A stretch of DNA of 53,276 bases from a virus: positions 1-53,276 of the IMG/VR virus record IMGVR_UViG_3300034152_000987. One strand, written 5' to 3'. Within the stretch, counting starts at the first letter, position 1. The number at the start of each line of letters is the position of its first letter. The notes beneath the pieces were generated by a model. That model did not search any database, was not told the origin of the DNA, and saw only the letters and a list, made by a program, of their open reading frames with translations. The position numbers and the translations under genes were made by a program. Shown in pieces: positions 1 to 53,276 of this stretch.

Positions 1-7
1 ACCTCGA

Positions 8-3000
8 TTAAGAATGTTTTTTCCTAAACACGCAAGTTGACACCACCCAATCCACGTCAGTGGAAGGAATGTCCAAAAACACCCAATTGCCAGACGCTAT
101 GGTTGAGTCGTCTATGTCGGTTGTCTCAACCTCAGCGTAACTTCCAGAAGCCGTGGTTGAAACGTCTTCAATCGTGGAGCTGAATGACAACGGATCCCCT
201 GACCACTCTTCAAACCCCATAGTGTAAGAAGTTCCTTCTGACAACTGAATCGACACCGCAATCACGTCTACGCCGTTTGGATAAATTCTGTCATTGACGT
301 GAAACATCGGCACTTGAGTGTTGACCTGGTCAGGTTCAAATATAGTCATTTCTTTAGATTCTAATGAACGATCAATCGCTCCTGACACAGTGGTAATTAA
401 ATCATCAACTTCAGATTCAGTGTAATACCTATTGTCCAACTGACCGTTGTCTAATTCTGTTTCTGTGTAGTACCTTGCGTCACCTCGGGCATCGGTGTGA
501 TATTGTGGATGATCGTCATCTGTTAGTCCAGACAAATTACCATGATCTATGCCACTTCCAGTAACAAGATCATATTCATTGCCTAAATCATCCAATGCAA
601 ACACTGAGGACTCTTTTCCACAGCTCCAAGAACCAGACATTGTTGTAGAATAAAACACCTTAGCACTAGATATTTCATCAGACGTACAACAACCAGAAGC
701 AAAAAACGTATGGTCATCATCATAACAAATACAATACGCATTACCATCAGAATACAAGGAATCCATTAAAACACTAGACCAACTTCCACTAGGATCGCTT
801 GTAAACCATGCTTTTGGATATGAGTCATTACCACCACCAGAATCTCCAACAACTATATAACTGGCGCCATCATGAATTATAGAATAACCATGTCCTCCAG
901 AAGCTATTTCTTTGTCCACCCAACCTTCTGATAAAGAGGATGAATACCATACTTTAACTGGACCATACGGGTTGGCGCCTTCTCCAACAATGACGTATTG
1001 ATTAGAACCATTATATGCTATCGAAGTCCCCCTTATATCATTAATACCGTCGTATTCAATCTGTTTGGTAGACCATGAACCACTAACTGACGTTGAATAC
1101 CAGATATCACAAGAACTTTTGTATCCTTGCCGATCAAAATTTTGTCCGCCGCATATTACATAGTTGGTTCCGTCATACAAAAGATCGCGACCGGAGCCGA
1201 AGTTTCCTCCTCCACTGTCAACACGAGTTGAACCCCACGTGCCAGATAAAGTTGAAGAATAATAACAATAAACAGCTTCAACTCCAGCATAAGTGCCGGC
1301 AACTACGTAAAGCCCATTGTCACTGTCATAAATCATTCCATATGGAGTAAAAGAAGCAAGATCGCTGTTATAAATAGTACTACTATTCCAAGTACCGTCT
1401 AATGTATCAGAATAAAAAACTTTTGCTTGATAAACAAAAGGATTTCCATCATTAGGGATTACTCTACTACATATGAAATAATTACTGCCATCATGTCCAA
1501 TAGCAGTAGGGTAACATCTACCAGATGAATAAACATCATTATATTGCCAATTACCATTTAAAGCAGTAGTGTACCACACTCTTACCCATGTATTACTTAG
1601 ATTAACAGTATAACCACCAACAACAACGTAATAAGGATCATTAAAACAACAAGAATAACCACTAGATGCATTGGATACTTCCAAATGAGCTATCTGCCAT
1701 TCGTCCAAAACAACAGGAACGCTAGTTCCATATTCTCTCACATACAACTTCCAAAAATCACTGTCAGTTGTAGGAATTGAATTGAGTTTTCTTAAACCAA
1801 TGTCACCTTGCACCGTCAATATTGAATCATTTGCATTGGAATAACCGCCAGCTATAACATTACCAGACCCTTTTATATCGCCATATTTGTAATCTATGTC
1901 ATCTCCATCGGTTCTTGGTGTTAAAGCAGTTCCAACTCTATCCCACAAATGAACTGTACCAGAAAGAGTGCTAATGGTGTTGTTTATATATTCCTTGGTG
2001 TGGTATCTACCATCAGGATTCCATTTTCTAAACCAACCTGAAGACCATGACGTCAACGTGTCAAATCCAGCTGGAGCGGGGTAAGCAAAACCAGTGGCTC
2101 CAAAATTCGCTGTAAACACGTCGTCTGTCCTGTGCGGCGCGGCGCATGGATACATAGTGCCAGTTAAACCAGAAAACGCTTCCCCAGCGCCTGTTTCTGG
2201 ATCACCGCCTCCTTGCCAAACTCCGTTCTTTGCAAACCAAACCTTACCACTGTCCATGTCCAACGCAATTCCTATGACGTCGTCAGTGGAATAGGTGTCA
2301 CCATAATCGTATCCAGAGCTGTTAAAATAAATTTTACCGTCAGTTTCAGAATAACCCCAACTGTTTGCATTCCAACCGCATAGTTGAGACATTGCTGCGG
2401 AACCATTGGCAATTCCTAAATAAGAAGTGCCGACCAAGTCTTCTTGAGTATAAGTGATTTCCCAATACCATTTGCCACTGGACACCCCATCTGTCGCTCT
2501 CACAGAATTGGTAAAAAGGTCGTTGGAAGAACAAGTTAAATTTCCATTTGACAAATCTATTCCAGCGTCTTTGTCGTCTGGGTTCCAAGTGCATGAATGG
2601 GTAACGTATCTTTCTTTTTTGAAAATGTCTCCATCGTCCCTGTCAAGATAATAATCTTTGTAAGCGCCTAAGGTTCCAGATGGAGTGCCGGCCCCGTCGT
2701 GCCAAACTGGAATTCTGTCTATCGCTTCCTGCAAAGACCCAGAAACAGAAGTCACAACGCTCCAAATGCCTTCATCAGAAGCTTGGTACAACCCTGAATT
2801 AAAACCAGCCGGCACGGAATGACTGAACGCCGACTGACCAAAATTGGCCCGCAACTGAGCGCTTCCAAAGTATTCATTTGCCATTGGGTAAATCGTGCCT
2901 GTTATCCCGCTAAAAGCTTCATTTGTTCCATTGGCCGGATCTCCAGACGCCTGCCAAACTCCGTCTTTTGCCCACCATATCTTGCCGTTGTCCATGTCAA

Positions 3001-3550
3001 GGGCAACGCTTATAATGTTTGTTCCAGTAAAAGTGTCTCCAAACGCCGTACTATCGCCATCGTCATATTTATTTCCATTAAACCCAAAATAACTTTTACC
3101 ATCGGTTTCATAACAAAAATCTACGCCATCAAAACCAGTGCTGTCAGACCCAATTCCTATGTGCCACCTGTTGCCATAAGCCGCAGCAGGATCTAATTCC
3201 CAATACCACTTTCCTGAAGACACGCCGACAGAACCTTTTATTGATCCAACCCCATTGCCGTATTTTACAGCATTTAGGCCTCCGGACACAAAAAAATACT
3301 CATCCATGTCAGAGTTGTCTGGGTCCCACACGCAGTAATTAACGACCACGTCTGGAGACATTTTGTACACGTCTCCAGTGTCCCTGTCGTAATAATAATC
3401 ACCAGGCACTGCGTTTCTTCTTGAATTGGTGCCTGACACAGTGCCGGTTGGGGGGCCATAACCGTCATACAACACTGAGTACCTAACGTCAGCGTCGTTT
3501 ATTTCCTCCCCAGTGGTTATGTTTATTAGACCTTTGATTTCGTTAGCCAT
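8..3550 (-). CDS. Large tail fibre / receptor-binding protein with two SPRY-like domains and a propeller-like region
   Basis: This 1180-residue protein is probably a virion fibre that contacts the host surface. Two similar SPRY/B30.2-like modules lie at about residues 70-250 and 315-495; each has a GKWYWE core, an AxDMDxGKxWxAKxGVWQ-like strand and a closing ANFGxxxF strand. Residues of about 590-1000 hold repeats of the type YSTxxSGxW, which suggests a beta-propeller. Near residue 1035 is the phage-fibre motif GLTDDDHPQYHT followed by RYYTE repeats. The motif WDRxGTxLTP is shared with the fibre gene just upstream, so the two are related or used together. The stop codon is inside the window, so the gene is complete. 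Fold names come from motif recognition; the receptor is unknown. Confidence 0.75.
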   Translation of the reverse strand: MANEIKGLINITTGEEINDADVRYSVLYDGYGPPTGTVSGTNSRRNAVPGDYYYDRDTGDVYKMSPDVVVNYCVWDPDNSDMDEYFFVSGGLNAVKYGNGVGSIKGSVGVSSGKWYWELDPAAAYGNRWHIGIGSDSTGFDGVDFCYETDGKSYFGFNGNKYDDGDSTAFGDTFTGTNIISVALDMDNGKIWWAKDGVWQASGDPANGTNEAFSGITGTIYPMANEYFGSAQLRANFGQSAFSHSVPAGFNSGLYQASDEGIWSVVTSVSGSLQEAIDRIPVWHDGAGTPSGTLGAYKDYYLDRDDGDIFKKERYVTHSCTWNPDDKDAGIDLSNGNLTCSSNDLFTNSVRATDGVSSGKWYWEITYTQEDLVGTSYLGIANGSAAMSQLCGWNANSWGYSETDGKIYFNSSGYDYGDTYSTDDVIGIALDMDSGKVWFAKNGVWQGGGDPETGAGEAFSGLTGTMYPCAAPHRTDDVFTANFGATGFAYPAPAGFDTLTSWSSGWFRKWNPDGRYHTKEYINNTISTLSGTVHLWDRVGTALTPRTDGDDIDYKYGDIKGSGNVIAGGYSNANDSILTVQGDIGLRKLNSIPTTDSDFWKLYVREYGTSVPVVLDEWQIAHLEVSNASSGYSCCFNDPYYVVVGGYTVNLSNTWVRVWYTTALNGNWQYNDVYSSGRCYPTAIGHDGSNYFICSRVIPNDGNPFVYQAKVFYSDTLDGTWNSSTIYNSDLASFTPYGMIYDSDNGLYVVAGTYAGVEAVYCYYSSTLSGTWGSTRVDSGGGNFGSGRDLLYDGTNYVICGGQNFDRQGYKSSCDIWYSTSVSGSWSTKQIEYDGINDIRGTSIAYNGSNQYVIVGEGANPYGPVKVWYSSSLSEGWVDKEIASGGHGYSIIHDGASYIVVGDSGGGNDSYPKAWFTSDPSGSWSSVLMDSLYSDGNAYCICYDDDHTFFASGCCTSDEISSAKVFYSTTMSGSWSCGKESSVFALDDLGNEYDLVTGSGIDHGNLSGLTDDDHPQYHTDARGDARYYTETELDNGQLDNRYYTESEVDDLITTVSGAIDRSLESKEMTIFEPDQVNTQVPMFHVNDRIYPNGVDVIAVSIQLSEGTSYTMGFEEWSGDPLSFSSTIEDVSTTASGSYAEVETTDIDDSTIASGNWVFLDIPSTDVDWVVSTCVFRKKHS

Positions 3551-3581
3551 TTTAATTACCTGCCTTAATTGTGTTTTTTAA

Positions 3582-6155
3582 TTACCAAGAAGTGGCCACC
3601 GCGTGCCTTACCCACGTGTTGGTGTCTACGCACTCATACAAATACCCAGAGCCAAAATACTTCTGACCTTGAACTCCAGAAGAAGTCGGAGTTGGTTCAT
3701 AGTCAACGTATAAACCACTCATTGAGCCAGATATGGTTAAATTTCCTTCATCGTCTATGGAAGCGACTTCATTGTTGTAATAATCACAGAAAGATATTTT
3801 TCTGTGACCGTCATCAAGACCCATTCTCAGAATTGGGTGCTCCGCTTCAGCGGAAAATATGCTTTCCCTTCCTCTTGAACTTATGAACACCCTTCCGGTG
3901 GTACCAGATCCTAATTTTGTAAACATCCCAATGCGCTGAACGCTCCCAAAAGTGGGCTCCACCGTGGTCAAAGTGCCACTGCTGGTCACATAAACTCTGC
4001 TTCCCAAAGGAGATCCAGAAAACGAAGAAGTGTCCATAAACAATCTTCCAAAGCGCACCACGTATCCGTCGTCGCCGTTTGCTATGTTAGCTCTCACCAA
4101 GCCAATGCACGGCATCTTGTCACAATCCGTGTTGTCGCAAGCGGCCACTGATGGAACGGTTCCAACAAGACCGTTGACGTAAACAGGAGTCCCTCTCTCA
4201 AGAGTGGATCCAGTGTCGTTGCTGACCAACACAGCGTTGTACTTCGTGAACATTCCGTTTACGTCTTCAACGTTGTTGTCATTTAAATCCAAATCCCCAT
4301 TCACTGACAGCGCCCCGCCAAAATATGAATCTCCCGCGTTCACGTAAAAAGCCCAAGGATTGGTGATCGACATGTTGGCTCCAGCGGTTGGTGATCCATC
4401 AATGTAAACCGTGCAAGCGTCAGTTATTGTAATGGAATTGTCACCAATCATGGTGGGAATCCCGAACGAAGTGGCAGATCCTTTGTCTCTAAGACCGGGA
4501 GTGAAGTTGTCAGTTAAATTGGCCGCAGAAACGCGCAGTTGCAAACCTTCTTTTGTAATTGGAGAGTCATCCACGTTGCCCGCTATATTGACGTATTCCG
4601 CCGGCCTTGCTCCAGTTGTTATGAAGTACTGAGTGTGATCGTCAGCGTCAAGACCGGTGAGATCTGCGTGTGCCGAAGCTCCTGCAGCTCCGCTGACAGT
4701 TGTGTCAACGTAAGTCTTGACAGCCTTTTCTGTTGGTATGGCGGAATCGGAATTGTCTGTAAAAGCTCCGTCAGTGGAAAACTCATCTACGGAGTTGCTG
4801 TCTATTGTCAAATTGTTGGTTATGACGACGCTGCCTTCAAAATTCACGTCGTTTTCAACGTCAACGTCTGAATATGACGTGTAAATTTGCTTGTTCCAAG
4901 AAGTTCCGGTTATTTTGGAAAAAGTGGGAGTGGTTGCCAAAAACGAAAGGACTTCTCCTGGAGCCGTCACGTCAGACCAATTGTCTCCATAATCCTCTGA
5001 CACGCTGACTTCACCAGTGGCCGCGCAAGCGATTTGAATTTTTCCGTCGTAAGACAACTTCAAATCGTTCCACTGACGACTTTCGCCTTTCGCTGACCAA
5101 TTCTCGCCATAATCAGTGGAAACGTATATGTTGCCTCCCCACACCGCCGCAGCTTGAATGGAACCGTCGTCTGACATGCCAACCGGTTTCCAGTTTCTGT
5201 CGGAGTCTTTTGCTGACCAAGATTGTCCTCCGTCGCTTGAAACGTACAATTTACCTCCGAAGGCGCCAGCGGTGACGTAATCCCCGGAAGCTGACATCCA
5301 AATTCCATACCAAGCCTCAGACGGACCTGTGTGGTTCCAAGTTTGCCCGAAGTCATTGGAAACGTAAATGTGCCCCAAACCATTGAAAACAGCCATTCTT
5401 CTACCGCTTGAAGACATTGCCATCCCGTAAGGAACCCCAAGGACTGGACCGTAACCAACGAAAGTCTCTCCATGATCCACGGACACTTGCGTTTGACCGC
5501 CCACCACAGTCCCAGCAATGACCCTGCCGTCAGCCGACATCGCCAAAGAGTACCACTGCAACGCCGCAACCGTGAGAGTCGACCAAGTCTTTCCAGAGTC
5601 GGTCGATTTGTACAACACGGAATTGCTAACGCAAGCCACTTGAGTGACTCCGTCAGACGTCATGGCCACCCCGTTCCAGAACCTGGAGCTGTCTCTGGCA
5701 GTCCAAGAATTTCCAAAATTGGATCTTAGGGTGTAGTCGTCCTGTCTGCAAGTCATCCTGTTCACAATGACTTGTCCCCTGGAACTGCTGGCTATGACGG
5801 AATCTCCGACGTGCGCGCTTCCGCCAGAAGTGAACAACTCATCACAATAAATGTCACCGGTTCCAGAAATGGTTCCGGCTCCGTAATCTATGTTGTCATT
5901 GGCGTTTTTTGGAGTTAGGGTCGTGCCGGTTCTGTCCCAATAAGAAGAAAGGTCTGAGTGTGAATACCCAGAATCTTTTGGAAGGCCGTTTGAATCAAAC
6001 GAAACAAAGTTGTCTTCTGTCGCCCCAGCAACCCCGTAATGATCGACGACCCCGTCTATGTGGTGTTTTCTTGGGTGATCGTTCACTCCAGACGACGTCG
6101 CGGCTCCGACCATGTCCAGTTTTCTGGTAAACGGATTATAATCAAACGAAGGCAT
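3582..6155 (-). CDS. Tail fibre with BNR/Asp-box propeller
   Basis: This 857-residue protein is probably a second fibre or spike. After an N-terminal WDRTGTTLTP linker, residues of about 140-410 contain at least six Asp-box repeats of the form SxDxGxxW (for example STDSGKTW, SNDFGQTW, SSDGGQSW, STDYGENW), typical of sialidase/BNR beta-propellers that bind or cut glycans. A fibre-type segment GLDADDHTQYF follows near residue 500. The C-terminal part has beta-rich repeats of the sort found in phage collar or fibre tips. It lies 31 bp upstream of the larger fibre and is co-directional. Catalytic activity cannot be judged from the repeats alone; carbohydrate binding is the safer inference. Confidence 0.75.
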   Translation of the reverse strand: MPSFDYNPFTRKLDMVGAATSSGVNDHPRKHHIDGVVDHYGVAGATEDNFVSFDSNGLPKDSGYSHSDLSSYWDRTGTTLTPKNANDNIDYGAGTISGTGDIYCDELFTSGGSAHVGDSVIASSSRGQVIVNRMTCRQDDYTLRSNFGNSWTARDSSRFWNGVAMTSDGVTQVACVSNSVLYKSTDSGKTWSTLTVAALQWYSLAMSADGRVIAGTVVGGQTQVSVDHGETFVGYGPVLGVPYGMAMSSSGRRMAVFNGLGHIYVSNDFGQTWNHTGPSEAWYGIWMSASGDYVTAGAFGGKLYVSSDGGQSWSAKDSDRNWKPVGMSDDGSIQAAAVWGGNIYVSTDYGENWSAKGESRQWNDLKLSYDGKIQIACAATGEVSVSEDYGDNWSDVTAPGEVLSFLATTPTFSKITGTSWNKQIYTSYSDVDVENDVNFEGSVVITNNLTIDSNSVDEFSTDGAFTDNSDSAIPTEKAVKTYVDTTVSGAAGASAHADLTGLDADDHTQYFITTGARPAEYVNIAGNVDDSPITKEGLQLRVSAANLTDNFTPGLRDKGSATSFGIPTMIGDNSITITDACTVYIDGSPTAGANMSITNPWAFYVNAGDSYFGGALSVNGDLDLNDNNVEDVNGMFTKYNAVLVSNDTGSTLERGTPVYVNGLVGTVPSVAACDNTDCDKMPCIGLVRANIANGDDGYVVRFGRLFMDTSSFSGSPLGSRVYVTSSGTLTTVEPTFGSVQRIGMFTKLGSGTTGRVFISSRGRESIFSAEAEHPILRMGLDDGHRKISFCDYYNNEVASIDDEGNLTISGSMSGLYVDYEPTPTSSGVQGQKYFGSGYLYECVDTNTWVRHAVATSW

Positions 6156-6182
6156 GTTACTCCTCCCTTATTCTATGTATTT

Positions 6183-6431
6183 TTATACCTCGGACCAAGA
6201 AGAATAATGAACAGAGTAATCGATAGTTTGATCTATAACTCCTCCCCCCGACTTCGTACCAGAAACCGTCTGTCTAAAAGTTTTCCCACCGAAAGTTTCA
6301 TCTATCTGAATCAAATCTTCATCGGAGTTGTAATACAAAACCACCTCAGGATTGAACCCCTTTTTTCCTATGTGAGCAGTGGTGGCGTAAAACCTCGCCA
6401 ACATTAAGTTTCTGTCATATGTTTCTGGCAT
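6183..6431 (-). CDS. Hypothetical 82-residue protein in the tail/fibre block
   Basis: I do not recognise this protein. It is short, beta-prone, with no signal peptide, membrane segment or cysteine pair. It sits between the fibre genes and a 162-residue hypothetical gene, all on the same strand, so a small virion or joining role is plausible but unproven. A GGAGGTAATT ribosome site precedes the ATG. Confidence 0.6.
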   Translation of the reverse strand: MPETYDRNLMLARFYATTAHIGKKGFNPEVVLYYNSDEDLIQIDETFGGKTFRQTVSGTKSGGGVIDQTIDYSVHYSSWSEV

Positions 6432-6466
6432 TTTATTGAATTACCTCCTGGACCAAGTATAGAACG

Positions 6467-6955
6467 TTAACTTCTAAAAGTCTGTAAATCAAGAAGTCTT
6501 TTTCTTAAAATTTGACAAAGGCTGTCCTTGCCAGGACGCGGACGGGCTTCTTGCAAAGAATATTTCAACAACTTCTCATCGTTTATCTTGGGAACGATTT
6601 CTCTCGCTTTTCTAACTGACAGACCAACCACGTCTTCAACTGAAAGTTCTTTCGTTGGAACCGGAGACGGGCTGTTGTCTATTTCAGTCTGAGTCTTGGG
6701 CGGCGCCGGTTCCTCTTCTTTTGATTTTTCAACCTTAGGTTTTGGTTCCTCGTCTTTCAGCTCTATCTTCCAATTATTTCTGTTCTGCAACTTAACCGAT
6801 TTCAACCAGTTGACAAACTGTTTGCCCCTGGCTAAGTCGTGTTTTTCTCCATATTGAACGTACAACTCCTCCAAAGAAATTTTGCCTAAAGGAGCCACGT
6901 TTCTTTTCATTGCGTGAGCCCAAGTTTTAGAAACGTTTTGAACGTATCCTTTCAT
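6467..6955 (-). CDS. Hypothetical protein with charged proline-rich linker
   Basis: This 162-residue protein has no family I can name. Residues 1-60 form a compact region (WAHAMKRN, LYVQYGEKHDL, FVNWLKSVKL), 65-100 are a Lys/Glu/Pro-rich flexible linker, and about 105-160 form a second helical segment ending basic. Two domains joined by a disordered linker suggest an adaptor bridging virion parts. It is co-directional with the capsid gene upstream and fibres downstream. An AAGGAGGATTTGAAAA ribosome site precedes the ATG. Confidence 0.65.
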   Translation of the reverse strand: MKGYVQNVSKTWAHAMKRNVAPLGKISLEELYVQYGEKHDLARGKQFVNWLKSVKLQNRNNWKIELKDEEPKPKVEKSKEEEPAPPKTQTEIDNSPSPVPTKELSVEDVVGLSVRKAREIVPKINDEKLLKYSLQEARPRPGKDSLCQILRKRLLDLQTFRS

Positions 6956-6974
6956 TTTTCAAATCCTCCTTGTC

Positions 6975-8363
6975 CTATATAAAGTTATATAAATAAGTTC
7001 TATGACCGGCGTCCCACACCCGATCATACCCTTGTCCGACCAGCGATTCAAACTCAATTTCATTCAATTCTCTCTCTTCTTTATTCTCATTCAAAAAAAA
7101 ATTCTTAATTCTTTTTCCGTTCTTAAAATAATGAGGAGCGCATTTGGTAAAACCAACAGGTTTAAAACCCAACAAATCACAATCAGTGGAGAAAAAGTTG
7201 TCGTATCTCATGTCACAATAAGATTTAACGCAACCGATCCCATGATTTTTGCAATGCTCTTTCGCCACCTCAAACAACTTTCTAGCCCCTCCAACCACGG
7301 TAAAATTTTTCTTTTCGCAAAATCTCTTCAACTCCAATTCATTGTTCAAATTGGAACGCTTTTTCACAGGGTTTGACAAACCCAAGGCGGCCACCAACTC
7401 ATCGTCGCTAAACAAACCCCAAACAACCACGAAATCAGATCCTCCTCTCACGTGATTTTCATTGAAAAAATCGTTGGCGGTCTTTGAATCAAGAGTTTTG
7501 ATGAAACAATTTCCAGCCAACGCCTCGTTGTCACTCAAACCCAAAGCGCGTTTTATTATAGAAACCACTATGTCAAATTTGTCACACGCTTCATCCTCAA
7601 AAACCGTGATCAAACGAACTCCCTTGTCCGCGCATTCTTTCATTTTGTCATAATGGTAAAATTTGTTTTTACCCGATGAAGCTTCCCCGTGCCAATACAA
7701 ACCGCACACTTCCACCGCCACCTTTAAATCATGAAAATAAACGTCCAATTCTTTTGGAGCTATGATTGAACGATCGTTGTAAATCACGTTCACGTTTCGC
7801 AAGTCCCTTTCTATGAAATCTCGCATTTTTCGTTCGGGCCGCGAAACGAAATCGTTGCCAAGGAAACATCTCAAACACCTGTTTCCGTTGTCTTTGAACC
7901 CATGATAAGTGACACAGTACTCATGACCTTTTGGGCACTCCAAGAGAACGCGACCGTTGTGGCAATTTTTAAACTCCTTGGCGGAAAGCGTTTTGTAACC
8001 AAACCTTTCAACGTGCTTTTTCATTTCCTTTATTTTATTGGCCCTGTTAAAAATTCTTTTCCTAGCCCTGTCCTTTTTCCTCGTTAAAGATCTTTTTCTT
8101 TCTGCGTTCTCAGAATTCAGCTTTCTTCTCTCTTTTTCACATTCTTCAGATCCGCAATGCGTTTTGTTTTTGTAATAAGTGCTGAACTCTCTCCCGCAAA
8201 CCAAACACTCTCTAACTCGTTTTCTAAAGTTGTTTCTTGCTCTGCTGCGATTCCTCTCGCGTTCCTTTGCAAGCAAATCCCCACAGGTTGAGCAGCGTTT
8301 TTGATTTCCAGACGTGGGGATGAAAACCAAGTTGCACCTCTCACACCTTTTCTTTTTAAGCAC
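6975..8363 (-). CDS. Free-standing Vsr-like (EDxHD-type) homing endonuclease with zinc-finger N-terminus
   Basis: This 462-residue protein begins at GTG and probably makes a targeted DNA break that spreads its own gene. The N-terminal 90 residues hold several CxxC pairs (CERCNL, CSTCGD, CLVCGR) set in Lys/Arg-rich sequence, fitting zinc fingers for DNA binding. Residues of about 195-260 carry the Vsr-like nuclease core: VAVEVCGLYWHGE, then KFYHYDKMKECADKGVRLI and VFEDE. The C-terminal part (HVRGGSDFVVVWG, CDMRYDN) resembles the accessory domain found on such phage endonucleases. It lies directly 3' of the major capsid gene, separated by a strong hairpin, so the intron-rich capsid gene is a plausible present or past target. 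Confidence 0.75.
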   Translation of the reverse strand: MLKKKRCERCNLVFIPTSGNQKRCSTCGDLLAKERERNRSRARNNFRKRVRECLVCGREFSTYYKNKTHCGSEECEKERRKLNSENAERKRSLTRKKDRARKRIFNRANKIKEMKKHVERFGYKTLSAKEFKNCHNGRVLLECPKGHEYCVTYHGFKDNGNRCLRCFLGNDFVSRPERKMRDFIERDLRNVNVIYNDRSIIAPKELDVYFHDLKVAVEVCGLYWHGEASSGKNKFYHYDKMKECADKGVRLITVFEDEACDKFDIVVSIIKRALGLSDNEALAGNCFIKTLDSKTANDFFNENHVRGGSDFVVVWGLFSDDELVAALGLSNPVKKRSNLNNELELKRFCEKKNFTVVGGARKLFEVAKEHCKNHGIGCVKSYCDMRYDNFFSTDCDLLGFKPVGFTKCAPHYFKNGKRIKNFFLNENKEERELNEIEFESLVGQGYDRVWDAGHRTYLYNFI

Positions 8364-8377
8364 GGTTGTCCTTTTTT

Positions 8378-8418
8378 AATATTCTGTGCCCATAACGCTT
8401 GCTAGGGCACAGAATATT
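8378..8418 (-). other. Perfect 14-bp hairpin between capsid gene and homing endonuclease
   Basis: Arms 8378-8391 and 8405-8418 are exact reverse complements around a 13-nt loop. The hairpin begins 10 nt after the capsid stop codon. On the minus strand it is followed by A-rich sequence, not a T run, so it is not a standard intrinsic terminator. It could protect the 3' end of capsid mRNA or limit translation of the endonuclease, whose weak GGAC ribosome site follows. Confidence 0.7.
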
Positions 8419-8428
8419 ATTGATTAAA

Positions 8429-11400
8429 TTATAAGCTTCTATCAATAACGCCCATCCCGAGCATTCTTGAGTCAAGGCACGCAAATCCTATTTCTGCCCA
8501 TCCAAAGAAGCCTTGTTTTTGTTGACGAAGCAATGCTGGATCATCAATAGCTTCATATTCTTTTCTGATGGGCATTACAAGAGAATCATTTACGCTCATG
8601 TCAAAACCAAGTATCTGAGTTTCCCCCAACGAACTGACTGTTCCGTCAGCGGACGTTACGTTAGGATTGTCAAGAGTGTAGTTGTTGTAAACTTCGCCTG
8701 CGTCGGCTATGAACTTGCCAAAAGCAGCGGTGCTGGCATTGATGTTGTACATGCCGGTTGCTCCCAAATGTTGCACCTCATGAAGCTGCACGTTCCAAAT
8801 GGAACCCATTCCAGAAGCCTGAAAAATCTCTCTCCTGGTCACAGGATCAATGTCCGTGTCAGTCCACTCTCTAATGTCTGCAGCGTCTTCAGGAGCTATG
8901 TAAAGATCTGTCAAAGTCCTGCCAATTCTCTTGAAACCTACCAACATCTTATTTATAAGTTCCTTAGAAAGGTAACCAGCACCAGTTGACGCCGGATCAA
9001 TCTCATAAATAGGAGCTGGACGTGAACCCAACAGTCCCTTTCCAGAAAAAGCAGACGTCGCGGCCGGCATGATGATCTTCCAACCGCATTCTTCCTCATA
9101 ATTGGCAATGTCCTTTGCAACTCTAGCAGCAGCTCTTTGAGCAATGTCAATCCTCGAATCTCTAGCGTACGTCACTTTCCAATCTGCAGAAGCGTTAATA
9201 GCGAAGGTAGGAACATAGCATTCTGTTACTTGTAATGACCTCGGCTTTACCCGTTAGGCGGGGAAGCTCTTCGGCATTCCCTCTCACAGTTTCCTGTGAG
9301 TTCAGACTATATCATCATCCCAATGCAGGGAGTCTGGCGTATAGTCGTTGAGGAGTCTTAAAAAAGTTTCCTGCTGATTACCCAATCTTTGTTATTTTTA
9401 CCATGTCAGTAAACAAAGCTCTAAGGGCTTTCCAGCATATAGCAAGATTAAGAGGCCTATTTATTTTAGCTAACCTCTTCTCCTATACCTTCGATAAAGT
9501 TCTGGGCCATATCATCCTGTTACTTGTAATGACCTCGGCTTTACCCGTTAGGCGGGGAAGCTCTTCGGCGTTCCCTCTCACTGTCTCCAGTGAGTTCAGA
9601 CTATATCATCGCCTTATCGGCGTTTGACGTATAGTCGTTGGGGCTTACTTTATTTTAATCTCTTAGGAATATCCATAGTTATAACGTCTTTACTGCCATT
9701 CAAACTTCGTAAAGAAATTGCTATTTCAATGTCCCTATCGGTTACCGGAGTTCCTCTATTGACAGTCATTCTGTTATTGACATACTCTAACAATAGTTTA
9801 GCCTGCTTTTTCTTTGCAACCTCATTAGCCGCTAAAACAGGAAGTGCTTTATGAAGCCTCTTCATTCCCCCCAACGAAATTTTGTATTCAAGCTTTCCGT
9901 TTTTACGGGGTTTAGGACTTATATAAGCGCCTACTTTAAACCACTCTTTAATGACTCTATCGCAGTTTAATATAAATCCTTCACTGTCATTGGTTATTTC
10001 TATTGATGGAAAAAGATATAACGTCTTATTTTTATGATGATGTTGTTTAGACAACACATAACTTCCATCACTGTCAATGGCTCCGATCAACCATCCTAAG
10101 TCAAATAAAGTCTTGCCACCTGATTGTCCCATATTAGTCATATTTTCACCTTAGTAGTAATGACCACTTAGCGGGAGTTCCCAGCGTTATAGTCAAATTT
10201 TCAATACTACGTCTCTGTAGTATGGGCCATATGTTTATAGCCAAGCCCAGGTAGTACCCAAACTGGACAGTCTGTTACTTTTATGACCTAAAACGTCTTT
10301 TCTTTAGGCGGGTTGCTGCGAAGCAACCTCTGCACGTTTCCATGCAGCTCGGACTATATCTTCATTCAGTAAGAATGTTTGGCGTGTAGTCTCTGAGGAG
10401 TCTTAAAAAAGTTTCCTGCTGATTACCCAATCTTTGTTATTTTTACCATGTCAGTAAACAAAGCTCTAAGGGCTTTCCAGCATATAGCCAAATTATGAAG
10501 CTCTTAAAGAACCTCAAAATCTTCACTCACGGGGTAGACCGTTCAACCCAATGTGTTTCCACATTGGCCGGACTCTATCATCACGTTAAGCGTCTTGCGT
10601 ATTAGTCTCTGGGGTATCTTCATAGTTAGGGTTGTGATTTAAAAATTTTACTTTTTCAACTATATTATATATGTCTTTTGTATTAAATCTATTTATTTTT
10701 TTATGTTCCAAATAATCAATCATCAATTCCAGCTGGTTTTGTTTTGCAATAATTTTATTATTAATAAAACTCAGTAGTTTATACAAAGAATCCTGATTTC
10801 TTACATAAATGTTATAATTAAATTTCTTTTTGTTCTTACCTAATCTTTTTTTAGCTTTAGATTTATTGGTCCTATAATTATAATTTATATTAAGACTTTC
10901 ATATAAAGCTATAACATTATTAAGCATGGTGTCTGATCCAGTAGTTATGTCTACAGTGGGTATAACGCGTTCACTCTTTGTAACTACAAAACATATAGAA
11001 CCATCACCATCGATCGTACCGGCTAGCCAAGAAGGCGTGAAATTTCTATACCCGGTATCATAATTATAATCAAGATTCAGCTCTACTATTTTATTGTATA
11101 ACTCTTTTTGATAAGCAGTGTATGGTGTATTATTTTGTTTCCAACCAAGCTCATTAACATACCTCAATCTATCCTCACAAAACTTCCTTATTACTTCTAA
11201 TTGAGGTCTCCTAGAAATACAATATCCAACAACCAGATCAACAAACTCTATACATTTAGATAGACGTTTTATAGTTAGTTCCTTCTTATCTTTTCCAACA
11301 CTGGCTTTTCTCGTGGATATATGATGATTTATATTATTGTTATCTAAATAAGTATGGCATGCCTCAATTAAATCAAACCTAGTGTTATTAAAAGAAACAG

Positions 11401-11793
11401 TTGGTCTAAGTTGTAATCTCCCCCTAGGATAAAACCTGTGTATATACACACCAAAATCACTGTCAACTAAACCAGCAATATAGTTATCATTAACTATGAA
11501 GTTACCTGCATGATTGTCCATAACATCCTCCCCATTTTCACGTTGTCAGTAAGGGACGGCTTTAGGAGTTTCCAGCATATAGCAAGATTTTAACAGGCCA
11601 TTTACCCCACCATAGCCTGCGCTCCCGGCGCCAAATTCTCCACCGCGAACAATTCCCTCATGATTGATTCCAGTTCAATTTTCTGCAGGATTGGAGTAGT
11701 GAGCGCAGCGGCAAAAGCTCTGTAAGCCGCCATGCCTTCAGGAGTGTGCTCAGCTGTTGCTCTGAACAGTTGTCTCATTTCACGTTCGTCCAT
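8429..11793 (-). CDS. Major capsid protein, five exons interrupted by four group I introns
   Basis: The spliced protein has 355 residues and matches the HK97-fold capsid type carrying segments such as RYARDSRIDIAQRAA-like, EWTDTDIDPVTRREIFQ and CLDSRMLGMGVIDRS. Exons in transcription order are 11793-11614 (180 nt), 10539-10511 (29), 10267-10239 (29), 9512-9473 (40) and 9218-8429 (790); they total 1068 nt in one frame. Joined, the exon boundaries read LAPGAQA+VYPVSEDFEV, then PVWVLPGLGY, then MAQNFIEGIGEEV, then YVPTFAINASADW, an uninterrupted capsid sequence. Splice points were set by 5' exon pairing to the internal guide sequence with a U.G at each 5' site and G as the last intron base. Scaffold and protease genes lie just upstream. 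Correct capsid synthesis therefore needs four RNA splicing events. Confidence 0.9.
9219..9472 (-). ncRNA. Group I intron D (capsid gene, 254 nt, no ORF)
   Basis: This is the last and smallest-core intron of the capsid gene. The 5' exon end AAGAGGT pairs with the guide GCCTCTT, giving a U.G at the splice site. The core has the group I pair GACTATA / TATAGTC (P7) and a downstream 7-bp hairpin capped by a GAAA tetraloop. The intron ends in CAGAATG. Its 5' half is identical over 95 bp to intron B, while its 3' half is nearly identical to intron C, so it looks like a recombinant of the two. Confidence 0.85.
9349..9443 (-). repeat. 95-bp perfect repeat, copy 1 (intron D)
   Basis: This stretch is identical base for base to 10394-10488 in intron B. 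It covers the P2-P6 part of the group I core up to the first strand of P7. Perfect identity points to recent duplication or gene conversion between introns of the same gene. Confidence 0.95.
9513..10238 (-). ncRNA. Group I intron C (capsid gene, 726 nt, with LAGLIDADG ORF)
   Basis: This intron separates exon 3 (ending ...CTTGGCT) from exon 4 and ends in CAGGATG. The core pair GACTATA / TATAGTC is present, followed by a 7-bp hairpin with a GAGA tetraloop. Compared with intron D the hairpin has a compensatory A-T to T-A change, which shows selection on RNA pairing. It hosts the endonuclease gene at 9650-10141. P1 pairing is the weakest of the four (about four good pairs to GGCC), so the 5' site rests mainly on reading frame and protein continuity. 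Confidence 0.8.
9650..10141 (-). CDS. LAGLIDADG homing endonuclease, single motif (in intron C)
   Basis: This 163-residue protein has one LAGLIDADG helix at residues 17-26 (WLIGAIDSDG), so it should act as a homodimer cutting an intron-less capsid gene to spread intron C. A basic C-terminal half (KPRKNGKLEYK, KRLHKAL, LEYVNNR) fits DNA contact. An AAGGTGAAAAT ribosome site precedes the ATG inside the intron. The stop lies close to the P7 region of the intron core, the usual packing of such genes in phage introns. Confidence 0.85.
   Translation of the reverse strand: MTNMGQSGGKTLFDLGWLIGAIDSDGSYVLSKQHHHKNKTLYLFPSIEITNDSEGFILNCDRVIKEWFKVGAYISPKPRKNGKLEYKISLGGMKRLHKALPVLAANEVAKKKQAKLLLEYVNNRMTVNRGTPVTDRDIEIAISLRSLNGSKDVITMDIPKRLK
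10268..10510 (-). ncRNA. Group I intron B (capsid gene, 243 nt, no ORF)
   Basis: This intron lies between two 29-nt exons. The 5' exon end TGAGGT pairs with the guide GCTTCA, with U.G at the splice point. The core has AGAGACTA / TATAGTCC and a 7-bp hairpin with a GAAA tetraloop, plus a GGTTGC / GCAACC hairpin. It ends in CAGACTG. Its 5' half is shared exactly with intron D, but its 3' half differs from C and D. Confidence 0.85.
10394..10488 (-). repeat. 95-bp perfect repeat, copy 2 (intron B)
   Basis: Identical to 9349-9443. See intron D for meaning: the shared part is the 5' half of the ribozyme core. Confidence 0.95.
10540..11613 (-). ncRNA. Group I intron A (capsid gene, 1074 nt, with LAGLIDADG ORF)
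   Basis: This is the first capsid intron. The exon 1 end CAGGCT pairs perfectly with the guide GGCCTG, with U.G at the 5' splice site. The core shows AGAGACTA / TAGAGTCC and a hairpin of 8 bp capped by GAAA just before the 3' end, which is G at 10540. The P2-P3 region resembles introns B and D (GCTATATGCTGGAAA), so the introns share ancestry. Most of its length is the endonuclease gene at 10586-11521, whose 3' end overlaps the core. Confidence 0.85.
10586..11521 (-). CDS. LAGLIDADG homing endonuclease, two motifs (in intron A)
   Basis: This 311-residue protein has two LAGLIDADG helices, at about residues 14-24 (YIAGLVDSDFG) and 165-174 (WLAGTIDGDG), so it should work as a monomer. The rest is rich in Asn, Lys and Tyr and is clearly more AT-biased than the capsid exons, a sign of separate origin. 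A GGGGAGGATGTT ribosome site precedes the ATG. Its role is to cut capsid alleles lacking intron A; it may also help folding of the intron as some relatives do, which cannot be told here. Confidence 0.85.
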   Translation of the reverse strand: MDNHAGNFIVNDNYIAGLVDSDFGVYIHRFYPRGRLQLRPTVSFNNTRFDLIEACHTYLDNNNINHHISTRKASVGKDKKELTIKRLSKCIEFVDLVVGYCISRRPQLEVIRKFCEDRLRYVNELGWKQNNTPYTAYQKELYNKIVELNLDYNYDTGYRNFTPSWLAGTIDGDGSICFVVTKSERVIPTVDITTGSDTMLNNVIALYESLNINYNYRTNKSKAKKRLGKNKKKFNYNIYVRNQDSLYKLLSFINNKIIAKQNQLELMIDYLEHKKINRFNTKDIYNIVEKVKFLNHNPNYEDTPETNTQDA

Positions 11794-11893
11794 TTCTAAT
11801 CGTCCTCCTTTTAGTTATGGATGCGTCAAAATTCACGCATTAATCCATTTCTCACCACTCGTTCACTGTAATTCACAAAAAACCAATTTACAA

Positions 11894-12571
11894 TTAAACC
11901 AACAGTTTAATTCTAATTGGATAAAGAGTCGTGTTGGCAATGTTGGCAGAACATTTGGCAGCGCTTGCCCCTTTGACAACTCGAGCAACGTTGTAAGTTC
12001 TGTCCACAGCCTTGTAATTTGTGTCTCCGTCTCCAGAGCAATCCACGTACACGTTGGTCACTCGAGAACCGTTGTTGCAAGCAACGTGCAAATACTGTCC
12101 TGGCTTCATGTGATTTCCGTCAGTGACAGTGTTTGTCGTGTGCTGGCAAGTGTAATGCACGGTGTCCCAAATGCCCATGTGCGCTACCGCCAAAGGAGCT
12201 GTCTTTGTACCTATGATGTCTCCTGAAGAATCGTACAGGGGCTGAGCGATCACGTCGCTCGAACCAAGATCTCCAGGCATCAAGTGCCCAGCCGGATGCA
12301 CCTGATGGTAACCGGTTTTAACCTTCTGCATTGCAAACCCAAAAGGATCCACAGTGGTTCCGCTACCTTCTTTGTTGGCGTCTCCAGTTGGAATGTTGGT
12401 ATACGTATCATATCTACATACCTCAGCTTCCTGATTGGTTGCGCTGGATTTCAAATACACCACGGCGCCAGCGTAACAAATCACTCCGCCAACCCCCGCG
12501 GAACCTGTTCCACTTTGAGTGGTGTACTTGCAAAACTGATTTTGCACAACAGGATGTCTAGGTATAAACAT
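11894..12571 (-). CDS. Putative capsid-associated structural protein
   Basis: This 225-residue protein is Gly/Thr/Asn-rich and beta-prone with several cysteines, typical of a virion surface or decoration protein. It lies between the scaffold-like gene and the capsid gene, so a head role is likely. I do not recognise a named family. An AGGAGGAGAAAGGAT ribosome site precedes the ATG. Confidence 0.6.
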   Translation of the reverse strand: MFIPRHPVVQNQFCKYTTQSGTGSAGVGGVICYAGAVVYLKSSATNQEAEVCRYDTYTNIPTGDANKEGSGTTVDPFGFAMQKVKTGYHQVHPAGHLMPGDLGSSDVIAQPLYDSSGDIIGTKTAPLAVAHMGIWDTVHYTCQHTTNTVTDGNHMKPGQYLHVACNNGSRVTNVYVDCSGDGDTNYKAVDRTYNVARVVKGASAAKCSANIANTTLYPIRIKLLV

Positions 12572-12602
12572 ATCCTTTCTCCTCCTTCATTAATAAACTT
12601 CT

Positions 12603-13358
12603 TTATTTCTTGTTGCTCTTCCGCTTCATCATTTCAGCCATGGCTTTGCCTAAATTAGAATACTTCGTCATGACTTCCTCATCAGGAAAAACGTCTATGT
12701 TGTAAGAAGCTCTCACAGCCTGATTAGGATCAATGTTAGCTGGAGGAGTTTCTTCCTCTGAAGTTTCCTCTTCGGCAGTTTCTTCCTCAGTGACGTTCTC
12801 TGAAGTTGAATCTGTCTCAGAAGAGTTTTCCTCTTTTGTTTCAACGTTCTGATTCTCTTCTGATCTTTCAGCGGAATTTGCCTCTATTTCATTGATCACT
12901 TCCTCTCTAATCGCCACAAGCTCTTCTTTGTAAGACGCGAATTCTTCATCAGACATTTCTCTAATCTTAGACGCTTGCTCTGCTCTGGCTTTTTCTTCGA
13001 CTCGAGCAACTTTAGCTTCGTCCAACTCAGACAGTCTAACGTCAGCAAGTCTGTCCTTCTTCATCTCTTCCAAAGCTGTTTGAGTTTCCGTCAGTTTCTC
13101 GTTGGAATCATTGATCTCCGCTCTAGCCGCCTCAAGCTGAGAGTTAAGATCTTCAATGGTTCCTTCATGTTCAGAAACTGAGGATTTCAGACTTTCAAGC
13201 TCTGCGTTTCTCTCTTCAAGAGTGGCTGTGAGATCTTCAATGGTCCCAGCCGCTTGCTGAAGAGCGTCTTCAGTCTTTTTTCTCATGTCAGCTTCTTCTT
13301 TCTCAGAAAAGATAGACATTACCATAGCTTCTACGTCTTTTCTTAGCTTATCTTCCAT
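12603..13358 (-). CDS. Putative head scaffolding protein
   Basis: This 251-residue protein is highly acidic and largely helical. Residues 1-150 are a long coiled coil (repeated E, A, L, K heptads such as TLEERNAELESLK), about 160-205 are a Glu/Ser/Thr-rich disordered linker, and the C-terminus is short and basic (MMKRKSNKK). That order, an acidic coiled coil with a basic tail placed just before the capsid gene, is the standard scaffold layout, in which the tail binds capsid subunits during prohead assembly. A named match was not possible. Confidence 0.65.
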   Translation of the reverse strand: MEDKLRKDVEAMVMSIFSEKEEADMRKKTEDALQQAAGTIEDLTATLEERNAELESLKSSVSEHEGTIEDLNSQLEAARAEINDSNEKLTETQTALEEMKKDRLADVRLSELDEAKVARVEEKARAEQASKIREMSDEEFASYKEELVAIREEVINEIEANSAERSEENQNVETKEENSSETDSTSENVTEEETAEEETSEEETPPANIDPNQAVRASYNIDVFPDEEVMTKYSNLGKAMAEMMKRKSNKK

Positions 13359-13399
13359 GAAGTCTATACCTCCTTGAAAAATTTTAAATAAAATAAAGC

Positions 13400-13408
13400 A
13401 TTATACCA
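13400..13408 (-). promoter_or_regulatory. Possible extended -10 promoter before the scaffold gene
   Basis: On the minus strand the sequence TGGTATAAT fits an extended -10 element, about 45 bp upstream of the scaffold start. No good -35 hexamer is present, so this is tentative. Confidence 0.3.
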
Positions 13409-13459
13409 ACCTACATAATCAACCCTGTCCTTTTAAATCAACAAAAAAAACAATTCTAA

Positions 13460-13897
13460 TTAGGGAAAATTAGGCATGGCGCCAGTGTTTCCCCTACAAG
13501 CCCACGCTTCCAAAGTGGTCTTGTCCAAATCATCTCCCAACATAAAATGCACGTCAAAATTTACACCACCGGCTCCAGCGGCATTGCTACACACAAGCTT
13601 TACAACGTTGGTGGTAGTGTTCTTGTCAATCCAAAAATAACCACCTGGATTTGAAAGAGGTGTAGCTGTAATAGTCCCGTACGTGGCTAAATCATAACCA
13701 TGAAACTTCACGCTTTCAGCAATGGTGATTTCGGTAGTGCCGCTTGCCAGCGTGACCGTGTCAGCCCATATGAACGGATAAGCGTGATTGTTTCCAGCTT
13801 GTTTGTACACGGCCTTCATGTTGTCATCGCCATCGATACGCGTTATCTTCGGAGTGCTCTTTCTTTTACCGGTGAGTGCTTGTCCGAGTTGCGTCAT
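13460..13897 (-). CDS. Putative virion structural protein
   Basis: This 145-residue protein is beta-rich and Gly/Ala/Thr-rich (TVTLASGTTEITIAES, CSNAAGAGGVNFDV). It lies 3 bp downstream of the protease-like gene and upstream of the scaffold. Its position and composition suggest a head decoration or stabilising protein, but no family was recognised. Confidence 0.55.
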   Translation of the reverse strand: MTQLGQALTGKRKSTPKITRIDGDDNMKAVYKQAGNNHAYPFIWADTVTLASGTTEITIAESVKFHGYDLATYGTITATPLSNPGGYFWIDKNTTTNVVKLVCSNAAGAGGVNFDVHFMLGDDLDKTTLEAWACRGNTGAMPNFP

Positions 13898-13900
13898 CTC

Positions 13901-15109
13901 TTAGTCCTCCTTGTTCAAATATTTTTCTGCACTGGATAAAACAGTTTTCAATACAGACATTCTTTCTCTTCGATTGTCTTCACTTCTCCTTTTCTCTAAC
14001 ATTCTAGCCGCCATTGCGTTCACAGTAGACTCAATCCTGTTTCTTAGACAATCAGGATCAGTAGTGTCCCGCGAGAAAGAAGTGCACTCCCTATCATACA
14101 AAGTACACCAGTTTTCATGCAACACTTTGGTGTCAGGACCCTTCACGGATCCTTCGTAAACCCACCGTTTAAAACTCACGCATATTCCAACAGTGTCATC
14201 ATTTTCTATCGCCCCCGAATTGCCGCCAAGTTCCTCAACGTCGGAATCAGAATTTTTTGATTCTTCAACGTCTTTGTCCTCAAAAACGGCGGAGGGTTCT
14301 TCGTCTAAAGAGGTTAAATTATTGTTTTCTTCAGAAACGTCCTGAGTTTCATTATTAGCTTCATCGTAATTTATAATGATTTCACTGCATTGATTTGATT
14401 CGTTGCGCGAAGAATGCGCCGTTTCCAACACAATGGAAGGTGGGTTGGCTGCATGTTTCACAAAACCACAACCGGAAAACACTATGCCTCTCAAAACTCT
14501 TGTAATCGTGCCTTTCGCAATCTCTTTTTTGTCCTTAATCACTTTAGCCATTCTGCCAAACGTGGAAAGATCGTTTGAAGCTAAACCCAAAGACTCAGCT
14601 TCGTCTTTGCTTATTATCAAGTCGCCCACTTTTACGTCAAAATCAGTAAAGTACGCTTCCATGCTCACTTTCCATTTGCGCTCTTCCACTTCTTTTGCCA
14701 AGTTTGGAAACCTTGATTTGTACAATATGCCTGCAATCGCAACGTGAACGTCCATCAAATCTATTTCTTCGTTGCTGGCAAGCTCTTTCAAATCCAAAAC
14801 TTCCCCATTGCTGTCAACAAAAGCGCGTTCATAAATGTGACCGACAATCTCCTCTTCCTTGTGTTCTACGTCCAACGCCTTATTAATTATGGAGCCCTCC
14901 GCTTGTATCAACTCAGAAGGCAAAAAATAAGCGTGATTCAAGTTTTCGCCAGAAGAAACAAAAATAGCCGAAAAATACAACAAGTCCGGCTGCTTCAACT
15001 TTACGTCCGGCAGCTTTATCGCAGACGACGCTTTCTCCCTCAAAGCCTTGGTTTCTTCATGAATTTCTACGTCAGCTTCCAAATACAACACGTTTTCACT
15101 GTCACCCAT
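13901..15109 (-). CDS. Putative prohead protease
   Basis: This 402-residue protein probably cleaves scaffold and capsid during head maturation. The N-terminal 230 residues fit the herpes-protease-like prohead fold: NKALDVEHKEEEIVGH supplies the likely catalytic His, and KWKVSMEAYF supplies the likely Ser. A long acidic Asn/Glu-rich linker (about 240-300) leads to a C-terminal domain with three cysteines (CVSF, CTLYDREC). It sits between portal and head genes, as in many phages. The C-terminal extension is longer than in a minimal protease and may be a scaffold-like part removed later. Confidence 0.6.
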   Translation of the reverse strand: MGDSENVLYLEADVEIHEETKALREKASSAIKLPDVKLKQPDLLYFSAIFVSSGENLNHAYFLPSELIQAEGSIINKALDVEHKEEEIVGHIYERAFVDSNGEVLDLKELASNEEIDLMDVHVAIAGILYKSRFPNLAKEVEERKWKVSMEAYFTDFDVKVGDLIISKDEAESLGLASNDLSTFGRMAKVIKDKKEIAKGTITRVLRGIVFSGCGFVKHAANPPSIVLETAHSSRNESNQCSEIIINYDEANNETQDVSEENNNLTSLDEEPSAVFEDKDVEESKNSDSDVEELGGNSGAIENDDTVGICVSFKRWVYEGSVKGPDTKVLHENWCTLYDRECTSFSRDTTDPDCLRNRIESTVNAMAARMLEKRRSEDNRRERMSVLKTVLSSAEKYLNKED

Positions 15110-15134
15110 TACGCACTTCCTCCTTGCAATAATG

Positions 15135-15170
15135 AAAAAAAAACAATAACCCCCTACTTACAAGAGGTTA
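15135..15170 (-). terminator. Intrinsic terminator after the portal gene
   Basis: On the minus strand TAACCTC and GGGGTTA form a 7-bp stem (one G.U) around a 10-nt loop, followed within 3 nt by nine T. It lies 6 bp downstream of the portal stop codon and would separate the portal/terminase unit from the head unit. Confidence 0.6.
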
Positions 15171-15175
15171 GTTTA

Positions 15176-16942
15176 TTATTCCTCAATTCTTGATTTCAAC
15201 ACAGCGTTCAAAAACCCAGCGTACTCTTCGTCAGACATGCTTTTGACTATGTTCGACACAACGTCAGCCGCACCCAACTCTCCGGAATCGTTTGTTTTTA
15301 CGCTTTTATTTGGATCCAGGTTTTTTTGTTTTGGTTTTGCTGGATTGGCTTTCGGCCGTCCAGCTGAAGGAGTGCCTGAAGGAGCGTTTTGATTAGGCTG
15401 CATTCCTTTTTTGGATTGTTGCCAAGGAGAACCGTGCAACCCGAACACCCCGTCCTGCACCAACTTGAATTCCTCCTTCATGTTCTCATGTTCACTTGAA
15501 AAATCAAAATTCAGCGCTTCCAAAGCGGTTTTGTAACTTAGCATTCTTCTGTCCACAAGCTGAGAAATGATTGACATGTACAATATGGTGTCTTTAAGAA
15601 CGCTTTCATCCCACCTTACTTTAGGAAATTTTTCAAAACCAACGGCTTCTGCTATCTGCCTGTATTCACCGTAAATCCATCTTGTCACCTGCCTCCTGGC
15701 GTAAGCAATCTCCTCCATCAACCCCTTTATCAACAAACTCACCTCTGAAGCGTTCACGTTGCCTGTGCCGTCAATTATGGATCTTGTAACCCCAAGACCC
15801 CCGGTCATGTCTTCATTCACTTGTTTGTATTTGTCTTGACCAAGAACGGCTTCTATTTCTGGCGAAACAATCTTTTCAACCTTCAAAGTGTGGTTCCACA
15901 CAACTGAAAAGGATTTGCTGGTCGTGTCAAACAATTTTGCCACGGCCTCCAACTCCGCCTGAGTGACCACTGGATATTCGTCGCTTCCTATGGTCACCTT
16001 CAAAATGTAATTGCTTATTCCATCCAAAGTGCTTATGTCCGCCTCTTTCAAAGAATTCTTGTACTCTATAGTGTCAAAAACTCTGGCGGATCTTGGCTTT
16101 GCGTACCTTTCATACGGTTGCTTTCTGTAAGTTATGGATCCAACCAGCCTTGAATCCAACAATATGGATTCACTTTTTTCCGCGGCTCTTTTCAAATCAG
16201 CAGGCAAGGCTTTTATCAACCTCTTTTCTTCTTCGGACAAGTCTCCTGACGGCTTGTCCAATATGTCCTTAAGTTCTTTGGGCGGTTTCAACTTTATGCT
16301 GTAATTGTTGAACAACAAACTTCCGTCTATGTCCACCAACAAAGGATTCAACACAGTGTAAGAAATAGGCAAATGTCCTTTTGACCATATCTTTTTTCTA
16401 GCCGCTTTCTCTCCAGTGAGCACTTTTCCAGGAATTGGAGACAAGGTGGAAACTCTAGGCTCATATTTGGCAATGGCTTTGTAAGTCGTAACGTGACCCA
16501 CCTTGAAAAAATCCAAAAAGATCCATTCCAATATTTCATCAAACCTAACGTCAAAAGCCCAGGTGTCAAAAAAACTTTTTATTTTTTCATCGTCAACGTC
16601 ATTCTCAAACCCTCGAAAAGCCAAATTTGCCAATAAATTAGTAACTGTTCCGACCAAAGGATCTGACACGTAATACTTCATGGCTCTTTTAAAAAGAGTT
16701 TTAGGCTCTTCTTCAAAAGGACTCTTTTTGCCAAGAAAAAGATCCAGGTCAGGTCTCTGCAAAGCGTCCCTTCGAACAATGGACGCTTTTTCAGGTTCCA
16801 AAAAAGCCAGCGTCTTCTTGGTTGGCTCCAAATAAAAACTGGCCTTCCCACTTTTGTCGTCCACTTCTATGTGATGAAGCCCTATGTCAGGGTACTTCTC
16901 TTTAAGATCCGAGGTCACTTTTTTTATAGTGTCTTTTCTCAT
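15176..16942 (-). CDS. Portal protein
   Basis: This 588-residue protein should form the dodecameric ring through which DNA enters the head. It follows the terminase and holin-like genes and precedes the prohead protease. Length, the mixed alpha/beta N-terminal part (KYYVSDPLVGTVTNLLAN, the early portal helix), the central wing region and the C-terminal Pro/Gln/Lys-rich tail fit large-phage portals. A charged low-complexity stretch lies at about residues 495-545. No frame damage is visible. Confidence 0.75.
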   Translation of the reverse strand: MRKDTIKKVTSDLKEKYPDIGLHHIEVDDKSGKASFYLEPTKKTLAFLEPEKASIVRRDALQRPDLDLFLGKKSPFEEEPKTLFKRAMKYYVSDPLVGTVTNLLANLAFRGFENDVDDEKIKSFFDTWAFDVRFDEILEWIFLDFFKVGHVTTYKAIAKYEPRVSTLSPIPGKVLTGEKAARKKIWSKGHLPISYTVLNPLLVDIDGSLLFNNYSIKLKPPKELKDILDKPSGDLSEEEKRLIKALPADLKRAAEKSESILLDSRLVGSITYRKQPYERYAKPRSARVFDTIEYKNSLKEADISTLDGISNYILKVTIGSDEYPVVTQAELEAVAKLFDTTSKSFSVVWNHTLKVEKIVSPEIEAVLGQDKYKQVNEDMTGGLGVTRSIIDGTGNVNASEVSLLIKGLMEEIAYARRQVTRWIYGEYRQIAEAVGFEKFPKVRWDESVLKDTILYMSIISQLVDRRMLSYKTALEALNFDFSSEHENMKEEFKLVQDGVFGLHGSPWQQSKKGMQPNQNAPSGTPSAGRPKANPAKPKQKNLDPNKSVKTNDSGELGAADVVSNIVKSMSDEEYAGFLNAVLKSRIEE

Positions 16943-16955
16943 TTAAATCTCCTAT

Positions 16956-17393
16956 TTATCTTCTTGTCACCACTCCAGAAAGAGTTTCTTTAAGTCTGGA
17001 TCCAAAGTAAAACGCGATTACTGATCCCAAAACGAGATGAGCCTCGACGCTTATGTTTATAGGAGTGAATTCTATTCCCAACCATCTTGAAACGTTTTCT
17101 CCCCACAAAGCGTAAAACTCAGTGAACAAAGCCCCTAATCCTCCAAGCGGCCTAACCAACCCATTCAACACCCTTATCAACCACGGCTGAGATTGGGTTT
17201 GCATTTCCGTCATGAACATCTCCCTAGCCGAATCCGTTGATTTCTCAGATATGTCAAACAACGTTGCGTAGTACTTCATTTTTTCCGCTTCACTTAATTT
17301 TTTAGGCCAAAACCTGTCCGCTATGTTGCTCGCAGCGCTTCCCAACATTTTTAAACCTGGTATAGCCGGGTTCAACCACTCTCCTAGTCCCAT
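16956..17393 (-). CDS. Holin-like membrane protein (3TM GTA-holin type)
   Basis: This 145-residue protein resembles the three-transmembrane holin family first noted in gene-transfer agents. The signature segment SQPWLIRVLNGLVRP is followed by a hydrophobic stretch (LGGLGALFTEFYALW) and another (AHLVLGSVIAFYFGS), with a basic C-terminus. It would open the inner membrane at lysis. It lies between terminase and portal genes beside another small membrane protein, a plausible lysis pair, although the peptidase at 27310 is far away. Confidence 0.6.
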   Translation of the reverse strand: MGLGEWLNPAIPGLKMLGSAASNIADRFWPKKLSEAEKMKYYATLFDISEKSTDSAREMFMTEMQTQSQPWLIRVLNGLVRPLGGLGALFTEFYALWGENVSRWLGIEFTPINISVEAHLVLGSVIAFYFGSRLKETLSGVVTRR

Positions 17394-17413
17394 GGCTCAA
17401 ATCCTCCGTCCAA

Positions 17414-17710
17414 TTATTTGTCAGTGTTCAAATAGTTTTCGTTGTTGCCGTTTGTCAAATTAGTGTTGGCCAGTATCCTTGCAGACACCAAAGTGAGAAA
17501 ACCTCCGCCCATAAATCCAATTCCAATGGTTGAAGATATCCAAGGAGTCTGAGTTCCTGGTATTAAATGAAACATCCCCCATATAACAGGAACGTACATT
17601 GCCGCCAACAACATGAACTTCATGGAGGCAAAGTTTCTAAAAACTTTCATGAACCACAAACTCCAAAATCGGCCGCCAAAAAAAGACAACTCTTGCTTTT
17701 TGTCATCCAT
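17414..17710 (-). CDS. Small two-helix membrane protein
   Basis: This 98-residue protein has two hydrophobic segments (FMLLAAMYVPVIWGMF and a Gly-rich IGIGFMGGGFLTLVSA). The ATG at 17710 is preferred over upstream non-ATG codons because a GGGAGG site lies 9 nt before it. Its position next to the holin-like gene suggests a lysis accessory or virion membrane role; no family was recognised. Confidence 0.6.
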   Translation of the reverse strand: MDDKKQELSFFGGRFWSLWFMKVFRNFASMKFMLLAAMYVPVIWGMFHLIPGTQTPWISSTIGIGFMGGGFLTLVSARILANTNLTNGNNENYLNTDK

Positions 17711-17741
17711 CAGATCATTCCTCCCAAACAACTGAAGTTAT

Positions 17742-20696
17742 TCATTTCTTTTTGGTCAAAACAGCTTCTGAACAAACCCTGGCGGCGTCGCCTCCTTTTG
17801 CAAATCCCGCGTCAACGCGCTCCCAGGAAGCTCCAGATCTATGCTCTTTCATCAATCCTCCAGAACTGTACATAGTCAATCCTTCCTCCACTTGAGAATC
17901 CTTTTCTATGGCCCTTATTCCATAACCAACCAATATCATTGCTGAATACAAGTCTTTGTTCTGTCCTTTTTTAGGAGTGTCGAAATGCAAAACACCGCTT
18001 GCTTTTTGAGTGACCACTATGTTCAACATCTGTGACTTTAAAACGTTTATGGCTTCAAAAACCCCCGCTTCCACGTCAGACGCAGAAGTTGGAGGCTCTG
18101 GAAACCGCAATTTTTTGTCCTCCAACAAAGACAAAGTGGCGTAGTTCGCGTCGGAAATCCACGATGGAGAAAAATTAACCATCTCCAAAATGTGACGACC
18201 TTCCATTTTTTTGTGATTGTCGTTAGTTATGTCTATGATGGGAACTTCGTCATTGTAACCTTCTTCAAGCAAATCGCAGACGGCTTTGCCTCCACCGCCT
18301 TTGTCCATGTATATTCTTGTTGCGTTGAACTGATCCGACAAACTTTGCACTGCTTTTGCAAGCTCTGGAGTGGTGTTTGTTTTTAGCTCTATTGCGCTAA
18401 CCACTTTATTGGTTTTTCCCAATTTTACAACCACGACTCCACAACTTGCAGATCCTCCCTGATTCGGATCAACCCCCATAATGTAATTCTCACCAGGCTC
18501 CGCTCCCAACTCCACGGAAAATTCGCTTCCGAAAGTGCAAGCCTCCAACAAGGAAGCTTTAAAAAATCCTTCTGAATCAGATATCATGGTGGCTTCGTAT
18601 TCCATTTGGAACCCAGCCTTGGACATGACCCTTTTTGCTTCCATGACGCTGTTCAAATCCAAAAACCCTTCTGGCAAAAACCAATATGGAATTTGATGCA
18701 CCGCGTACTGTGAATTTGAACCGTGTTTTTCCACTTGCTTCCAATAATCTTTCATTCTTTTCCACATGTGATTGAACTTGTAATAACCTGAAGAAGTCAT
18801 TATCATTTTATTCACAGTGCTTTCTTCGAAGTCCTCTTCTGTGGCCAATCCCATTTCTATTAATTTCTTTTGTCTTTGAAGACGTCTGACGTTTTTCATC
18901 GGTTCCAATATTGTGGCGGCCATGGGCCTGATGACCGTGTCCAAAACCGTTGGGTTGACTTGCGCCAACTCGTCAATGCATATTAAATAATAACGAGATC
19001 CTCTAATTTTGGAACCGTCGGCCAGTGGAAGTCCTTCTATGTAAGATCCTGAAAAATCTCCAGAAGATTTAAACGGAAGATAAACGGAGTCAGATCCCCT
19101 CGTTGGTTTTTTCGCAGTGGCCTCTTTCAGTATGGGAGATTTGTCCCATAATTTTTCAACTTCCATAAATATGTTTTTAGAATTATGGTTTATAAATCCA
19201 TTAGCCCAATAACATTCCTCATTTTCTACCTCCATATCCATGGTTGGAGCGAAAAAATAATTAGATTTTACCATTTTTACAAAATACAAACCCTGGTCCA
19301 AATAATCTTTACACTTAAAATAATTGCGCTCCACAATCTCCTGTGGAAGCCCTATAGAGCGAGCCAAACTCTCTTCTTTATCAAAATGACAACATAAATA
19401 ATTTTTCAAGTCAGCGTTTTTTCTCCTGCACCTAAACCCCACTACACCATTGAATTTTTTAATAAACGTTTGTCCGGTTATTCTAATCTTATAACTTTCC
19501 GCGCATTTAGACGGTTTGTTGCCCTGTGGTAATTGTTTAACGCGTTTTTTATTGCCAATCCCTAAATTAGACACAATGCCTAAATTCAATAATACAGATT
19601 GAACTTCCTTAGCTAACTGTAATGATGAGGCGTTGAATGTTATTTCACACGCTTTATTTTTTTGTACATAAACACAACCATCAGTATCAAACAAACCCTG
19701 TAAAAAAGCAATCACATTCTCCTTAGACGCCTTTTTAATAACGTCAGGGATTTTCTTATCCAACGCTATGGTTTTTGTAAACCCACACTTTAACAGGTAC
19801 ATACATAATTTTTTATTGCTAAACTGTAATTCTTTTGTATTATTTCTTCTCTGACACTCTTTTGTTTCTATGCCAAAATATTCTTTTGTATACCTATGAA
19901 AACTGTCTAATAAATCTCTATCTTCATTAACAAAATCTAATCTTGGTTTCTTATCCTTTTTTCTAAACGTAACACAACCATCACCAACCAACAAACCCAT
20001 CCAATAAGCTAAATCTTCAGTTAATAGTTTTGGAACTAAACAATCTTTAGTTCTCCAATCGTGCTCAAACTCATCAAAACTTGGCATGGAATCATTGTTG
20101 CCAAAATAATTAAATCCAGTTTTTATTGCTATGTAATCGTCTTTTACGTCTTGAAGGTCTTTATATACAATATCTGCGTCATCGTCAAGCACTATAATGG
20201 CGTGATCTACAGTGCCAGCCAATTCAAAACCTTTTGTTGTTTTTATTCTTCTACAAGCTCTGTCATCATTCTTCCATTTACTTAGTATTGTATTCTGAGA
20301 CTTAAAAGACTGCGTTTGCGTAATGTTGGGAACAACGCTTTCATACATGTCTTCTGCGCCAACAACCATCCCTGAGGTGGTCCAGAATGTATCATAATTA
20401 TTTGATATAATTAGGCTTTGTCTAAAGACAGGGCCAATTAAACCCACCCTATAACCAGGATACAGCAAACAGCTCAAACAAGCCAACACTCCCAGCATCC
20501 ACGTCTTTCCGCCGCCCCTGCCCATTACGGTGATCGTGTAATTCTTGAACCACATGTCCCTAAACACTATTTTCTGGACTGGAGCGAAATCAACCCCCAA
20601 CAACTCGCTGGCTGCTATGCAAGGGTGTTCTCTGTAAAACTGTATTAAATCAACCCCCCTGTCCAGTATTTTTTCAAGTTGATCGTCGTGCATCAA
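17742..20696 (-). CDS. terL: Terminase large subunit with LAGLIDADG intein
   Basis: The 984-residue precursor contains a 572-residue terminase and a 412-residue intein. The packaging ATPase has Walker A GRGGGKT at residues 59-65 and Walker B YYLICIDE ending at D575-E576. The RNase H-like nuclease has acidic residues at D743 (GVDPN), D798 (YMDKGG) and D915 (DLYSAM). The intein (residues 94-505) splits the ATPase domain after GPVFRQ, so protein splicing is needed before the motor can work. The gene overlaps the upstream putative small terminase by 4 bp, implying coupled translation. Confidence 0.9.
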   Translation of the reverse strand: MMHDDQLEKILDRGVDLIQFYREHPCIAASELLGVDFAPVQKIVFRDMWFKNYTITVMGRGGGKTWMLGVLACLSCLLYPGYRVGLIGPVFRQSLIISNNYDTFWTTSGMVVGAEDMYESVVPNITQTQSFKSQNTILSKWKNDDRACRRIKTTKGFELAGTVDHAIIVLDDDADIVYKDLQDVKDDYIAIKTGFNYFGNNDSMPSFDEFEHDWRTKDCLVPKLLTEDLAYWMGLLVGDGCVTFRKKDKKPRLDFVNEDRDLLDSFHRYTKEYFGIETKECQRRNNTKELQFSNKKLCMYLLKCGFTKTIALDKKIPDVIKKASKENVIAFLQGLFDTDGCVYVQKNKACEITFNASSLQLAKEVQSVLLNLGIVSNLGIGNKKRVKQLPQGNKPSKCAESYKIRITGQTFIKKFNGVVGFRCRRKNADLKNYLCCHFDKEESLARSIGLPQEIVERNYFKCKDYLDQGLYFVKMVKSNYFFAPTMDMEVENEECYWANGFINHNSKNIFMEVEKLWDKSPILKEATAKKPTRGSDSVYLPFKSSGDFSGSYIEGLPLADGSKIRGSRYYLICIDELAQVNPTVLDTVIRPMAATILEPMKNVRRLQRQKKLIEMGLATEEDFEESTVNKMIMTSSGYYKFNHMWKRMKDYWKQVEKHGSNSQYAVHQIPYWFLPEGFLDLNSVMEAKRVMSKAGFQMEYEATMISDSEGFFKASLLEACTFGSEFSVELGAEPGENYIMGVDPNQGGSASCGVVVVKLGKTNKVVSAIELKTNTTPELAKAVQSLSDQFNATRIYMDKGGGGKAVCDLLEEGYNDEVPIIDITNDNHKKMEGRHILEMVNFSPSWISDANYATLSLLEDKKLRFPEPPTSASDVEAGVFEAINVLKSQMLNIVVTQKASGVLHFDTPKKGQNKDLYSAMILVGYGIRAIEKDSQVEEGLTMYSSGGLMKEHRSGASWERVDAGFAKGGDAARVCSEAVLTKKK
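19182..20417 (-). mobile_element. Intein with two LAGLIDADG motifs inside terL
   Basis: The intein runs from Ser94 to Asn505 of the precursor. Its N-terminal splicing domain includes the TxxH motif GTVDH, and its C-terminus is ANGFINHN followed by Ser+1, the standard His-Asn ending. Endonuclease helices are at residues 231-240 (YWMGLLVGDG) and 331-340 (FLQGLFDTDG). It starts with Ser instead of the common Cys. The flanking exteins join as FRQ+SKNIF, restoring a normal terminase sequence. The DNA of the intein is more AT-rich than that of the exteins. Confidence 0.9.
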
Positions 20697-21229
20697 TTGT
20701 CTTCTTCCTCGTCTTTTGTCGTTTCTGCGTCATATTTGTTCCCGTCATACTCCGACAACATTTCTGACATTTCTTCTTCCGCTTTTCCATCCAGTTTATT
20801 GAACTTTTCCATCAACTCTTTCTTTCTGGTGTCATCAAACGCGACCGCCAAATCAACGATTGAAAAACCTTTGTACTTGTTTGGATCTATTCTGTCTCTT
20901 CTTCTCACTGACAAACTGCCCTTGATTTTCTCAGTTTGTTTCCTTAGCTTGTCTATCGCCGTTGTGGCTTCAAGCTGATTGTTGTAGTTGTCTTTGCTGT
21001 TCTTCAACAATCTCAATTCAAGTATCTTGTTGGTCGCAAGAGTCATTATGTCATCCATGTCTCCGGAAGTAAGCTCCTCATCTTCAAAATCATTCACGTA
21101 AATGTCAACCAAATTGTTGTACAACGTCTCTTCCTCTTCACTGAAAATGTCTTTTATAGGAACGAATTCCTTTAACATTTCTTTAATTTTTGGCGGATTT
21201 TTTGGCCGGCCGGGCCCCCTCTTAGCCAT
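20693..21229 (-). CDS. Putative terminase small subunit
   Basis: This 178-residue protein is helical and charged, with an AT-hook-like N-terminus (GPGRPKNPPK) and an acidic C-terminus (TTKDEEEDN). It overlaps terL by 4 bp and is overlapped by one base by the gene before it. Position, size and likely DNA binding fit a small terminase that recognises the packaging site. Sequence alone does not prove the family. Confidence 0.5.
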   Translation of the reverse strand: MAKRGPGRPKNPPKIKEMLKEFVPIKDIFSEEEETLYNNLVDIYVNDFEDEELTSGDMDDIMTLATNKILELRLLKNSKDNYNNQLEATTAIDKLRKQTEKIKGSLSVRRRDRIDPNKYKGFSIVDLAVAFDDTRKKELMEKFNKLDGKAEEEMSEMLSEYDGNKYDAETTKDEEEDN

Positions 21230-21651
21230 CAGTAATTTAGATCCTCCAATATCAATTCCATGTCGATTCCATACTTGTCAACGACGTCTTTTATAATAAT
21301 CAACACTTCCGGAGTTAAACCGTGCCCAAATTTGTCTATGTCATAACCGCAACATATTTCCAAACCGTTGTGGGTCTTCAGTCTTCTTTCAGTGACTATG
21401 TCTTTGAAATCGTCTATGTTGTCTTTTCTGTCCATTATCCAAGAGCATAAATCATCGTCATCGGTTCTGCAATACCTGTCTATCAATTCATTGCTTATGG
21501 AATTGAGCTCTCTAAAATAAAAAAGCAATGACTTGGAAATTTTGTCTTTGGTTGCCTGACTGTGACATTGGCCAGTTCTGGATTTGCTGATGGCGAGCTT
21601 GCTTTCCTCACTCAGCTTGAATCCAATCGGCCTACCCACTCTTCCTCTCAT
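21229..21651 (-). CDS. NUMOD3-type DNA-binding protein without nuclease domain
   Basis: This 140-residue protein begins with NUMOD3-like repeats (FKLSEESKLAISKSRTGQ, then SQATKDKISKSL), the DNA-binding module usually attached to homing endonucleases. No GIY-YIG or HNH nuclease is present; the rest is an acidic helical domain. It lies directly upstream of the terminase genes with a one-base overlap. It may have been recruited for packaging-site recognition or be a remnant of an endonuclease. Confidence 0.6.
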   Translation of the reverse strand: MRGRVGRPIGFKLSEESKLAISKSRTGQCHSQATKDKISKSLLFYFRELNSISNELIDRYCRTDDDDLCSWIMDRKDNIDDFKDIVTERRLKTHNGLEICCGYDIDKFGHGLTPEVLIIIKDVVDKYGIDMELILEDLNY

Positions 21652-21682
21652 TTTTCAACCACACCTCCTGCGCAGCGCAACT

Positions 21683-21946
21683 TCACAAAGGATTGACTGA
21701 AACGTACTTTTTGCATTCGTTGCATATCATTCCAATCGCGTTCACTGGGACCATGGTTTCGTAACCGCACACCGAGCATTTGACGCGCGCGTGTTTTTTC
21801 GGTCTTTGTGGTTTTGAAAAAGTGAACGGCAAATTTTTGCAATCATCCGCAAATTTGCTGTCTCTGTGAATTTTGCTTCTGTGTTTTTCCAAACCTCCTT
21901 CAGGAATCCACCTTCTAGAAGTGGATCCCGGACTCAATTCTGGCAT
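21683..21946 (-). CDS. Small zinc-ribbon protein
   Basis: This 87-residue protein ends in a two-pair zinc ribbon: KCSVCGYE and ICNECKKY, about 17 residues apart. The N-terminal half is basic (KHRSKIHRD, PQRPKKHARVK), suggesting nucleic acid binding. It belongs to the run of small genes before the terminase. No specific function can be named. Confidence 0.6.
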   Translation of the reverse strand: MPELSPGSTSRRWIPEGGLEKHRSKIHRDSKFADDCKNLPFTFSKPQRPKKHARVKCSVCGYETMVPVNAIGMICNECKKYVSVNPL

Positions 21947-21948
21947 GA

Positions 21949-22509
21949 TTACCTCCTATAATCAACAGCAACGAATCTTTTTGACGCTATGTAATCCGAC
22001 AAGTACACGCACATTTCTTCAGCCGTGTATTCCGACAAATCCTTCTTCCATTTGTCGGTGCTCCACAAACCGTAATGAAAACCAACGCAATTCTTAATCA
22101 TGCTGTATGATTTTGGCGTTAACATTTGAGTGTCCTTGTAAATTTTGATCACCAACTCGGCCGCCAAATCAGGATGATTGTTGACAGTGTGACCTGTTCT
22201 TTCAACCCCCTGTTTCAACAAATCATGCACTATGCAGGCGCTAAGTATTTCATCCCTGTTGGCTTCACATCCCAAAGCCTTGCACAGCTCATAAGCCACC
22301 GTGAACATTTTTTTTGTGTGTATTAAAGTGCCGTCCCAACCCAACTCGTCCAACGGATGAAATTTTCCAGTGCTTGACGCCGGGCAATTGGTAAAAACGT
22401 AATCAGGGCATTTCAACAAACACAATTTTGTGAACTCTCTCACGCTGTCATCAATGATGAGAGCCAACTCTTTTTCAAAAACTTTGCATCTTTCTTCATA
22501 AGAAACCAT
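21949..22509 (-). CDS. HD-domain phosphohydrolase
   Basis: This 186-residue protein carries the metal-binding HD signature: His in LIHTKK, the HD pair in CIVHDLLKQG, further His residues in HTVNNHPDLA and GFHYG, and a final Asp in YLSDYIAS. HD proteins hydrolyse nucleotides or cyclic nucleotides. In a phage, a dNTP/nucleotide pool role or removal of a host signalling nucleotide is plausible. It ends 2 bp before the zinc-ribbon gene and lies near a dNMP kinase. The substrate is not known. Confidence 0.75.
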   Translation of the reverse strand: MVSYEERCKVFEKELALIIDDSVREFTKLCLLKCPDYVFTNCPASSTGKFHPLDELGWDGTLIHTKKMFTVAYELCKALGCEANRDEILSACIVHDLLKQGVERTGHTVNNHPDLAAELVIKIYKDTQMLTPKSYSMIKNCVGFHYGLWSTDKWKKDLSEYTAEEMCVYLSDYIASKRFVAVDYRR

Positions 22510-22524
22510 TGTTCAATCCTTTCC

Positions 22525-22755
22525 TCAACGTCCTTTTAAAGTAACGTCGTCTCTGTCCAACCTGATCCTCTCCACTCTTGTTGAATCATGATTCGGGTTG
22601 TAACCCGGTTGGGGAAAACGACCGTGTCTGTAACTCCTTTTAAACTGGCTGTAATCCATGAACCTGGCCCTTTGGTTGGGAATTCCGGCTATGGTGTATC
22701 TTTCTCTCATTCTTATCCATCTCGGTTTTTTAAAATCCTCTATGGACATTGGCAT
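22525..22755 (-). CDS. Hypothetical basic protein
   Basis: This 76-residue protein is Arg/Lys-rich (RWIRMRERY, FKRSYRHGRFPQPGY). The ATG at 22755 follows the upstream stop codon by one base, so this start is preferred over a longer overlapping version. No family was recognised; its composition would fit nucleic acid or capsid binding. Confidence 0.5.
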   Translation of the reverse strand: MPMSIEDFKKPRWIRMRERYTIAGIPNQRARFMDYSQFKRSYRHGRFPQPGYNPNHDSTRVERIRLDRDDVTLKGR

Positions 22756-22756
22756 T

Positions 22757-23035
22757 TTATTTGTCTTCCCTTTCTTGAAGTCTGGAATATTCTTCTTTGT
22801 AACTCTCCACAACTTCGTTGGGCTTCATTTCATTCGCTTTAAGAGTGTCCATCAAATCCATTGCGAAAGACGGTATTGACTCACCGCTTTCCCACTCAAC
22901 CGACACGGTCATGTAAACCTTGTCATTAACTTTGGACACCAGTCTAGCGCTGTTGTATCCGTCTTTGGATCTGCTAATGGATGAATACATGATTTCATCC
23001 GCTCCAATCTTTATCGTCAACCCCTTGCTAGCCAT
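22757..23035 (-). CDS. Hypothetical 92-residue protein
   Basis: The N-terminal part is beta-rich (GLTIKIGADEIMYSSISR, VYMTVSVEW) and the C-terminus is an acidic helix (NEVVESYKEEYSRLQERE). It is co-directional and tightly linked with genes on both sides. Unrecognised. Confidence 0.55.
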   Translation of the reverse strand: MASKGLTIKIGADEIMYSSISRSKDGYNSARLVSKVNDKVYMTVSVEWESGESIPSFAMDLMDTLKANEMKPNEVVESYKEEYSRLQEREDK

Positions 23036-23039
23036 AACG

Positions 23040-23642
23040 TCATCCTCCTAATTTTTTTTGCTTGCTCACAACGTCGTCCACTATTGCTTTGGCTTCTCTC
23101 TTTAAATCTTCAAAAGTCCCGTCATTGTGAACAACGTAATCAATTCTAACGTCAACGCCGTCCAAACTCGTTTCCGATTCATGATCTCCACCGTGAATTT
23201 TATCAGGGAAATCTCTGTAAACTCTAACGTGACAACCTCCCATTTCAAGCACTGGCAATATCTCGTTTGGATACCTGCCATCCGTTATGATTGCGTTTTC
23301 AGGAATGGTTGAAAACAATTTGCGAACCCAAAAATTTGGATCTATTGATCTGTAAAAAGCCCCGTACTCCTGCATTATTTCCCTAGGAGTCCAGTAGTCT
23401 TCTGGGTTGCTTGAAAGACCGAACCCTCTTTTAAAATATTCGGTCATTTTTTCTTTTTCGTTTCCCCACAGCTGTTCGTAAGTCAAACCAAAATCTCTCT
23501 GAACCATTTCTTTAAGAACCCCAGCGTAAGCCACGCTGCCAAAATTCAAATTGCAATCATTTCTAAAAATTTCTCTTAAATAACCTCCCAACGTGTCCTT
23601 GCCCACTCTCGCTCTACCGGAAATGACAATCACAATTCCCAT
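23040..23642 (-). CDS. Deoxynucleoside monophosphate kinase-like P-loop enzyme
   Basis: This 200-residue enzyme probably phosphorylates dNMPs to dNDPs for phage DNA synthesis. The P-loop is SGRARVGKDT at about residues 8-17, followed by a lid region with FKRGFGLSSNPEDYWTPRE and a base/phosphate region TDGRYPNEI. The pattern resembles the phage T4 gene 1 / dephospho-CoA kinase-like family. The ATG at 23642 is chosen because AAGGAG lies 7 nt upstream; a start six codons earlier lacks one. With the NDP kinase at 35655 it would make a two-step dNMP to dNTP route. Confidence 0.7.
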   Translation of the reverse strand: MGIVIVISGRARVGKDTLGGYLREIFRNDCNLNFGSVAYAGVLKEMVQRDFGLTYEQLWGNEKEKMTEYFKRGFGLSSNPEDYWTPREIMQEYGAFYRSIDPNFWVRKLFSTIPENAIITDGRYPNEILPVLEMGGCHVRVYRDFPDKIHGGDHESETSLDGVDVRIDYVVHNDGTFEDLKREAKAIVDDVVSKQKKLGG

Positions 23643-23703
23643 GACCAATCTCCTTCCCATCGTTGTTTCTCACAAACCAGAACTAAATTCTTTTTTCATT
23701 TTA

Positions 23704-23841
23704 TCAACCATTGGTTCTTTGAAGAACGTCGTTCAATTTGTCCAAAACTTTCTTGAATTTCTTTTGATTGTTTCTCCACACAAGGAACCACACCACCGTT
23801 GACGCAGCAAACCCGGACAAAAAACAAATCATTCCATCCAT
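23704..23841 (-). CDS. Tiny single-pass membrane protein
   Basis: This 45-residue reading frame has one membrane helix (ICFLSGFAASTVVWFLVW) and a basic amphipathic tail (KKFKKVLDKLNDVL). A GGGGG-type ribosome site precedes the ATG. Size and topology resemble phage lysis or spanin-like accessory peptides, but there is no family evidence. Confidence 0.5.
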   Translation of the reverse strand: MDGMICFLSGFAASTVVWFLVWRNNQKKFKKVLDKLNDVLQRTNG

Positions 23842-23853
23842 GATCAAAACCCC

Positions 23854-24138
23854 CTATATTTTAAATTTTTTAAACTCCCTCACGCTTTTCTGTATTTCCG
23901 TTTCAAACTTCTTCAATTGTCTTTTCACTTCAGCTTCAGAAGCAATGAGGGTTTTTCCTGCGTCGTCCACAGCGTCTTTCAAATCCCCAAGCTTGTTTCT
24001 GTCAATCTTCATAAACTTCACCACGTATTCTGAGCATTCAAAATCAGGTTTCTCGGAACATTTTTTCTTTCCGTTTTCACAAAAACATTCCACAAAACCT
24101 TCTTCGTCAAACTTAACCCACATCTTCTTCGTTATCAT
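23854..24138 (-). CDS. Hypothetical Cys-containing protein
   Basis: This 94-residue protein has an N-terminal cysteine group (ECFCENGKKKCSEKPDFEC) that could bind metal, and a helical C-terminal half (AEVKRQLKKFETEIQKS). AGGAAG lies 6 nt before the ATG. Its start overlaps the end of the DIP1984-like gene. Confidence 0.55.
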   Translation of the reverse strand: MITKKMWVKFDEEGFVECFCENGKKKCSEKPDFECSEYVVKFMKIDRNKLGDLKDAVDDAGKTLIASEAEVKRQLKKFETEIQKSVREFKKFKI

Positions 24139-24601
24139 CAACTTCTTCCTGTTCCAGCGATTCTTTGTTTTGTATTGAAACGTTCCACCCGTGATTGTCC
24201 AAAATTTTGTTCAGATTGACCAACTCAGCGGACAATTTGTCTTTGTCTTCAATCAACGAATACAAATCAAACGTCACTCTTGAATCGGTGAGCTTGCACG
24301 TTTTTATCAAATCTGACAAAACGTTTATCCTAAACTCCAAAGAATTTCTAAGCTCTATTACGTTCGACATTTTTGTTTTTGAATTGCCAACGTTTATTTC
24401 CACTGTGTTTATGAGATTGTTTATCAACATGTTTTTCGACTGATTCCGCTCCACGCAATCGAACAATTCCCTTAAAACTTGTTGCGCCTTGTTTTGATCG
24501 GAAAACTTGCCTGTGTCGGCAATGAACAAAAGATGCTCTTTAAGCTCCTCTATTTTTTTTGACAACGCGTTTCTGTCATAAATCAACTCAGCTAAAAACA
24601 T
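24113..24601 (-). CDS. DIP1984-family-like coiled-coil protein
   Basis: This 162-residue protein matches the general pattern of the DIP1984 (septicolysin-like) family: an N-terminal LAELIYDRNALSKKIEELK, a central LINNLINTVEI segment, and a C-terminal LVNLNKILDNHGWNV. The protein is mostly helical with an acidic tail. The family has no well-defined biochemical function, and its role in a phage is unknown. It overlaps the next gene by about 25 bp. Confidence 0.55.
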   Translation of the reverse strand: MFLAELIYDRNALSKKIEELKEHLLFIADTGKFSDQNKAQQVLRELFDCVERNQSKNMLINNLINTVEINVGNSKTKMSNVIELRNSLEFRINVLSDLIKTCKLTDSRVTFDLYSLIEDKDKLSAELVNLNKILDNHGWNVSIQNKESLEQEEVDDNEEDVG

Positions 24602-24651
24602 TGTTTATCTCCCCTTTGATTCGTTTAGTAGTTGTTCATCAACAATCTACT

Positions 24652-25425
24652 TTATTCTAAAAAAGTCCCGCAACGAGAACAAAATTCCGCTGTAGATTTT
24701 GATTTTTTGCCGCAAGTTGGGCAGGTCAATTTAGATCGTACAGTCATCGGTTTTCCAACCAAACCGCCGTTTCTTTTAATCCCTCTAAGCCTGATGACTA
24801 TGACTGAGGATTTTGACTCAACGGAACCGACGTAACCGCGATCAAATTCTTGGTTAGTTCTCGATCCTTTGACAGTGATTCCTTCATCGTCATTTGGAAA
24901 TCCCAACCCAGTCACAGACGAGTTGTCGCAAAAACAACAAGTCGTCGTGTCGCAGTTTGAATAAAAACCGCTTCCAACGGAGCCGACGGAACCAGAATCC
25001 CAACTTCTGCCGAGTAGGTCAACTCCTACGAACCAATGCGGGTAATAATAATAAGTCGCTTGACACGGCCAAGCTTCTTCCTTTTCGTGTCTAAACTCAA
25101 CTCTAATCACCCCGTCGTCAATTCTATCTCCTCTGTAATCAGAAATCTCCTTGGTTTTTTCAATGAATCTGAATCTGTTGGTTGCTTTCCTTCCATTCAA
25201 AAATCCTTGTAGCTCACTGGTTGAATTTGGTTGAACTATTAAGGATTGACCGTCAAGCGCGTCTTCACCGTCAACGTCAACGTTGACGATGGCTTTTCTC
25301 GATTCTAGATTTTTGAACAACAGAGAATACTCTGATCCAAAAGGCACGTTGACCACTCCGTTTCGTTCCCTCAAAACTTTGCCTTTGCTTTTCACAACGG
25401 CAACGAAATTTTTCTTAAACGTCAT
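24652..25425 (-). CDS. Phage protein with C-terminal zinc ribbon
   Basis: This 257-residue protein has a beta-sandwich-like N-terminal part (VPFGSEYSLLFKNLESRKA, QSLIVQPNSTSELQGFL), a Tyr/Gly/Ser-rich low-complexity middle (TYYYYPHW, SGSVGSVGSG) and a C-terminal zinc ribbon with CPTCGKKSKS and CSRCGTFLE. I recall this architecture from hypothetical proteins of large phages and giant viruses. A virion surface role is a guess. AAGGAGGAAC precedes the ATG. Confidence 0.6.
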   Translation of the reverse strand: MTFKKNFVAVVKSKGKVLRERNGVVNVPFGSEYSLLFKNLESRKAIVNVDVDGEDALDGQSLIVQPNSTSELQGFLNGRKATNRFRFIEKTKEISDYRGDRIDDGVIRVEFRHEKEEAWPCQATYYYYPHWFVGVDLLGRSWDSGSVGSVGSGFYSNCDTTTCCFCDNSSVTGLGFPNDDEGITVKGSRTNQEFDRGYVGSVESKSSVIVIRLRGIKRNGGLVGKPMTVRSKLTCPTCGKKSKSTAEFCSRCGTFLE

Positions 25426-25516
25426 AATAAGTTCCTCCTTCTAAGGCCTGTTGACTGCTGGCCTGAATTTGTTTTAAGTCAACTGGATTGATATTATGAT
25501 GAACAACTACTCTCAT
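25415..25516 (-). CDS. Possible 33-residue peptide
   Basis: An ATG-started frame (MRVVVHHNINPVDLKQ...) fills the gap between the cold-shock gene and the zinc-ribbon gene, starts 7 nt after the former's stop and ends inside the latter. The ribosome site is weak. It may be real or accidental. Confidence 0.3.
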   Translation of the reverse strand: MRVVVHHNINPVDLKQIQASSQQALEGGTYYDV

Positions 25517-25523
25517 TCCAAAT

Positions 25524-25745
25524 TTACTTGTCTGCCTTTTTTACCGCCACCGCTTGAACTCCTTTGTCAGTTTCGCTGAGCTCAAAAGTGACTTCTTGTC
25601 CGGCTTTCAAAGTTTTGTATCCATCCATTTCTATCGAAGAAAAATGAACGAAATACTCCTCGTCCTCACTTCCGTCTTTTAAAACAAAACCGTAACCCCT
25701 GTCATTGCTAAACCATTTAACAACCCCATTAAGTCTAGTACCCAT
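25524..25745 (-). CDS. csp: Cold-shock domain protein
   Basis: This 73-residue protein is a full cold-shock domain: RNP1-like KWFSNDRGYGFV near residue 10 and RNP2-like EYFVHFSSI near residue 31. Such proteins bind single-stranded RNA or DNA and melt RNA structure. In a phage with four group I introns and many leader hairpins, an RNA chaperone could help splicing or translation; that link is inference. Length equals host CspA proteins. Confidence 0.9.
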   Translation of the reverse strand: MGTRLNGVVKWFSNDRGYGFVLKDGSEDEEYFVHFSSIEMDGYKTLKAGQEVTFELSETDKGVQAVAVKKADK

Positions 25746-25772
25746 AATTCTCTAATTCCTCCCTTGTTTTTT

Positions 25773-26507
25773 TTAACCGAGAACAACTAAAAACTTGTAG
25801 TTGTTCGGTATTGTGTAAACGTTGTTGTTCTGAGGATCTATGAAATAAAACCTCCGATCTTTGGTCACGCACCCATTTAAAGCGTGTATGTAAGTGGTCC
25901 CGTTCTTTGGAAACGACACCCAAACAATGAACGTCGCCATTTTGGCCAACTCATAATCCAAATTCCAAACCCCTTTGGCGGCAAAAGAAAAGTTTCCACA
26001 GTCAAATCCAGGAAATCTGTACTCAAAGCTGGATATTTTGAAAACCCTCATCTGAGCCACCAACAAGTTGACGTCGGCGGGCGAATATTCTTGATCTTCC
26101 AACAACCAATGATCCACCCTTTTGTAACCTATTGCCGCGGAAACCATCTGCGAAGTTATTTTTGAGATCACTGGGCTCGGATCTGGATCCGGTTGAGGCG
26201 TTGGATCCGGAATGATTATTTTTTTCTTATCAAAAAAATCATCGTTGAACAAACCGAATTTGTCCTCAAACCTGTCTTTCCAACTGTCAAACAAATCGTT
26301 TTTGAACATTCCCCACTTGTCACTGAAATCAAGCTCCGTTCCAGACGGACGCGCCACGTTCTTTGACAACGACTCCTCGCTTACGGAAGGGGGAGCCAGA
26401 ACTCCTTTATACTCTTTTGCTATTTCTTGTGATTTTAATATAAGTCTAGTCCTAACGCCCCCCCGTTTTCCAAAACTTTCAACTTTGTCCAATAAACTTA
26501 AGCTCAT
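25773..26507 (-). CDS. MOA-like (agglutinin C-terminal) cysteine protease domain protein
   Basis: This 244-residue protein has a helical N-terminal 95 residues, a Pro/Asp linker (IPDPTPQPDPDP), and a C-terminal domain resembling the papain-like domain of Marasmius agglutinin. Catalytic candidates are C170 (FDCGNFSFA), H208 (YIHALNG) and the polar residue in IDPQNN at 224-227. It has no signal peptide. Such domains occur in many phages without known substrate; host-protein cleavage or particle maturation are possibilities. It lies next to the secreted-protein gene at 26521. Confidence 0.6.
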   Translation of the reverse strand: MSLSLLDKVESFGKRGGVRTRLILKSQEIAKEYKGVLAPPSVSEESLSKNVARPSGTELDFSDKWGMFKNDLFDSWKDRFEDKFGLFNDDFFDKKKIIIPDPTPQPDPDPSPVISKITSQMVSAAIGYKRVDHWLLEDQEYSPADVNLLVAQMRVFKISSFEYRFPGFDCGNFSFAAKGVWNLDYELAKMATFIVWVSFPKNGTTYIHALNGCVTKDRRFYFIDPQNNNVYTIPNNYKFLVVLG

Positions 26508-26520
26508 CGCTTGTCCTCTG

Positions 26521-27282
26521 TTAATTTAGTTGAAACCCTTGTTCTCCATTGTCGTTAAAAAAATTAGTCATGAATTGATCAACCGACGGGTCTTGACCCC
26601 AATCTCCAGGACACAACCCTTCTATGCCCTCAAACTCGTCCACCGGAGAAGCCGGGTTAAGATCGTCGTCAGTGATTTGAAACACAAATTCGTTCACGTC
26701 GCCAGTGGCTCTGAATCTGTCCACGTTTTCGTTGAACTCAAAAGAAAAAGTTCCGTCGTCGTTTTCGGTTCTCAAACACTGCCTCTCGATCAATTCCGCG
26801 GAAGCTCTTGCGTTAGAAGCGTTCGCAATTGACAGAGCGAAATTCACTCCTTCTGGGTTCAGCCCGTCAAAAGTCGTGGAATTCAAGCTTTCCACCGACC
26901 TGGCGTTGAGAGATCCTTGAACCGCGGTTTGAGCCCCTTCAGAATTCGTGAAAACGGATCTTGCGGCAGCCTCTTCCCAATCAAAATTGCCTATCAACAA
27001 AGCCCCTTGCCCGGTCGCTTCCGTGACGTAAACCCCGTCCTGCTCTCCAAAATTGACTGACACGTTTCCCATGCTTATGGCGTTCAACTTGGTTCTGTGC
27101 CTTTCTTGAAAAGCCGGCCTGCCTCCGTCAGTGGTCCCAGAATCGTTGGTGGCGGACTCAACGCTGACAGATCCGTTGTTAACCACGGTGGAGAAAATTT
27201 TGTCAGCGTCTGCTGACGCTGTTCCCGTCAAAAGAAAAAACCCCAACAAACTCCCAAAAATTAAATTTAATGCTTTTTTCAT
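26521..27282 (-). CDS. Sec-exported protein of unknown function
   Basis: This 253-residue protein has a textbook signal peptide: KK, a hydrophobic core (LNLIFGSLLGFFLLTG) and cleavage after TASA. The mature part is Asn/Ser/Glu-rich, beta-prone and acidic, with two cysteines. Export to the periplasm of a Gram-negative host is likely. It follows the M15 peptidase gene, so an envelope role such as superinfection exclusion or lysis timing is plausible. No family was recognised. Confidence 0.65.
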   Translation of the reverse strand: MKKALNLIFGSLLGFFLLTGTASADADKIFSTVVNNGSVSVESATNDSGTTDGGRPAFQERHRTKLNAISMGNVSVNFGEQDGVYVTEATGQGALLIGNFDWEEAAARSVFTNSEGAQTAVQGSLNARSVESLNSTTFDGLNPEGVNFALSIANASNARASAELIERQCLRTENDDGTFSFEFNENVDRFRATGDVNEFVFQITDDDLNPASPVDEFEGIEGLCPGDWGQDPSVDQFMTNFFNDNGEQGFQLN

Positions 27283-27309
27283 TCCTTTACCTCCTATTCC
27301 TTTAACTAA

Positions 27310-27822
27310 TCATTTTCTTTTGTACATCCTTTTCAAACAGTCGATGGTGACTGTCTCATAGTTGTGCGTGGAGTCTTTCAATTTCAACTCCCTTGAATTT
27401 GGGCCGTTTCTTAAATAGGCCACGTGTATCCACCCATCCCTGTCAAAGAATTCCGCTATCAGCTCTCTGTATTCCAACTCATCGTGAATGAATTCCAAAA
27501 CGCTCATCAACTCAACGCCCGCTTTCATTGGTTCCACGTCGGCCGCGCAACCGAAGCGGTGCAAGGAGGTTTTAGATCCCCCCACGAGATCGTTCAAGTC
27601 GTCCGTTCTAAACCCCGACAACACTTTCATTGGACCGAATTCGTCCCTAACCGGTTGCAGCACGTTTCTGGCCAAGCTTTCCAAATTCTTCCAACCCTCT
27701 TCGTCTGGTAAATTGACCAAGCCGTTCCTTGTCGCGACAATTGACCTGACAAACTCCCTGTAGACGAAATTGGGAGCTCCAGGAATTTTGGAATTCAGCG
27801 AAAAATCATTTGAAGAAAACAT
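27310..27822 (-). CDS. M15-family peptidoglycan peptidase (endolysin candidate)
   Basis: This 170-residue enzyme has the zinc peptidase pattern of the M15 family: SGFRTDDLN, then HRFGCAADV with H88 and D95, and WIHVA with H133 as the third ligand. It should cut D-amino acid peptide links in peptidoglycan at lysis or in the virion. The ATG at 27822 lies 4 nt after the upstream stop codon and is preferred to an earlier start. No signal peptide is present, so release would need a holin. Confidence 0.75.
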   Translation of the reverse strand: MFSSNDFSLNSKIPGAPNFVYREFVRSIVATRNGLVNLPDEEGWKNLESLARNVLQPVRDEFGPMKVLSGFRTDDLNDLVGGSKTSLHRFGCAADVEPMKAGVELMSVLEFIHDELEYRELIAEFFDRDGWIHVAYLRNGPNSRELKLKDSTHNYETVTIDCLKRMYKRK

Positions 27823-27826
27823 GACT

Positions 27827-28849
27827 TTACAGCTGCGACGCCAACAAAGCCCCATTGGCCACAGTCGTCATGGGGTTTTTGGCTCTCACAACTTCTCCCA
27901 ATCTAATTGGAAAATCCACGTCTTTCAAACAAGCTTTGAATTTGTCCACGAACCCTTCAGCCAAAGTCAGTCCGCCCGACACCACGACCGGCACAGGATT
28001 TTTGAAAGAAGGCAAATCATTGCCTATTTCTTTCAACTCAAAGCCAATGTTCTTAAGAGAGTATTTAATCACGCTTCCGTAATAAATTCCAACAGCTTCT
28101 TCTATCTTTGACTTGGGGTTGTTCAAATCAACCCCAGCTTCCTTTTCAAGTTGCACTATCGAAGGACTCACGTCCAAAGCGTATCCAACGCTCTGATCAA
28201 TGAAATCCCCTGCTTTTGTTATGCTCATCTCTATGAGCGGATCTCCTTGATGAGCCACGCACACGTTCACCATCCCAGCCCCAAAAGACATGGACAAGCC
28301 AGTTAAATTCTCATCCAGCAATTCAGACAAACATATGGCGAACGCCTCGTTTATCGGTTGAGATTGATGACCCAGTTCAGACAAATAAGCTCCCATCACC
28401 TCCTGATGGTACAAAACGTCAAACTTTCCGTCTATCGGCTTCGCTGGCACCGAATAAACCACTTTGCTTCCTTCAGCGGCTTCTTTCAACAAATCTTTTA
28501 TTATCAACTTCAACATTGGAAACGAACTTTTTTCCTTAGGAGACAACACCCCCCTGCTCAACGGTCTTTGCGCCACGCCGTTTCGTTCCACAGCTATTTC
28601 CAAAGCGTCTTGTCCCACCACGATGAAACTGCCGTCTGAATCGGTTATGAAGCTGCATCCTCGCTTTTCCAATCCCATTCTAATGGAACTTTTGTTGACC
28701 TGAGATTTGGGCACTATTTTGAAAAAAGCGTCTCTCTGCATTTTGAATTTGGGATTTCCTCCGTCACCGACAGTGGCAACCACCAACATGTTTGTGCCAA
28801 TGTCCAAACCCACTCCGCTGGAACTTTTTTTCTTAATTCCGTCATTCAT
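27827..28849 (-). CDS. Actin-like ATPase (ParM/MreB/Hsp70 superfold)
   Basis: This 340-residue protein shows the actin-fold signatures: phosphate 1 loop GLDIGTNMLV near residue 13, the connecting YSVPAKPIDG region, phosphate 2 MSFGAGMVNV near residue 190, and adenosine loop VVSGGLTLAEGF near residue 295. It could polymerise to position phage DNA or virions in the cell, as phage Alp or TubZ/PhuZ cytoskeletons do. It overlaps the upstream coiled-coil gene by 4 bp, so the pair is probably a filament plus adaptor. Confidence 0.75.
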   Translation of the reverse strand: MNDGIKKKSSSGVGLDIGTNMLVVATVGDGGNPKFKMQRDAFFKIVPKSQVNKSSIRMGLEKRGCSFITDSDGSFIVVGQDALEIAVERNGVAQRPLSRGVLSPKEKSSFPMLKLIIKDLLKEAAEGSKVVYSVPAKPIDGKFDVLYHQEVMGAYLSELGHQSQPINEAFAICLSELLDENLTGLSMSFGAGMVNVCVAHQGDPLIEMSITKAGDFIDQSVGYALDVSPSIVQLEKEAGVDLNNPKSKIEEAVGIYYGSVIKYSLKNIGFELKEIGNDLPSFKNPVPVVVSGGLTLAEGFVDKFKACLKDVDFPIRLGEVVRAKNPMTTVANGALLASQL

Positions 28850-29481
28850 GTTTGCTTGTCCTCCTTGCTTTTGCCCAACAGATTTTTCAATCTGCTAACT
28901 TTGTCCACTAAATTTTCTTGTTCTTCCACCACGTTGTCTTGATGGGTGAACAACTCTAAACCGTCTCCTGACCCCTTTTCCAAAGGATCTATGAACTCTC
29001 CTTCCACCTGAGGTCTGTCAGAACTCGCGTCGACCAAACTCTCATTCGATCCAATCCCGGATTGCTCCAACGTTTCCAACTTTCTTATCGCCTCTTCCAC
29101 CAAAGAAACTATTTTGTTCGCTTCCTTGTCAGTTTTAAAACTCTCAAGTTCTTTGTTTTTTGAATCCAACGCCTTTTCCAATTCCTTGACTTGGTTTTGC
29201 AGCTCTTTCACTTCACCGATTCTGCCGCTGGTTTTTCCAGTCTCATTCATCACTTCCTTAACCACTTTCCTTATTTCTTTGTCCACTTGTTCGGGCGTGT
29301 ACATTTCTTTCATCTGCCGTTCTTTTTTGTTCAATTTGTCCTTTGCTTTGGCAAGCTCTTCTTCCAAAACTTTTATGAACAACTTTATTTCGTGTTCCAC
29401 TTTTTGCTTTCTTTGAGAGTCTCTGGGCCCTCTAGTCATGACCCTTCTCCCGTCTTTGTGAATTTCTTTCTTGTATTCCAT
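28846..29481 (-). CDS. Coiled-coil partner of the actin-like protein
   Basis: This 211-residue protein is dominated by coiled coil (residues 25-130, for example VKELQNQVKELEKALDSK), then an acidic linker (EGEFIDPLEKGSGD) and a short C-terminal helix (KVSRLKNLLGK). It overlaps ClpP at its start (ATGA) and the actin-like gene at its end (ATGA), so the three are translated together. A ParR-like or filament-adaptor role is inferred from linkage only. Confidence 0.6.
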   Translation of the reverse strand: MEYKKEIHKDGRRVMTRGPRDSQRKQKVEHEIKLFIKVLEEELAKAKDKLNKKERQMKEMYTPEQVDKEIRKVVKEVMNETGKTSGRIGEVKELQNQVKELEKALDSKNKELESFKTDKEANKIVSLVEEAIRKLETLEQSGIGSNESLVDASSDRPQVEGEFIDPLEKGSGDGLELFTHQDNVVEEQENLVDKVSRLKNLLGKSKEDKQT

Positions 29482-30065
29482 CACTTCCTCACGATTTGAA
29501 CTTCATCCACAACCCCGTATTTTATGGCTTCTTCAGGAGTCATCCAAAAATCCCTCTCGAGATCCTTCAAAACTCTTTTAACCGGTTTGCCAGTCATTTC
29601 AGAGTATTGTCTAGCCATCTTATTTTTGTGATACTCCATCCGTTTGAAATCTATGGCCACGTCCGTGGCTTTGCCGTACATGCCGCCAGACAGCTCATGC
29701 AACATGATTTCAGTGTTTTCAAGCGCGTATCTTTTGCCTTTCGTTCCAGCCGCCAAAATGAAACTGCCTGCCGACGCCACTTGACCGAACCCTATCGTGA
29801 CCACGTCAGGTCTTATGTATTTTATCGTGTCGTATATGGCGTACATGGCCGTTATTTCCCCGCCTGGACTGTTGATGTAAACGTATATGTCCTTGTCCCT
29901 TCCGTCAGCTTCCAAAAACAACAGCTGGGCCACCACAGAGTTGGCCAACTCGCTGGTGAACCTGCCAGAAATGAAAACTATCCTGTCCTTCAAAAGCCTG
30001 CTGTACAAATCGTAAACCCTTTCCTGATTCTTTTCGTCCTTCTCAATAACGTACGGCACTGACAT
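29481..30065 (-). CDS. clpP: ClpP-like serine protease
   Basis: This 194-residue protein is a complete ClpP: catalytic S98 in GQVASAG, H123 in IMLHELSGG and D172 in LERDFW, plus the YINSPGGEI strand. ClpP forms a double-ring chamber fed by Clp ATPases. In phages it may act as a head-maturation-type protease or redirect host Clp turnover. AAAGGAG lies 8 nt before the ATG at 30065. A separate prohead protease candidate exists at 13901, so this copy is more likely to act in the cytoplasm. Confidence 0.9.
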   Translation of the reverse strand: MSVPYVIEKDEKNQERVYDLYSRLLKDRIVFISGRFTSELANSVVAQLLFLEADGRDKDIYVYINSPGGEITAMYAIYDTIKYIRPDVVTIGFGQVASAGSFILAAGTKGKRYALENTEIMLHELSGGMYGKATDVAIDFKRMEYHKNKMARQYSEMTGKPVKRVLKDLERDFWMTPEEAIKYGVVDEVQIVRK

Positions 30066-30088
30066 GATCAATCTCCTTTTCCTTGCGT

Positions 30089-30316
30089 TTAAAATTCTTC
30101 CTTAGGGTCAATCAATGAAGACAAAAAACAAAGCTCGCCCTCGCTCAAAAAACGAGGGTGCCAAACTTCTTCAATTTCCCCACAAGGCAGGTTGTAAATC
30201 ACGGTTGTAAAATCCCCTTTCCAAACCGTTGAAGCGTGAATCAGCCCGTCACGGTTCGAATTCAATTTCAAATTTGCCTTCGCCAAAACCTCGTCCGCGT
30301 AGTCGTTGCGTTCCAT
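30089..30316 (-). CDS. Hypothetical 75-residue protein, paralogue of the next gene
   Basis: It shares length and a pattern with the adjacent 30316-30543 product: (I/V)Hxx(T)xWKG near the middle, then an acidic C-terminal helix (LSEGELCFLSSLI against FDQDDLDFINALL). The start codon overlaps the stop of that gene. The two look like a tandem duplication. Function unknown. Confidence 0.55.
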   Translation of the reverse strand: MERNDYADEVLAKANLKLNSNRDGLIHASTVWKGDFTTVIYNLPCGEIEEVWHPRFLSEGELCFLSSLIDPKEEF

Positions 30317-30543
30317 TAAACTTTTCCTATCTTTTCCACAAGCAACGCGTTTATGAAATCCAAGTCGTCCTGATCAAATTCAACGTTCTTCGGAAACAAG
30401 TCGATCGCTTTTCCTAAAGCGCGATCGTACATTCCAGTGATTTTAACGCCTTTCCAAAGAGTTTCAAAGTGAACGACTTGACCTATTGGGTAAATTCTCA
30501 AGGCTTCCGTTGCGGTTAATTTTTCTTTTCCAGAACTGGACAT
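30316..30543 (-). CDS. Hypothetical 75-residue protein, tandem paralogue
   Basis: This small protein (core VVHFETLWKGVKITGMYD) is the upstream member of the tandem pair with 30089-30316. A GGAAAAACAAA spacer-type ribosome site precedes the ATG. Unrecognised family. Confidence 0.55.
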   Translation of the reverse strand: MSSSGKEKLTATEALRIYPIGQVVHFETLWKGVKITGMYDRALGKAIDLFPKNVEFDQDDLDFINALLVEKIGKV

Positions 30544-30650
30544 TTTGTTTTTCCTTTTACAAAGATTTTGTCATTTCTTTTGTGAAAGTCAGATTAGGAT
30601 TTTTTCCTAGTGACTATTTAAAACTTATTATTAGTAACTTATTATTTAAG

Positions 30651-30691
30651 GGTACAATTTTTGTACCTATCATAGGTACAATTTTTGTACC
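30651..30691. promoter_or_regulatory. Two tandem 17-bp palindromes (candidate operator)
   Basis: The palindrome GGTACAATTTTTGTACC occurs at 30651-30667 and 30675-30691, 24 bp apart. The pair lies immediately after the stop codon of a helix-turn-helix gene and upstream of the 30543 gene, in an AT-rich spacer. Two identical dyads about two helical turns apart are typical of a repressor operator; autoregulation by the adjacent gene product is the simplest idea. Confidence 0.55.
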
Positions 30692-31191
30692 TATGGTTGC
30701 CACAATTTCCTCACCAGCGGTTGGTGAAGATTGTCGTAAAAACTGTTTTCCAAATCATCCGCGACTGAATTTTTAATCGATGATTTTTCTTGTTTGTTTT
30801 GAAATTTGTTGTCCAAAAAATAACTCTCCCTGTAATCAGGCCTTGGAGCTCCGTTGTGGGTGCCAAGCACGTAAACGTTTTGTTTTTTCTTGTTTCCCAA
30901 ATTCACGCATTTGATTATGACGGCACCGTCTTCTTCAAGCTCCTTTACCCATTTTATCACCGTGCTTTTGCTGCAATCCAATTTTTTGGCCAACCAACTG
31001 TATGATTTGGAACAGGCCAAATATCCGTTTTTCCAATATTTGCGTTGTATGTTCAAGAAATCCCAATCGTGTTTCTTCCTTATCACGCAACTTTTTATCA
31101 AAAAGTACAAAGTCAGTTTGCTTTTGTAGGTTTTTAAAAATTGGTCGTCGTTTATGGCTTCGAAAGAAAGGTATTGATTGTAATTTCTCAT
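30691..31191 (-). CDS. Winged-helix/HTH regulator or replication-type DNA-binding protein
   Basis: This 166-residue protein has a helix-turn-helix region SYSWLAKKLDCSKSTVIKWV near residue 70 followed by a wing-like VIIKCVNLGNKKKQNVYVL. The C-terminal 50 residues are polar and probably flexible. The fold resembles HTH domains at the start of phage replication initiators and regulators. Paired palindromes directly downstream may be its binding sites. Confidence 0.6.
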   Translation of the reverse strand: MRNYNQYLSFEAINDDQFLKTYKSKLTLYFLIKSCVIRKKHDWDFLNIQRKYWKNGYLACSKSYSWLAKKLDCSKSTVIKWVKELEEDGAVIIKCVNLGNKKKQNVYVLGTHNGAPRPDYRESYFLDNKFQNKQEKSSIKNSVADDLENSFYDNLHQPLVRKLWQP

Positions 31192-31215
31192 TAATTCAGG
31201 CAATTCCTCATAAAT

Positions 31216-31506
31216 TCATTTAAACGCTTTTCCGCTGAAAAAGTCCTTGAACAATAAATTTTCATTGCTTTCCGCTTCATTTTTGTGTTTGGTGCACTCA
31301 ATCACCAGGTGATCTCCCACGTCTATGTCCAATAAAACGCATGAATGAGTGACGAACACTTTTTGATCTCCCAACTCCTGATTGTCCAGCAAATTTCCTT
31401 CTTCGTCTTCCGTAGGCATTATCAATCTAGACACTCTGAAAACGCAGTCCTTGCATTTCGTTTCATCAGACATCAAAAGAGCGTCTATGACGTTTTTGTC
31501 AGACAT
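31216..31506 (-). CDS. Hypothetical protein with CxxC motif
   Basis: This 96-residue protein has CKDCVFR near residue 17 and two later cysteines (SCVLLD, IECTKH), enough for one zinc site. GAGGTG lies 5 nt before the ATG. It overlaps the start region of the Myb-like gene upstream. No named family. Confidence 0.5.
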   Translation of the reverse strand: MSDKNVIDALLMSDETKCKDCVFRVSRLIMPTEDEEGNLLDNQELGDQKVFVTHSCVLLDIDVGDHLVIECTKHKNEAESNENLLFKDFFSGKAFK

Positions 31507-31508
31507 TT

Positions 31509-31748
31509 TCACACCTCACGCATTCTTTGCTCGTAAGATCTTTTTTTTGTTTCCTCCGTTTTGCCTCCAATTATTTTTCCTTCCGCTTTGAGCCTTTTGA
31601 TTTCAGAATTGATGGAATCCCTGGTTCTTCCTGGCAACAGCTTCTCCAGTTCTTTTATGGTCAGGGTTCGATAATTTTCCACCAACGTCAGTTTTTCTTT
31701 GTGCCTCCAGCCTCTGCGCTTCATTTTAAAAGTTTTCGTTTCCTCCAT
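31509..31748 (-). CDS. Small Myb/SANT-like DNA-binding protein
   Basis: This 79-residue protein contains a three-helix segment KLTLVENYRTLTIKELEKLL then PGRTRDSINSEIKRLKAEGK, matching the pattern of Myb/SANT-like or GcrA-like helix-turn-helix domains. A regulatory role in the late or middle programme is plausible. The exact start is uncertain; an ATG eight codons downstream directly follows the previous stop codon. Confidence 0.6.
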   Translation of the reverse strand: MEETKTFKMKRRGWRHKEKLTLVENYRTLTIKELEKLLPGRTRDSINSEIKRLKAEGKIIGGKTEETKKRSYEQRMREV

Positions 31749-31914
31749 TTACCATGATTTCAACGCTTTCAAGAATGTTAAGCATCTCTTCAATCACTTT
31801 TTTTTCTTCGCTTCCATCTGGAAAAGAAGTTTCTTTTAGATTTTTTTTGAACTCCTCTAGATTTTCTTCGCACCACTTTTCCACTTTTTTTATTGTTTTT
31901 AAAGTCGCTTTCAT
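31726..31914 (-). CDS. Hypothetical acidic helical protein
   Basis: This 62-residue protein is helical and charged (VEKWCEENLEEFKKNLKE). A strong GGAGGT lies 4 nt before its ATG. Its 3' end overlaps the next gene. It overlaps the 120-residue frame upstream by 125 bp, and of the two it has the better start. Confidence 0.5.
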   Translation of the reverse strand: MKATLKTIKKVEKWCEENLEEFKKNLKETSFPDGSEEKKVIEEMLNILESVEIMVNGGNENF

Positions 31915-32152
31915 TCAACCTCCGTTTAAAACCATCATGGTCTTCTATATATATAGAGGTTAGTTTATTGTGAACGCAGATTTTGTAACATTTGTCGGCC
32001 ACAATGGTTATTGGCCGGCCCAACAGTTTTTCATACGCTTTGCACACCAGCAACGCTTTGTTTTTTTTGAAACCATTCTGAGTCAATTTGCAATAAATTC
32101 TAAGAGAATTGGTTTTGTGTTGCACCTCCAAAAACAAATTTTTTTGCAGCAT
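31790..32152 (-). CDS. Possible hypothetical protein overlapping its neighbour
   Basis: The first 75 residues read like a normal protein (RIYCKLTQNGFKKNKALLVC, YEKLLGRPITIVADKCYKI), and nothing else covers this DNA. The last 45 residues are Lys/Arg-rich and overlap the 31726-31914 gene in another frame, so the end may be an out-of-frame extension after a frameshift. The start site is weak. Confidence 0.35.
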   Translation of the reverse strand: MLQKNLFLEVQHKTNSLRIYCKLTQNGFKKNKALLVCKAYEKLLGRPITIVADKCYKICVHNKLTSIYIEDHDGFKRRLNESDFKNNKKSGKVVRRKSRGVQKKSKRNFFSRWKRRKKSD

Positions 32153-32206
32153 TTTTCTTCCACCCGCTCGTTTGCGTATTTAAACTCGATGGGAGAGGTT
32201 TTAGAT

Positions 32207-32407
32207 TCATGTTTCTCCTCCATCAGAAGCGTTTATAAAATCCAATCTGTCAGTTTCTTTCAAAAAATTTTTTCTCAACTCTTCTATTTCATCGAAACAT
32301 TTGAAACAAATCGATTTTTTTGAGTTTATTTTTTCTTTCTTAAGTTTTTTGGATTTTATTTCTTTTTCACACCGATCGCAGTACAATTTGTTTTCCAACC
32401 AACTCAT
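32207..32407 (-). CDS. Small zinc-binding protein
   Basis: This 66-residue protein has two cysteine pairs (YCDRCEKE and ICFKCFDE) split by a Lys-rich segment, fitting one zinc ribbon. AAGGAG lies 6 nt before the ATG. It follows the HslV-like protease gene. Confidence 0.55.
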   Translation of the reverse strand: MSWLENKLYCDRCEKEIKSKKLKKEKINSKKSICFKCFDEIEELRKNFLKETDRLDFINASDGGET

Positions 32408-32425
32408 TTTCAACTCCTTTTCCTT

Positions 32426-32962
32426 TCATAGCTTTTTCATTGTGAATGGCGGTCGCACTCCGCAAGAAAATTCGTGCGCGGTTTCCAAAGCCTTCAGCAC
32501 CCTTTCTTCTGGAGTGAAATCGTATTCCGCCATTGCGTACAACGATCCTAAAGCGTAATTTTCCCCAGAACCGCAAGCGTCATAATTGGCCAGTTTTATT
32601 CCAACTTGCAAATCATTTTCGACTCTGTACAATTTTCCTTTGTAACCCACTAAAAATTCATCCGTTCTTATCTCATTGTTTTCTATTGTGGCGCATTTCT
32701 TTTCTTCTAAAATTTTTGAAACCGAGTCGATGAAACTCGTGCACATGTATTCATAGTCGTTTTTGTTTGATTGCGTTGGAATTTTTAAACTAAATCTCAA
32801 CAATTGTCCCGTTCTGTAGGATCCAGTGTAGCCGATCAACATGTTTTTGTTTAAGAACAGTTTCTCGTCCGATCTGATTCTAACGTCACAATCAGCCACT
32901 CCTGCTGAATCAGCGCCCATGTAAATCTTTCCGTCCTCCATCCATCCCACAATACAAGTCAC
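32426..32962 (-). CDS. HslV/proteasome beta-like Ntn-hydrolase
   Basis: This 178-residue protein resembles the self-activating threonine proteases of the HslV/20S beta group. Starting at GTG, removal of Met would expose Thr2 (MTCIVGW); the partner acidic residue D18 (MGADSAG) and base-stabilising K34 (SDEKLF) are in the expected places, followed by a LIGYTGSYRTG turn and C-terminal GSGENYALGSLYAM. It would form a ring-shaped protease, needing an ATPase from the host. A promoter of sigma70 type lies about 95 bp upstream. Confidence 0.7.
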   Translation of the reverse strand: MTCIVGWMEDGKIYMGADSAGVADCDVRIRSDEKLFLNKNMLIGYTGSYRTGQLLRFSLKIPTQSNKNDYEYMCTSFIDSVSKILEEKKCATIENNEIRTDEFLVGYKGKLYRVENDLQVGIKLANYDACGSGENYALGSLYAMAEYDFTPEERVLKALETAHEFSCGVRPPFTMKKL

Positions 32963-33053
32963 GATTTTGGCTCCTCCACGCTCTTTGTTAAACCCACACC
33001 CAATAAAACGAGTGATTTAACGATGATCATTGGAATTTCTTTCACTCTTTCAT

Positions 33054-33081
33054 ATTGTAAACATTAATTTTTATTTGTCAA
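33054..33081 (-). promoter_or_regulatory. Sigma70-type promoter for the HslV-like gene
   Basis: On the minus strand: TTGACA, a 16-bp spacer starting AATAAAAATTAATG, then TACAAT. The -35, spacer length and first spacer bases match the promoter at 39633-39660, which suggests a shared class of phage promoter read by host RNA polymerase. Confidence 0.65.
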
Positions 33082-33090
33082 GTTAAATTT

Positions 33091-33330
33091 TTACGTTTTC
33101 GCGCGACTCACGCGCTCCCAAGTTGGTTTATTTCCCTCCTCAATGCTTGCTTTAAGTCGTTTGTACACCAATTCGCTTGAAACAAAACCAATGATCAATT
33201 TAAAGGCCAACATTAAAAGAGCCACTAACAGCAATTCTTTGCCAAGAAAATATCCTGACAAAAACAGCACTATGTCAGAAAATCTTGACACGAATTGCAA
33301 CCATTTTTGATAGTGTCTGCTCGGCTTCAT
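33091..33330 (-). CDS. Small membrane protein
   Basis: This 79-residue protein has a long hydrophobic central region (IVLFLSGYFLGKELLLVAL and LAFKLIIGFV), enough for two short helices, with basic ends. It starts seven bases after the upstream stop without a clear ribosome site, so reinitiation is likely. Function unknown. Confidence 0.5.
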   Translation of the reverse strand: MKPSRHYQKWLQFVSRFSDIVLFLSGYFLGKELLLVALLMLAFKLIIGFVSSELVYKRLKASIEEGNKPTWERVSRAKT

Positions 33331-33337
33331 TTTGCGT

Positions 33338-33934
33338 CTAAATGAAAAAGTTCACAACGAACTCCACAGCTTCGTCAACGGTTTCCACTTTTGCCGAACA
33401 ACACTCGTTTATCCAAGGGTGTCTTGTGTATACGTTGTCTTCTCCGCCAGTTATGGCTATTACAGGAACGTAAAAAACGTCTCTGGCCCAAGCCAATTCT
33501 TGAATTGTTCCAACCATTGGTTTTTCTTTGCTGCTGTACCCAAGATGAACCACCACCAAATCGGAGTGTTTAATAAGTTGATAATCCCTTGCTCTAAAGA
33601 TGTTTTGAGCTCTGTTCGCCAGCATTTTTGTGAGTTCCAGGCCGTCGCTCGCGTTTAATTCCTGATCATTGAACCTGTCGGCGCATGGATTGATGACGTG
33701 AATGTCGTGGTTGACCAACCCGCTTAATTTGTCTATGGGTCGTGGGTTCCAGGGCAACACAGTCGGACTCAAAGAGTCACACAGTTTTTCGGTAAATTCT
33801 TCTCTCCATTCACGCGTCCTGGGATCTTCGCTAATGTTTCCGGCCAAGTACACGTGTCTCTTTTTGTCTATCAACAAATTAAAAGCGTATCCTTTAAGCA
33901 ACTCCCTTTCTTTGCTTGACATGTTGATTTCCAT
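33338..33934 (-). CDS. Nucleoside 2-deoxyribosyltransferase-like protein
   Basis: This 198-residue protein fits the deoxyribosyltransferase/DUF4406-like fold: VYLAGNISED near residue 27 (nucleotide-binding loop) with REWREEF after it, NPCAD, then HSDLVVVHLGY and GTIQELAWA, where the Glu is the usual catalytic residue, and a closing VPVIAITGG strand. It could salvage or modify deoxynucleosides, or act on NAD-like molecules as some relatives do. GGGGAG lies 5 nt before the ATG at 33934. Confidence 0.65.
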   Translation of the reverse strand: MEINMSSKERELLKGYAFNLLIDKKRHVYLAGNISEDPRTREWREEFTEKLCDSLSPTVLPWNPRPIDKLSGLVNHDIHVINPCADRFNDQELNASDGLELTKMLANRAQNIFRARDYQLIKHSDLVVVHLGYSSKEKPMVGTIQELAWARDVFYVPVIAITGGEDNVYTRHPWINECCSAKVETVDEAVEFVVNFFI

Positions 33935-33945
33935 TTTTCTCCCCT

Positions 33946-34035
33946 TTACCATTCCTGGTTTTTTAAACTTCTTTTTCCACAAAACTTACTTGGATATGGA
34001 TAATCTCTGTGATTAAACGTGTCTGGCCAACTCAT
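33946..34035 (-). CDS. Possible 29-residue peptide
   Basis: An ATG frame (MSWPDTFNHRDYPYPSKFCG...) with AAGGA seven nt upstream ends 11 bp before the deoxyribosyltransferase-like gene's start. It fills an otherwise empty gap. Too short to assign. Confidence 0.35.
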   Translation of the reverse strand: MSWPDTFNHRDYPYPSKFCGKRSLKNQEW

Positions 34036-34052
34036 TTTATTTTTCCTTTCCT

Positions 34053-34304
34053 TTAAAGTTTTTTAAAAATTAATTCTTTATTCTTTTGCCATTGAGGCTT
34101 CCACGACCAGTTAAATTTTTTGTACAGCAATCTGCTGTGTTTTGTTTCTTGAGTTATTTCAAAGTAATCTCCTGCAGGATCTTCATACTGATAAAACGGT
34201 TTTTGTGGGTCCATGTGTGAATCAACCATTCTTTGAAACATCAATTCCGCCGGAGGCATTTTGTTTGAAACAAGTTCACTTCTTTTAATTTTAAGTATAA
34301 TCAT
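34053..34304 (-). CDS. Hypothetical 83-residue protein
   Basis: This protein is aromatic-rich in its second half (DYFEITQETKH, YKKFNWSWKPQWQ). No family was recognised. The 3' end of the gene is duplicated in the DNA upstream (see 34305-34480). Confidence 0.5.
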   Translation of the reverse strand: MIILKIKRSELVSNKMPPAELMFQRMVDSHMDPQKPFYQYEDPAGDYFEITQETKHSRLLYKKFNWSWKPQWQKNKELIFKKL

Positions 34305-34480
34305 TGTCTACGATTTTTAAATTTTTTTGGGTGGTTTTTCCAATCCTTTAAAGTTTTTTAAAAATCAATTCTTTTTGGCTTCCTTGAAGGTTTGAGAATT
34401 TTTTTACGCTTTTCGTCGCCCGCGACCATGATGAAGAAGTTTGTCACAAAACAAACCGTTTAAAATAGCCTACCGTCAAT
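34305..34480 (-). repeat. Gap with partial copy of the neighbouring gene end
   Basis: The segment near 34351-34376 repeats, with one or two changes, the bases at 34052-34077 that encode the C-terminus of the 83-residue gene. A short frame (MVAGDEKRKKILKPS...) of 23 codons precedes it. This looks like a decayed duplicate gene end. No other feature seen. Confidence 0.4.
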
Positions 34481-34726
34481 TTAGAACAAACCGCCCATCC
34501 ATTCCACCGCGCTTGAAACAAACGGAGAGGAATCGATCGCGTCCAACGCCATTGCGAAAGTCACCAAGGACCAAATCACTGTCACCGTTGACAAGGCAAT
34601 GAAAGAGAAAACTTTTTGCAACGGGTTGTTCTCTTTGCGTTTTTTCAACAAATCCATTCCAAGCAACGCTATCAACAAGTAACCGATTGGCAATGAAATC
34701 AATGAACAGATGAATTTAAAAGTCAT
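34481..34726 (-). CDS. Small two-helix membrane protein
   Basis: This 81-residue protein has helices FICSLISLPIGYLLIALLG and FSFIALSTVTVIWSLVTFAM split by a basic loop (KKRKENN). The ATG at 34726 with GAGGAAGG upstream is preferred over a TTG start. Function unknown. Confidence 0.6.
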   Translation of the reverse strand: MTFKFICSLISLPIGYLLIALLGMDLLKKRKENNPLQKVFSFIALSTVTVIWSLVTFAMALDAIDSSPFVSSAVEWMGGLF

Positions 34727-34764
34727 CTCACTCAACCTTCCTCTTGTTTTTTTTCTCAATCAAA

Positions 34765-35226
34765 TCAAAAAACTTCAAAACGTCCTTTCCCAAATGATTT
34801 TTTGGGGCGGGGATGAAAAATTCCGTCTTTGTCGTTTTTGTCGAACCATTTCTTTTCAATGGCTTTCGTCACCTTTTTTTCCAACTCTTTGAGTTCTTTG
34901 TTTCTGACTTCTTCAATCAACCTGCCGAACAATTTTTTCCAAGTCCGGTTGTCCAAGTTGAACGAAACCGTCAAAGTGAAATTGCTTTTTTCCCAGGTCA
35001 CCAACAACAAAGACTTGTCGGAAACGTCTTCCAAATATCTGTCGAACAGTTCTTCCAGTATGAGTGAATTTATCGCGTCGATTATTTTGTCTCTGCTTTT
35101 TTCGTCGTCGAATCTGTCTGAGCGAAACTTGCTCTCAAAATCACGCAAATACACGCACACGAAATCAATTTCTTCAACGTTGGTTTTGTCTTTTAAAACA
35201 ACCAATCTGCTTAAAACGTTTGTCAT
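34765..35226 (-). CDS. Hypothetical protein, paralogue of 35228-35635
   Basis: This 153-residue protein is charged alpha/beta. Its last 60 residues (FGRLIEEVRNKELKELEKK) match the pattern of the next gene (LGKLIAEARRRELKRINSE), and both contain a beta hairpin before it (LTVSFNL against AALLIVSF). The two genes are adjacent and probably arose by duplication. No function is known. Confidence 0.55.
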   Translation of the reverse strand: MTNVLSRLVVLKDKTNVEEIDFVCVYLRDFESKFRSDRFDDEKSRDKIIDAINSLILEELFDRYLEDVSDKSLLLVTWEKSNFTLTVSFNLDNRTWKKLFGRLIEEVRNKELKELEKKVTKAIEKKWFDKNDKDGIFHPRPKKSFGKGRFEVF

Positions 35227-35227
35227 C

Positions 35228-35635
35228 TCAATCACTCTCTCCGTTTTTCGCCTCGTTGATCGTTTTCACCCAATCAACGTTGGACAGTTCTTTTGTTATC
35301 TCACTGTTTATTCTTTTCAATTCTCTTCTTCTCGCTTCCGCTATTAATTTTCCCAAATGTTTGTCGTAAAACGATTTTTCAAAACTTACAATCAACAGGG
35401 CGGCGTATTTAAACCCTGAGCCGTTGAATGAGTTCAACACTATGCAGCCGACGTGAGGTTTCGGATCTTCCAAAATAATTCTTTTTATCGCTTTTGTTGA
35501 CAGTCGAAACGATTTCAACAACAAAGCGCGGGTTTCACGCTCGTGCATTTGTCTCTCCCCAAATTTTTCTCTGTAAACGTTTGGGTTAACTAAGTATTTA
35601 TCTAATATAGGTATCAGTATTTTCTTTTCTTCCAT
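35228..35635 (-). CDS. Hypothetical protein, tandem paralogue
   Basis: This 135-residue protein starts at the ATG at 35635 (MEEKKILIPILDK); longer versions would run into the NDP kinase gene. Its C-terminal helix and KTINEAKNG ending resemble the downstream gene. It may be a partner of that protein. Confidence 0.55.
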   Translation of the reverse strand: MEEKKILIPILDKYLVNPNVYREKFGERQMHERETRALLLKSFRLSTKAIKRIILEDPKPHVGCIVLNSFNGSGFKYAALLIVSFEKSFYDKHLGKLIAEARRRELKRINSEITKELSNVDWVKTINEAKNGESD

Positions 35636-35654
35636 GTTTGACAACCCGTTCAAT

Positions 35655-36182
35655 TTAGAAAAATTGTTTGATTTCTTTCTCTGCCGAGCTTTCGCTGTCT
35701 GACGCGTGAACCGCGTTTTTTGGAAGTTCGGTTCCAAAATCGCCTCTTATCGTGCCTGGTTTTGCCTTTGTGGGATCCGCGTCCCCAATCAACTGTCTCA
35801 CTGCGTTTATGACGTTGTCTCCTTCCAAAACCATCGCCACTATGGGTCCTGATGTCATGAATTCAACGTTCCTGTCAAAAAAATCTTTTCCGGCGTGTTC
35901 ATGATAAAAGTTCGTCGCTGCCGTTTTGGGCATTTCAAACATTCTCATCCCAACAATTTCCAAACCGTTGTTTTCAAATCTGGCCGTCACTCTTCCTATT
36001 GCGTTGTTTTTCACGCAATCCGGTTTTAACAACACCAACGTTCTTTCTGGTTCGCGGTTCAAGCTTGGTTTGACGTACGTCGGTCTCCAATTGGAAATTA
36101 GGTAATATAAAATCGTCAACAAGAAACCAAGAATTCCTATCTTAGCTGCGTTCCACAAATTATCAACAATGAATTCCAACAT
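35655..36182 (-). CDS. ndk: Nucleoside diphosphate kinase with N-terminal membrane anchor
   Basis: This 175-residue enzyme transfers phosphate to NDPs/dNDPs. The kinase core starts near residue 46: TLVLLKPDCVKNNAIGR, GPIVAMVLEGDNVI, KPGTIRGDFG, and the phosphorylated His H159 in NAVHASDS. Before it is a hydrophobic helix (residues 11-31, AAKIGILGFLLTILYYLIS), not found in typical NDKs. AGAGGT lies five nt before the ATG and there is no later start, so the anchor is real. This suggests dNTP synthesis held at the inner membrane. Confidence 0.85.
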   Translation of the reverse strand: MLEFIVDNLWNAAKIGILGFLLTILYYLISNWRPTYVKPSLNREPERTLVLLKPDCVKNNAIGRVTARFENNGLEIVGMRMFEMPKTAATNFYHEHAGKDFFDRNVEFMTSGPIVAMVLEGDNVINAVRQLIGDADPTKAKPGTIRGDFGTELPKNAVHASDSESSAEKEIKQFF

Positions 36183-36220
36183 TTTTACCTCTCTTCCTCA
36201 ATTAACGTTCCTCTTCGGGA

Positions 36221-36328
36221 TCATAGCCGTTTTTGAACGCGATCAATGACGCTTAAGACGATCAAACAAAGGAAGGTCGACGTTCCAGCCATTGCAAATT
36301 CCATCCACTTGGGCCACGGCGTTTCCAT
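36221..36328 (-). CDS. Tiny single-pass membrane peptide
   Basis: A 35-residue frame with helix FAMAGTSTFLCLIVLSVI and a basic tail (DRVQKRL). A strong GAGGTG lies 6 nt before the ATG. One of several tiny membrane proteins here; function unknown. Confidence 0.55.
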   Translation of the reverse strand: METPWPKWMEFAMAGTSTFLCLIVLSVIDRVQKRL

Positions 36329-36361
36329 TTTGTTCACCTCCTATACAAAATATTGTTTCAA

Positions 36362-36445
36362 TTAAGAAAAAATTACTGTAATTAAAGTTACTGTGGACAA
36401 CGTCAACGCAGCCATTTCCATGATTCCATCCCCCTTCAGGATCAT
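36362..36445 (-). CDS. Tiny hydrophobic peptide
   Basis: A 27-residue frame (MILKGDGIMEMAALTLS...) whose start overlaps the upstream stop as ATGA. The C-terminal half is hydrophobic (LTLSTVTLITVIF). An internal ATG preceded by GGGGGA could also be used. Confidence 0.4.
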   Translation of the reverse strand: MILKGDGIMEMAALTLSTVTLITVIFS

Positions 36446-36624
36446 TTTAAAAAGCGGCGCCTTGAGTTGCGCAATTTTACGTCAAACCCTGGAGGAACAA
36501 TCCCTGAACAGGTGGCTATCCACTCTTCAGCCGCCTCCATCCACCCTTTGCTCGGTTTCCATTTTGGCAATTCAGAAGTTTTGAATTCAACCTTTTCTTC
36601 AAACAAAATCTTTTTGTCAATCAT
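36442..36624 (-). CDS. Hypothetical 60-residue protein
   Basis: This small protein (WKPSKGWMEAAEEWIATCSG) starts in an ATGA overlap with the membrane gene before it. A longer frame through that gene is rejected because the neighbour's reading frame there encodes a clear membrane protein. Confidence 0.5.
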   Translation of the reverse strand: MIDKKILFEEKVEFKTSELPKWKPSKGWMEAAEEWIATCSGIVPPGFDVKLRNSRRRFLK

Positions 36625-36800
36625 TTTTTTCGTCCTTTCCTTTTGAACGCGCCCGTCACCTGCCTGAACATGGCGATTAGAGTCAAAGCGACGGCTGACG
36701 ACAGAATGATTATCATGGATTCCCTTTCCGTTATGATCTTCAATTCGTAAGTTCCAAAAACGGACAGAAACGCCACAATCATTAGAACGATGAAGTTCAT
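36621..36800 (-). CDS. Small two-helix membrane protein
   Basis: This 59-residue protein has helices FIVLMIVAFLSVFGTYEL and MIIILSSAVALTLIAMF and a basic C-terminus (FKRKGRKK). AAAGGAG lies 9 nt upstream of the ATG. It is translationally coupled to the next gene. Confidence 0.6.
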   Translation of the reverse strand: MNFIVLMIVAFLSVFGTYELKIITERESMIIILSSAVALTLIAMFRQVTGAFKRKGRKK

Positions 36801-36851
36801 CTTTAAATTCTCCTTTCATTGACGTTGCGGAAAAAATCGACTCTTTGCGAT

Positions 36852-37026
36852 TCAAGTTCTGCGCCGCTGGCCGATTTTTGAACCTTCCTGATTCAAAGCG
36901 TCAGTTCCAATTGAAACGTTGAACGTTTGAAATCCGTGTTTTTCCAAACGTTTGTCTAAATATTCATCAAATTTTTTCAACTTGTTCAGCGCCCATTTTT
37001 CAAGCGGCGTGATTTTTTTTTCTCAT
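36852..37026 (-). pseudogene. Small gene with a frame break at a run of nine A
   Basis: A start (ATG at 37026, AAAGGA upstream) leads into nine A; in the given sequence the frame then stops after eight codons. With one A fewer the frame continues for about 57 codons (ITPLEKWALNKLKKFDEYLD...). Either the gene is broken, expression needs slippage on the A run, or there is a base-calling error. Confidence 0.45.
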
Positions 37027-37039
37027 TGAAGTCATCCTT

Positions 37040-37210
37040 TCATCCGTTGGTGTAAAATTGAATCAAGCTCCAACGCAATTGATTTTCCCACCTTGAACTC
37101 CCAGTCATTTTAAGAGTCGCTGACTTTTCGTTAGCCAATTTTCTTTCTTTGTAAAAAATTGAAAAAAACCAATGGGTGAAACATTCTTTCTTGTTCACTC
37201 TTCTTGGCAT
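37040..37210 (-). CDS. Possible 56-residue basic protein
   Basis: An ATG frame (MPRRVNKKECFTHWFF...) fills the gap after the PagL-like gene. The AGGAGG nearby is about 20 nt upstream, too far for ideal initiation. Content is basic and aromatic. Uncertain. Confidence 0.35.
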   Translation of the reverse strand: MPRRVNKKECFTHWFFSIFYKERKLANEKSATLKMTGSSRWENQLRWSLIQFYTNG

Positions 37211-37238
37211 GGTTTAAATTGTCTTGAACACCTCCTTT

Positions 37239-37727
37239 TCACCACTCGAATTGAAGCGTCGCTCCGTGTTCGTTGCAACCAGGATCCGATTCCAACAAGT
37301 TCGAAGAATGGCTGAATCTGTATCCTATTTTCCAACCGTTTCTCAAAAAACCGAACCCGTATTTGACGACGGCTATCATTCCTCTTCGAACGTAATCTTT
37401 TCCAGGCGAATCGAACCAATAAGATCCTCCCACTCCAATTTCCAAGTACGCGTTTTTAGGCAAAGTTTTTTCCCAGAACAAAGTCGCTCCGGTTGATTCG
37501 GAATTTCCTTCGTCAAACTTGCGGACGGCCACGTCCCCTTCCAAAACAAATTTGGATTTTTCCCATTCAATCAGATTAATTCCGGCCATGAGCGAAAAGC
37601 TTTTCAAGTCAACGTCGTCTTTTTGACCCCAACCCATTTCCATTCCAGGGTCTTCCATGTAAGAAATCCCCATTGCGTCAATCAAGATTAAAAAACACAA
37701 CGCGTAAGACAAAACGGTTTTGATCAT
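37239..37727 (-). CDS. PagL-like outer-membrane lipid A deacylase
   Basis: This 162-residue protein has a signal peptide (VLSYALCFLILIDAMG) and alternating beta strands typical of an 8-stranded barrel. The C-terminal GYRFSHSSNL, DPGCNEHG and final aromatic W fit PagL: catalytic His140 and Ser142 in HxS, and the usual Asn-Pro-Gly-like loop. PagL removes an acyl chain from lipid A in the outer membrane. A phage could use it to alter its receptor or block other phages. The start overlaps the upstream stop (ATGA). Confidence 0.6.
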   Translation of the reverse strand: MIKTVLSYALCFLILIDAMGISYMEDPGMEMGWGQKDDVDLKSFSLMAGINLIEWEKSKFVLEGDVAVRKFDEGNSESTGATLFWEKTLPKNAYLEIGVGGSYWFDSPGKDYVRRGMIAVVKYGFGFLRNGWKIGYRFSHSSNLLESDPGCNEHGATLQFEW

Positions 37728-38053
37728 TTGAAACAAGCGCACTCCTTGTTTTTTAGAATTTCAATTTGTTCTTCAATGGAGTTCACGAATTCAGTTTGTT
37801 TGTCGGATCCAGTGGCTTGTTTTTCATCCAACGGGCTGAAATGCTTGTAATTTCTTTTTTCCATTTCTTTTGTCAAAGCCTCGTGCCTGTTTTGCAACGC
37901 TTTCAATTTTCCAACCCATCTCAACGTTTCAGGATGTTTGGAATACCCTTTCTTTCCGTTGGCAATCACTGACCAAATCGCGTGCAACTCTCTGTGCTCT
38001 CCCAACAAATGCTTCCTGCACAGCTCACTTGGTTTCACGTCCCAAATCCTCAT
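37724..38053 (-). CDS. Pyrimidine dimer DNA glycosylase / endonuclease V-like
   Basis: This 109-residue protein matches the short form of the T4 endonuclease V-like family: MRIWDVKPSELCRKHLLGE, then HRELHAIWSV and GYSKHPETLRWVGKL. The family cuts DNA at UV dimers using the N-terminal amine and a conserved Glu, here likely in GEHREL. It may repair phage DNA after light damage. It overlaps the PagL-like gene by 4 bp. Confidence 0.65.
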   Translation of the reverse strand: MRIWDVKPSELCRKHLLGEHRELHAIWSVIANGKKGYSKHPETLRWVGKLKALQNRHEALTKEMEKRNYKHFSPLDEKQATGSDKQTEFVNSIEEQIEILKNKECACFK

Positions 38054-38216
38054 CTTTCAACCCTTTCAAATTTTCAAAGTTTTCAACCAAAGCGCAAAAA
38101 CCACACAATTCTCTAACTTCTTCATTTCCTTTCACAAAATCCCTGGCCAAAACAAAACCGTTGCAATTGGTCAACCTTCGGCCGCATTTGAAACATTTTC
38201 GGTTTGGTTCATTCAC
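38025..38216 (-). CDS. Small zinc-binding protein
   Basis: This 63-residue protein has CFKCGRR near residue 8 and CGFCAL near residue 38, a two-pair zinc site. It overlaps the start of the glycosylase gene by 29 bp. Unknown role. Confidence 0.5.
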   Translation of the reverse strand: MNEPNRKCFKCGRRLTNCNGFVLARDFVKGNEEVRELCGFCALVENFENLKGLKDEDLGRETK

Positions 38217-38228
38217 GGATCGTCTTCC

Positions 38229-38456
38229 TTAGCGAAAAACCGCTTTCCTTTTTCTTTTGAACCAACCGCAGTCGTTCTTTTCGTTCAATTCTCTGGGGCT
38301 TCATTTGTGCCCCGTCACTTCTCTCAACCACGACCATTCGCTGTTTGAGTTGACGACAACGTTGTTTGGGTTGGAACATTCCCAGTCCACTGGATAACAC
38401 GCTTTGATTTTCAACCATTTGCAATTTGAGCAATAAACCTTTTTTTCTCCAAACAT
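38229..38456 (-). pseudogene. Cys-rich small gene interrupted by an in-frame TGA
   Basis: From a strong AGAGGAGAT site and ATG at 38456 the frame gives 51 residues (YCSNCKWLKIKACYPVDW...), then TGA at 38301-38303, then continues open for 23 codons (SPRELNEKNDCGWFKRKRK) to a TAA. The part after TGA looks like the normal end of this kind of Cys-rich phage protein. Recent nonsense mutation or readthrough are both possible. Elsewhere TGA is clearly used as stop. Confidence 0.5.
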
Positions 38457-38495
38457 TTCAATCTCCTCTCAGATAAAAAAATAAAATCGTGACAG

Positions 38496-38843
38496 TCAAC
38501 GTTCATTGAAATACAAAAATTTCTCTATTCTTTTAATGAGGTAGTCAACGTTCGGGTAAATCACCCTTCTCAAATAAATCACTTCCTCTTCAACTTCTTC
38601 AACGTCTTTTTCAAAATCCATTTCACCTTCTTTCTGAGACGTTTCGGTTATTTGAATTTCATATTCGTTTGACGAACGAAAATTGGCTGGATTTAAGATT
38701 GGATTCAGGTCTTCATTGACGTGACATTCTATTTCATAAGCGAGGCTTGCCAAAGCCACGTCACAAACCTTTTTTTCGTACGTTCTCACTCTGTTGAAAG
38801 AATCATCCAACAAATCAATTGTCACAGTGAATTCCGGTTCCAT
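38496..38843 (-). CDS. Hypothetical acidic protein
   Basis: This 115-residue protein has a beta-rich N-terminal half (FTVTIDLLDDSFNRVRTYE) and an acidic helix (DFEKDVEEVEEEVIYLRR). It is one of the first genes of the leftward unit. Unrecognised. Confidence 0.55.
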   Translation of the reverse strand: MEPEFTVTIDLLDDSFNRVRTYEKKVCDVALASLAYEIECHVNEDLNPILNPANFRSSNEYEIQITETSQKEGEMDFEKDVEEVEEEVIYLRRVIYPNVDYLIKRIEKFLYFNER

Positions 38844-38920
38844 GAATTTAAAATCCTCTCATTTGAATTTTTCATTTGCCAAGTCTCTGTAAATAACAGG
38901 TTACTTTATTGCTCTCGCTC

Positions 38921-39307
38921 TCATTCTCTTTTTTTCCACCTTGCGGCGGGATCCCCGATCGGTTTTTCCAAACGCGCCATTTTGATTTCCCCCGTTTTTC
39001 TGTTTCTAACCACCGCGTCGACGGTTTGCAACTTTTCGCCTCTCCACGATTTCGCCACTTCCAACAATTCCAAATGCGCCAAGTCAATTTGTTCGAACGC
39101 TTCCTCAGCTTCCAACTCTCCCATTTCTTCGTAAATGGTTTCTTTCAACAAGACCAACCCTTGGTAATCGGTCAGAGCTTCAATCATCGATTCGTGACGA
39201 TTGATTTTTTTGTTGAAACAAGCGAACGCGAACAGAGTCAACGCGACTCCGACAATCAACAAAACGACGTTCACGGTTTTCAAGTTCAGTTCGGTTTCAT
39301 TTCTCAT
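38921..39307 (-). CDS. Membrane-anchored small protein
   Basis: This 128-residue protein has one membrane helix (VNVVLLIVGVALTLFAFACF) and a charged soluble C-terminal domain (LLKETIYEEMGELEAEEA, RKTGEIKMARLEKP). The ATG at 39307 with AAGGAGAG upstream is used. Topology suggests a cytoplasmic domain tethered to the inner membrane. Confidence 0.6.
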   Translation of the reverse strand: MRNETELNLKTVNVVLLIVGVALTLFAFACFNKKINRHESMIEALTDYQGLVLLKETIYEEMGELEAEEAFEQIDLAHLELLEVAKSWRGEKLQTVDAVVRNRKTGEIKMARLEKPIGDPAARWKKRE

Positions 39308-39379
39308 CTCCCACTCTCCTTTCCAAACGCTTCGATTCAATCATGGTCGTCGACTTTTCAACGGAGCTCAAAATAAATT

Positions 39380-39571
39380 TTAAGGAGTCATTTCCAAGCT
39401 GATTCTAAATTTAATTCTGAAAACGTAAATAAAATTGATTGTGATTTCATTCTTTGCGAAAATCAAGGACAACAAGTTGCCTTTGTCAGTTTTCGCCATT
39501 ACGCCAAACAACCCCAATCCAATCCCTTTGCTCCCGTCAAGCGCAACCCACAACGGAATGAACGTAAACAT
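39380..39571 (-). CDS. Possible first leader protein of the leftward unit
   Basis: A 63-residue frame (FTFIPLWVALDGSKGIGLG...) with a GGGGGAAAG region upstream of its ATG, about 60 bp downstream of the main leftward promoter. It has hydrophobic ends. Real but unrecognised, or a spurious frame in the leader. Confidence 0.4.
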   Translation of the reverse strand: MFTFIPLWVALDGSKGIGLGLFGVMAKTDKGNLLSLIFAKNEITINFIYVFRIKFRISLEMTP

Positions 39572-39632
39572 TTTTTTTTTCTTTCCCCCTTCTCTGAGCT
39601 CTGCGCTCTGCGTTACATTGACTCTATTCTAC

Positions 39633-39660
39633 ATTATAATCATTATATTTTATTTGTCAA
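39633..39660 (-). promoter_or_regulatory. Strong sigma70-type leftward promoter
   Basis: On the minus strand: consensus TTGACA, 16-bp spacer (starts AATAAAATATAATG), consensus TATAAT. It lies at the divergence point of the two arms and should start the whole leftward programme with host RNA polymerase. Confidence 0.8.
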
Positions 39661-39682
39661 GTAAAATATCATGGTCATAGTG

Positions 39683-39706
39683 AAAAAACGCTCACAAAAG
39701 TGTGAG
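39683..39706 (-). terminator. Leftward intrinsic terminator upstream of the promoter
   Basis: A 6-bp hairpin (CTCACA / TGTGAG) followed on the minus strand by CG and six T. It would stop any leftward transcript coming from the right arm just before the leftward promoter, isolating the two arms. The rest of the 39572-39819 divergent region is AT-rich; I could not pick a convincing rightward promoter. Confidence 0.55.
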
Positions 39707-39819
39707 TTGGGGTCCCTGTCCATACAGTGGGGATAGATTTACATTTACAAATTATTATAGCCCCCTATTTACAAACTATTCCCTTTTTTTGGACTAACTA
39801 TTGAGGGGAGGTGTCTTAA

Positions 39820-40041
39820 ATGACTAATTGCTTCTTCTGTCTTCACCTTACTCACAGAAGAGAAGCAGGCTTTGTCATCGGCTCCTGTCCATTCATCGAC
39901 GGCTCTGTTCTCTGTGTAGAGGACGACCGTGAGCATGTGAATGGAGTGGACAATGAGGACCTCGGCAACACCGACGTCGAGTTTCCTGAGCATTGCCCTC
40001 TTTACACCGATGAAGAGTTCATTGCTTACATTGGTGAGTAA
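39820..40041 (+). CDS. First rightward (early) small protein
   Basis: This 73-residue acidic protein has an N-terminal CFFCLHL and further cysteines. GGGAGGTG lies 7 nt before the ATG. As the first gene of the rightward arm it is probably made very early, when host takeover proteins appear. No family. Confidence 0.6.
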   Translation: MTNCFFCLHLTHRREAGFVIGSCPFIDGSVLCVEDDREHVNGVDNEDLGNTDVEFPEHCPLYTDEEFIAYIGE

Positions 40042-40047
40042 AGAGAA

Positions 40048-40103
40048 GGCCCCTTAGGGGGCCCTTCTCTCAATCAGCCCTGGAAACAGGGCTGTTTGAG
40101 AGG
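40048..40103 (+). repeat. Tandem-hairpin leader element, copy 1
   Basis: This 56-bp unit recurs at 40784-40839 and 41034-41089. It forms GGCCCCTTAGGGGGCC, a hairpin with TTAG loop, then a longer hairpin CTCTCAA-T-CAGCCCTG-GAAA-CAGGGCTG-T-TTGAGAG with a GAAA tetraloop. In this copy flanking GAGAAGG pairs extend the first hairpin. Confidence 0.9.
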
Positions 40104-40219
40104 GGTTTGGTCAAACCCTCGGGCTAGTCAACGGCCCATAACAAAAGAGTTGACCGCGAACCCATGGCTCTGGGCCATTGGGGTTAGTGCGTTTATTCCC
40201 ATGAGAGGAGGTGATACAC

Positions 40220-40528
40220 ATGGGAATCTATGCGGACATCAGGGGAACACAGGTCAAAGCATCTGGCCTGGTTGCCAAGGTGGTCTGCAAGGCGACAGGC
40301 ACAGAGTGTGCTGATGAAGCCCCTCTAGATAGAGACGGCGCTATCAGAGCACTCAACATCCTGGATGCCATGTTCAGCGATGGACTATCGCTGTCCAGGG
40401 TGGACATGGATGGTGTGCGAATTGCCGCGGCGGACTGTTGGGACATAGCAGCTGTCGCAGAATTCGCGGCTCGCCTTGTGGATTGGTTGGTTAACGACCA
40501 AACCGGAGAGCCAATACGGTTCGGTTAG
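40220..40528 (+). CDS. Hypothetical early protein
   Basis: This 102-residue protein is Ala/Asp-rich with no recognised family (GLVAKVVCKATGTECADEA, AAVAEFAARLVDWLVND). The ATG at 40220 follows GAGGAGGTG by 6 nt. Its stop codon sits inside a hairpin. Confidence 0.6.
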   Translation: MGIYADIRGTQVKASGLVAKVVCKATGTECADEAPLDRDGAIRALNILDAMFSDGLSLSRVDMDGVRIAAADCWDIAAVAEFAARLVDWLVNDQTGEPIRFG

Positions 40529-40619
40529 TTGGAAACCAACTAAACCGCCGAAACCCCATACACTAACCAGGCTTAGGCCCGTGGGGTACATAACTACCGA
40601 AGGGGTGTTATAAGGTAGT
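40523..40619 (+). other. Three consecutive hairpins before the 42-residue membrane gene
   Basis: TTAGTTGG/CCAACTAA (40525-40543), ACCCCA/TGGGGT with an inner GGC-TTAG-GCC (40553-40587), and ACTACC/GGTAGT (40593-40619). They fill the whole spacer. The TTAG loop recalls the 56-bp repeats. Confidence 0.65.
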
Positions 40620-40646
40620 ATTTTCATAATGAAAGGAGGGGATGAC

Positions 40647-40775
40647 ATGGACGACGACCGCTTCTTGAAAATTCTTGACGTGGTTGAGATAGCTCTGTAC
40701 GTCATCGCGTTGTTTGGCGGCGGGGCCTTTGGCGTGTGGTACTTTCTCACCATGGCCTGTCTTCTAACAACCTAA
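40647..40775 (+). CDS. Tiny early membrane protein
   Basis: This 42-residue protein has an acidic N-terminus (MDDDRFLKIL) and one membrane helix (IALYVIALFGGGAFGVWYFL). AAAGGAGGGGATGAC precedes the ATG. Early phage membrane peptides often block superinfection, which is a possibility here. Confidence 0.6.
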   Translation: MDDDRFLKILDVVEIALYVIALFGGGAFGVWYFLTMACLLTT

Positions 40776-40783
40776 ATGGGGTG

Positions 40784-40839
40784 GGCCCCTTAGGGGGCCC
40801 TTCTCTCAATCAGCCCTGGAAACAGGGCTGTTTGAGAGG
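40784..40839 (+). repeat. Tandem-hairpin leader element, copy 2
   Basis: Identical to copy 1 over 56 bp. It ends 3 bases inside the ribosome site GAGGTGATAACC of the next gene, so folding could control its translation. Confidence 0.9.
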
Positions 40840-40850
40840 AGGTGATAACC

Positions 40851-41027
40851 ATGAAACCTATTTATTGTGGTCCCCCCAAAAAACCTCTCTCCAAGTTGGA
40901 GCAGGAGTGGGTTTGGATTTGTGAGGACTACGAAGAAATCCGAAACAGGCCCGGAAGAGGTTTTGTCGAGGAAAGGCGAAAGTTGCTTGCCAGAAAGTGT
41001 CGCCTGGAAAGGCTACTCGGATGGTAG
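40851..41027 (+). CDS. Hypothetical early protein
   Basis: This 58-residue protein has a basic C-terminal helix (FVEERRKLLARKCRLERLL) after a Pro-rich start. GAGGAGGTGATAACC precedes its ATG, the same leader as the next gene. Confidence 0.6.
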   Translation: MKPIYCGPPKKPLSKLEQEWVWICEDYEEIRNRPGRGFVEERRKLLARKCRLERLLGW

Positions 41028-41033
41028 AGAACA

Positions 41034-41089
41034 GGCCCCTTAGGGGGCCCTTCTCTCAATCAGCCCTGGAAACAGGGCTGTTTGAGAGG
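41034..41089 (+). repeat. Tandem-hairpin leader element, copy 3
   Basis: Identical to copies 1 and 2 over the 56-bp core; also followed by GAGGTGATAACC and a start codon, here GTG. Confidence 0.9.
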
Positions 41090-41100
41090 AGGTGATAACC

Positions 41101-41412
41101 GTGAAGGAAATGACAATGAAAACAGAAGAAGCTGTGGTCAAAGTCAAGGAGATTGTGGAAACCCTCAAACGCTTGGTTAAAGGACTGGAATCCTGTCTTG
41201 AACTGATTCCAAACAACAGCCCCAATTGGGAAATCACTTTTAACAAGTATGAGAAAGCGCACGAATGTTTTTCAGCCGCCCGAAAGAAATTGGAGTGGCT
41301 TAAGATTTCTCCTTACGCCAAAGCTTGCGTCAATCTCAACCGGCTTCTTCCCTCACAATTGAAAGGAGGTGAAAGAAATGATGCAGATTTGCACCTCGGA
41401 AGAAGCGATTAA
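41101..41412 (+). CDS. Hypothetical early helical protein
   Basis: This 103-residue protein starts at GTG and is mostly helical (EAVVKVKEIVETLKRLVKG, NKYEKAHECFSAARKKLEW). Its end overlaps the next gene by 35 bp. Unrecognised. Confidence 0.55.
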   Translation: MKEMTMKTEEAVVKVKEIVETLKRLVKGLESCLELIPNNSPNWEITFNKYEKAHECFSAARKKLEWLKISPYAKACVNLNRLLPSQLKGGERNDADLHLGRSD

Positions 41413-41626
41413 ACTCATTCAAGAAGAAGTCATTGACTTCTTGTCTCTCATCGCCATACGAATGTTCGAAGCTGGACAGTGTTTCAGCGACGAATTCACT
41501 GAGGTGTTCGCTCAAAGGGAACGAGCTCGAAACAGGCAGAACGAGCTTTTGGTGGCGCAAACTCTTTCCGTTAAACCCATTTACGTCATGCTGGACGTCA
41601 ACAACATGATAACAATAACAAAATAG
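41378..41626 (+). CDS. Hypothetical early helical protein
   Basis: This 82-residue protein (EEAIKLIQEEVIDFLSLIA, FAQRERARNRQNELLVAQ) has AAAGGAGGTGAAAGAA before its ATG. Predicted all-helical; no family. Confidence 0.6.
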   Translation: MMQICTSEEAIKLIQEEVIDFLSLIAIRMFEAGQCFSDEFTEVFAQRERARNRQNELLVAQTLSVKPIYVMLDVNNMITITK

Positions 41627-41638
41627 GAGGTGAAACGA

Positions 41639-41779
41639 GTGGAGGAAATGAAGAGAATCAAAGGCAAACTTGTCATCGTAAACAAAGAAACTCAAAGCGA
41701 TCTCAAAACTCTTAGACGCATGCGGAAAGAAGTGTTTCGCATGAAAAAAAGAATAGAACGATTGAAGGGAGGTGAATGA
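41639..41779 (+). CDS. Short basic early protein
   Basis: This 46-residue protein starts at GTG after GGAGGTGAAACGA. It is Lys/Arg-rich (DLKTLRRMRKEVFRMKKRIE) and its 3' end encodes the ribosome site of the next gene. Confidence 0.5.
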   Translation: MEEMKRIKGKLVIVNKETQSDLKTLRRMRKEVFRMKKRIERLKGGE

Positions 41780-41780
41780 A

Positions 41781-42047
41781 ATGACAAGGACCGTTTTTCA
41801 TGGTTTGCGCGAAACGTTGGACAAACAATACGATGACCCTGTGATTGCCACGTTGATTCACAAACTCGAAAGCGTTCTTCCAGAACCTTGTGAAAGCGAG
41901 TGGGCAATCTCCGTTCCAGAACCGTGCTCCATGCTTCACAACTTGATTGGCTCCATAGCGTTCGCCCTTGGATACAAATTCACGTTCTTATTCATGGATT
42001 GTGAAGGAAACCTGGCGCTGACCTCTTTGCCAACTGAACTAAATTGA
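41781..42047 (+). CDS. Hypothetical early protein
   Basis: This 88-residue protein (VFHGLRETLDKQYDDPVIA, LGYKFTFLFMDCEG) has GGAGGTGAATGAA before its ATG. No recognised family. Confidence 0.6.
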   Translation: MTRTVFHGLRETLDKQYDDPVIATLIHKLESVLPEPCESEWAISVPEPCSMLHNLIGSIAFALGYKFTFLFMDCEGNLALTSLPTELN

Positions 42048-42061
42048 AGGAGGTGGAAAAA

Positions 42062-42229
42062 ATGTCGTCGAGGGTGGCCAAAATAGAAGTCAAGAGACTG
42101 GTCGTTTGCCCAAGTTGCAACAGAGAAATCATTATTTGTTCTGAAAACGACGGCGACGTGGAAGAGTACGTCTCTGACTTCACTTGCCCTTACTGCAAGA
42201 ATTTGATAAGAGCACCCAATTACAGTTAG
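42062..42229 (+). CDS. Small zinc-ribbon early protein
   Basis: This 55-residue protein has VCPSCNREI and TCPYCKNLI about 23 residues apart, a minimal zinc ribbon. GGAGGTGGAAAAA precedes the ATG. Possible transcription or nuclease inhibitor, but unproven. Confidence 0.6.
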   Translation: MSSRVAKIEVKRLVVCPSCNREIIICSENDGDVEEYVSDFTCPYCKNLIRAPNYS

Positions 42230-42243
42230 AGGAGGTGAAAACA

Positions 42244-42549
42244 ATGAGCGTGAAAGACGAACTCAGGCGCTTTTACAACGTCATGAAAGAAACTGAAATT
42301 CCAGTGGTCAAGGAAAGGATTGTTGAAAAGCACTACTGGGGCAACAAGTTTCTTTTTGAAGACGGCGTAGGAGAATTCATCACTCCAAAGTCTTTGGAGA
42401 TTCAGGCAAAGGAAGACGGGGAAGAAGGAATGATGGCCGTATTGAACATTTTGTACGACTACATTGGAACTTATTCCCCGGAAGCCGCTGAAGAAGCTGA
42501 CGCAGTGGCAAACCGAGTTTTCAATTTTTGTCAGCGAAAGGACCGTTGA
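42244..42549 (+). CDS. Hypothetical early protein
   Basis: This 101-residue acidic protein (KDELRRFYNVMKETEIP, PEAAEEADAVANRVFNF) starts at the ATG after GAGGAGGTGAAAACA. Unrecognised. Confidence 0.6.
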   Translation: MSVKDELRRFYNVMKETEIPVVKERIVEKHYWGNKFLFEDGVGEFITPKSLEIQAKEDGEEGMMAVLNILYDYIGTYSPEAAEEADAVANRVFNFCQRKDR

Positions 42550-42557
42550 AAGAGTTG

Positions 42558-42721
42558 GCAGCGACGAAACTTGCAACGTCGTCGTTGCCTCTCTTCACGG
42601 GGGTCGTTAGGCAGAGCTGGCACCGTTGAACGCGGATTTAACCCCAGCACCGCGAACAAATAAAGCGCGCCACAATAACGTGGTGGTTCGCACTTGCGAC
42701 AGCTTAGCGACCCCCATGAAG
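42558..42721 (+). ncRNA. Candidate structured RNA with three-way junction
   Basis: No frame covers this spacer. Hairpin 1 pairs 42558-42566 with 42580-42588 (9 bp). A long closing stem pairs CTTCA + GGGGGTCG (42593-42606) with CGACCCCC + TGAAG (42708-42721). Inside are GCTGG/CCAGC (42616-42648) and a stacked arm GCGAAC/GTTCGC with CGCCAC/GTGGTG (42652-42691). It is not a tRNA. It may be a regulatory RNA or an mRNA leader for the gene at 42755. Confidence 0.6.
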
Positions 42722-42754
42722 GGAATTAAATAGAAAGTAAAAGAGGTAAAGAAA

Positions 42755-43198
42755 ATGAAACTTAGTGCTAAAGGAGAGAGTGTACGCAATGGCAAGGGGA
42801 TAACATTACACACAAATGACACCGTATGGATTATCACCGAACACGTGAGTGAAACAGGACAAACATTCCCATTAAGTAGAATCTTTCTTTCCCCCATGGA
42901 TGCCTGGAAACACATAGTGCGTCTTATCCATGACATTAAACAAGCAGCTATACTTACCCGTTGTGGTGAAATAGTGCGTGCTCCGTTTTATAGCAAAGAT
43001 GGGCCTACTATTAGGGATTGGTTAAAGTATTCAAACACAAAGGAATTTAGAGATAGGTTTTTACCAATAACCATCGACGTACCACATAAATTCACAGACG
43101 TAAAGAAGGTAAACTTAAGTGTAGCAATACGCGTTCCAGCTCTTGCTGGAAAGGATTCTATTACTTACACATTTTGCATCCACAGTTGTTTGGTGTAA
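42755..43198 (+). CDS. Hypothetical protein of foreign composition
   Basis: This 147-residue protein has no recognised family (VWIITEHVSETGQTF, FCIHSCLV). Codons are AT-richer (many TTA, ATA, ACA) than flanking genes, and its ribosome site (GAGGTAAAGAAA) differs from the GGAGGTGA used around it. Both point to later insertion, with the structured RNA just upstream as part of the same unit. Confidence 0.6.
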   Translation: MKLSAKGESVRNGKGITLHTNDTVWIITEHVSETGQTFPLSRIFLSPMDAWKHIVRLIHDIKQAAILTRCGEIVRAPFYSKDGPTIRDWLKYSNTKEFRDRFLPITIDVPHKFTDVKKVNLSVAIRVPALAGKDSITYTFCIHSCLV

Positions 43199-43222
43199 AT
43201 ATAACAAAAAGGAGGTGAAAAC

Positions 43223-43468
43223 ATGCGTTGGGACGGAATTCAACTGCATCTCAATCAGTATGAGTTGATGACGATGAAAACCGCTTTGTCCAGCGGTGGT
43301 TTGGAAAAAGCCACTGATTGGCTTCATCGAAGGTCAATTCAAGAAAACATGAACGTTCCAAGATTGTGCTGCGCCCATTCAGCCATGGTTTATCACAACA
43401 TGCTGGAAACCATAACTCCTCAAACTAGGAAGGAGTGGGAAGCGTTGTACAAAAAGTTAAGGAGGTGA
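43223..43468 (+). CDS. Hypothetical early protein
   Basis: This 81-residue protein (YELMTMKTALSSGGLEKA, WEALYKKLRR) has AAAGGAGGTGAAAAC before its ATG. Helical; unrecognised. Confidence 0.6.
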   Translation: MRWDGIQLHLNQYELMTMKTALSSGGLEKATDWLHRRSIQENMNVPRLCCAHSAMVYHNMLETITPQTRKEWEALYKKLRR

Positions 43469-43473
43469 TGCTT

Positions 43474-43653
43474 GTGTCTGATTTTGACCTTGGTTTCGAA
43501 GACTTTGCTTGGGTCGGCGGCGCCATTGGCGCTGCCGAGGAAGAATTGTTTGAGGAAACCAAACTAAGAAAGAAACTTGGAAAGAAAACGCTGGAAGAAG
43601 AATTGAACCCTGACGTGAACGACGTCGGAGACGGGCTTGACGATTGCTTCTAG
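43474..43653 (+). CDS. Acidic early protein
   Basis: This 59-residue protein starts at GTG 8 nt after AAGGAGG, which overlaps the previous stop. It is strongly acidic (FDLGFEDFAW, EEELNPDVNDVGDGLDD), a profile of DNA-mimic or inhibitor proteins, but nothing more can be said. Confidence 0.5.
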   Translation: MSDFDLGFEDFAWVGGAIGAAEEELFEETKLRKKLGKKTLEEELNPDVNDVGDGLDDCF

Positions 43654-43680
43654 CAAACCCATGAAAGGAGGACTGAACCG

Positions 43681-43986
43681 ATGAAGGATTTACTAAACAA
43701 GATTAAGGCGGAGGTAGAAAAGGTTGTTAACAACAACCAGGCTGCTGCCAAGACAAAGAAGTTTCTTGCGGCACGAAAAGGTAAAGAAAACACGAATCAT
43801 TTTGTTGTGGGCGTGGGAGTGGTTGCCATAGTGCTTGTTGGCATTATTCTATCTCCAATACTCCTTCCGCTGGCAGCCCTTGGTGGTCTTTTAGCCATAG
43901 GCGTGGCGGGTATATGGCTGATTGGAAGAATCATTAACTGGATGGCTAGTCATGCCCATCGCGCACCGGTTAAAGACAGTGAATAA
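43681..43986 (+). CDS. Early two-helix membrane protein
   Basis: This 101-residue protein has a basic helical N-terminus (KIKAEVEKVVNNNQAAAKTK) and two membrane helices (VVGVGVVAIVLVGIILSPIL and LAALGGLLAIGVAGIWLIG). GAAAGGAGGACTGAACCG precedes the ATG. Possible superinfection or membrane-modifying protein. Confidence 0.65.
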   Translation: MKDLLNKIKAEVEKVVNNNQAAAKTKKFLAARKGKENTNHFVVGVGVVAIVLVGIILSPILLPLAALGGLLAIGVAGIWLIGRIINWMASHAHRAPVKDSE

Positions 43987-43993
43987 CAAACTC

Positions 43994-44031
43994 GAACCAC
44001 TAGGCTTCTTTACATTGAAGTCTAGTGGTTC
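43994..44031 (+). other. Hairpin before the 97-residue gene
   Basis: GAACCACTAG (43994-44003) pairs perfectly with CTAGTGGTTC (44022-44031); after a mismatch, CTTC/GAAG extends it. It lies 25 bp before the next start codon. Confidence 0.7.
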
Positions 44032-44056
44032 CTTAACCAGAGAGGAGGTGATGATT

Positions 44057-44350
44057 GTGAACGTCATAATAACCAACCACGCCATTGAGCGTTTTCAGAA
44101 GAGATCCAATAAAAAAGAACTAAAATTCACAACGGCTGAGAGCGCCCTTCTCAATCTTTTCTTTTACTCTATTGAAGAAGGCCGGCTACACGGAAATTAC
44201 GGAGACGTGAAATCACGTAGAAGCCGGGACGGCAGATGGCGATTTTTGTACAAAACAAAAAACTCTCCTAAGACATACGTTGTGTTAACATGCGTCAGAA
44301 TAACCAACAGAAACTTCATAACTAGAAGACCTCACCGAAAACATTGGTGA
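44057..44350 (+). CDS. Hypothetical early protein (possible RelE/DUF4258-like fold)
   Basis: This 97-residue basic protein starts at GTG after GAGGAGGTGATGATT. The layout NHAIERFQKRSNKK, a central helix and paired strands RWRFLYKTK and TYVVLTCV resembles DUF4258/RelE-like small folds, though the resemblance is weak. Confidence 0.5.
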   Translation: MNVIITNHAIERFQKRSNKKELKFTTAESALLNLFFYSIEEGRLHGNYGDVKSRRSRDGRWRFLYKTKNSPKTYVVLTCVRITNRNFITRRPHRKHW

Positions 44351-44364
44351 AAGGAGGATTAGCC

Positions 44365-44670
44365 ATGATGGAAGAAAACGTAAAGGCAATCAGAATGAGT
44401 TTTAACGGACAAACCCTCATCGCGCAAAGAACCACTTACCCAAACGGCATGATTTCCATCCAACTTTTCAACTTAGAAGGGATGCCATTCGCAAAGGCCA
44501 CAATCGACTCTTTGCCCGAACTGCCCGCCAAGGGCTGCGCTTTCGTAAAAAACTACGCTGAAAACAACGGCGTCTTGGAAGCGTTGGAAGAAGCGGGGCT
44601 TGTCAAGCCCACTGGAAATAAAATGAGCGTTGGCTACGCGGAAGCCGACGAGGTGGAAGTTTTGTTCTAA
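44365..44670 (+). CDS. DUF4313-like protein
   Basis: This 101-residue protein has the pattern I associate with DUF4313: SFNGQTLIAQRTTYPNG, ISIQLFNLEGMPFAKATI, then CAFVKNYAENNGVLEALEE. The family is common in phages and plasmids but has no known activity. AAGGAGGATTAGCC precedes the ATG. Confidence 0.5.
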   Translation: MMEENVKAIRMSFNGQTLIAQRTTYPNGMISIQLFNLEGMPFAKATIDSLPELPAKGCAFVKNYAENNGVLEALEEAGLVKPTGNKMSVGYAEADEVEVLF

Positions 44671-44691
44671 ATTAAACTGAACTTGGAGAGC

Positions 44692-44790
44692 GACGGGCGT
44701 AGAACTTTAGGCCCGTCCCTCTCTCAAGCCCTCTTCATCGTTTTGGAAAAGAACGCGTTCTTTTTCAAACGATGAAGAGGGCTTGAGAGG
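44692..44790 (+). other. Paired hairpins including a ~32-bp stem
   Basis: GACGGGC/GCCCGTC (44692-44717) is followed by a 23-bp perfect stem, 44721-44743 with 44767-44789, that continues inward for about nine more pairs to a CGCG loop. The outer bases CTCTCAA / TTGAGAG are the same as in the 56-bp leader repeats although the interior is different. A stem this long is a likely RNase III target. Confidence 0.75.
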
Positions 44791-44820
44791 GGACTCCAAT
44801 CCCCTCCTAGGAAAGGGGGT

Positions 44821-45105
44821 GGTTAAGTGCCTTCCTCTAACTCATTAGACCCTAAGTGGTTATTTGGGCTGGTTTTAATGGGTCTGCCAGCATTGCAACC
44901 GTGAGCGGACAGCCCAGCCGCAAGTTTGCCGAACTCGTCGCGAGGCGGGGGCGGAAAGCCAGGGGTCCGCTTGCACTGACTGGGACGGCGTGAGTTTGCG
45001 CCAGCGCGTGAATTTACGCCAGCGAGATACCCTGATGCCACCGCATTTAGTTCATGGCAAACAAACCGCAATGGACCGCTGGCAAAAAACGACATCCACG
45101 TTTGA
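44821..45105 (+). other. 285-bp gene-less spacer with secondary structure and an 18-bp tandem repeat
   Basis: No convincing gene was found; the minus-strand frame here lacks a start signal. GCGGAC/GTCCGC and GGGCTG/CAGCCC pairs suggest folding. An 18-bp unit is repeated directly at 44989-45006 and 45007-45024 with two differences. It may be a structured RNA, the leader of the 45123 gene or a replication site. Confidence 0.4.
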
Positions 45106-45122
45106 AAAGGAGGTGATGTAGA

Positions 45123-45317
45123 ATGCGTTCAAGCAAAGTCAAGGCTCTTGTCGACAGGGCTGACAACGCTGGCTACGTGCCGGTTCTGTCCGGTAAAAAG
45201 CGCAGGAGCATGAAGACCATGCCTTGCCCCAAAGTTCACAGCCACACGGCCATCGTTTTTCGCCCCAAGAACAACCCAAAGGGCAAGAGAGTCGTCAGGT
45301 GCCCTTATTGCGCTTAA
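45123..45317 (+). CDS. Small basic zinc-type early protein
   Basis: This 64-residue protein is Lys/Arg-rich (SGKKRRSMKTMPCPKVHSH) with a C-terminal CPYC and an upstream Cys/His pair that could complete a zinc site. AAAAGGAGGTGATGTAGA precedes the ATG. Confidence 0.6.
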   Translation: MRSSKVKALVDRADNAGYVPVLSGKKRRSMKTMPCPKVHSHTAIVFRPKNNPKGKRVVRCPYCA

Positions 45318-45324
45318 CCTCGTG

Positions 45325-45344
45325 AGGGGGGCCTTGACCCCCCT
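45325..45344 (+). other. G/C hairpin before the HTH gene
   Basis: Six G (45326-45331) pair with six C (45338-45343) around CCTTGA. It follows the previous stop by 7 bp and could act as an attenuator; no T run follows. Confidence 0.6.
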
Positions 45345-45375
45345 TGCCCAACCTCATTTGAAAAGGAGGCAAACA

Positions 45376-46029
45376 ATGTCTTGGAAAAGCGAACACATGA
45401 ATTTAAAACCTCTTCCAAGAGGTGAGGCTAGGGGAGGTATTAAAATAAGTGATGTCCCTCCTCGTACTCCGGCTAATGATAAAAGAATGCGTAAGCGTCA
45501 TAGAAATCTGTATGGTTCTACAAAGTTTACGGACATACAGATTGTTTACTTCTTTTTAAAACATAAAGGTGTTTGTGAAAAAGCGTCAGCATATTTAGGG
45601 TATAAAAGCCACTGGGGTTTTATTTGTAGAGTAAGAAAAATAGTATACAATGGTTCACCATTAAAACCTCAAGGTAAAAAGAAGTCCTCATTTACCTCTC
45701 AAGAATTACAAGTTGCCATGGAACTTTCTAAAGGAGTAATTCCTGACGCAGCAAGGTTGCTTGGCGTTAACAAATCTACTGTAAGACAGCGTTGCTGTAA
45801 AGAAGGTATTAAGGTGCGTATCGGTCCTAGAAAAGGACGTTCAACTACAACCCTTACGTATAAGGAGAGCCTAAAGATAGGTAAACTCTTAATTAAAAGA
45901 GATGGAAACATAGGAACCGTCGCAAAAGAACTTAAACAAACTCCACAAACGATTGTATGGAAGGTAGCCAGGATGTACATCATTGACGTTCTTGGCATCG
46001 GTGAGTACAAAAAATCAAAACAATCCTGA
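45376..46029 (+). CDS. HTH DNA-binding protein of foreign composition
   Basis: This 217-residue protein has a basic N-terminal region and two helix-turn-helix segments: IPDAARLLGVNKSTVRQR near residue 125 and IGTVAKELKQTPQTIVWKV near residue 185, like Fis or resolvase-type HTH units. Coding is AT-rich against its GC-richer neighbours. It may be a regulator acquired with its own control, or derive from a mobile-element protein. Confidence 0.6.
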   Translation: MSWKSEHMNLKPLPRGEARGGIKISDVPPRTPANDKRMRKRHRNLYGSTKFTDIQIVYFFLKHKGVCEKASAYLGYKSHWGFICRVRKIVYNGSPLKPQGKKKSSFTSQELQVAMELSKGVIPDAARLLGVNKSTVRQRCCKEGIKVRIGPRKGRSTTTLTYKESLKIGKLLIKRDGNIGTVAKELKQTPQTIVWKVARMYIIDVLGIGEYKKSKQS

Positions 46030-46048
46030 TTCAAAAGGAGGTGATTGC

Positions 46049-46288
46049 GTGAAAAACTCTTGTGGTTTTGAGGGTCCCAACGCAGGGTCCTTTGAAGAAG
46101 TCCCAGATTTTTTGGGAGAAATTGACGACGAGTTCAGCTCTTGGGATTACCCGCCTGGCACAATGTTCATGTTCTGGTGGGAAAGTTTGATGATGACGTC
46201 TGGTTTTTTCAATGGAGTGAAACACAACTTTGAAACCGCCGAAATGTCTCGCAGTTATTGGGGCAGGTGGCATGAAAAAAGGAGGTAG
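46049..46288 (+). CDS. Hypothetical early protein
   Basis: This 79-residue protein starts at GTG after AAGGAGGTGATTGC. It is acidic then aromatic (FEEVPDFLGEIDDEFSSWD, MFMFWWESLMM). Unrecognised. Confidence 0.55.
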   Translation: MKNSCGFEGPNAGSFEEVPDFLGEIDDEFSSWDYPPGTMFMFWWESLMMTSGFFNGVKHNFETAEMSRSYWGRWHEKRR

Positions 46289-46291
46289 ATT

Positions 46292-46501
46292 ATGCGTTCG
46301 CCAAAACAAGTGAACATTTATGACTTGTCTGGAGGTCTCATTGCAGGCGGTTTGATGTCTCTTGACACAGTCAAACAAAAAGTAGAGGAAAGAAACGGCG
46401 ACGTCAACGCCGTGGAAACCTTGTGGGAGGAATCCAACGGAAGCGTTTACGTGGAGGATTACGCAAAAACGGTAAAAGTGAGCATTTCAAACATTTTCTA
46501 A
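46292..46501 (+). CDS. Hypothetical early protein
   Basis: This 69-residue protein (VNIYDLSGGLIAGGLMS, SVYVEDYAKTVKVSI) has AAAAAGGAGGTAGATT before its ATG. Alpha/beta; no family. Confidence 0.6.
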   Translation: MRSPKQVNIYDLSGGLIAGGLMSLDTVKQKVEERNGDVNAVETLWEESNGSVYVEDYAKTVKVSISNIF

Positions 46502-46624
46502 AGGAGGTTTGAGTTCTGAAGACGGCCATCAGCTGGAGGTCTGGTGGCCGCTTCTTGAGGACTTCAATCCACGTTAAAAAGGAGGTAAATTCAAACAACG
46601 CTCAATCAGAAAGGAGGAACCGAA
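46502..46624 (+). other. Spacer with three Shine-Dalgarno sites, two lacking an ATG
   Basis: AAGGAGG (46502), AAAAAGGAGG (about 46577) and AAAGGAGG (46609) occur in a row; only the last leads to an ATG, that of the SLOG gene. The first two may mark decayed genes or non-standard starts; a 22-codon frame LSSEDGHQLEVWWPLL... follows the first. Confidence 0.4.
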
Positions 46625-47188
46625 ATGCCAAACGTTCAATTGGATTTAAAACCTGAAAGCACTCTTTGTTTTTCGGGCCATCGACCGAACAACCTTGGAG
46701 GTTATTACGGACCAAAGGCCAGGGCCATTCAGAGCGGAATTCATTCCAAGCTTTATGAATTGGCAAAGAGAGCCCATGAAGGAGGTTTTCGAACTTTCAT
46801 TCAAGGCGGAGCTCAAGGAGTGGATTGGATTGCCGCAGAGGCGTGCATTCGGCTCAGAAGGGAAGGGCACAATTTGAGATTGATAACCGCGAAACCTTTT
46901 CCTTCTCAAGCGGCCAAGTGGCCAAACGTGGTCATGGACAGGTACAACAACATTCTTGAACAATCCGACGCAGTCATCAACGTTTCTGACGACCCGTTCA
47001 CGGCTGTGAAAATGTTCGACAGGAACATGTGGATGATTGACAGGAGCAGAGTTCTCATTGCCGTGTTTGGAGGAAAGTCTGGAGGAACCCTTCAAGCGAT
47101 TTCTTACGCCAGACGGAAAGGACTGCTCATCTGTTCAATAGACCCAATTCATCTTGAGGAGAATTGGGAAAGACCTGAAAGGAGGTAA
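46625..47188 (+). CDS. SLOG-domain protein (YspA/DUF1273-like)
   Basis: This 187-residue protein has the Rossmann-like SLOG pattern: CFSGHRPNNLGGYY at the start, TFIQGGAQGVDWIAAEA near residue 57, and FGGKSGGTLQAISYARRKG near the end. SLOG domains bind nucleotide ligands, often NAD- or ADP-ribose-related molecules, and occur in anti-phage systems such as Thoeris (ThsA) and TIR pathways. Next to macro and NADAR genes, binding or removal of a host NAD-derived signal is a reasonable inference. A strong GGAGGAACCGAA precedes the ATG. Confidence 0.75.
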   Translation: MPNVQLDLKPESTLCFSGHRPNNLGGYYGPKARAIQSGIHSKLYELAKRAHEGGFRTFIQGGAQGVDWIAAEACIRLRREGHNLRLITAKPFPSQAAKWPNVVMDRYNNILEQSDAVINVSDDPFTAVKMFDRNMWMIDRSRVLIAVFGGKSGGTLQAISYARRKGLLICSIDPIHLEENWERPERR

Positions 47189-47192
47189 ATTA

Positions 47193-47993
47193 ATGAGGAT
47201 TTTCACGGCCCAATACCGTTATTCCGGTCCAGACAGATTGGACGTGACGGTCAAAGGGCAAGACCCAGTCGGCAAGGCGTTCGCCCCAACGTGGGAAATG
47301 GTCAAAGGGGTGAAAAATGGTTTCTTTTCGGAAGATGATTACTTGTCCCGCTACAAGCCGATTTTGGACCGAGGACTCGCTTCCTCAGGCGGGGCGTTTG
47401 AAAACAAGGAAAAAGTCGTGCTTGTTTGTTTTTGCGGTCCTGGCACGTTCTGTCATCGAATAACGATGGCGGAAGAAATGGAGCGCAGAGGAATCGGCGT
47501 TTACGAAGGGGAAATAAATCTCGGAAAGGCCCCTGATTGGCAACCTGGAGATTTGCTTGCCATTGAAAGGGGAGTGGTGGTTCACCAGGTGAACGCCAAA
47601 GGAGTCATGGGGGCTGGGATTGCTCTTCAATTCAGAAAGAAACACCCAGCCATGTATGAAGCGTATCGAAACTTGTGCTCAATTCAAACCAAAGACGGGT
47701 TGAAACTCGGCAAAATATTTTTGTGGAGGGCCTCAGACAAACTGATTGTCGCGAATTTTTGCGGCCAAGACGGGTTGGGAAGAAGCCGCAGACAAACTGA
47801 GTACTGGGCTCTCCGCCAATGTTTGAACAAATTGAAAAGTTGGCTTCAACTCAATTCAGAGCTGACTGGAAAGGAGGAACAAATCAACTTTCCTTGGAAA
47901 ATGGGATGCTCGTTGGGAGGAGGAAATTGGTACTTGGTTCATTCAATGATTAAAAACGTTTTTCCAAAAGCTAGAATCATAAGGAAAACGTGA
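47193..47993 (+). CDS. DUF488-macrodomain fusion protein
   Basis: This 266-residue protein joins two domains. Residues 1-110 are DUF488-like (TAQYRYSGPDRLDVTV, VVLVCFCGPGTFCHR). Residues of about 118-260 are a macrodomain: HQVNAKGVMGAGIALQF is the ADP-ribose-binding loop, followed by GKIFLWRASD, VANFCGQDGLG and the second loop MGCSLGGGNW. Macrodomains bind or hydrolyse ADP-ribose; DarG removes ADP-ribose from thymidine in DNA. DUF488-macro fusions are known from DarT-like toxin gene neighbourhoods. Here it may reverse ADP-ribosylation of phage DNA by host DarT. Confidence 0.8.
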   Translation: MRIFTAQYRYSGPDRLDVTVKGQDPVGKAFAPTWEMVKGVKNGFFSEDDYLSRYKPILDRGLASSGGAFENKEKVVLVCFCGPGTFCHRITMAEEMERRGIGVYEGEINLGKAPDWQPGDLLAIERGVVVHQVNAKGVMGAGIALQFRKKHPAMYEAYRNLCSIQTKDGLKLGKIFLWRASDKLIVANFCGQDGLGRSRRQTEYWALRQCLNKLKSWLQLNSELTGKEEQINFPWKMGCSLGGGNWYLVHSMIKNVFPKARIIRKT

Positions 47994-48005
47994 AAGGAGG
48001 CTGGC

Positions 48006-48266
48006 ATGTTCACTCACGTTTCGCGAGATGAAAGAGAAGAACGTCTTCACTTCTCTCATTTGTACAAATACGTGTCAGCGTATGAGTACACAAAAGAGGG
48101 ATTGAAAGAACTTGTTGAAGACGTTGAGTTTGCCGTAGAGAAAGCCAATGAACTCCGTGAACCGGTCATTGTGGATCAAGACGGTGAAATGTGCTTTCAC
48201 GTTCACCCTAATGGAAACATAACTCTCATGCTCCCGTGGAAACGTTACAAAATCATACGGGAATAG
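48006..48266 (+). CDS. Hypothetical protein in the ADP-ribose cluster
   Basis: This 86-residue protein (YVSAYEYTKEGLKELVEDV, VIVDQDGEMCFHVHPNGNI) has GAAAGGAGGCTGGC before its ATG. It sits between macro and DUF6011 genes with 12-16 bp gaps, so it is part of the same unit. No family was recognised. Confidence 0.6.
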   Translation: MFTHVSRDEREERLHFSHLYKYVSAYEYTKEGLKELVEDVEFAVEKANELREPVIVDQDGEMCFHVHPNGNITLMLPWKRYKIIRE

Positions 48267-48282
48267 AAAGGAGGAATGATTC

Positions 48283-48756
48283 ATGTCAACCACGGCAATG
48301 GAATTGAAGTCAGAAGTTCACGTCCCGTTCATCACGGCCGGGAAGGCGTTGGTGGAATTCAGCAGTTTGAGGAAAGAATTCAAGGTGATTTATCAAATCA
48401 CTAAACACGAAGAAAAAGATTTGTGGTTCGTCTCAGTTCAATTCCGTTTTCCGGCGACTGAAGACGAACCGTTTGGCAAAATCAAGTTCGCTTACGTCGG
48501 GGCCATATTCGAAGACCTTGTTTTCAGACACACCAAGAGAAGCAAAGTGTCTCCAACGTCCAAAGCGTTCCTCGGTTTCAAATTCGTGTGGGACGCTCTG
48601 GTAGCCAAAAATCTTCCTGATTACGTGGCAATCAAACATTTGGGCAGATGCGGTCGTTGCGGCAGACGCCTTAGCGACCCCAAGTCCATGGAAAGAGGGT
48701 TCGGCCCTCATTGTTGGAAGTTTGTCAATGAAGAAGACCCTGAATTGGAGGCTTGA
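48283..48756 (+). CDS. DUF6011-type zinc-finger protein
   Basis: This 157-residue protein has a beta-rich N-terminal domain (FKVIYQITKHEEKDLWFVS) and a C-terminal CGRCGRRLSDPKSMERG then GPHCW, the Cys-rich end typical of DUF6011. Such proteins are frequent in phage and plasmid early regions; activity is unknown. It lies between macro and NADAR genes. Confidence 0.6.
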   Translation: MSTTAMELKSEVHVPFITAGKALVEFSSLRKEFKVIYQITKHEEKDLWFVSVQFRFPATEDEPFGKIKFAYVGAIFEDLVFRHTKRSKVSPTSKAFLGFKFVWDALVAKNLPDYVAIKHLGRCGRCGRRLSDPKSMERGFGPHCWKFVNEEDPELEA

Positions 48757-48772
48757 AGAAAGGAGGAAAGAA

Positions 48773-49267
48773 ATGTTCGAGTTTGAGGAAAACGCAATCA
48801 AAGAGTTCAAAGGCGAGCATCGTTTTTTGTCCAACTTTTGGAAACAAGAACAAAGCGTCGCGTTCTTGATTGGGTCAGAGGAGGTGGAACTGACTTTTCC
48901 CACCAATGAACATTTTTATCAAGCAAGCAAGGCGAGCACGTTTGACGGTTTGATATACGTCAAAGAAGCCGAAACCCCTGGACAAGCCAAGCGCCGAGGA
49001 AGGTCGGTCAGTCACAGAAAGGACTGGGAAGAAGTGAAAGAAGCCATCATGCTGGCCGGTCTTAGAGTCAAATTCAGAAACCCCTCTCTCAGAAGACGAC
49101 TCGTCGCGACTTGGCCCAGACAACTTGTCGAAGGAAACTGGTGGAACGACAAGTTCTGGGGAGTGTGTCTCAAAACCAACGAGGGAGAGAACAAGTTGGG
49201 CGAATTGCTGATGAAGGTCAGAGAAGAGGTCATGGATGAGAACGTTGAAACTTTGTTCCATGATTGA
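48773..49267 (+). CDS. NADAR-family protein (YbiA-like; ADP-ribosyl-guanosine hydrolase class)
   Basis: This 164-residue protein is a clear NADAR: RFLSNFWKQE, FPTNEHFYQASKAS near residue 42, PGQAKRRGRSV, KDWEEVKEAIM, LVEGNWWNDKFWGVCL and GENKLGELLMKVR. NADAR enzymes remove ADP-ribose from guanine bases, and the T4-type AdfN protein of this family protects phage from DarTG defence. AAAGGAGGAAAGAA precedes the ATG. Together with the macrodomain two genes away it would cover two kinds of DNA ADP-ribosylation. Confidence 0.85.
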   Translation: MFEFEENAIKEFKGEHRFLSNFWKQEQSVAFLIGSEEVELTFPTNEHFYQASKASTFDGLIYVKEAETPGQAKRRGRSVSHRKDWEEVKEAIMLAGLRVKFRNPSLRRRLVATWPRQLVEGNWWNDKFWGVCLKTNEGENKLGELLMKVREEVMDENVETLFHD

Positions 49268-49640
49268 TTCGCCGCCGCGGTTTCAGCGTCCGTCCACCGA
49301 CGTCGCGGCGTCTCAGCGTCCGTCAAAAGTGAAGAAAAGCAAATTAAGGAAGTCGCCCGCTCGCGACTCCGCCCAAAGGGCGGGCCGCTCGCAGGGCTCC
49401 GCCAATTCATGTTCCCGCCACCCGCCCCCTCCTAGAAAGCGCGAAGCTCGCGGGCGGGGCGGGCTGGCGGCCCGCCTAGCGTCCGTTCCCTCTCTTTTGA
49501 ACTCAGTCGCGCGCTCTGAAAGAAGCGGAAAGAAAGCGAATGAAGCCAAAGCGCGCCCCTTGGGCAGGGTTTTCCGTCAGCGTCCGATTTCCCAATTGAA
49601 TGAGGTTGAACGAAAAACAAACGAAAAGCGGAAGAAAGGA
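49268..49640 (+). other. GC-rich gene-less spacer with AGCGTCC repeats
   Basis: About 370 bp without a supported gene. AGCGTCCG occurs at 49287, 49314, 49479 and 49577; inverted repeats such as CCGCCC-AAA-GGGCGG occur near 49372. One long plus-strand frame exists but is low-complexity and lacks a ribosome site. It may be an origin, a recombination hot spot or a transcription pause region. Confidence 0.5.
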
Positions 49641-49651
49641 GGCGAGAGAAA

Positions 49652-49933
49652 GTGACTTTCAAAACAGAGGAAACGCTCGAAGCGTGGAGTGAAGAAGTGA
49701 GGAAAATCAGAACCAACGACCGAAAGAAAGTCGGGGCGTTGACCGTCGCCATGACGAAAAGAGAGCGCTTGGCGACGATTGCCGAACGCGCGTGCGGAGC
49801 CGAGAGGGAGTTGGAAAGACTGTCGGCGACAATCGTGAGAAGAAGAATGAAGGTGAAGGTGAAGAGCGTCCAGCCCTCGCCCGCGAGGAGCGCGCAAACG
49901 ACTGACCAAACTGAGAAAGGAGAAGCGTCATGA
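49652..49933 (+). CDS. Hypothetical basic helical protein
   Basis: This 93-residue protein starts at GTG after AAAGGAGGCGAGAGAAA. It is helical (ETLEAWSEEVRKIRTND, ERELERLSATIVRRRMK) with a Ser/Thr-rich tail, and overlaps the next gene by 4 bp. Confidence 0.6.
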   Translation: MTFKTEETLEAWSEEVRKIRTNDRKKVGALTVAMTKRERLATIAERACGAERELERLSATIVRRRMKVKVKSVQPSPARSAQTTDQTEKGEAS

Positions 49934-51297
49934 AGAAAAGGGAAGAGAAAGCGGCAATGGCGACCGTCATCGGAGAAACGCAAGTGTTCGGCGGTCATCT
50001 CGTCCACCCGAAAGCGTTGAACGCGTTGAGAGCGTTGATTGAAGCCGAAGGAGAGGCGTTCCGCGCCAGAGCCGTCGCGTTCGTTGAGGAAGAGTCGAGC
50101 GACGGCAGAATCGGCTGCTGGATGAGCGACTTGAAGATGATTGTGATTTATTTGGGCTCTCTGTTGGAAGAGTCCAAAAAGAGGTGTTTGGAAAACCCAA
50201 ACGGCATGGCGGTGATGGCGGAATGCTGGGTGAATCTCATCTACGTCATGGCCCACGAAATCGGGCACGCCTTGGCCGACGTGCACGGAGAAGGGGCGAC
50301 GAAAGAGGAAATCGAAGCGTCTTGCGAAGAGTACGGGGCGGAAAAGTTCGAAGCTTTGGTGGAGTCAAACGAAGTGGACGTGGAGCCTCCGCCCAATCGC
50401 GAAGTTCCTTTTCTGCCCACCCGATTCGTCACCTGGCTGGCGAAGGCCGCTGAAGAGGAAAAGCTGAGACCTTGGGTCGCGAAACAAATGGAAATGTTCG
50501 ACGCCGACGCGATGTTCGACCCTGAAGCCGGAAGCGTCGACACCATGAAAAGCTTCATCGACGCGTGCCCGGGCCTAGAGCAAAGAAGGAAAGAGCAATC
50601 GAGCGTTGAAGTCAAAATGAGCGCTCCTGAAGACGAGCCGGCCCCGGAGCCTCGAGAAAGCGTCGAAACGATTGCCGGAACGGACCCGTTCGCCGACGGG
50701 GCGGGAGAATTCGCCCCGACGCTTCCGAGGCAAAGCGACGATGAAGAGGAAGAGGAAGAGCCGTTCTTCGAGAGCGATGAAGTGGAAAAGCGAAGCGCGG
50801 CTGGCGTGGCTCCGAATCCGGCGGAAGAGCCGGCTTGGAAGAAAATCTACTTGGCGCTGGACACGAGCGTTTGGGAAAAGTGCCGTCCGGAAAATCCCGC
50901 CGCCGGGGCGGAAAGCCTGAGAGCCGACCCTCCGCGCGTCGACCCGGCGCTCTTGGCTGAAGTCGGGTTCGACAAATGCAGGTGGATTCAACTGGAAAAC
51001 CCGAACGAAAAGGCGAAATGGGCTTGGAGGGAACGCCCAATTGAAGACGGCGTGATTCAGTGCGTGATTTTCAAAACCTCCAAACTGCCCAGCTTCCACT
51101 TGTTCAGCTCAAAAGCGAACCAGTGGGTGAAAGTCATTCCTCAAAACCCGGCGACGGGGTCGGATTCGGCGAAGGAAGCCAAACGCGGAAACAGAATATC
51201 GTTCGTGATAGCCGACCCTGCGCCCGGCTCCGGCGTCAAAGACAGTCAATTCGTCGGCAAAATCGTCAACGGCGAGTATGAAAGAATAGTGAAATGA
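49930..51297 (+). CDS. Zincin-like metalloprotease domain protein
   Basis: This 455-residue protein contains VMAHEIGHALADVHG at residues 107-120: H109, E110 and H113 form an HExxH zinc site, and H119 sits where metzincins have their third ligand (HExxHxxxxxH). Residues of about 225-310 are a Pro/Glu-rich acidic linker, and the C-terminal 150 residues form a separate beta-rich domain. It lies between the NADAR cluster and the SSB-like gene in the GC-rich block. It may cut a host protein early; its substrate and activity are unknown. Confidence 0.6.
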   Translation: MKKREEKAAMATVIGETQVFGGHLVHPKALNALRALIEAEGEAFRARAVAFVEEESSDGRIGCWMSDLKMIVIYLGSLLEESKKRCLENPNGMAVMAECWVNLIYVMAHEIGHALADVHGEGATKEEIEASCEEYGAEKFEALVESNEVDVEPPPNREVPFLPTRFVTWLAKAAEEEKLRPWVAKQMEMFDADAMFDPEAGSVDTMKSFIDACPGLEQRRKEQSSVEVKMSAPEDEPAPEPRESVETIAGTDPFADGAGEFAPTLPRQSDDEEEEEEPFFESDEVEKRSAAGVAPNPAEEPAWKKIYLALDTSVWEKCRPENPAAGAESLRADPPRVDPALLAEVGFDKCRWIQLENPNEKAKWAWRERPIEDGVIQCVIFKTSKLPSFHLFSSKANQWVKVIPQNPATGSDSAKEAKRGNRISFVIADPAPGSGVKDSQFVGKIVNGEYERIVK

Positions 51298-51599
51298 GAG
51301 CGTTGAGAGGAGTGGTGAAAGCGGGAGGATTGGTCGTGACCAAAGAAGGCCCGTCATTCTGGGTCGCGCCGGAACAAGGGTTCGAAATCGGAGACAAGGT
51401 TTGGGCGTGCTACGACTTCACCAAAAACAGAGTTCGAAAGGTCATGAAAAGAGGAGGCTCGCTGAAAGAAGGGGCGAAGGAACCGAAAGAACTAAAAGAA
51501 GAAGCCCCTCAAATTCTTCTGGAAGAGCTGAACGAGTGGCCGTCGAGCGTAATTGAATGGGAAGTTGAAGAGCGTCCAACCCTTGACGGCGAAGAATGA
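51294..51599 (+). CDS. Hypothetical protein
   Basis: This 101-residue protein starts in an ATGA overlap with the zincin gene. Its N-terminal half is a small beta domain (GGLVVTKEGPSFWVAPEQG, GDKVWACYDF) and the rest is Glu/Lys-rich. The beta part could be an OB- or SH3-like fold, but this is a guess. Confidence 0.55.
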   Translation: MRALRGVVKAGGLVVTKEGPSFWVAPEQGFEIGDKVWACYDFTKNRVRKVMKRGGSLKEGAKEPKELKEEAPQILLEELNEWPSSVIEWEVEERPTLDGEE

Positions 51600-51727
51600 A
51601 AATGAAAATGAAGGGGAAGAGCGTCCGCGACCCCTTGCGGCGAAAGATTGAGGAGCGGAGTTGGCCGCTCCGACGCATAGCGGCGCCATACCGGAGCTTG
51701 AACCGCTCGAGAGAGAGTGGGAAGTAA
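51596..51727 (+). CDS. Possible basic peptide
   Basis: A 43-residue Arg/Lys-rich frame (MKMKMKGKSVRDPLRRK...) starts in an ATGA overlap with the previous gene and spans AGCGTCC repeats. It may be accidental in GC-rich DNA. Confidence 0.3.
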   Translation: MKMKMKGKSVRDPLRRKIEERSWPLRRIAAPYRSLNRSRESGK

Positions 51728-51791
51728 AGCCAGAGCCGCGCGACAAAGGCCCAACGATTGAAAACCGACGGACTGGAAAGGAGAAATCAAA

Positions 51792-52628
51792 ATGGCTGGA
51801 GGAAACAGAGGTTTGGCAAGCTTGACGGTGATGAACGCAAGAGTCGGAAACGGCATGTCCTTCGTTCCCGCCCATCTCAAGAACGGGTTGGGCGTCAACG
51901 ATTGCGTGAAATTCTCCGGGTTGGTCAACTTGGACGGAGGCGACGGCGAACCGCTGGCCCTGGACTTCACGGCTTGGGGGCGGCTGGCTCGAATGATCGC
52001 TTTCGGGCTGCCCAAGGGAACCACGTTCTTCGCCCGCTGCAGGCCCAACAGCTATCGGGGAAGGGTGTACGAAGTGTCAGGACACGACGAGAAGGGAGAC
52101 CCGATCTATCAGCCCATGATGAAGGCTGACGGGACGGGGCCGAGAACCACGCAAAAGGTCGGGTTCACGATCATCTCCAATCAGTTCCTGTTCGGCGACC
52201 CGTCTCAGAGGCAGATAGACGTGGAAATCGCCCACAATCTTCGCGACCCCAATTGGAACTCCACCCCTGAAGGCAAGGCGGCTTGGAAGCTTCAAATCCA
52301 AGAAAGGCAAAAGTGGCCTCAGCTGCCCGTCGACCTGGCCGCGAAGACGTACGGGTACGCTCGTCTTCAACTTCCGACCGGGGCGGAAATGACGTTCACG
52401 CAAGGTCTGCCGGAACAGCACCGGAGAACGACCGGGGCGCCGACGCCGAGATTGGACGCGTCGCCCACAAGCGCAAACGGGGGAGACAGCGCGGTTGGCA
52501 ACATGGCCGCACAAGTGGCGGCCGCTGCCGCCGGAACGAATCCGACGCCGGCTCCGAACACGGGAGCGGGAGTCCACCATCGTCTGCCGGCCCAAATGAC
52601 GGCTGGAGGCTTTGAAGGTCTGTATTAG
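51792..52628 (+). CDS. Putative single-stranded DNA-binding protein
   Basis: This 278-residue protein has an OB-fold-like N-terminal part: FVPAHLKNGLGVNDCVKFSG, FTAWGRLARMIAFGLPKGT, CRPNSYRGRVYEV, and VGFTIISNQFLFGD, the strand order seen in SSB-like phage proteins. The C-terminal 90 residues are Ala/Thr/Pro-rich and flexible, like SSB tails, though without the acidic DDDIPF-type end. AAAGGAGAAATCAAA precedes the ATG. It would protect phage DNA during replication. Confidence 0.5.
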   Translation: MAGGNRGLASLTVMNARVGNGMSFVPAHLKNGLGVNDCVKFSGLVNLDGGDGEPLALDFTAWGRLARMIAFGLPKGTTFFARCRPNSYRGRVYEVSGHDEKGDPIYQPMMKADGTGPRTTQKVGFTIISNQFLFGDPSQRQIDVEIAHNLRDPNWNSTPEGKAAWKLQIQERQKWPQLPVDLAAKTYGYARLQLPTGAEMTFTQGLPEQHRRTTGAPTPRLDASPTSANGGDSAVGNMAAQVAAAAAGTNPTPAPNTGAGVHHRLPAQMTAGGFEGLY

Positions 52629-52639
52629 AAACCCAAAGT

Positions 52640-52687
52640 CAAGCGGGGAGTCTGGCAAGCTTCCCGCTTGGCTCAAAATTTTTTTTT
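52640..52687 (+). terminator. Terminator at the end of the rightward unit
   Basis: CAAGCGGG (52640-52647) pairs with CCCGCTTG (52663-52670), followed after eight bases by nine T. The gap between stem and T run is longer than ideal. It lies between convergent genes. The following stretch to 52878 is AT-rich with no gene I can support. Confidence 0.5.
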
Positions 52688-52878
52688 AAAAAACAAAAAA
52701 TTTTTGATTTGGCGTCAAATTTTTCCGCAAACGGCGAGAAAATTGGAAAGGACGAAGAATTGAAAATGACAATGAAGGTTTGGAATTGAATCGTTTAAAA
52801 AAATTCACTTCGTTTTTTGAGTTCGAGCTTGAATTTTCCTTCGACGAGCTGAAATCGACTTGGACCGCGCAATTGAAT

Positions 52879-53142
52879 TCACTGACGAAACCGCTCTTTT
52901 TTTCCAGGCATCTCTCTGCCACTGCGACCGTCAACTCTGTCATAACAGTTCTTGTAATGACTGTCAAGAACTTCAGCGACTTTGTCCGGTCCTCCGAACA
53001 TGTTGCACGTCGCGTCAATCAAGACGTCCAGCGTTTCGGACCTGCCGATCGTTCTGCCGTTCAAGCCGGACAGCTTCTCTGACATCTTGTTCAAAGCGTT
53101 CAAACGTTCTTCTTCCATCGTGACGGACGTTCTCGTCTTCAT
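52879..53142 (-). CDS. Ribbon-helix-helix-like repressor
   Basis: This 87-residue protein fits a small ribbon-helix-helix regulator: a short strand TRTSVTMEEER, helix LNALNKMSEKLSGLNG, then RTIGRSETLDVLIDA as the second helix. AAAAGGAG lies 6 nt before its ATG. A tandem 20-bp repeat array begins 38 bp upstream, the likely operator. It is transcribed toward the rightward unit and is probably a regulator or partition protein. Confidence 0.6.
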   Translation of the reverse strand: MKTRTSVTMEEERLNALNKMSEKLSGLNGRTIGRSETLDVLIDATCNMFGGPDKVAEVLDSHYKNCYDRVDGRSGREMPGKKERFRQ

Positions 53143-53179
53143 GACTGACTCCTTTTCAAGACGCAAAGCGCCATGGCTG

Positions 53180-53276
53180 TAAAACGTTGCAACGCAACTT
53201 CAGGTTACAAAGCGTTGCGACGTAGCTATAAAGTATTACGATATAGCTTCAGGTTATAAAGTATTACGATATAGCT
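53180..53276. repeat. Four 20-bp tandem repeats (operator/iteron array), cut by the window edge
   Basis: Units start at 53180, 53208, 53229 and 53257. The last two are identical; the first two share the pattern AAAxxxTTxCxAxxxxxCT. Within each pair units are joined by the same 8-bp spacer tcaggtta, and the pairs are joined by one base, so the array is two 48-bp composites. The right edge of the window lies at the end of unit 4, so more copies may follow. Confidence 0.85.

Follow-up and report, generated by a model that had tools for sequence, protein, structure and literature searches.

We asked how a bacteriophage gene interrupted four times within a short coding stretch could still encode one capsid protein, and how the interruptions came to lie so close together. 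The gene is on the minus strand of the window, by which we mean the whole 53,276-nt stretch of DNA analyzed, at 11793-8429, exactly the span first annotated, and it comprises five exons and four group I introns (Table 1). We put at roughly 93% the probability that these introns occupy four landing sites out of ten or more, that those with an ORF arrived by homing, that each is spliced on its own guide so as to yield a 355-aa capsid protein, and that cores have been exchanged among them.

The split capsid gene and its junctions

When joined, the exons give a single frame of 355 codons plus a stop and one capsid sequence, as the initial annotation had it; the coding length of 1.3 kb given there is corrected to a measured 1.07 kb. 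The ordinary list of open reading frames at this locus reveals no more of the capsid protein than a 248-aa piece, so split genes of this kind are easily missed.

Table 1. Features of the capsid locus, in order of transcription
Feature	Position	Strand	Description
Exon 1	11614..11793	-	180 nt; capsid codons 1-60
Intron 1	10540..11613	-	1074 nt; CDS site 180; final base G; endonuclease ORF inside
Intron-1 ORF	10586..11521	-	311 aa; LAGLIDADG endonuclease (Hom_end 6.9e-10, LAGLIDADG_3 6.9e-6)
Micro-exon 2	10511..10539	-	29 nt; VYPVSEDFE, then two bases of V70
Intron 2	10268..10510	-	243 nt; CDS site 209; no long ORF; Rfam Intron_gpI 88.7 bits
Micro-exon 3	10239..10267	-	29 nt; last base of V70, PVWVLPGLG, first base of Y80
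Intron 3	9513..10238	-	726 nt; CDS site 238; final base G; endonuclease ORF; site-238 lineage
Intron-3 ORF	9650..10141	-	163 aa; LIGAIDSDG, a single LAGLIDADG-like motif recognized by pattern
Micro-exon 4	9473..9512	-	40 nt; last two bases of Y80, MAQNFIEGIGEE, two bases of V93
Intron 4	9219..9472	-	254 nt; CDS site 278; no long ORF; Rfam Intron_gpI 74.7 bits
Exon 5	8429..9218	-	790 nt including stop; from the final base of V93 through residue 355

The spliced protein matched the family phrog_2522 "major head protein" (E 7.6e-13) and was 23.9% identical over 58% to gp27 of phage G, while no Pfam match was found at 0.01. The family match supports the identity first proposed, a major capsid protein, here of the kind found in phage G. 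Of the two records of phage G gp27, one calls it a major head protein. Three capsid relatives fell into metagenome bins of unrelated bacteria (Geobacteraceae, WOR-3, and Fermentibacteria), which gives no reliable indication of the host.

The junctions and micro-exons that had been proposed are backed by relatives, by a decoder given no splice rules, and by an independent covariance model. In all 80 uninterrupted relatives (the best 80 of 201 stretches), residues 55-100 aligned without gaps over the junctions at 83-98% identity. The rule-free decoder placed exon-T/intron-G boundaries in 32 of 37 introns from 20 loci, two of which are near copies of others (chance, about 1 in 16). Within the window it did so for three of the four introns, the fourth site being shifted by one nucleotide, and with the final-G rule imposed all four ended in G, so the claim that every intron ends in G holds for all four with the rule and for three without it. 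Among the relatives, the site-238 intron of locus L254 has A rather than G as its last base.

Group I structure and guide pairing

The core, covariation, and guide pairing together support the assignment of all four insertions to group I. The Rfam Intron_gpI model (RF00028), with which the initial annotation had suggested searching, matched all four introns; its gathering score was exceeded by introns 2 and 4 (Table 1) but not by introns 3 (34.3 bits, E 2.9e-6) and 1 (24.8 bits, E 0.002). The two introns below the gathering score both carry ORFs. Applied to 13 loci of relatives (114 kb), Rfam accepted a single intron. We also used a custom covariance model made from 27 introns of relatives and none from the window, with L234_195, L208_191, and L254_234 excluded from its alignment. 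Across the 53-kb window this model found the four introns (E 1.4e-21, 1.2e-20, 5.2e-20, and 2.3e-7), the fifth match having an E of 1.7, and it gave no match at E <= 0.1 in 21 of the 80 uninterrupted capsid loci (261 kb). For three of the matches the end coincided with the predicted 3' splice site, and the weakest, to intron 1, overran its intron through exon 2 and on into intron 2.

Among the 27 relative introns, 92.4% of 555 cells in 22 named pairs were paired, and 18 of these pairs had changed on both sides. Covariation was 0.429 compared to 0.141 in shuffled alignments, with none of 500 shuffles as high, and to at most 0.092 in slid versions, over which the structure has an advantage in that it was named on one aligned intron. 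The test covers the 3' half of the intron, whose helices we take to be P7, P8, P9, and P9.2. The P7 pairing GACTA/TAGTC that had been described for every intron is present in introns 2-4 and shortened to GACT/AGTC in intron 1, while the GNRA loops on P9 were found as GAAA or GAGA. Folded alone, intron 2 had a z of -3.4.

Exon-guide pairing with U.G at the 5' splice site, likewise part of the earlier description, was found in all four introns, with guide helices of 9, 9, 7, and 8 pairs; at 13,325 other T positions, at least 7 pairs occurred in 4.9%, at least 8 in 2.3%, and at least 9 in 1.0%. Between relatives the guides covary with their exons, GGCT occurring with GGCC and GGTT with GACC at site 238, and the combinations GGCT/GGCC and CGCT/GGCG both occurring at site 195.

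These observations bear on three other accounts of the locus. We consider it highly improbable that the insertions are an assembly artefact, such as a chimeric contig or a collapsed or expanded repeat. Long identical stretches are common to the introns and assemblers can rearrange such repeats, and contig 3300035633_000426 does have its first 60-70 bases rearranged. However, that contig, which may share the window's sample and whose independence is uncertain, is 99.93% identical to the window over 8977 nt and contains introns 3 and 4 in full and intron 2 in part; contigs of other datasets have introns of different sequence at the same base positions; and the intron boundaries obey splice rules. 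Decay into a pseudogene whose introns no longer splice is very unlikely as well. Although the terminal branch of the window (0.54) exceeds all others in its part of the tree, and S65 is present in 1 and V70 in 7 of the 80 uninterrupted relatives (again the best 80 of 201 stretches), the joined frame is open throughout and the guides and catalytic 3' halves are still in place. The micro-exons also carry a strong excess of synonymous changes: in codons 61-94, compared with four relatives, 15-22 codons had changed synonymously and 2-4 non-synonymously, counts of changed codons being the usable measure rather than dN/dS because dS is saturated. A search with exon 5 for an intact capsid gene elsewhere found only exon 5 itself in the 53-kb record, which is probably a fragment. 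The same genome seems to have an intein in its terminase gene, which might suggest that the insertions stay in the message and that the protein is restored by inteins, translational bypassing, or separate polypeptides, but this is extremely improbable given that two insertions lack a long ORF, that exons of 9-13 codons are unlikely to be separate proteins, and that the insertions have group I structure with covariation.

Landing sites and endonuclease genes among relatives

The initial annotation had called the region an insertion hot spot on the basis of one gene, and the relatives carry this claim well beyond it. Across them the capsid gene has ten intron sites, seven of which fall inside 107 nt. 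Of the landing sites, which number at least ten, nine carry an intron in more than one distinct gene. In this count, sites 191 (L208/L210) and 234 (L254/L292) were assigned by judgement to 195 and 238, and positions 623, 627, 628, and 639 in L361, L385, and L386 were taken, also by judgement, as about 639. Introns were present in 25 of 116 distinct capsid genes, 11 of them with two or more and the window's gene with the most. Since the same small set of positions is occupied in many different combinations among relatives, the capsid gene is a crowded landing site for mobile genetic parasites. On a tree of the C-terminal capsid DNA, the presence of any intron required at least 15 changes (75 of 78 rows counted, 20 with introns), a patchy distribution. 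Site 171 was less conserved than the gene as a whole (0.772 vs a mean of 0.813).

As the decoder has no gaps, indels can appear as introns; its introns in L052, L296, and L363 were removed as indels or a deletion lacking a covariance model match. The second intron of L361 is based on a gap of ~950 nt and an endonuclease-like ORF, with no model match at E 0.1. We also considered whether sites exclude one another: no gene had two introns less than 15 nt apart, three site pairs lying 9-14 nt from each other, but 11.9% of 4000 label shuffles likewise lacked close pairs, so there is no evidence of exclusion.

The ORF of intron 1 matched Hom_end and LAGLIDADG_3 above cut-off. That of intron 3 matched phrog_5046 (4.3e-7), labelled HNH endonuclease, and had no Pfam match at 0.01, its LAGLIDADG-like motif being recognized by pattern only. 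Six ORFs at site 238 were 70-87% identical to one another, compared to 24-30% for the best other-site match shown, and five at site 409 were 62-90% identical mutually. ORFs at 171, 180, and 209 mix, with those of L208_171 and L270_209 being 64% and 54% identical to the window's site-180 ORF, which indicates that some introns changed site, and in a tree of intron 3' ends the sites were intermingled rather than separated. Overall, the introns form, in part, site-specific lineages with endonuclease genes, apparently of the LAGLIDADG kind.

Ten polymorphic sites in one essential gene amount to a natural experiment on site choice by homing endonucleases. The same gene can inform whether neighbouring introns exclude one another and, with a shortest exon of 15 nt in a relative, what minimum exon length is possible between two ribozymes.

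Mosaic composition of intron 4 and the proposed history

Intron 4 is a mosaic of an intron 2-like 5' half and an intron 3-like 3' half. Its positions 9332..9456 (minus strand) repeat intron 2 (10377-10501) at 94%, with an identical run of 95 nt, and a second stretch, 9214..9316 (minus strand), made up of its end and 5 exon bases, corresponds at 94% to the terminal part of intron 3 (9508-9610), including an identical run of 53 nt. Introns 2 and 3 share at most 9 identical nt in a row, and among 30 introns of relatives none was more than 78% identical to intron 2 or 4 over their first 112 nt at the 5' end. This composition suggests that catalytic halves were exchanged between adjacent introns of one gene.

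The extra introns could instead have arisen within the gene by transposition, through reverse splicing of a copy of one intron into a similar neighbouring target rather than through separate homing and later core exchange, given that the 95 nt are shared by two introns that both lie behind GAGGU and that introns 1 and 3 both lie behind GGCU. We regard this as unlikely: introns 1 and 3 belong to lineages that occupy the same sites in other viruses, introns at 209 and at 278 occur separately in relatives, introns 2 and 4 have guides unlike in both sequence and place, and the likeness of these two introns ends mid-intron, where intron 4 becomes intron 3-like.

In the preferred account of homing followed by core exchange, the ORF-bearing introns would have come by homing, their endonucleases cutting conserved capsid sequence in intron-free genes of co-infecting relatives; this putative cleavage of the intron-free allele is suggested by patchy presence at fixed sites. 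Introns 2 and 4 may be ORF-less derivatives retained for their splicing. Recombination or gene conversion between neighbours would have given intron 4 its intron 2 core and its intron 3 3' half, with introns 2 and 4 each retaining the guide that fits its own exon. Splicing of the capsid pre-mRNA is predicted from the sequence, with each intron folding on its own guide, cleavage occurring at the 5' splice site marked by U.G, and the exons being joined. Because halves are shared, the 5' splice site of intron 2 is expected to be used at times with the 3' splice site of intron 4; this would lose exons 3 and 4, that is, 69 nt or 23 codons, in frame. More speculatively, the sites might form an interlocking landing pad in which endonuclease-bearing introns compete for overlapping targets in highly conserved sequence and neighbouring introns trade ribozyme halves, each insertion removing its neighbours' targets and thereby protecting the gene from rival endonucleases, with routine skipping giving a capsid protein 23 residues shorter; we think this doubtful.

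Several introns in one phage gene have been met before, and the orf142 introns of Staphylococcus phage Twort, reportedly the subject of Landthaler and Shub in 1999, are said to be much alike. The capsid gene of a crAss-like phage (Zeta group, cMAG OLRF01000054), from a lineage dense in introns and inteins, is described as likewise lying in five fragments with group I domains (PMC7886860). A four-intron capsid gene is thus not unprecedented, and its rarity is weaker than the initial annotation claimed, but the crAss-like phage belongs to another lineage, and the exon lengths, landing-site census, and mosaic intron given here are for the window's gene and its relatives. Twort orf142, as cited in PMC11878797, is likewise a structural gene with several introns and shows exon skipping, although it encodes the tail tube and has three introns rather than four in a capsid gene. 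According to the same source, Bastillevirinae have up to three group I introns per gene, and exon skipping affects over 47.2% of the polymerase transcripts of SIOphi (PMC11878797); these introns lie in polymerase, terminase, and nucleotide-metabolism genes, and the main text does not use the word "capsid". Searches of open-access papers yielded no report of a phage capsid intron hot spot or of phage micro-exons for the window's clade. In the Cluster J mycobacteriophage LittleE, splicing of a major capsid intron, probably group I like those of the window, was demonstrated by RT-PCR and N-terminal sequencing, but this intron is single and its HNH endonuclease gene is on the opposite strand (PMC3706429). 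Very small exons are also found in the multi-intron cox1 of placozoans, where a micro-exon of one base pair is described, although in animal mitochondria and, unlike in the window, with trans-splicing introns (PMC5436844).

Predicted splice junctions of the capsid gene

When joined, the exons of the capsid gene encode a protein of 355 amino acids that matched phrog_2522 in PHROGs (major head protein, E 7.6e-13) and had no Pfam match at 0.01. The two records of Bacillus phage G were its only matches at 1e-5 among 50,697 phage records (23.9% identity over 58%). In IMG/VR, peptide patterns were matched by 201 stretches, capsid relatives were encoded in 201/201 of these, and the best 80 of the 201 carry an uninterrupted gene with 79-87% identity. 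A search of the window, which is itself an IMG/VR virus record (53,276 bases, class linear), for a second copy of exon 5 found none, the single match being exon 5 itself.

All four junctions fall within residues 55-100, which aligned without gaps to 80/80 of the best 80 relatives. To place the introns, we used a decoder based on a nucleotide profile of 80 uninterrupted relative genes, run once with a rule (T at the exon end, G at the intron end) and once without it. With the rule, the decoder recovered the four sites proposed in the initial annotation (after coding nt 180, 209, 238, and 278); without any rule, it placed them at 180, 209, 238, and 279. In a rule-free run on 20 loci, of which two nearly duplicate others, T and G stood at the boundaries of 32 of 37 introns. 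The guide helices of introns 1-4 around U.G comprise 9, 9, 7, and 8 pairs, respectively, and at 13,325 other T positions helices of at least 7, 8, and 9 pairs occurred at frequencies of 4.9%, 2.3%, and 1.0%. The site-238 intron of one relative, L254 (5897-6623, contig 3300009702_000031), would have A as its last base rather than G, provided that splicing takes place at the homologous 3' site.

Group I structure of the introns

The introns of the capsid gene are ordinary group I introns. The initial annotation had assigned all four to this class, and the Rfam group I model accepted introns 2 and 4; introns 3 and 1 matched it with sub-threshold scores. Since Rfam accepted one intron in 13 relative loci, in which the majority of introns hold ORFs, we made our own alignment from the final 75-151 nt of 27 of the 30 available relative introns, with none from the window. 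Four helices, which we take to be P7, P8, P9, and P9.2, were assigned by hand. Across the 27 introns, 92.4% of 555 cells in the named structure were paired, and 18 of 22 pairs showed changes on both sides. None of 500 shuffles reached the real alignment in any of five measures, and slid structures lowered the paired share to 29-41%, controls that favour a structure named on the same sequences, with kinship inflating the first control, the shuffling. In the site-409 lineage, P7 is GAACA/TGTTC in place of GACTA/TAGTC, amounting to two compensatory changes.

A model built from the 27 introns found only the four introns in the window, with nothing else below E 1.7, and its match to intron 1 extends past the intron end. 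The same model had no match at 0.1 in 261 kb of sequence from 21 loci whose capsid gene is uninterrupted. Among loci outside the alignment, it matched introns in L361, L366, L371, L236, L385 (E 2.6e-5), and L386 (three matches, the last at E 0.009).

Insertion sites and probable exchange between neighbouring introns

The intron census began from a sample taken with little regard to introns, namely the 80 loci closest to the last 150 residues (best 80 of 169), which includes mutual copies and L211, a near duplicate of the window. The decoder placed introns in 17/80 loci and 59/80 were uninterrupted; L236, which starts within an intron, was one more intron-bearing locus, and 3/80 were not judgeable (L247 and L253, truncated where their contigs end, and L252, with an exon-1 deletion). 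L252 (6430-6640, contig 3300029267_000288) has no intron and is missing some 40 residues from exon 1, with the gap ending at or beside site 171; a further capsid relative, L363 (5998-6941), lacks about 41 residues (135-175) and has no insertion. The pooled set, for which some loci were fetched via intron queries, held 116 distinct genes including the window's; after three false decoder calls were dropped and L236 was added, 25 were intron-bearing, 87 uninterrupted, and four open (L247, L253, L324, and L287). By our own tally, the 25 genes contain 44 introns at ten sites. Two or more introns occur in 11 genes, the maximum being the four of the window, and L386, cut at its 5' end, has at least three. 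Short exons are found in relatives as well (L234, 15 nt; L191, 24; L248, 26; L254, 29; L386, about 27).

Features of the window and of other loci; sites are the coding nt of the capsid gene preceding the intron
Feature	Position	Strand	Remark
Capsid gene	11793 to 8429	minus	five stretches joined, one frame
Free-standing homing-endonuclease-like ORF, 462 aa	6975-8363	minus	phrog_559, 1.9e-57
Terminase large subunit ORF, 984 aa	17742-20696	minus	Intein_splicing + LAGLIDADG_3
Three intron 3' ends, same type	L081 4548-4681, 4810-4944, 5132-5266		also in L087, L157
Insertion site	171		4 introns
Insertion site	180		5 introns
Insertion site	195		5 introns
Insertion site	209		6 introns
Insertion site	238		8 introns
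Insertion site	264		1 intron
Insertion site	278		4 introns
Insertion site	409		6 introns
Insertion site	612		2 introns
Insertion site	about 639		3 introns

Seven of the ten sites lie within 107 nt, and the probability of such clustering for nine uniform sites is 0.00015. Conservation around nine sites (site 639, found later, was left out) was 0.857 compared to 0.814 (sd 0.014) for random sets, 2 of 5000 of which reached 0.857, with the neighbourhood of site 171 as an exception (0.772). The most conserved 20-residue bins, 201-220 (0.98) and 61-80 (0.97), both contain sites.

In its 5' half, intron 4 is identical to intron 2 over a run of 95 nt, and its end is identical to intron 3 over a run of 53 nt; the longest run common to introns 2 and 3 is 9 nt. 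Over their first 112 nt, neither intron 2 nor intron 4 was more than 78% identical to any of the 30 relative introns, and each intron keeps a guide matching its own exon. This pattern is what an exchange of cores between neighbouring introns would leave. With 69 nt of coding sequence between sites 209 and 278, a splice that used the 5' end of intron 2 together with the 3' end of intron 4 would delete 23 codons and keep the frame. One report documents exon skipping in Twort orf142 and, for the SIOphi polymerase, in more than 47.2% of transcripts (PMC11878797).

In being divided into five pieces, the capsid gene is like that of a crAss-like phage, described in one paper as five fragments with group I domains in three of four gaps (PMC7886860). 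Other reports give a spliced intron in the capsid gene of mycobacteriophage LittleE (PMC3706429) and phages averaging 18.5 group I introns per genome (PMC12363816). In the literature searched, we found no phage gene that combines ten polymorphic landing sites, 15-40 nt exons between group I introns, and a mosaic intron between neighbours.

Intron ORFs and mobility

Mutual identity was 70-87% among the site-238 ORFs (six genes) and 62-90% among the site-409 ORFs (five genes), and the ORFs of sites 171, 180, and 209 form a related, partly mixed group. LAGLIDADG-type Pfam families were matched by seven of the eight intron ORFs scanned, the one without a match being the intron-3 ORF of the window; according to a review (PMC3984707), endonucleases of other families are the commonest in phage introns. 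Of the 78 rows in a tree, 75 were counted, 20 of them with introns; six rows had been included because we knew of them, or of their introns, beforehand. The presence of any intron requires at least 15 changes on this tree, indicating frequent gain or loss. Homing, the explanation usually given, would account for this pattern.

The 462-aa homing-endonuclease-like ORF adjoins the capsid gene directly downstream. The terminase large subunit of the same genome has a probable intein, its Intein_splicing domain scoring 35.4 bits, just below the cut-off of 35.8. In L081, the three intron 3' ends lie within about 720 nt, upstream of a 440-aa ORF. The cluster has no match to the window's capsid protein and probably marks a second intron-crowded gene, belonging to another virus.

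Follow-up and report, generated by a model that had tools for sequence, protein, structure and literature searches.

The window analysed here is a 53,276-nucleotide (53-kb) fragment of an uncultured bacteriophage, and at positions 46625-49267 it carries a five-gene operon. All five genes lie on the + strand, are separated by gaps of 4-16 bases and encode, in order, a YpsA-type SLOG protein, a DUF488-N3a/macrodomain fusion, an 86-amino-acid orphan, a DUF6011 protein and a YbiA-type NADAR protein. The five genes were confirmed, and profile searches bore out the SLOG, DUF488-macro, DUF6011 and NADAR assignments of the original prediction. Judged by these matches, the operon holds four families handling NAD-derived ADP-ribose chemistry: SLOG, DUF488-N3a, macro and NADAR. 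The probability that three chosen genes among about 91 fall inside five consecutive genes is about 0.005. As predicted, a strong, AAGGAGG-type ribosome site precedes each operon gene, but such sites are found at almost every rightward gene from 43 kb onward, so those of the operon are not special. A promoter and terminator scan gave no excess above shuffled sequences, and searching phage sequences with the nucleotides of the operon gave no match. The SLOG, fusion, orphan and DUF6011 proteins, used as single queries against viral contigs, recovered no close relatives, and the relatives described below therefore came from profile-based scans.

The first gene (46625-47188, + strand) encodes a single-domain protein of 187 amino acids that matches the YpsA-type SLOG family (PF06908, E 9.6e-18) and, using phmmer, B. 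subtilis YpsA (2nx2, E 6e-8). Alignment with five phage SLOG proteins showed that it keeps the motifs GHRP (residues 18-21), GGAQGVD (61-67), RNxWMID (133-139) and GGT; the PF06908 match and the GxRP, GGxxGxD and RNxxM motifs identify it as YpsA-like. The original prediction had likened it to the SLOG proteins of Thoeris. Unlike Thoeris ThsA, in which SLOG is fused to a SIR2 NADase and accompanied by a TIR partner gene, the operon protein is a lone YpsA-type domain, and profile scans of the operon detected neither SIR2 nor TIR. The likeness to a Thoeris SIR2-SLOG effector is therefore not supported.

The second gene encodes a fusion protein of 266 amino acids (47193-47993), which likely starts at ATG 47193 rather than at the TTG at 47154 listed first for the frame. 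Its N-terminal DUF488-N3a domain (47193-47519, + strand) scored 28.6 bits against PF22751 (cut-off 27) when the N-terminal half was scanned alone. It contains a rhodanese-phosphatase-like active-site loop, C79-x-C81...C87-H88-R89, and this cysteine loop together with the profile match assigns it to DUF488-N3a. In the structural model, a strand (74-79) leads into the loop and then a helix (88-98). Comparison of this half with PDB sequences yielded only noise. It is 39-47% identical to phiKZ gp151 and to a protein of the phage locus L079; gp151, at 39% identity, is a stand-alone DUF488-N3a protein with the same CxC...CHR loop, and genes for macro, NADAR and SLOG are absent from the annotation of its 5-kb flanks.

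The C-terminal part of the fusion (47520-47993, + strand) is a macrodomain of the ALC1-like class (PHROG 335, E 3.5e-36). It fell just below the cut-off of PF01661 (21.3 bits against 22), matched DarG profiles at E 2e-18 and 7e-20, and reached 66.6 bits against the NCBIfam DarG family, for which the cut-off is 250. Profile matches included the structures of BT1257, SCO6735, DarG, TARG1 and Poa1p, and a Foldseek search with the macrodomain model returned 2fg1, DarG (5m3e) and Poa1p at the top. H131 and N134 are kept, and Gln192, which aligns with the DarG lysine of structure 5m3i, replaces the lysine found as K80 in DarG and K84 in TARG1. Lacking this catalytic lysine, and with no DarT in the block, the domain does not conform to the DarG antitoxin with which it had been compared. 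Instead, H131, N134, Q192 and GCSLGGG correspond to H24, N27, Q85 and the phosphate-binding-loop glycine of SCO6735 (SCO6735 numbering), which places it in the SCO6735/BT1257 group. SCO6735 of Streptomyces coelicolor is likewise an ALC1-like macrodomain that has glutamine instead of the lysine and shares the H..N and GCxLxGG motifs, and it cleaves thymidine-linked ADP-ribose (PMC9411070). We therefore dropped the argument that a missing DarG lysine excludes thymidine-ADP-ribose hydrolysis; by analogy with SCO6735, it is possible that the operon macrodomain carries out this reaction by a non-DarG route. Unlike the operon protein, which is known from its sequence, SCO6735 is bacterial, unfused to DUF488 and of measured activity.

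The resemblance of the macrodomain model to Poa1p, an ADP-ribose-1''-phosphatase, is also compatible with a role in RNA repair, in which macro, NADAR and DUF488 would process ADP-ribose-1''-phosphate and by-products of KptA-type tRNA repair; the literature ties macro and NADAR domains to RNA repair (PMC9503650). However, RNA ligase, kinase-phosphatase and KptA were absent among the window proteins scanned (part of the ORFs of the fragment), no tRNA genes were present, and the corresponding block of a related phage likewise lacks these three enzymes. We consider an RNA-repair function improbable.

The last gene (48773-49267, + strand) encodes a NADAR protein of 164 amino acids of the YbiA type (PF08719, E 9e-28; TIGR02464, 80.8 bits, above the cut-off of 73.7). 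In an alignment with eight phage NADARs it keeps E46, K53, E120, D126 and W129, residues whose roles we took from PMC11543638. It has the naked YbiA fold and E/K pair of E. coli YbiA and T4 gp30.3 (PMC11125620, PMC11543638), and it shares with YbiA a last-strand glutamate, where T4-type NADARs have histidine. The NADAR fold profile, catalytic Glu/Lys and last-strand glutamate all indicate the YbiA subfamily. Reversal of guanosine modification had been proposed for this protein, but DarT1-associated antitoxins have an aspartate in place of the YbiA-type glutamate and an N-terminal DNA-binding extension that is missing here, and they adjoin DarT1, whereas profile scans found no ADP-ribosyltransferase of any kind next to the gene here. 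Furthermore, T4 NADAR and E. coli YbiA failed to protect cells against DarT1 although both hydrolysed guanosine-ADP-ribose in vitro (PMC11125620), which argues against the proposed role. The precedent that had been invoked, a phage NADAR called AdfN that overcomes DarTG, was not found under that name in the literature searched, which instead describes AdfB, a DarT counter-factor that acts as a binding mimic, with AdfA as a precedent (PMC11481870).

Two other functions can be read from the NADAR matches. The protein passed the cut-off for riboflavin-intermediate N-glycosidases, an activity of E. coli YbiA cited in PMC11543638, and the nucleotide-metabolism genes DNMK and NDK are also in the window. 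NADAR might thus remove reactive riboflavin intermediates while the other proteins recycle NAD breakdown products, as metabolic damage control or salvage with no tie to immunity; given that NADAR is repeatedly paired with SLOG, macro, DUF488 and DUF4326 in phages, and that no flavin gene was seen among the scanned neighbours, we regard this as quite improbable. Alternatively, the operon could be an anti-phage device that mediates superinfection exclusion, since NADAR proteins are among the validated DefensePredictor candidates (PMC13092281) and the operon NADAR weakly matches NF053876, a NADAR family listed as anti-phage. That match lies far under the cut-off (51 of 240 bits), and in profile scans the block yielded no partner of the toxin-like ADP-ribosyltransferase, TIR or SIR2 kind, making such a device very improbable.

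The remaining two genes had been put forward as candidates for new parts of a shield against ADP-ribose-based immunity. The 86-amino-acid orphan (48006-48266, + strand) has no recognisable relative: Pfam and NCBIfam gave no match, PHROGs, phages and plasmids gave none that was credible, and the related phage has no counterpart (loci L120/L133-L136); a PADLOC 'Orf5' match was marginal (E 0.003 over 33 residues) and not credible. Profile matches to the DUF6011 protein (48283-48756, + strand; PF19474, E 7e-12; PHROG 20259, E 1.7e-26) span nearly its whole length, over which a beta domain of about 100 amino acids is followed by a C-terminal zinc-finger-like C-x2-C...C motif. For structure work we aligned the window protein with the retrieved viral loci, leaving out GenBank phage sequences, and the AlphaFold2 model of the DUF6011 protein had a pLDDT of 91.6. 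A fold search with it gave no PDB match (best E 0.16) and otherwise matched uncharacterised viral (phage) proteins only. Very weak fold matches to PARP1/2 complexes and HerA-DUF4297 were seen and not used. DUF6011 is a common phage family whose position is conserved in the related phage, but its homologues elsewhere lie near ADP-ribose families in only 3/80 loci, and it was rejected as a marker for ADP-ribose islands in general. Thus neither gene was shown to be part of a shield: the orphan has no counterpart in the relative or in any of the collections searched, and for DUF6011, conservation in the relative is offset by this rarity elsewhere. We tentatively suggest that the DUF6011 protein might be accessory to the operon's ADP-ribose role, although this is doubtful.

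Profile-based scans found one relative of the phage, a 62-kb contig binned in a WOR-3 MAG, which is collinear with the window in the structural arm (portal 60%, terminase 56% and head protease 61% identical). A portal-protein search for more relatives, covering 147 genomes from the phylum of this relative, returned only this contig; order conservation is seen in one relative only. On this contig, DUF488, macro, DUF6011 and NADAR occur in the operon's order at 29-41% identity; NADAR is followed there by a different SLOG, of YAcAr type, and small flanking genes have turned over. Lack of conserved order in relatives had been named as grounds for rejecting the prediction, and the core order proved to be kept. 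This conservation suggests that the operon probably disarms ADP-ribose-based immunity.

To assess linkage more widely, we used 50 SLOG-bearing IMG/VR phage contigs, with look-alikes collapsed and a distance of 5 kb. DUF488 lay within this distance of SLOG in 3/3 cases (P 0.002), DUF4326 in 4/7 (P 0.004), macro in 4/13 (P 0.02) and NADAR in 3/9 (P 0.06), and macro and NADAR were at most 5 kb apart in 3/4 (P 0.002). Clustering near SLOG thus exceeds chance for DUF488, DUF4326 and macro and, to a weaker degree, for NADAR, with modest P values. The order of these families varies among unrelated phages: NADAR overlaps DUF488 at L079, DUF488 precedes SLOG at L039, SLOG is followed by a DUF4326-NADAR fusion in Bacillus phage KLEB27-3, and Myxococcus phage Mx1 encodes a DUF4326-SLOG fusion. 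Among 50,697 phage records, 492 have NADAR and 569 have macro proteins; both are thus common, and finding them together in a large accessory region is no rarity. The short orphan neighbours, the differing order in unrelated phages and the DUF6011 homologues unlinked to ADP-ribose families would all suit a loose collection of unrelated accessory genes gathered by chance in a variable region. Such a collection is nevertheless hard to reconcile with an order kept in the relative despite the low identity and the turnover of flanking genes, or with clustering above chance both in the window and in other phages, and we judge it improbable.

SLOG, Macro and NADAR neighbourhoods in phages were described from 21,191 viral proteomes by Iyer et al. 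(2022, PMC9503650), who suggested that these neighbourhoods serve to eliminate ADP-ribose signals of the host. The operon, with these families adjacent in a phage genome, belongs with these neighbourhoods. Theirs (Fig. 5h) combine the same three families with DUF4326 as rhodanese-phosphatase partner, whereas the partner here is a DUF488-N3a domain fused to the macrodomain; DUF488 goes unmentioned in PMC9503650. KLEB27-3 (gp235-gp234) and Mx1 (WNM70115) likewise have SLOG beside, or fused to, a rhodanese-phosphatase-type domain, with NADAR also present in KLEB27-3, but in these blocks the domain is DUF4326, no macrodomain was seen and the KLEB27-3 NADAR is fused. What is new here is the DUF488-N3a-macro fusion and the conserved core, the counter-defence theme having been proposed already in 2022. 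A phage operon with demonstrated degradation of ADP-ribose-based immune signals is RyDEP/NARP1 of mycobacteriophage DyoEdafos (PMC13232231). Its protein families are unrelated to those of our operon, which we know from sequence, and neither Adps nor Namat, which make up the NARP1 operon for NAD+ reconstitution, turned up among the proteins scanned (part of the ORFs of a fragmentary record).

A joint NAD/ADP-ribose role of the operon is supported by the conserved block in the relative, the above-chance clustering and the retention of key residues, and the enzymes' active sites look intact. We favour counter-defence against NAD/ADP-ribose immunity as the probable function. The broad shield originally envisaged gains from the clustering of the families and the published proposal (PMC9503650), and loses in that the DarG and DarT1 analogies fit only partly. 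The operon would remove or degrade ADP-ribose derivatives produced by host immunity. NADAR would cleave ADP-ribose off guanine-type N-glycosidic adducts or act on a soluble ADP-ribose derivative, and the macrodomain would cleave ADP-ribose adducts by a glutamine-type, SCO6735-like route. The fused DUF488, a cysteine-loop relative of rhodaneses and phosphatases, may process the released or phosphorylated ADP-ribose product as a second step, and the SLOG protein may bind or cleave an ADP-ribose-type signal. Together, these activities would blunt DarT-like nucleic-acid ADP-ribosylation or Thoeris-like signalling by cyclic ADP-ribose or ADP-ribose phosphate. A more elaborate and rather unlikely version is a two-step fusion enzyme, in which the macrodomain frees or linearises the derivative and DUF488 destroys the product, completing, with NADAR and SLOG, a pathway that would erase several kinds of ADP-ribose signal or adduct, with DUF6011 as a nucleic-acid-directed adaptor.

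Proteins of the macro, NADAR and SLOG families occur widely in phages, and the question they pose is whether their targets are soluble immune signals or nucleic acids that carry ADP-ribose. As a compact operon whose core is kept between related phages, this locus is a practical unit for cloning whole against known ADP-ribose defences, and its fusion links the uncharacterised DUF488-N3a domain to ADP-ribose chemistry.

The window spans a phage fragment that IMG/VR lists as a 53,276-base virus record. Leftward genes for virion and packaging functions (portal, terminase, ClpP-type head protease and endolysin) occupy its left 40 kb, and the portal has a distant relative in Bacillus phage G (25% identity to the portal of that phage). 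On this minus strand, the large terminase gene (17742-20696) is split by an intein that carries a LAGLIDADG endonuclease, a nucleoside diphosphate kinase gene lies at 35655-36182 (PF00334, E 1e-52) and a gene at 27827-28849, adjoining that of the head protease, encodes a match to Volactin (Pfam E 3e-60), an actin-like protein whose name comes from Haloferax. Copies of this Volactin-type protein are 54% identical in a related phage and 30-32% identical in two huge uncultured phages (485 and 595 kb). From about 43 kb onward short genes run rightward, nearly all with AAGGAGG ribosome sites. Among them, five closely spaced genes at 46625-49267 encode a SLOG protein (46625-47188), a DUF488-N3a-macro fusion (47193-47993, most likely starting at ATG 47193), an orphan of 86 residues (48006-48266), a DUF6011 protein (48283-48756) and a NADAR protein (48773-49267). 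Profile matches confirmed the family names that had been given to these proteins from sequence alone. A GC-rich stretch at 49300-49560, adjoining the 3' end of the NADAR gene, looks non-coding and differs in composition from the operon.

A DUF488 profile scan led to a related phage genome, a 62-kb contig (G051:C257, 62,349 bases; loci L120 and L133-L136) binned within a WOR-3 bacterium MAG. About 30 window proteins match this contig in mostly collinear order, with identities of 60% for the portal, 56% for the terminase, 61% for the head protease and 84% for one protein. The core gene order of the window operon, whose conservation the original prediction had proposed as a check, is kept at L120: genes for DUF488-N3a, Macro, DUF6011, NADAR and a YAcAr-type SLOG lie on one strand within less than 4 kb. 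DUF488 and macro are unfused here, each with its own gene, and further small genes are interspersed. The SLOG is of another type than that of the window and stands at the opposite end of the block. The operon genes are 29-41% identical between the two phages, and the order has therefore outlasted much sequence change; the remaining small genes of the region are not common to both. Directly upstream of the DUF488 gene, L120:4383-4826 resembles by eye a gp30.3-type NADAR and has no Pfam match.

We searched 50 whole records, out of 80 SLOG-bearing viral contigs, for NADAR, macro, DUF4326 and DUF488-N3a, counting look-alike phages once. DUF488 lay within 5 kb of SLOG in three of three cases (0.4 expected, P = 0.002), DUF4326 in four of seven (0.9 expected, P = 0.004), macro in 4 of 13 (1.1 expected, P = 0.02) and NADAR in three of nine (1.0 expected, P = 0.06), and macro and NADAR were no more than 5 kb apart in three of four (P = 0.002); these P values are indicative, since the null assumes uniform placement and ignores the sharing of regions by accessory genes. 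Macro, NADAR and SLOG are grouped at L056, L086 and L101, and DUF488, macro and SLOG at L090; at L079, NADAR overlaps DUF488 with SLOG about 2.2 kb further on. Consecutive macro, DUF1848, DUF488 and SLOG genes at L039:3842-6531 suggest that DUF1848 may be a further partner. In known phages, SLOG adjoins or is fused with DUF4326 and NADAR. The same families recur across phages, in an order that differs outside the window-L120 pair. In the reverse search, only two or three of 15 viral DUF488-profile loci had NADAR or SLOG within 6 kb, so DUF488-N3a is also found in phages without these partners. At five loci from Anaerolineae and relatives (L127, L128, L129, L131 and L132), a DUF488-N3a gene lies directly upstream of an ORF, which in L127 encodes an RNase H whose C-terminus is DprA-like; the arrangement is repeated in hosts.

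The window SLOG retains the phage YpsA motifs when aligned with phage SLOGs. In the DUF488 half of the fusion, alignment and model show a conserved Cys-x-Cys...Cys-His-Arg loop that is preceded by a strand and followed by a helix. Such a loop would be expected if this rhodanese-phosphatase relative is active, an expectation drawn from the Pfam label 'active DUF488-N3 subclade' and from general background on the superfamily. The macrodomain can be aligned with DarG, TARG1, BT1257 and SCO6735, and its model (pLDDT 79.7) resembles the same structures and Poa1p. The proposed analogy to DarG fails at residue level: where DarG and TARG1 have their catalytic lysine, the window protein has Gln192. SCO6735 has the same replacement, and its glutamine (Gln85) is essential for removal of thymidine-linked ADP-ribose (PMC9411070); as a glutamine-type macrodomain, the window protein could still act on thymidine adducts.

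The window NADAR retains E46, K53, E120, D126 and W129, which by alignment and spacing correspond to E43, K50, E125, D130 and W133 of a Phytophthora NADAR, residues that contact ADP-ribose in its structure (PMC11543638). Because these residues are kept, the protein is classed from its sequence as YbiA-type, in contrast to the DarT1 antitoxin NADARs, which are of the aspartate type, and to the T4 NADAR, which is of the histidine type; the likeness to DarT1 antitoxins thus does not hold at residue level either. NADARs of several types strip ADP-ribose off the guanosine of DNA and RNA in vitro, but cells with DarT1 were not rescued by E. coli YbiA or T4 NADAR (PMC11125620, PMC11833690).

Both remaining genes had been put forward as candidate parts of the set. 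DUF6011 proteins are common in phages; of 80 viral loci around homologues of the window protein, only three have a gene of the other families discussed here at a distance of up to 7 kb: one in Agrobacterium phage Atu_ph07 and two with a YAcAr/DUF2493-type SLOG only. Its model is confident (pLDDT 91.6), and a fold search found no match among solved folds. Its retention in L120 makes it at most a possible accessory to the operon; the orphan has no counterpart there and stays unassigned.

Across 21,191 viral proteomes, Iyer et al. 2022 (PMC9503650) found Macro, NADAR, SLOG and Nudix to co-occur above expectation, reported both DUF4326 fusions and neighbourhoods in which SLOG accompanies Macro and NADAR, and suggested that such sets act against soluble ADP-ribose signals or toxins used in host immunity. 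The counter-defence thesis of the original prediction thus rediscovers an untested idea already in print. With an unrelated protein, RyDEP, it has since been shown that phages can degrade cyclic ADP-ribose signals (PMC13232231). DUF488 was not found in Iyer et al. 2022 (PMC9503650), and at tblastn sensitivity 50,697 phage records showed no DUF488-N3a-macro fusion, none of them covering 80% of the fusion protein. The five-gene finding is real, and the gene order kept in a relative gives it slightly more support than could be shown at first. This kind of gene grouping is already published; the variant seen here is new.
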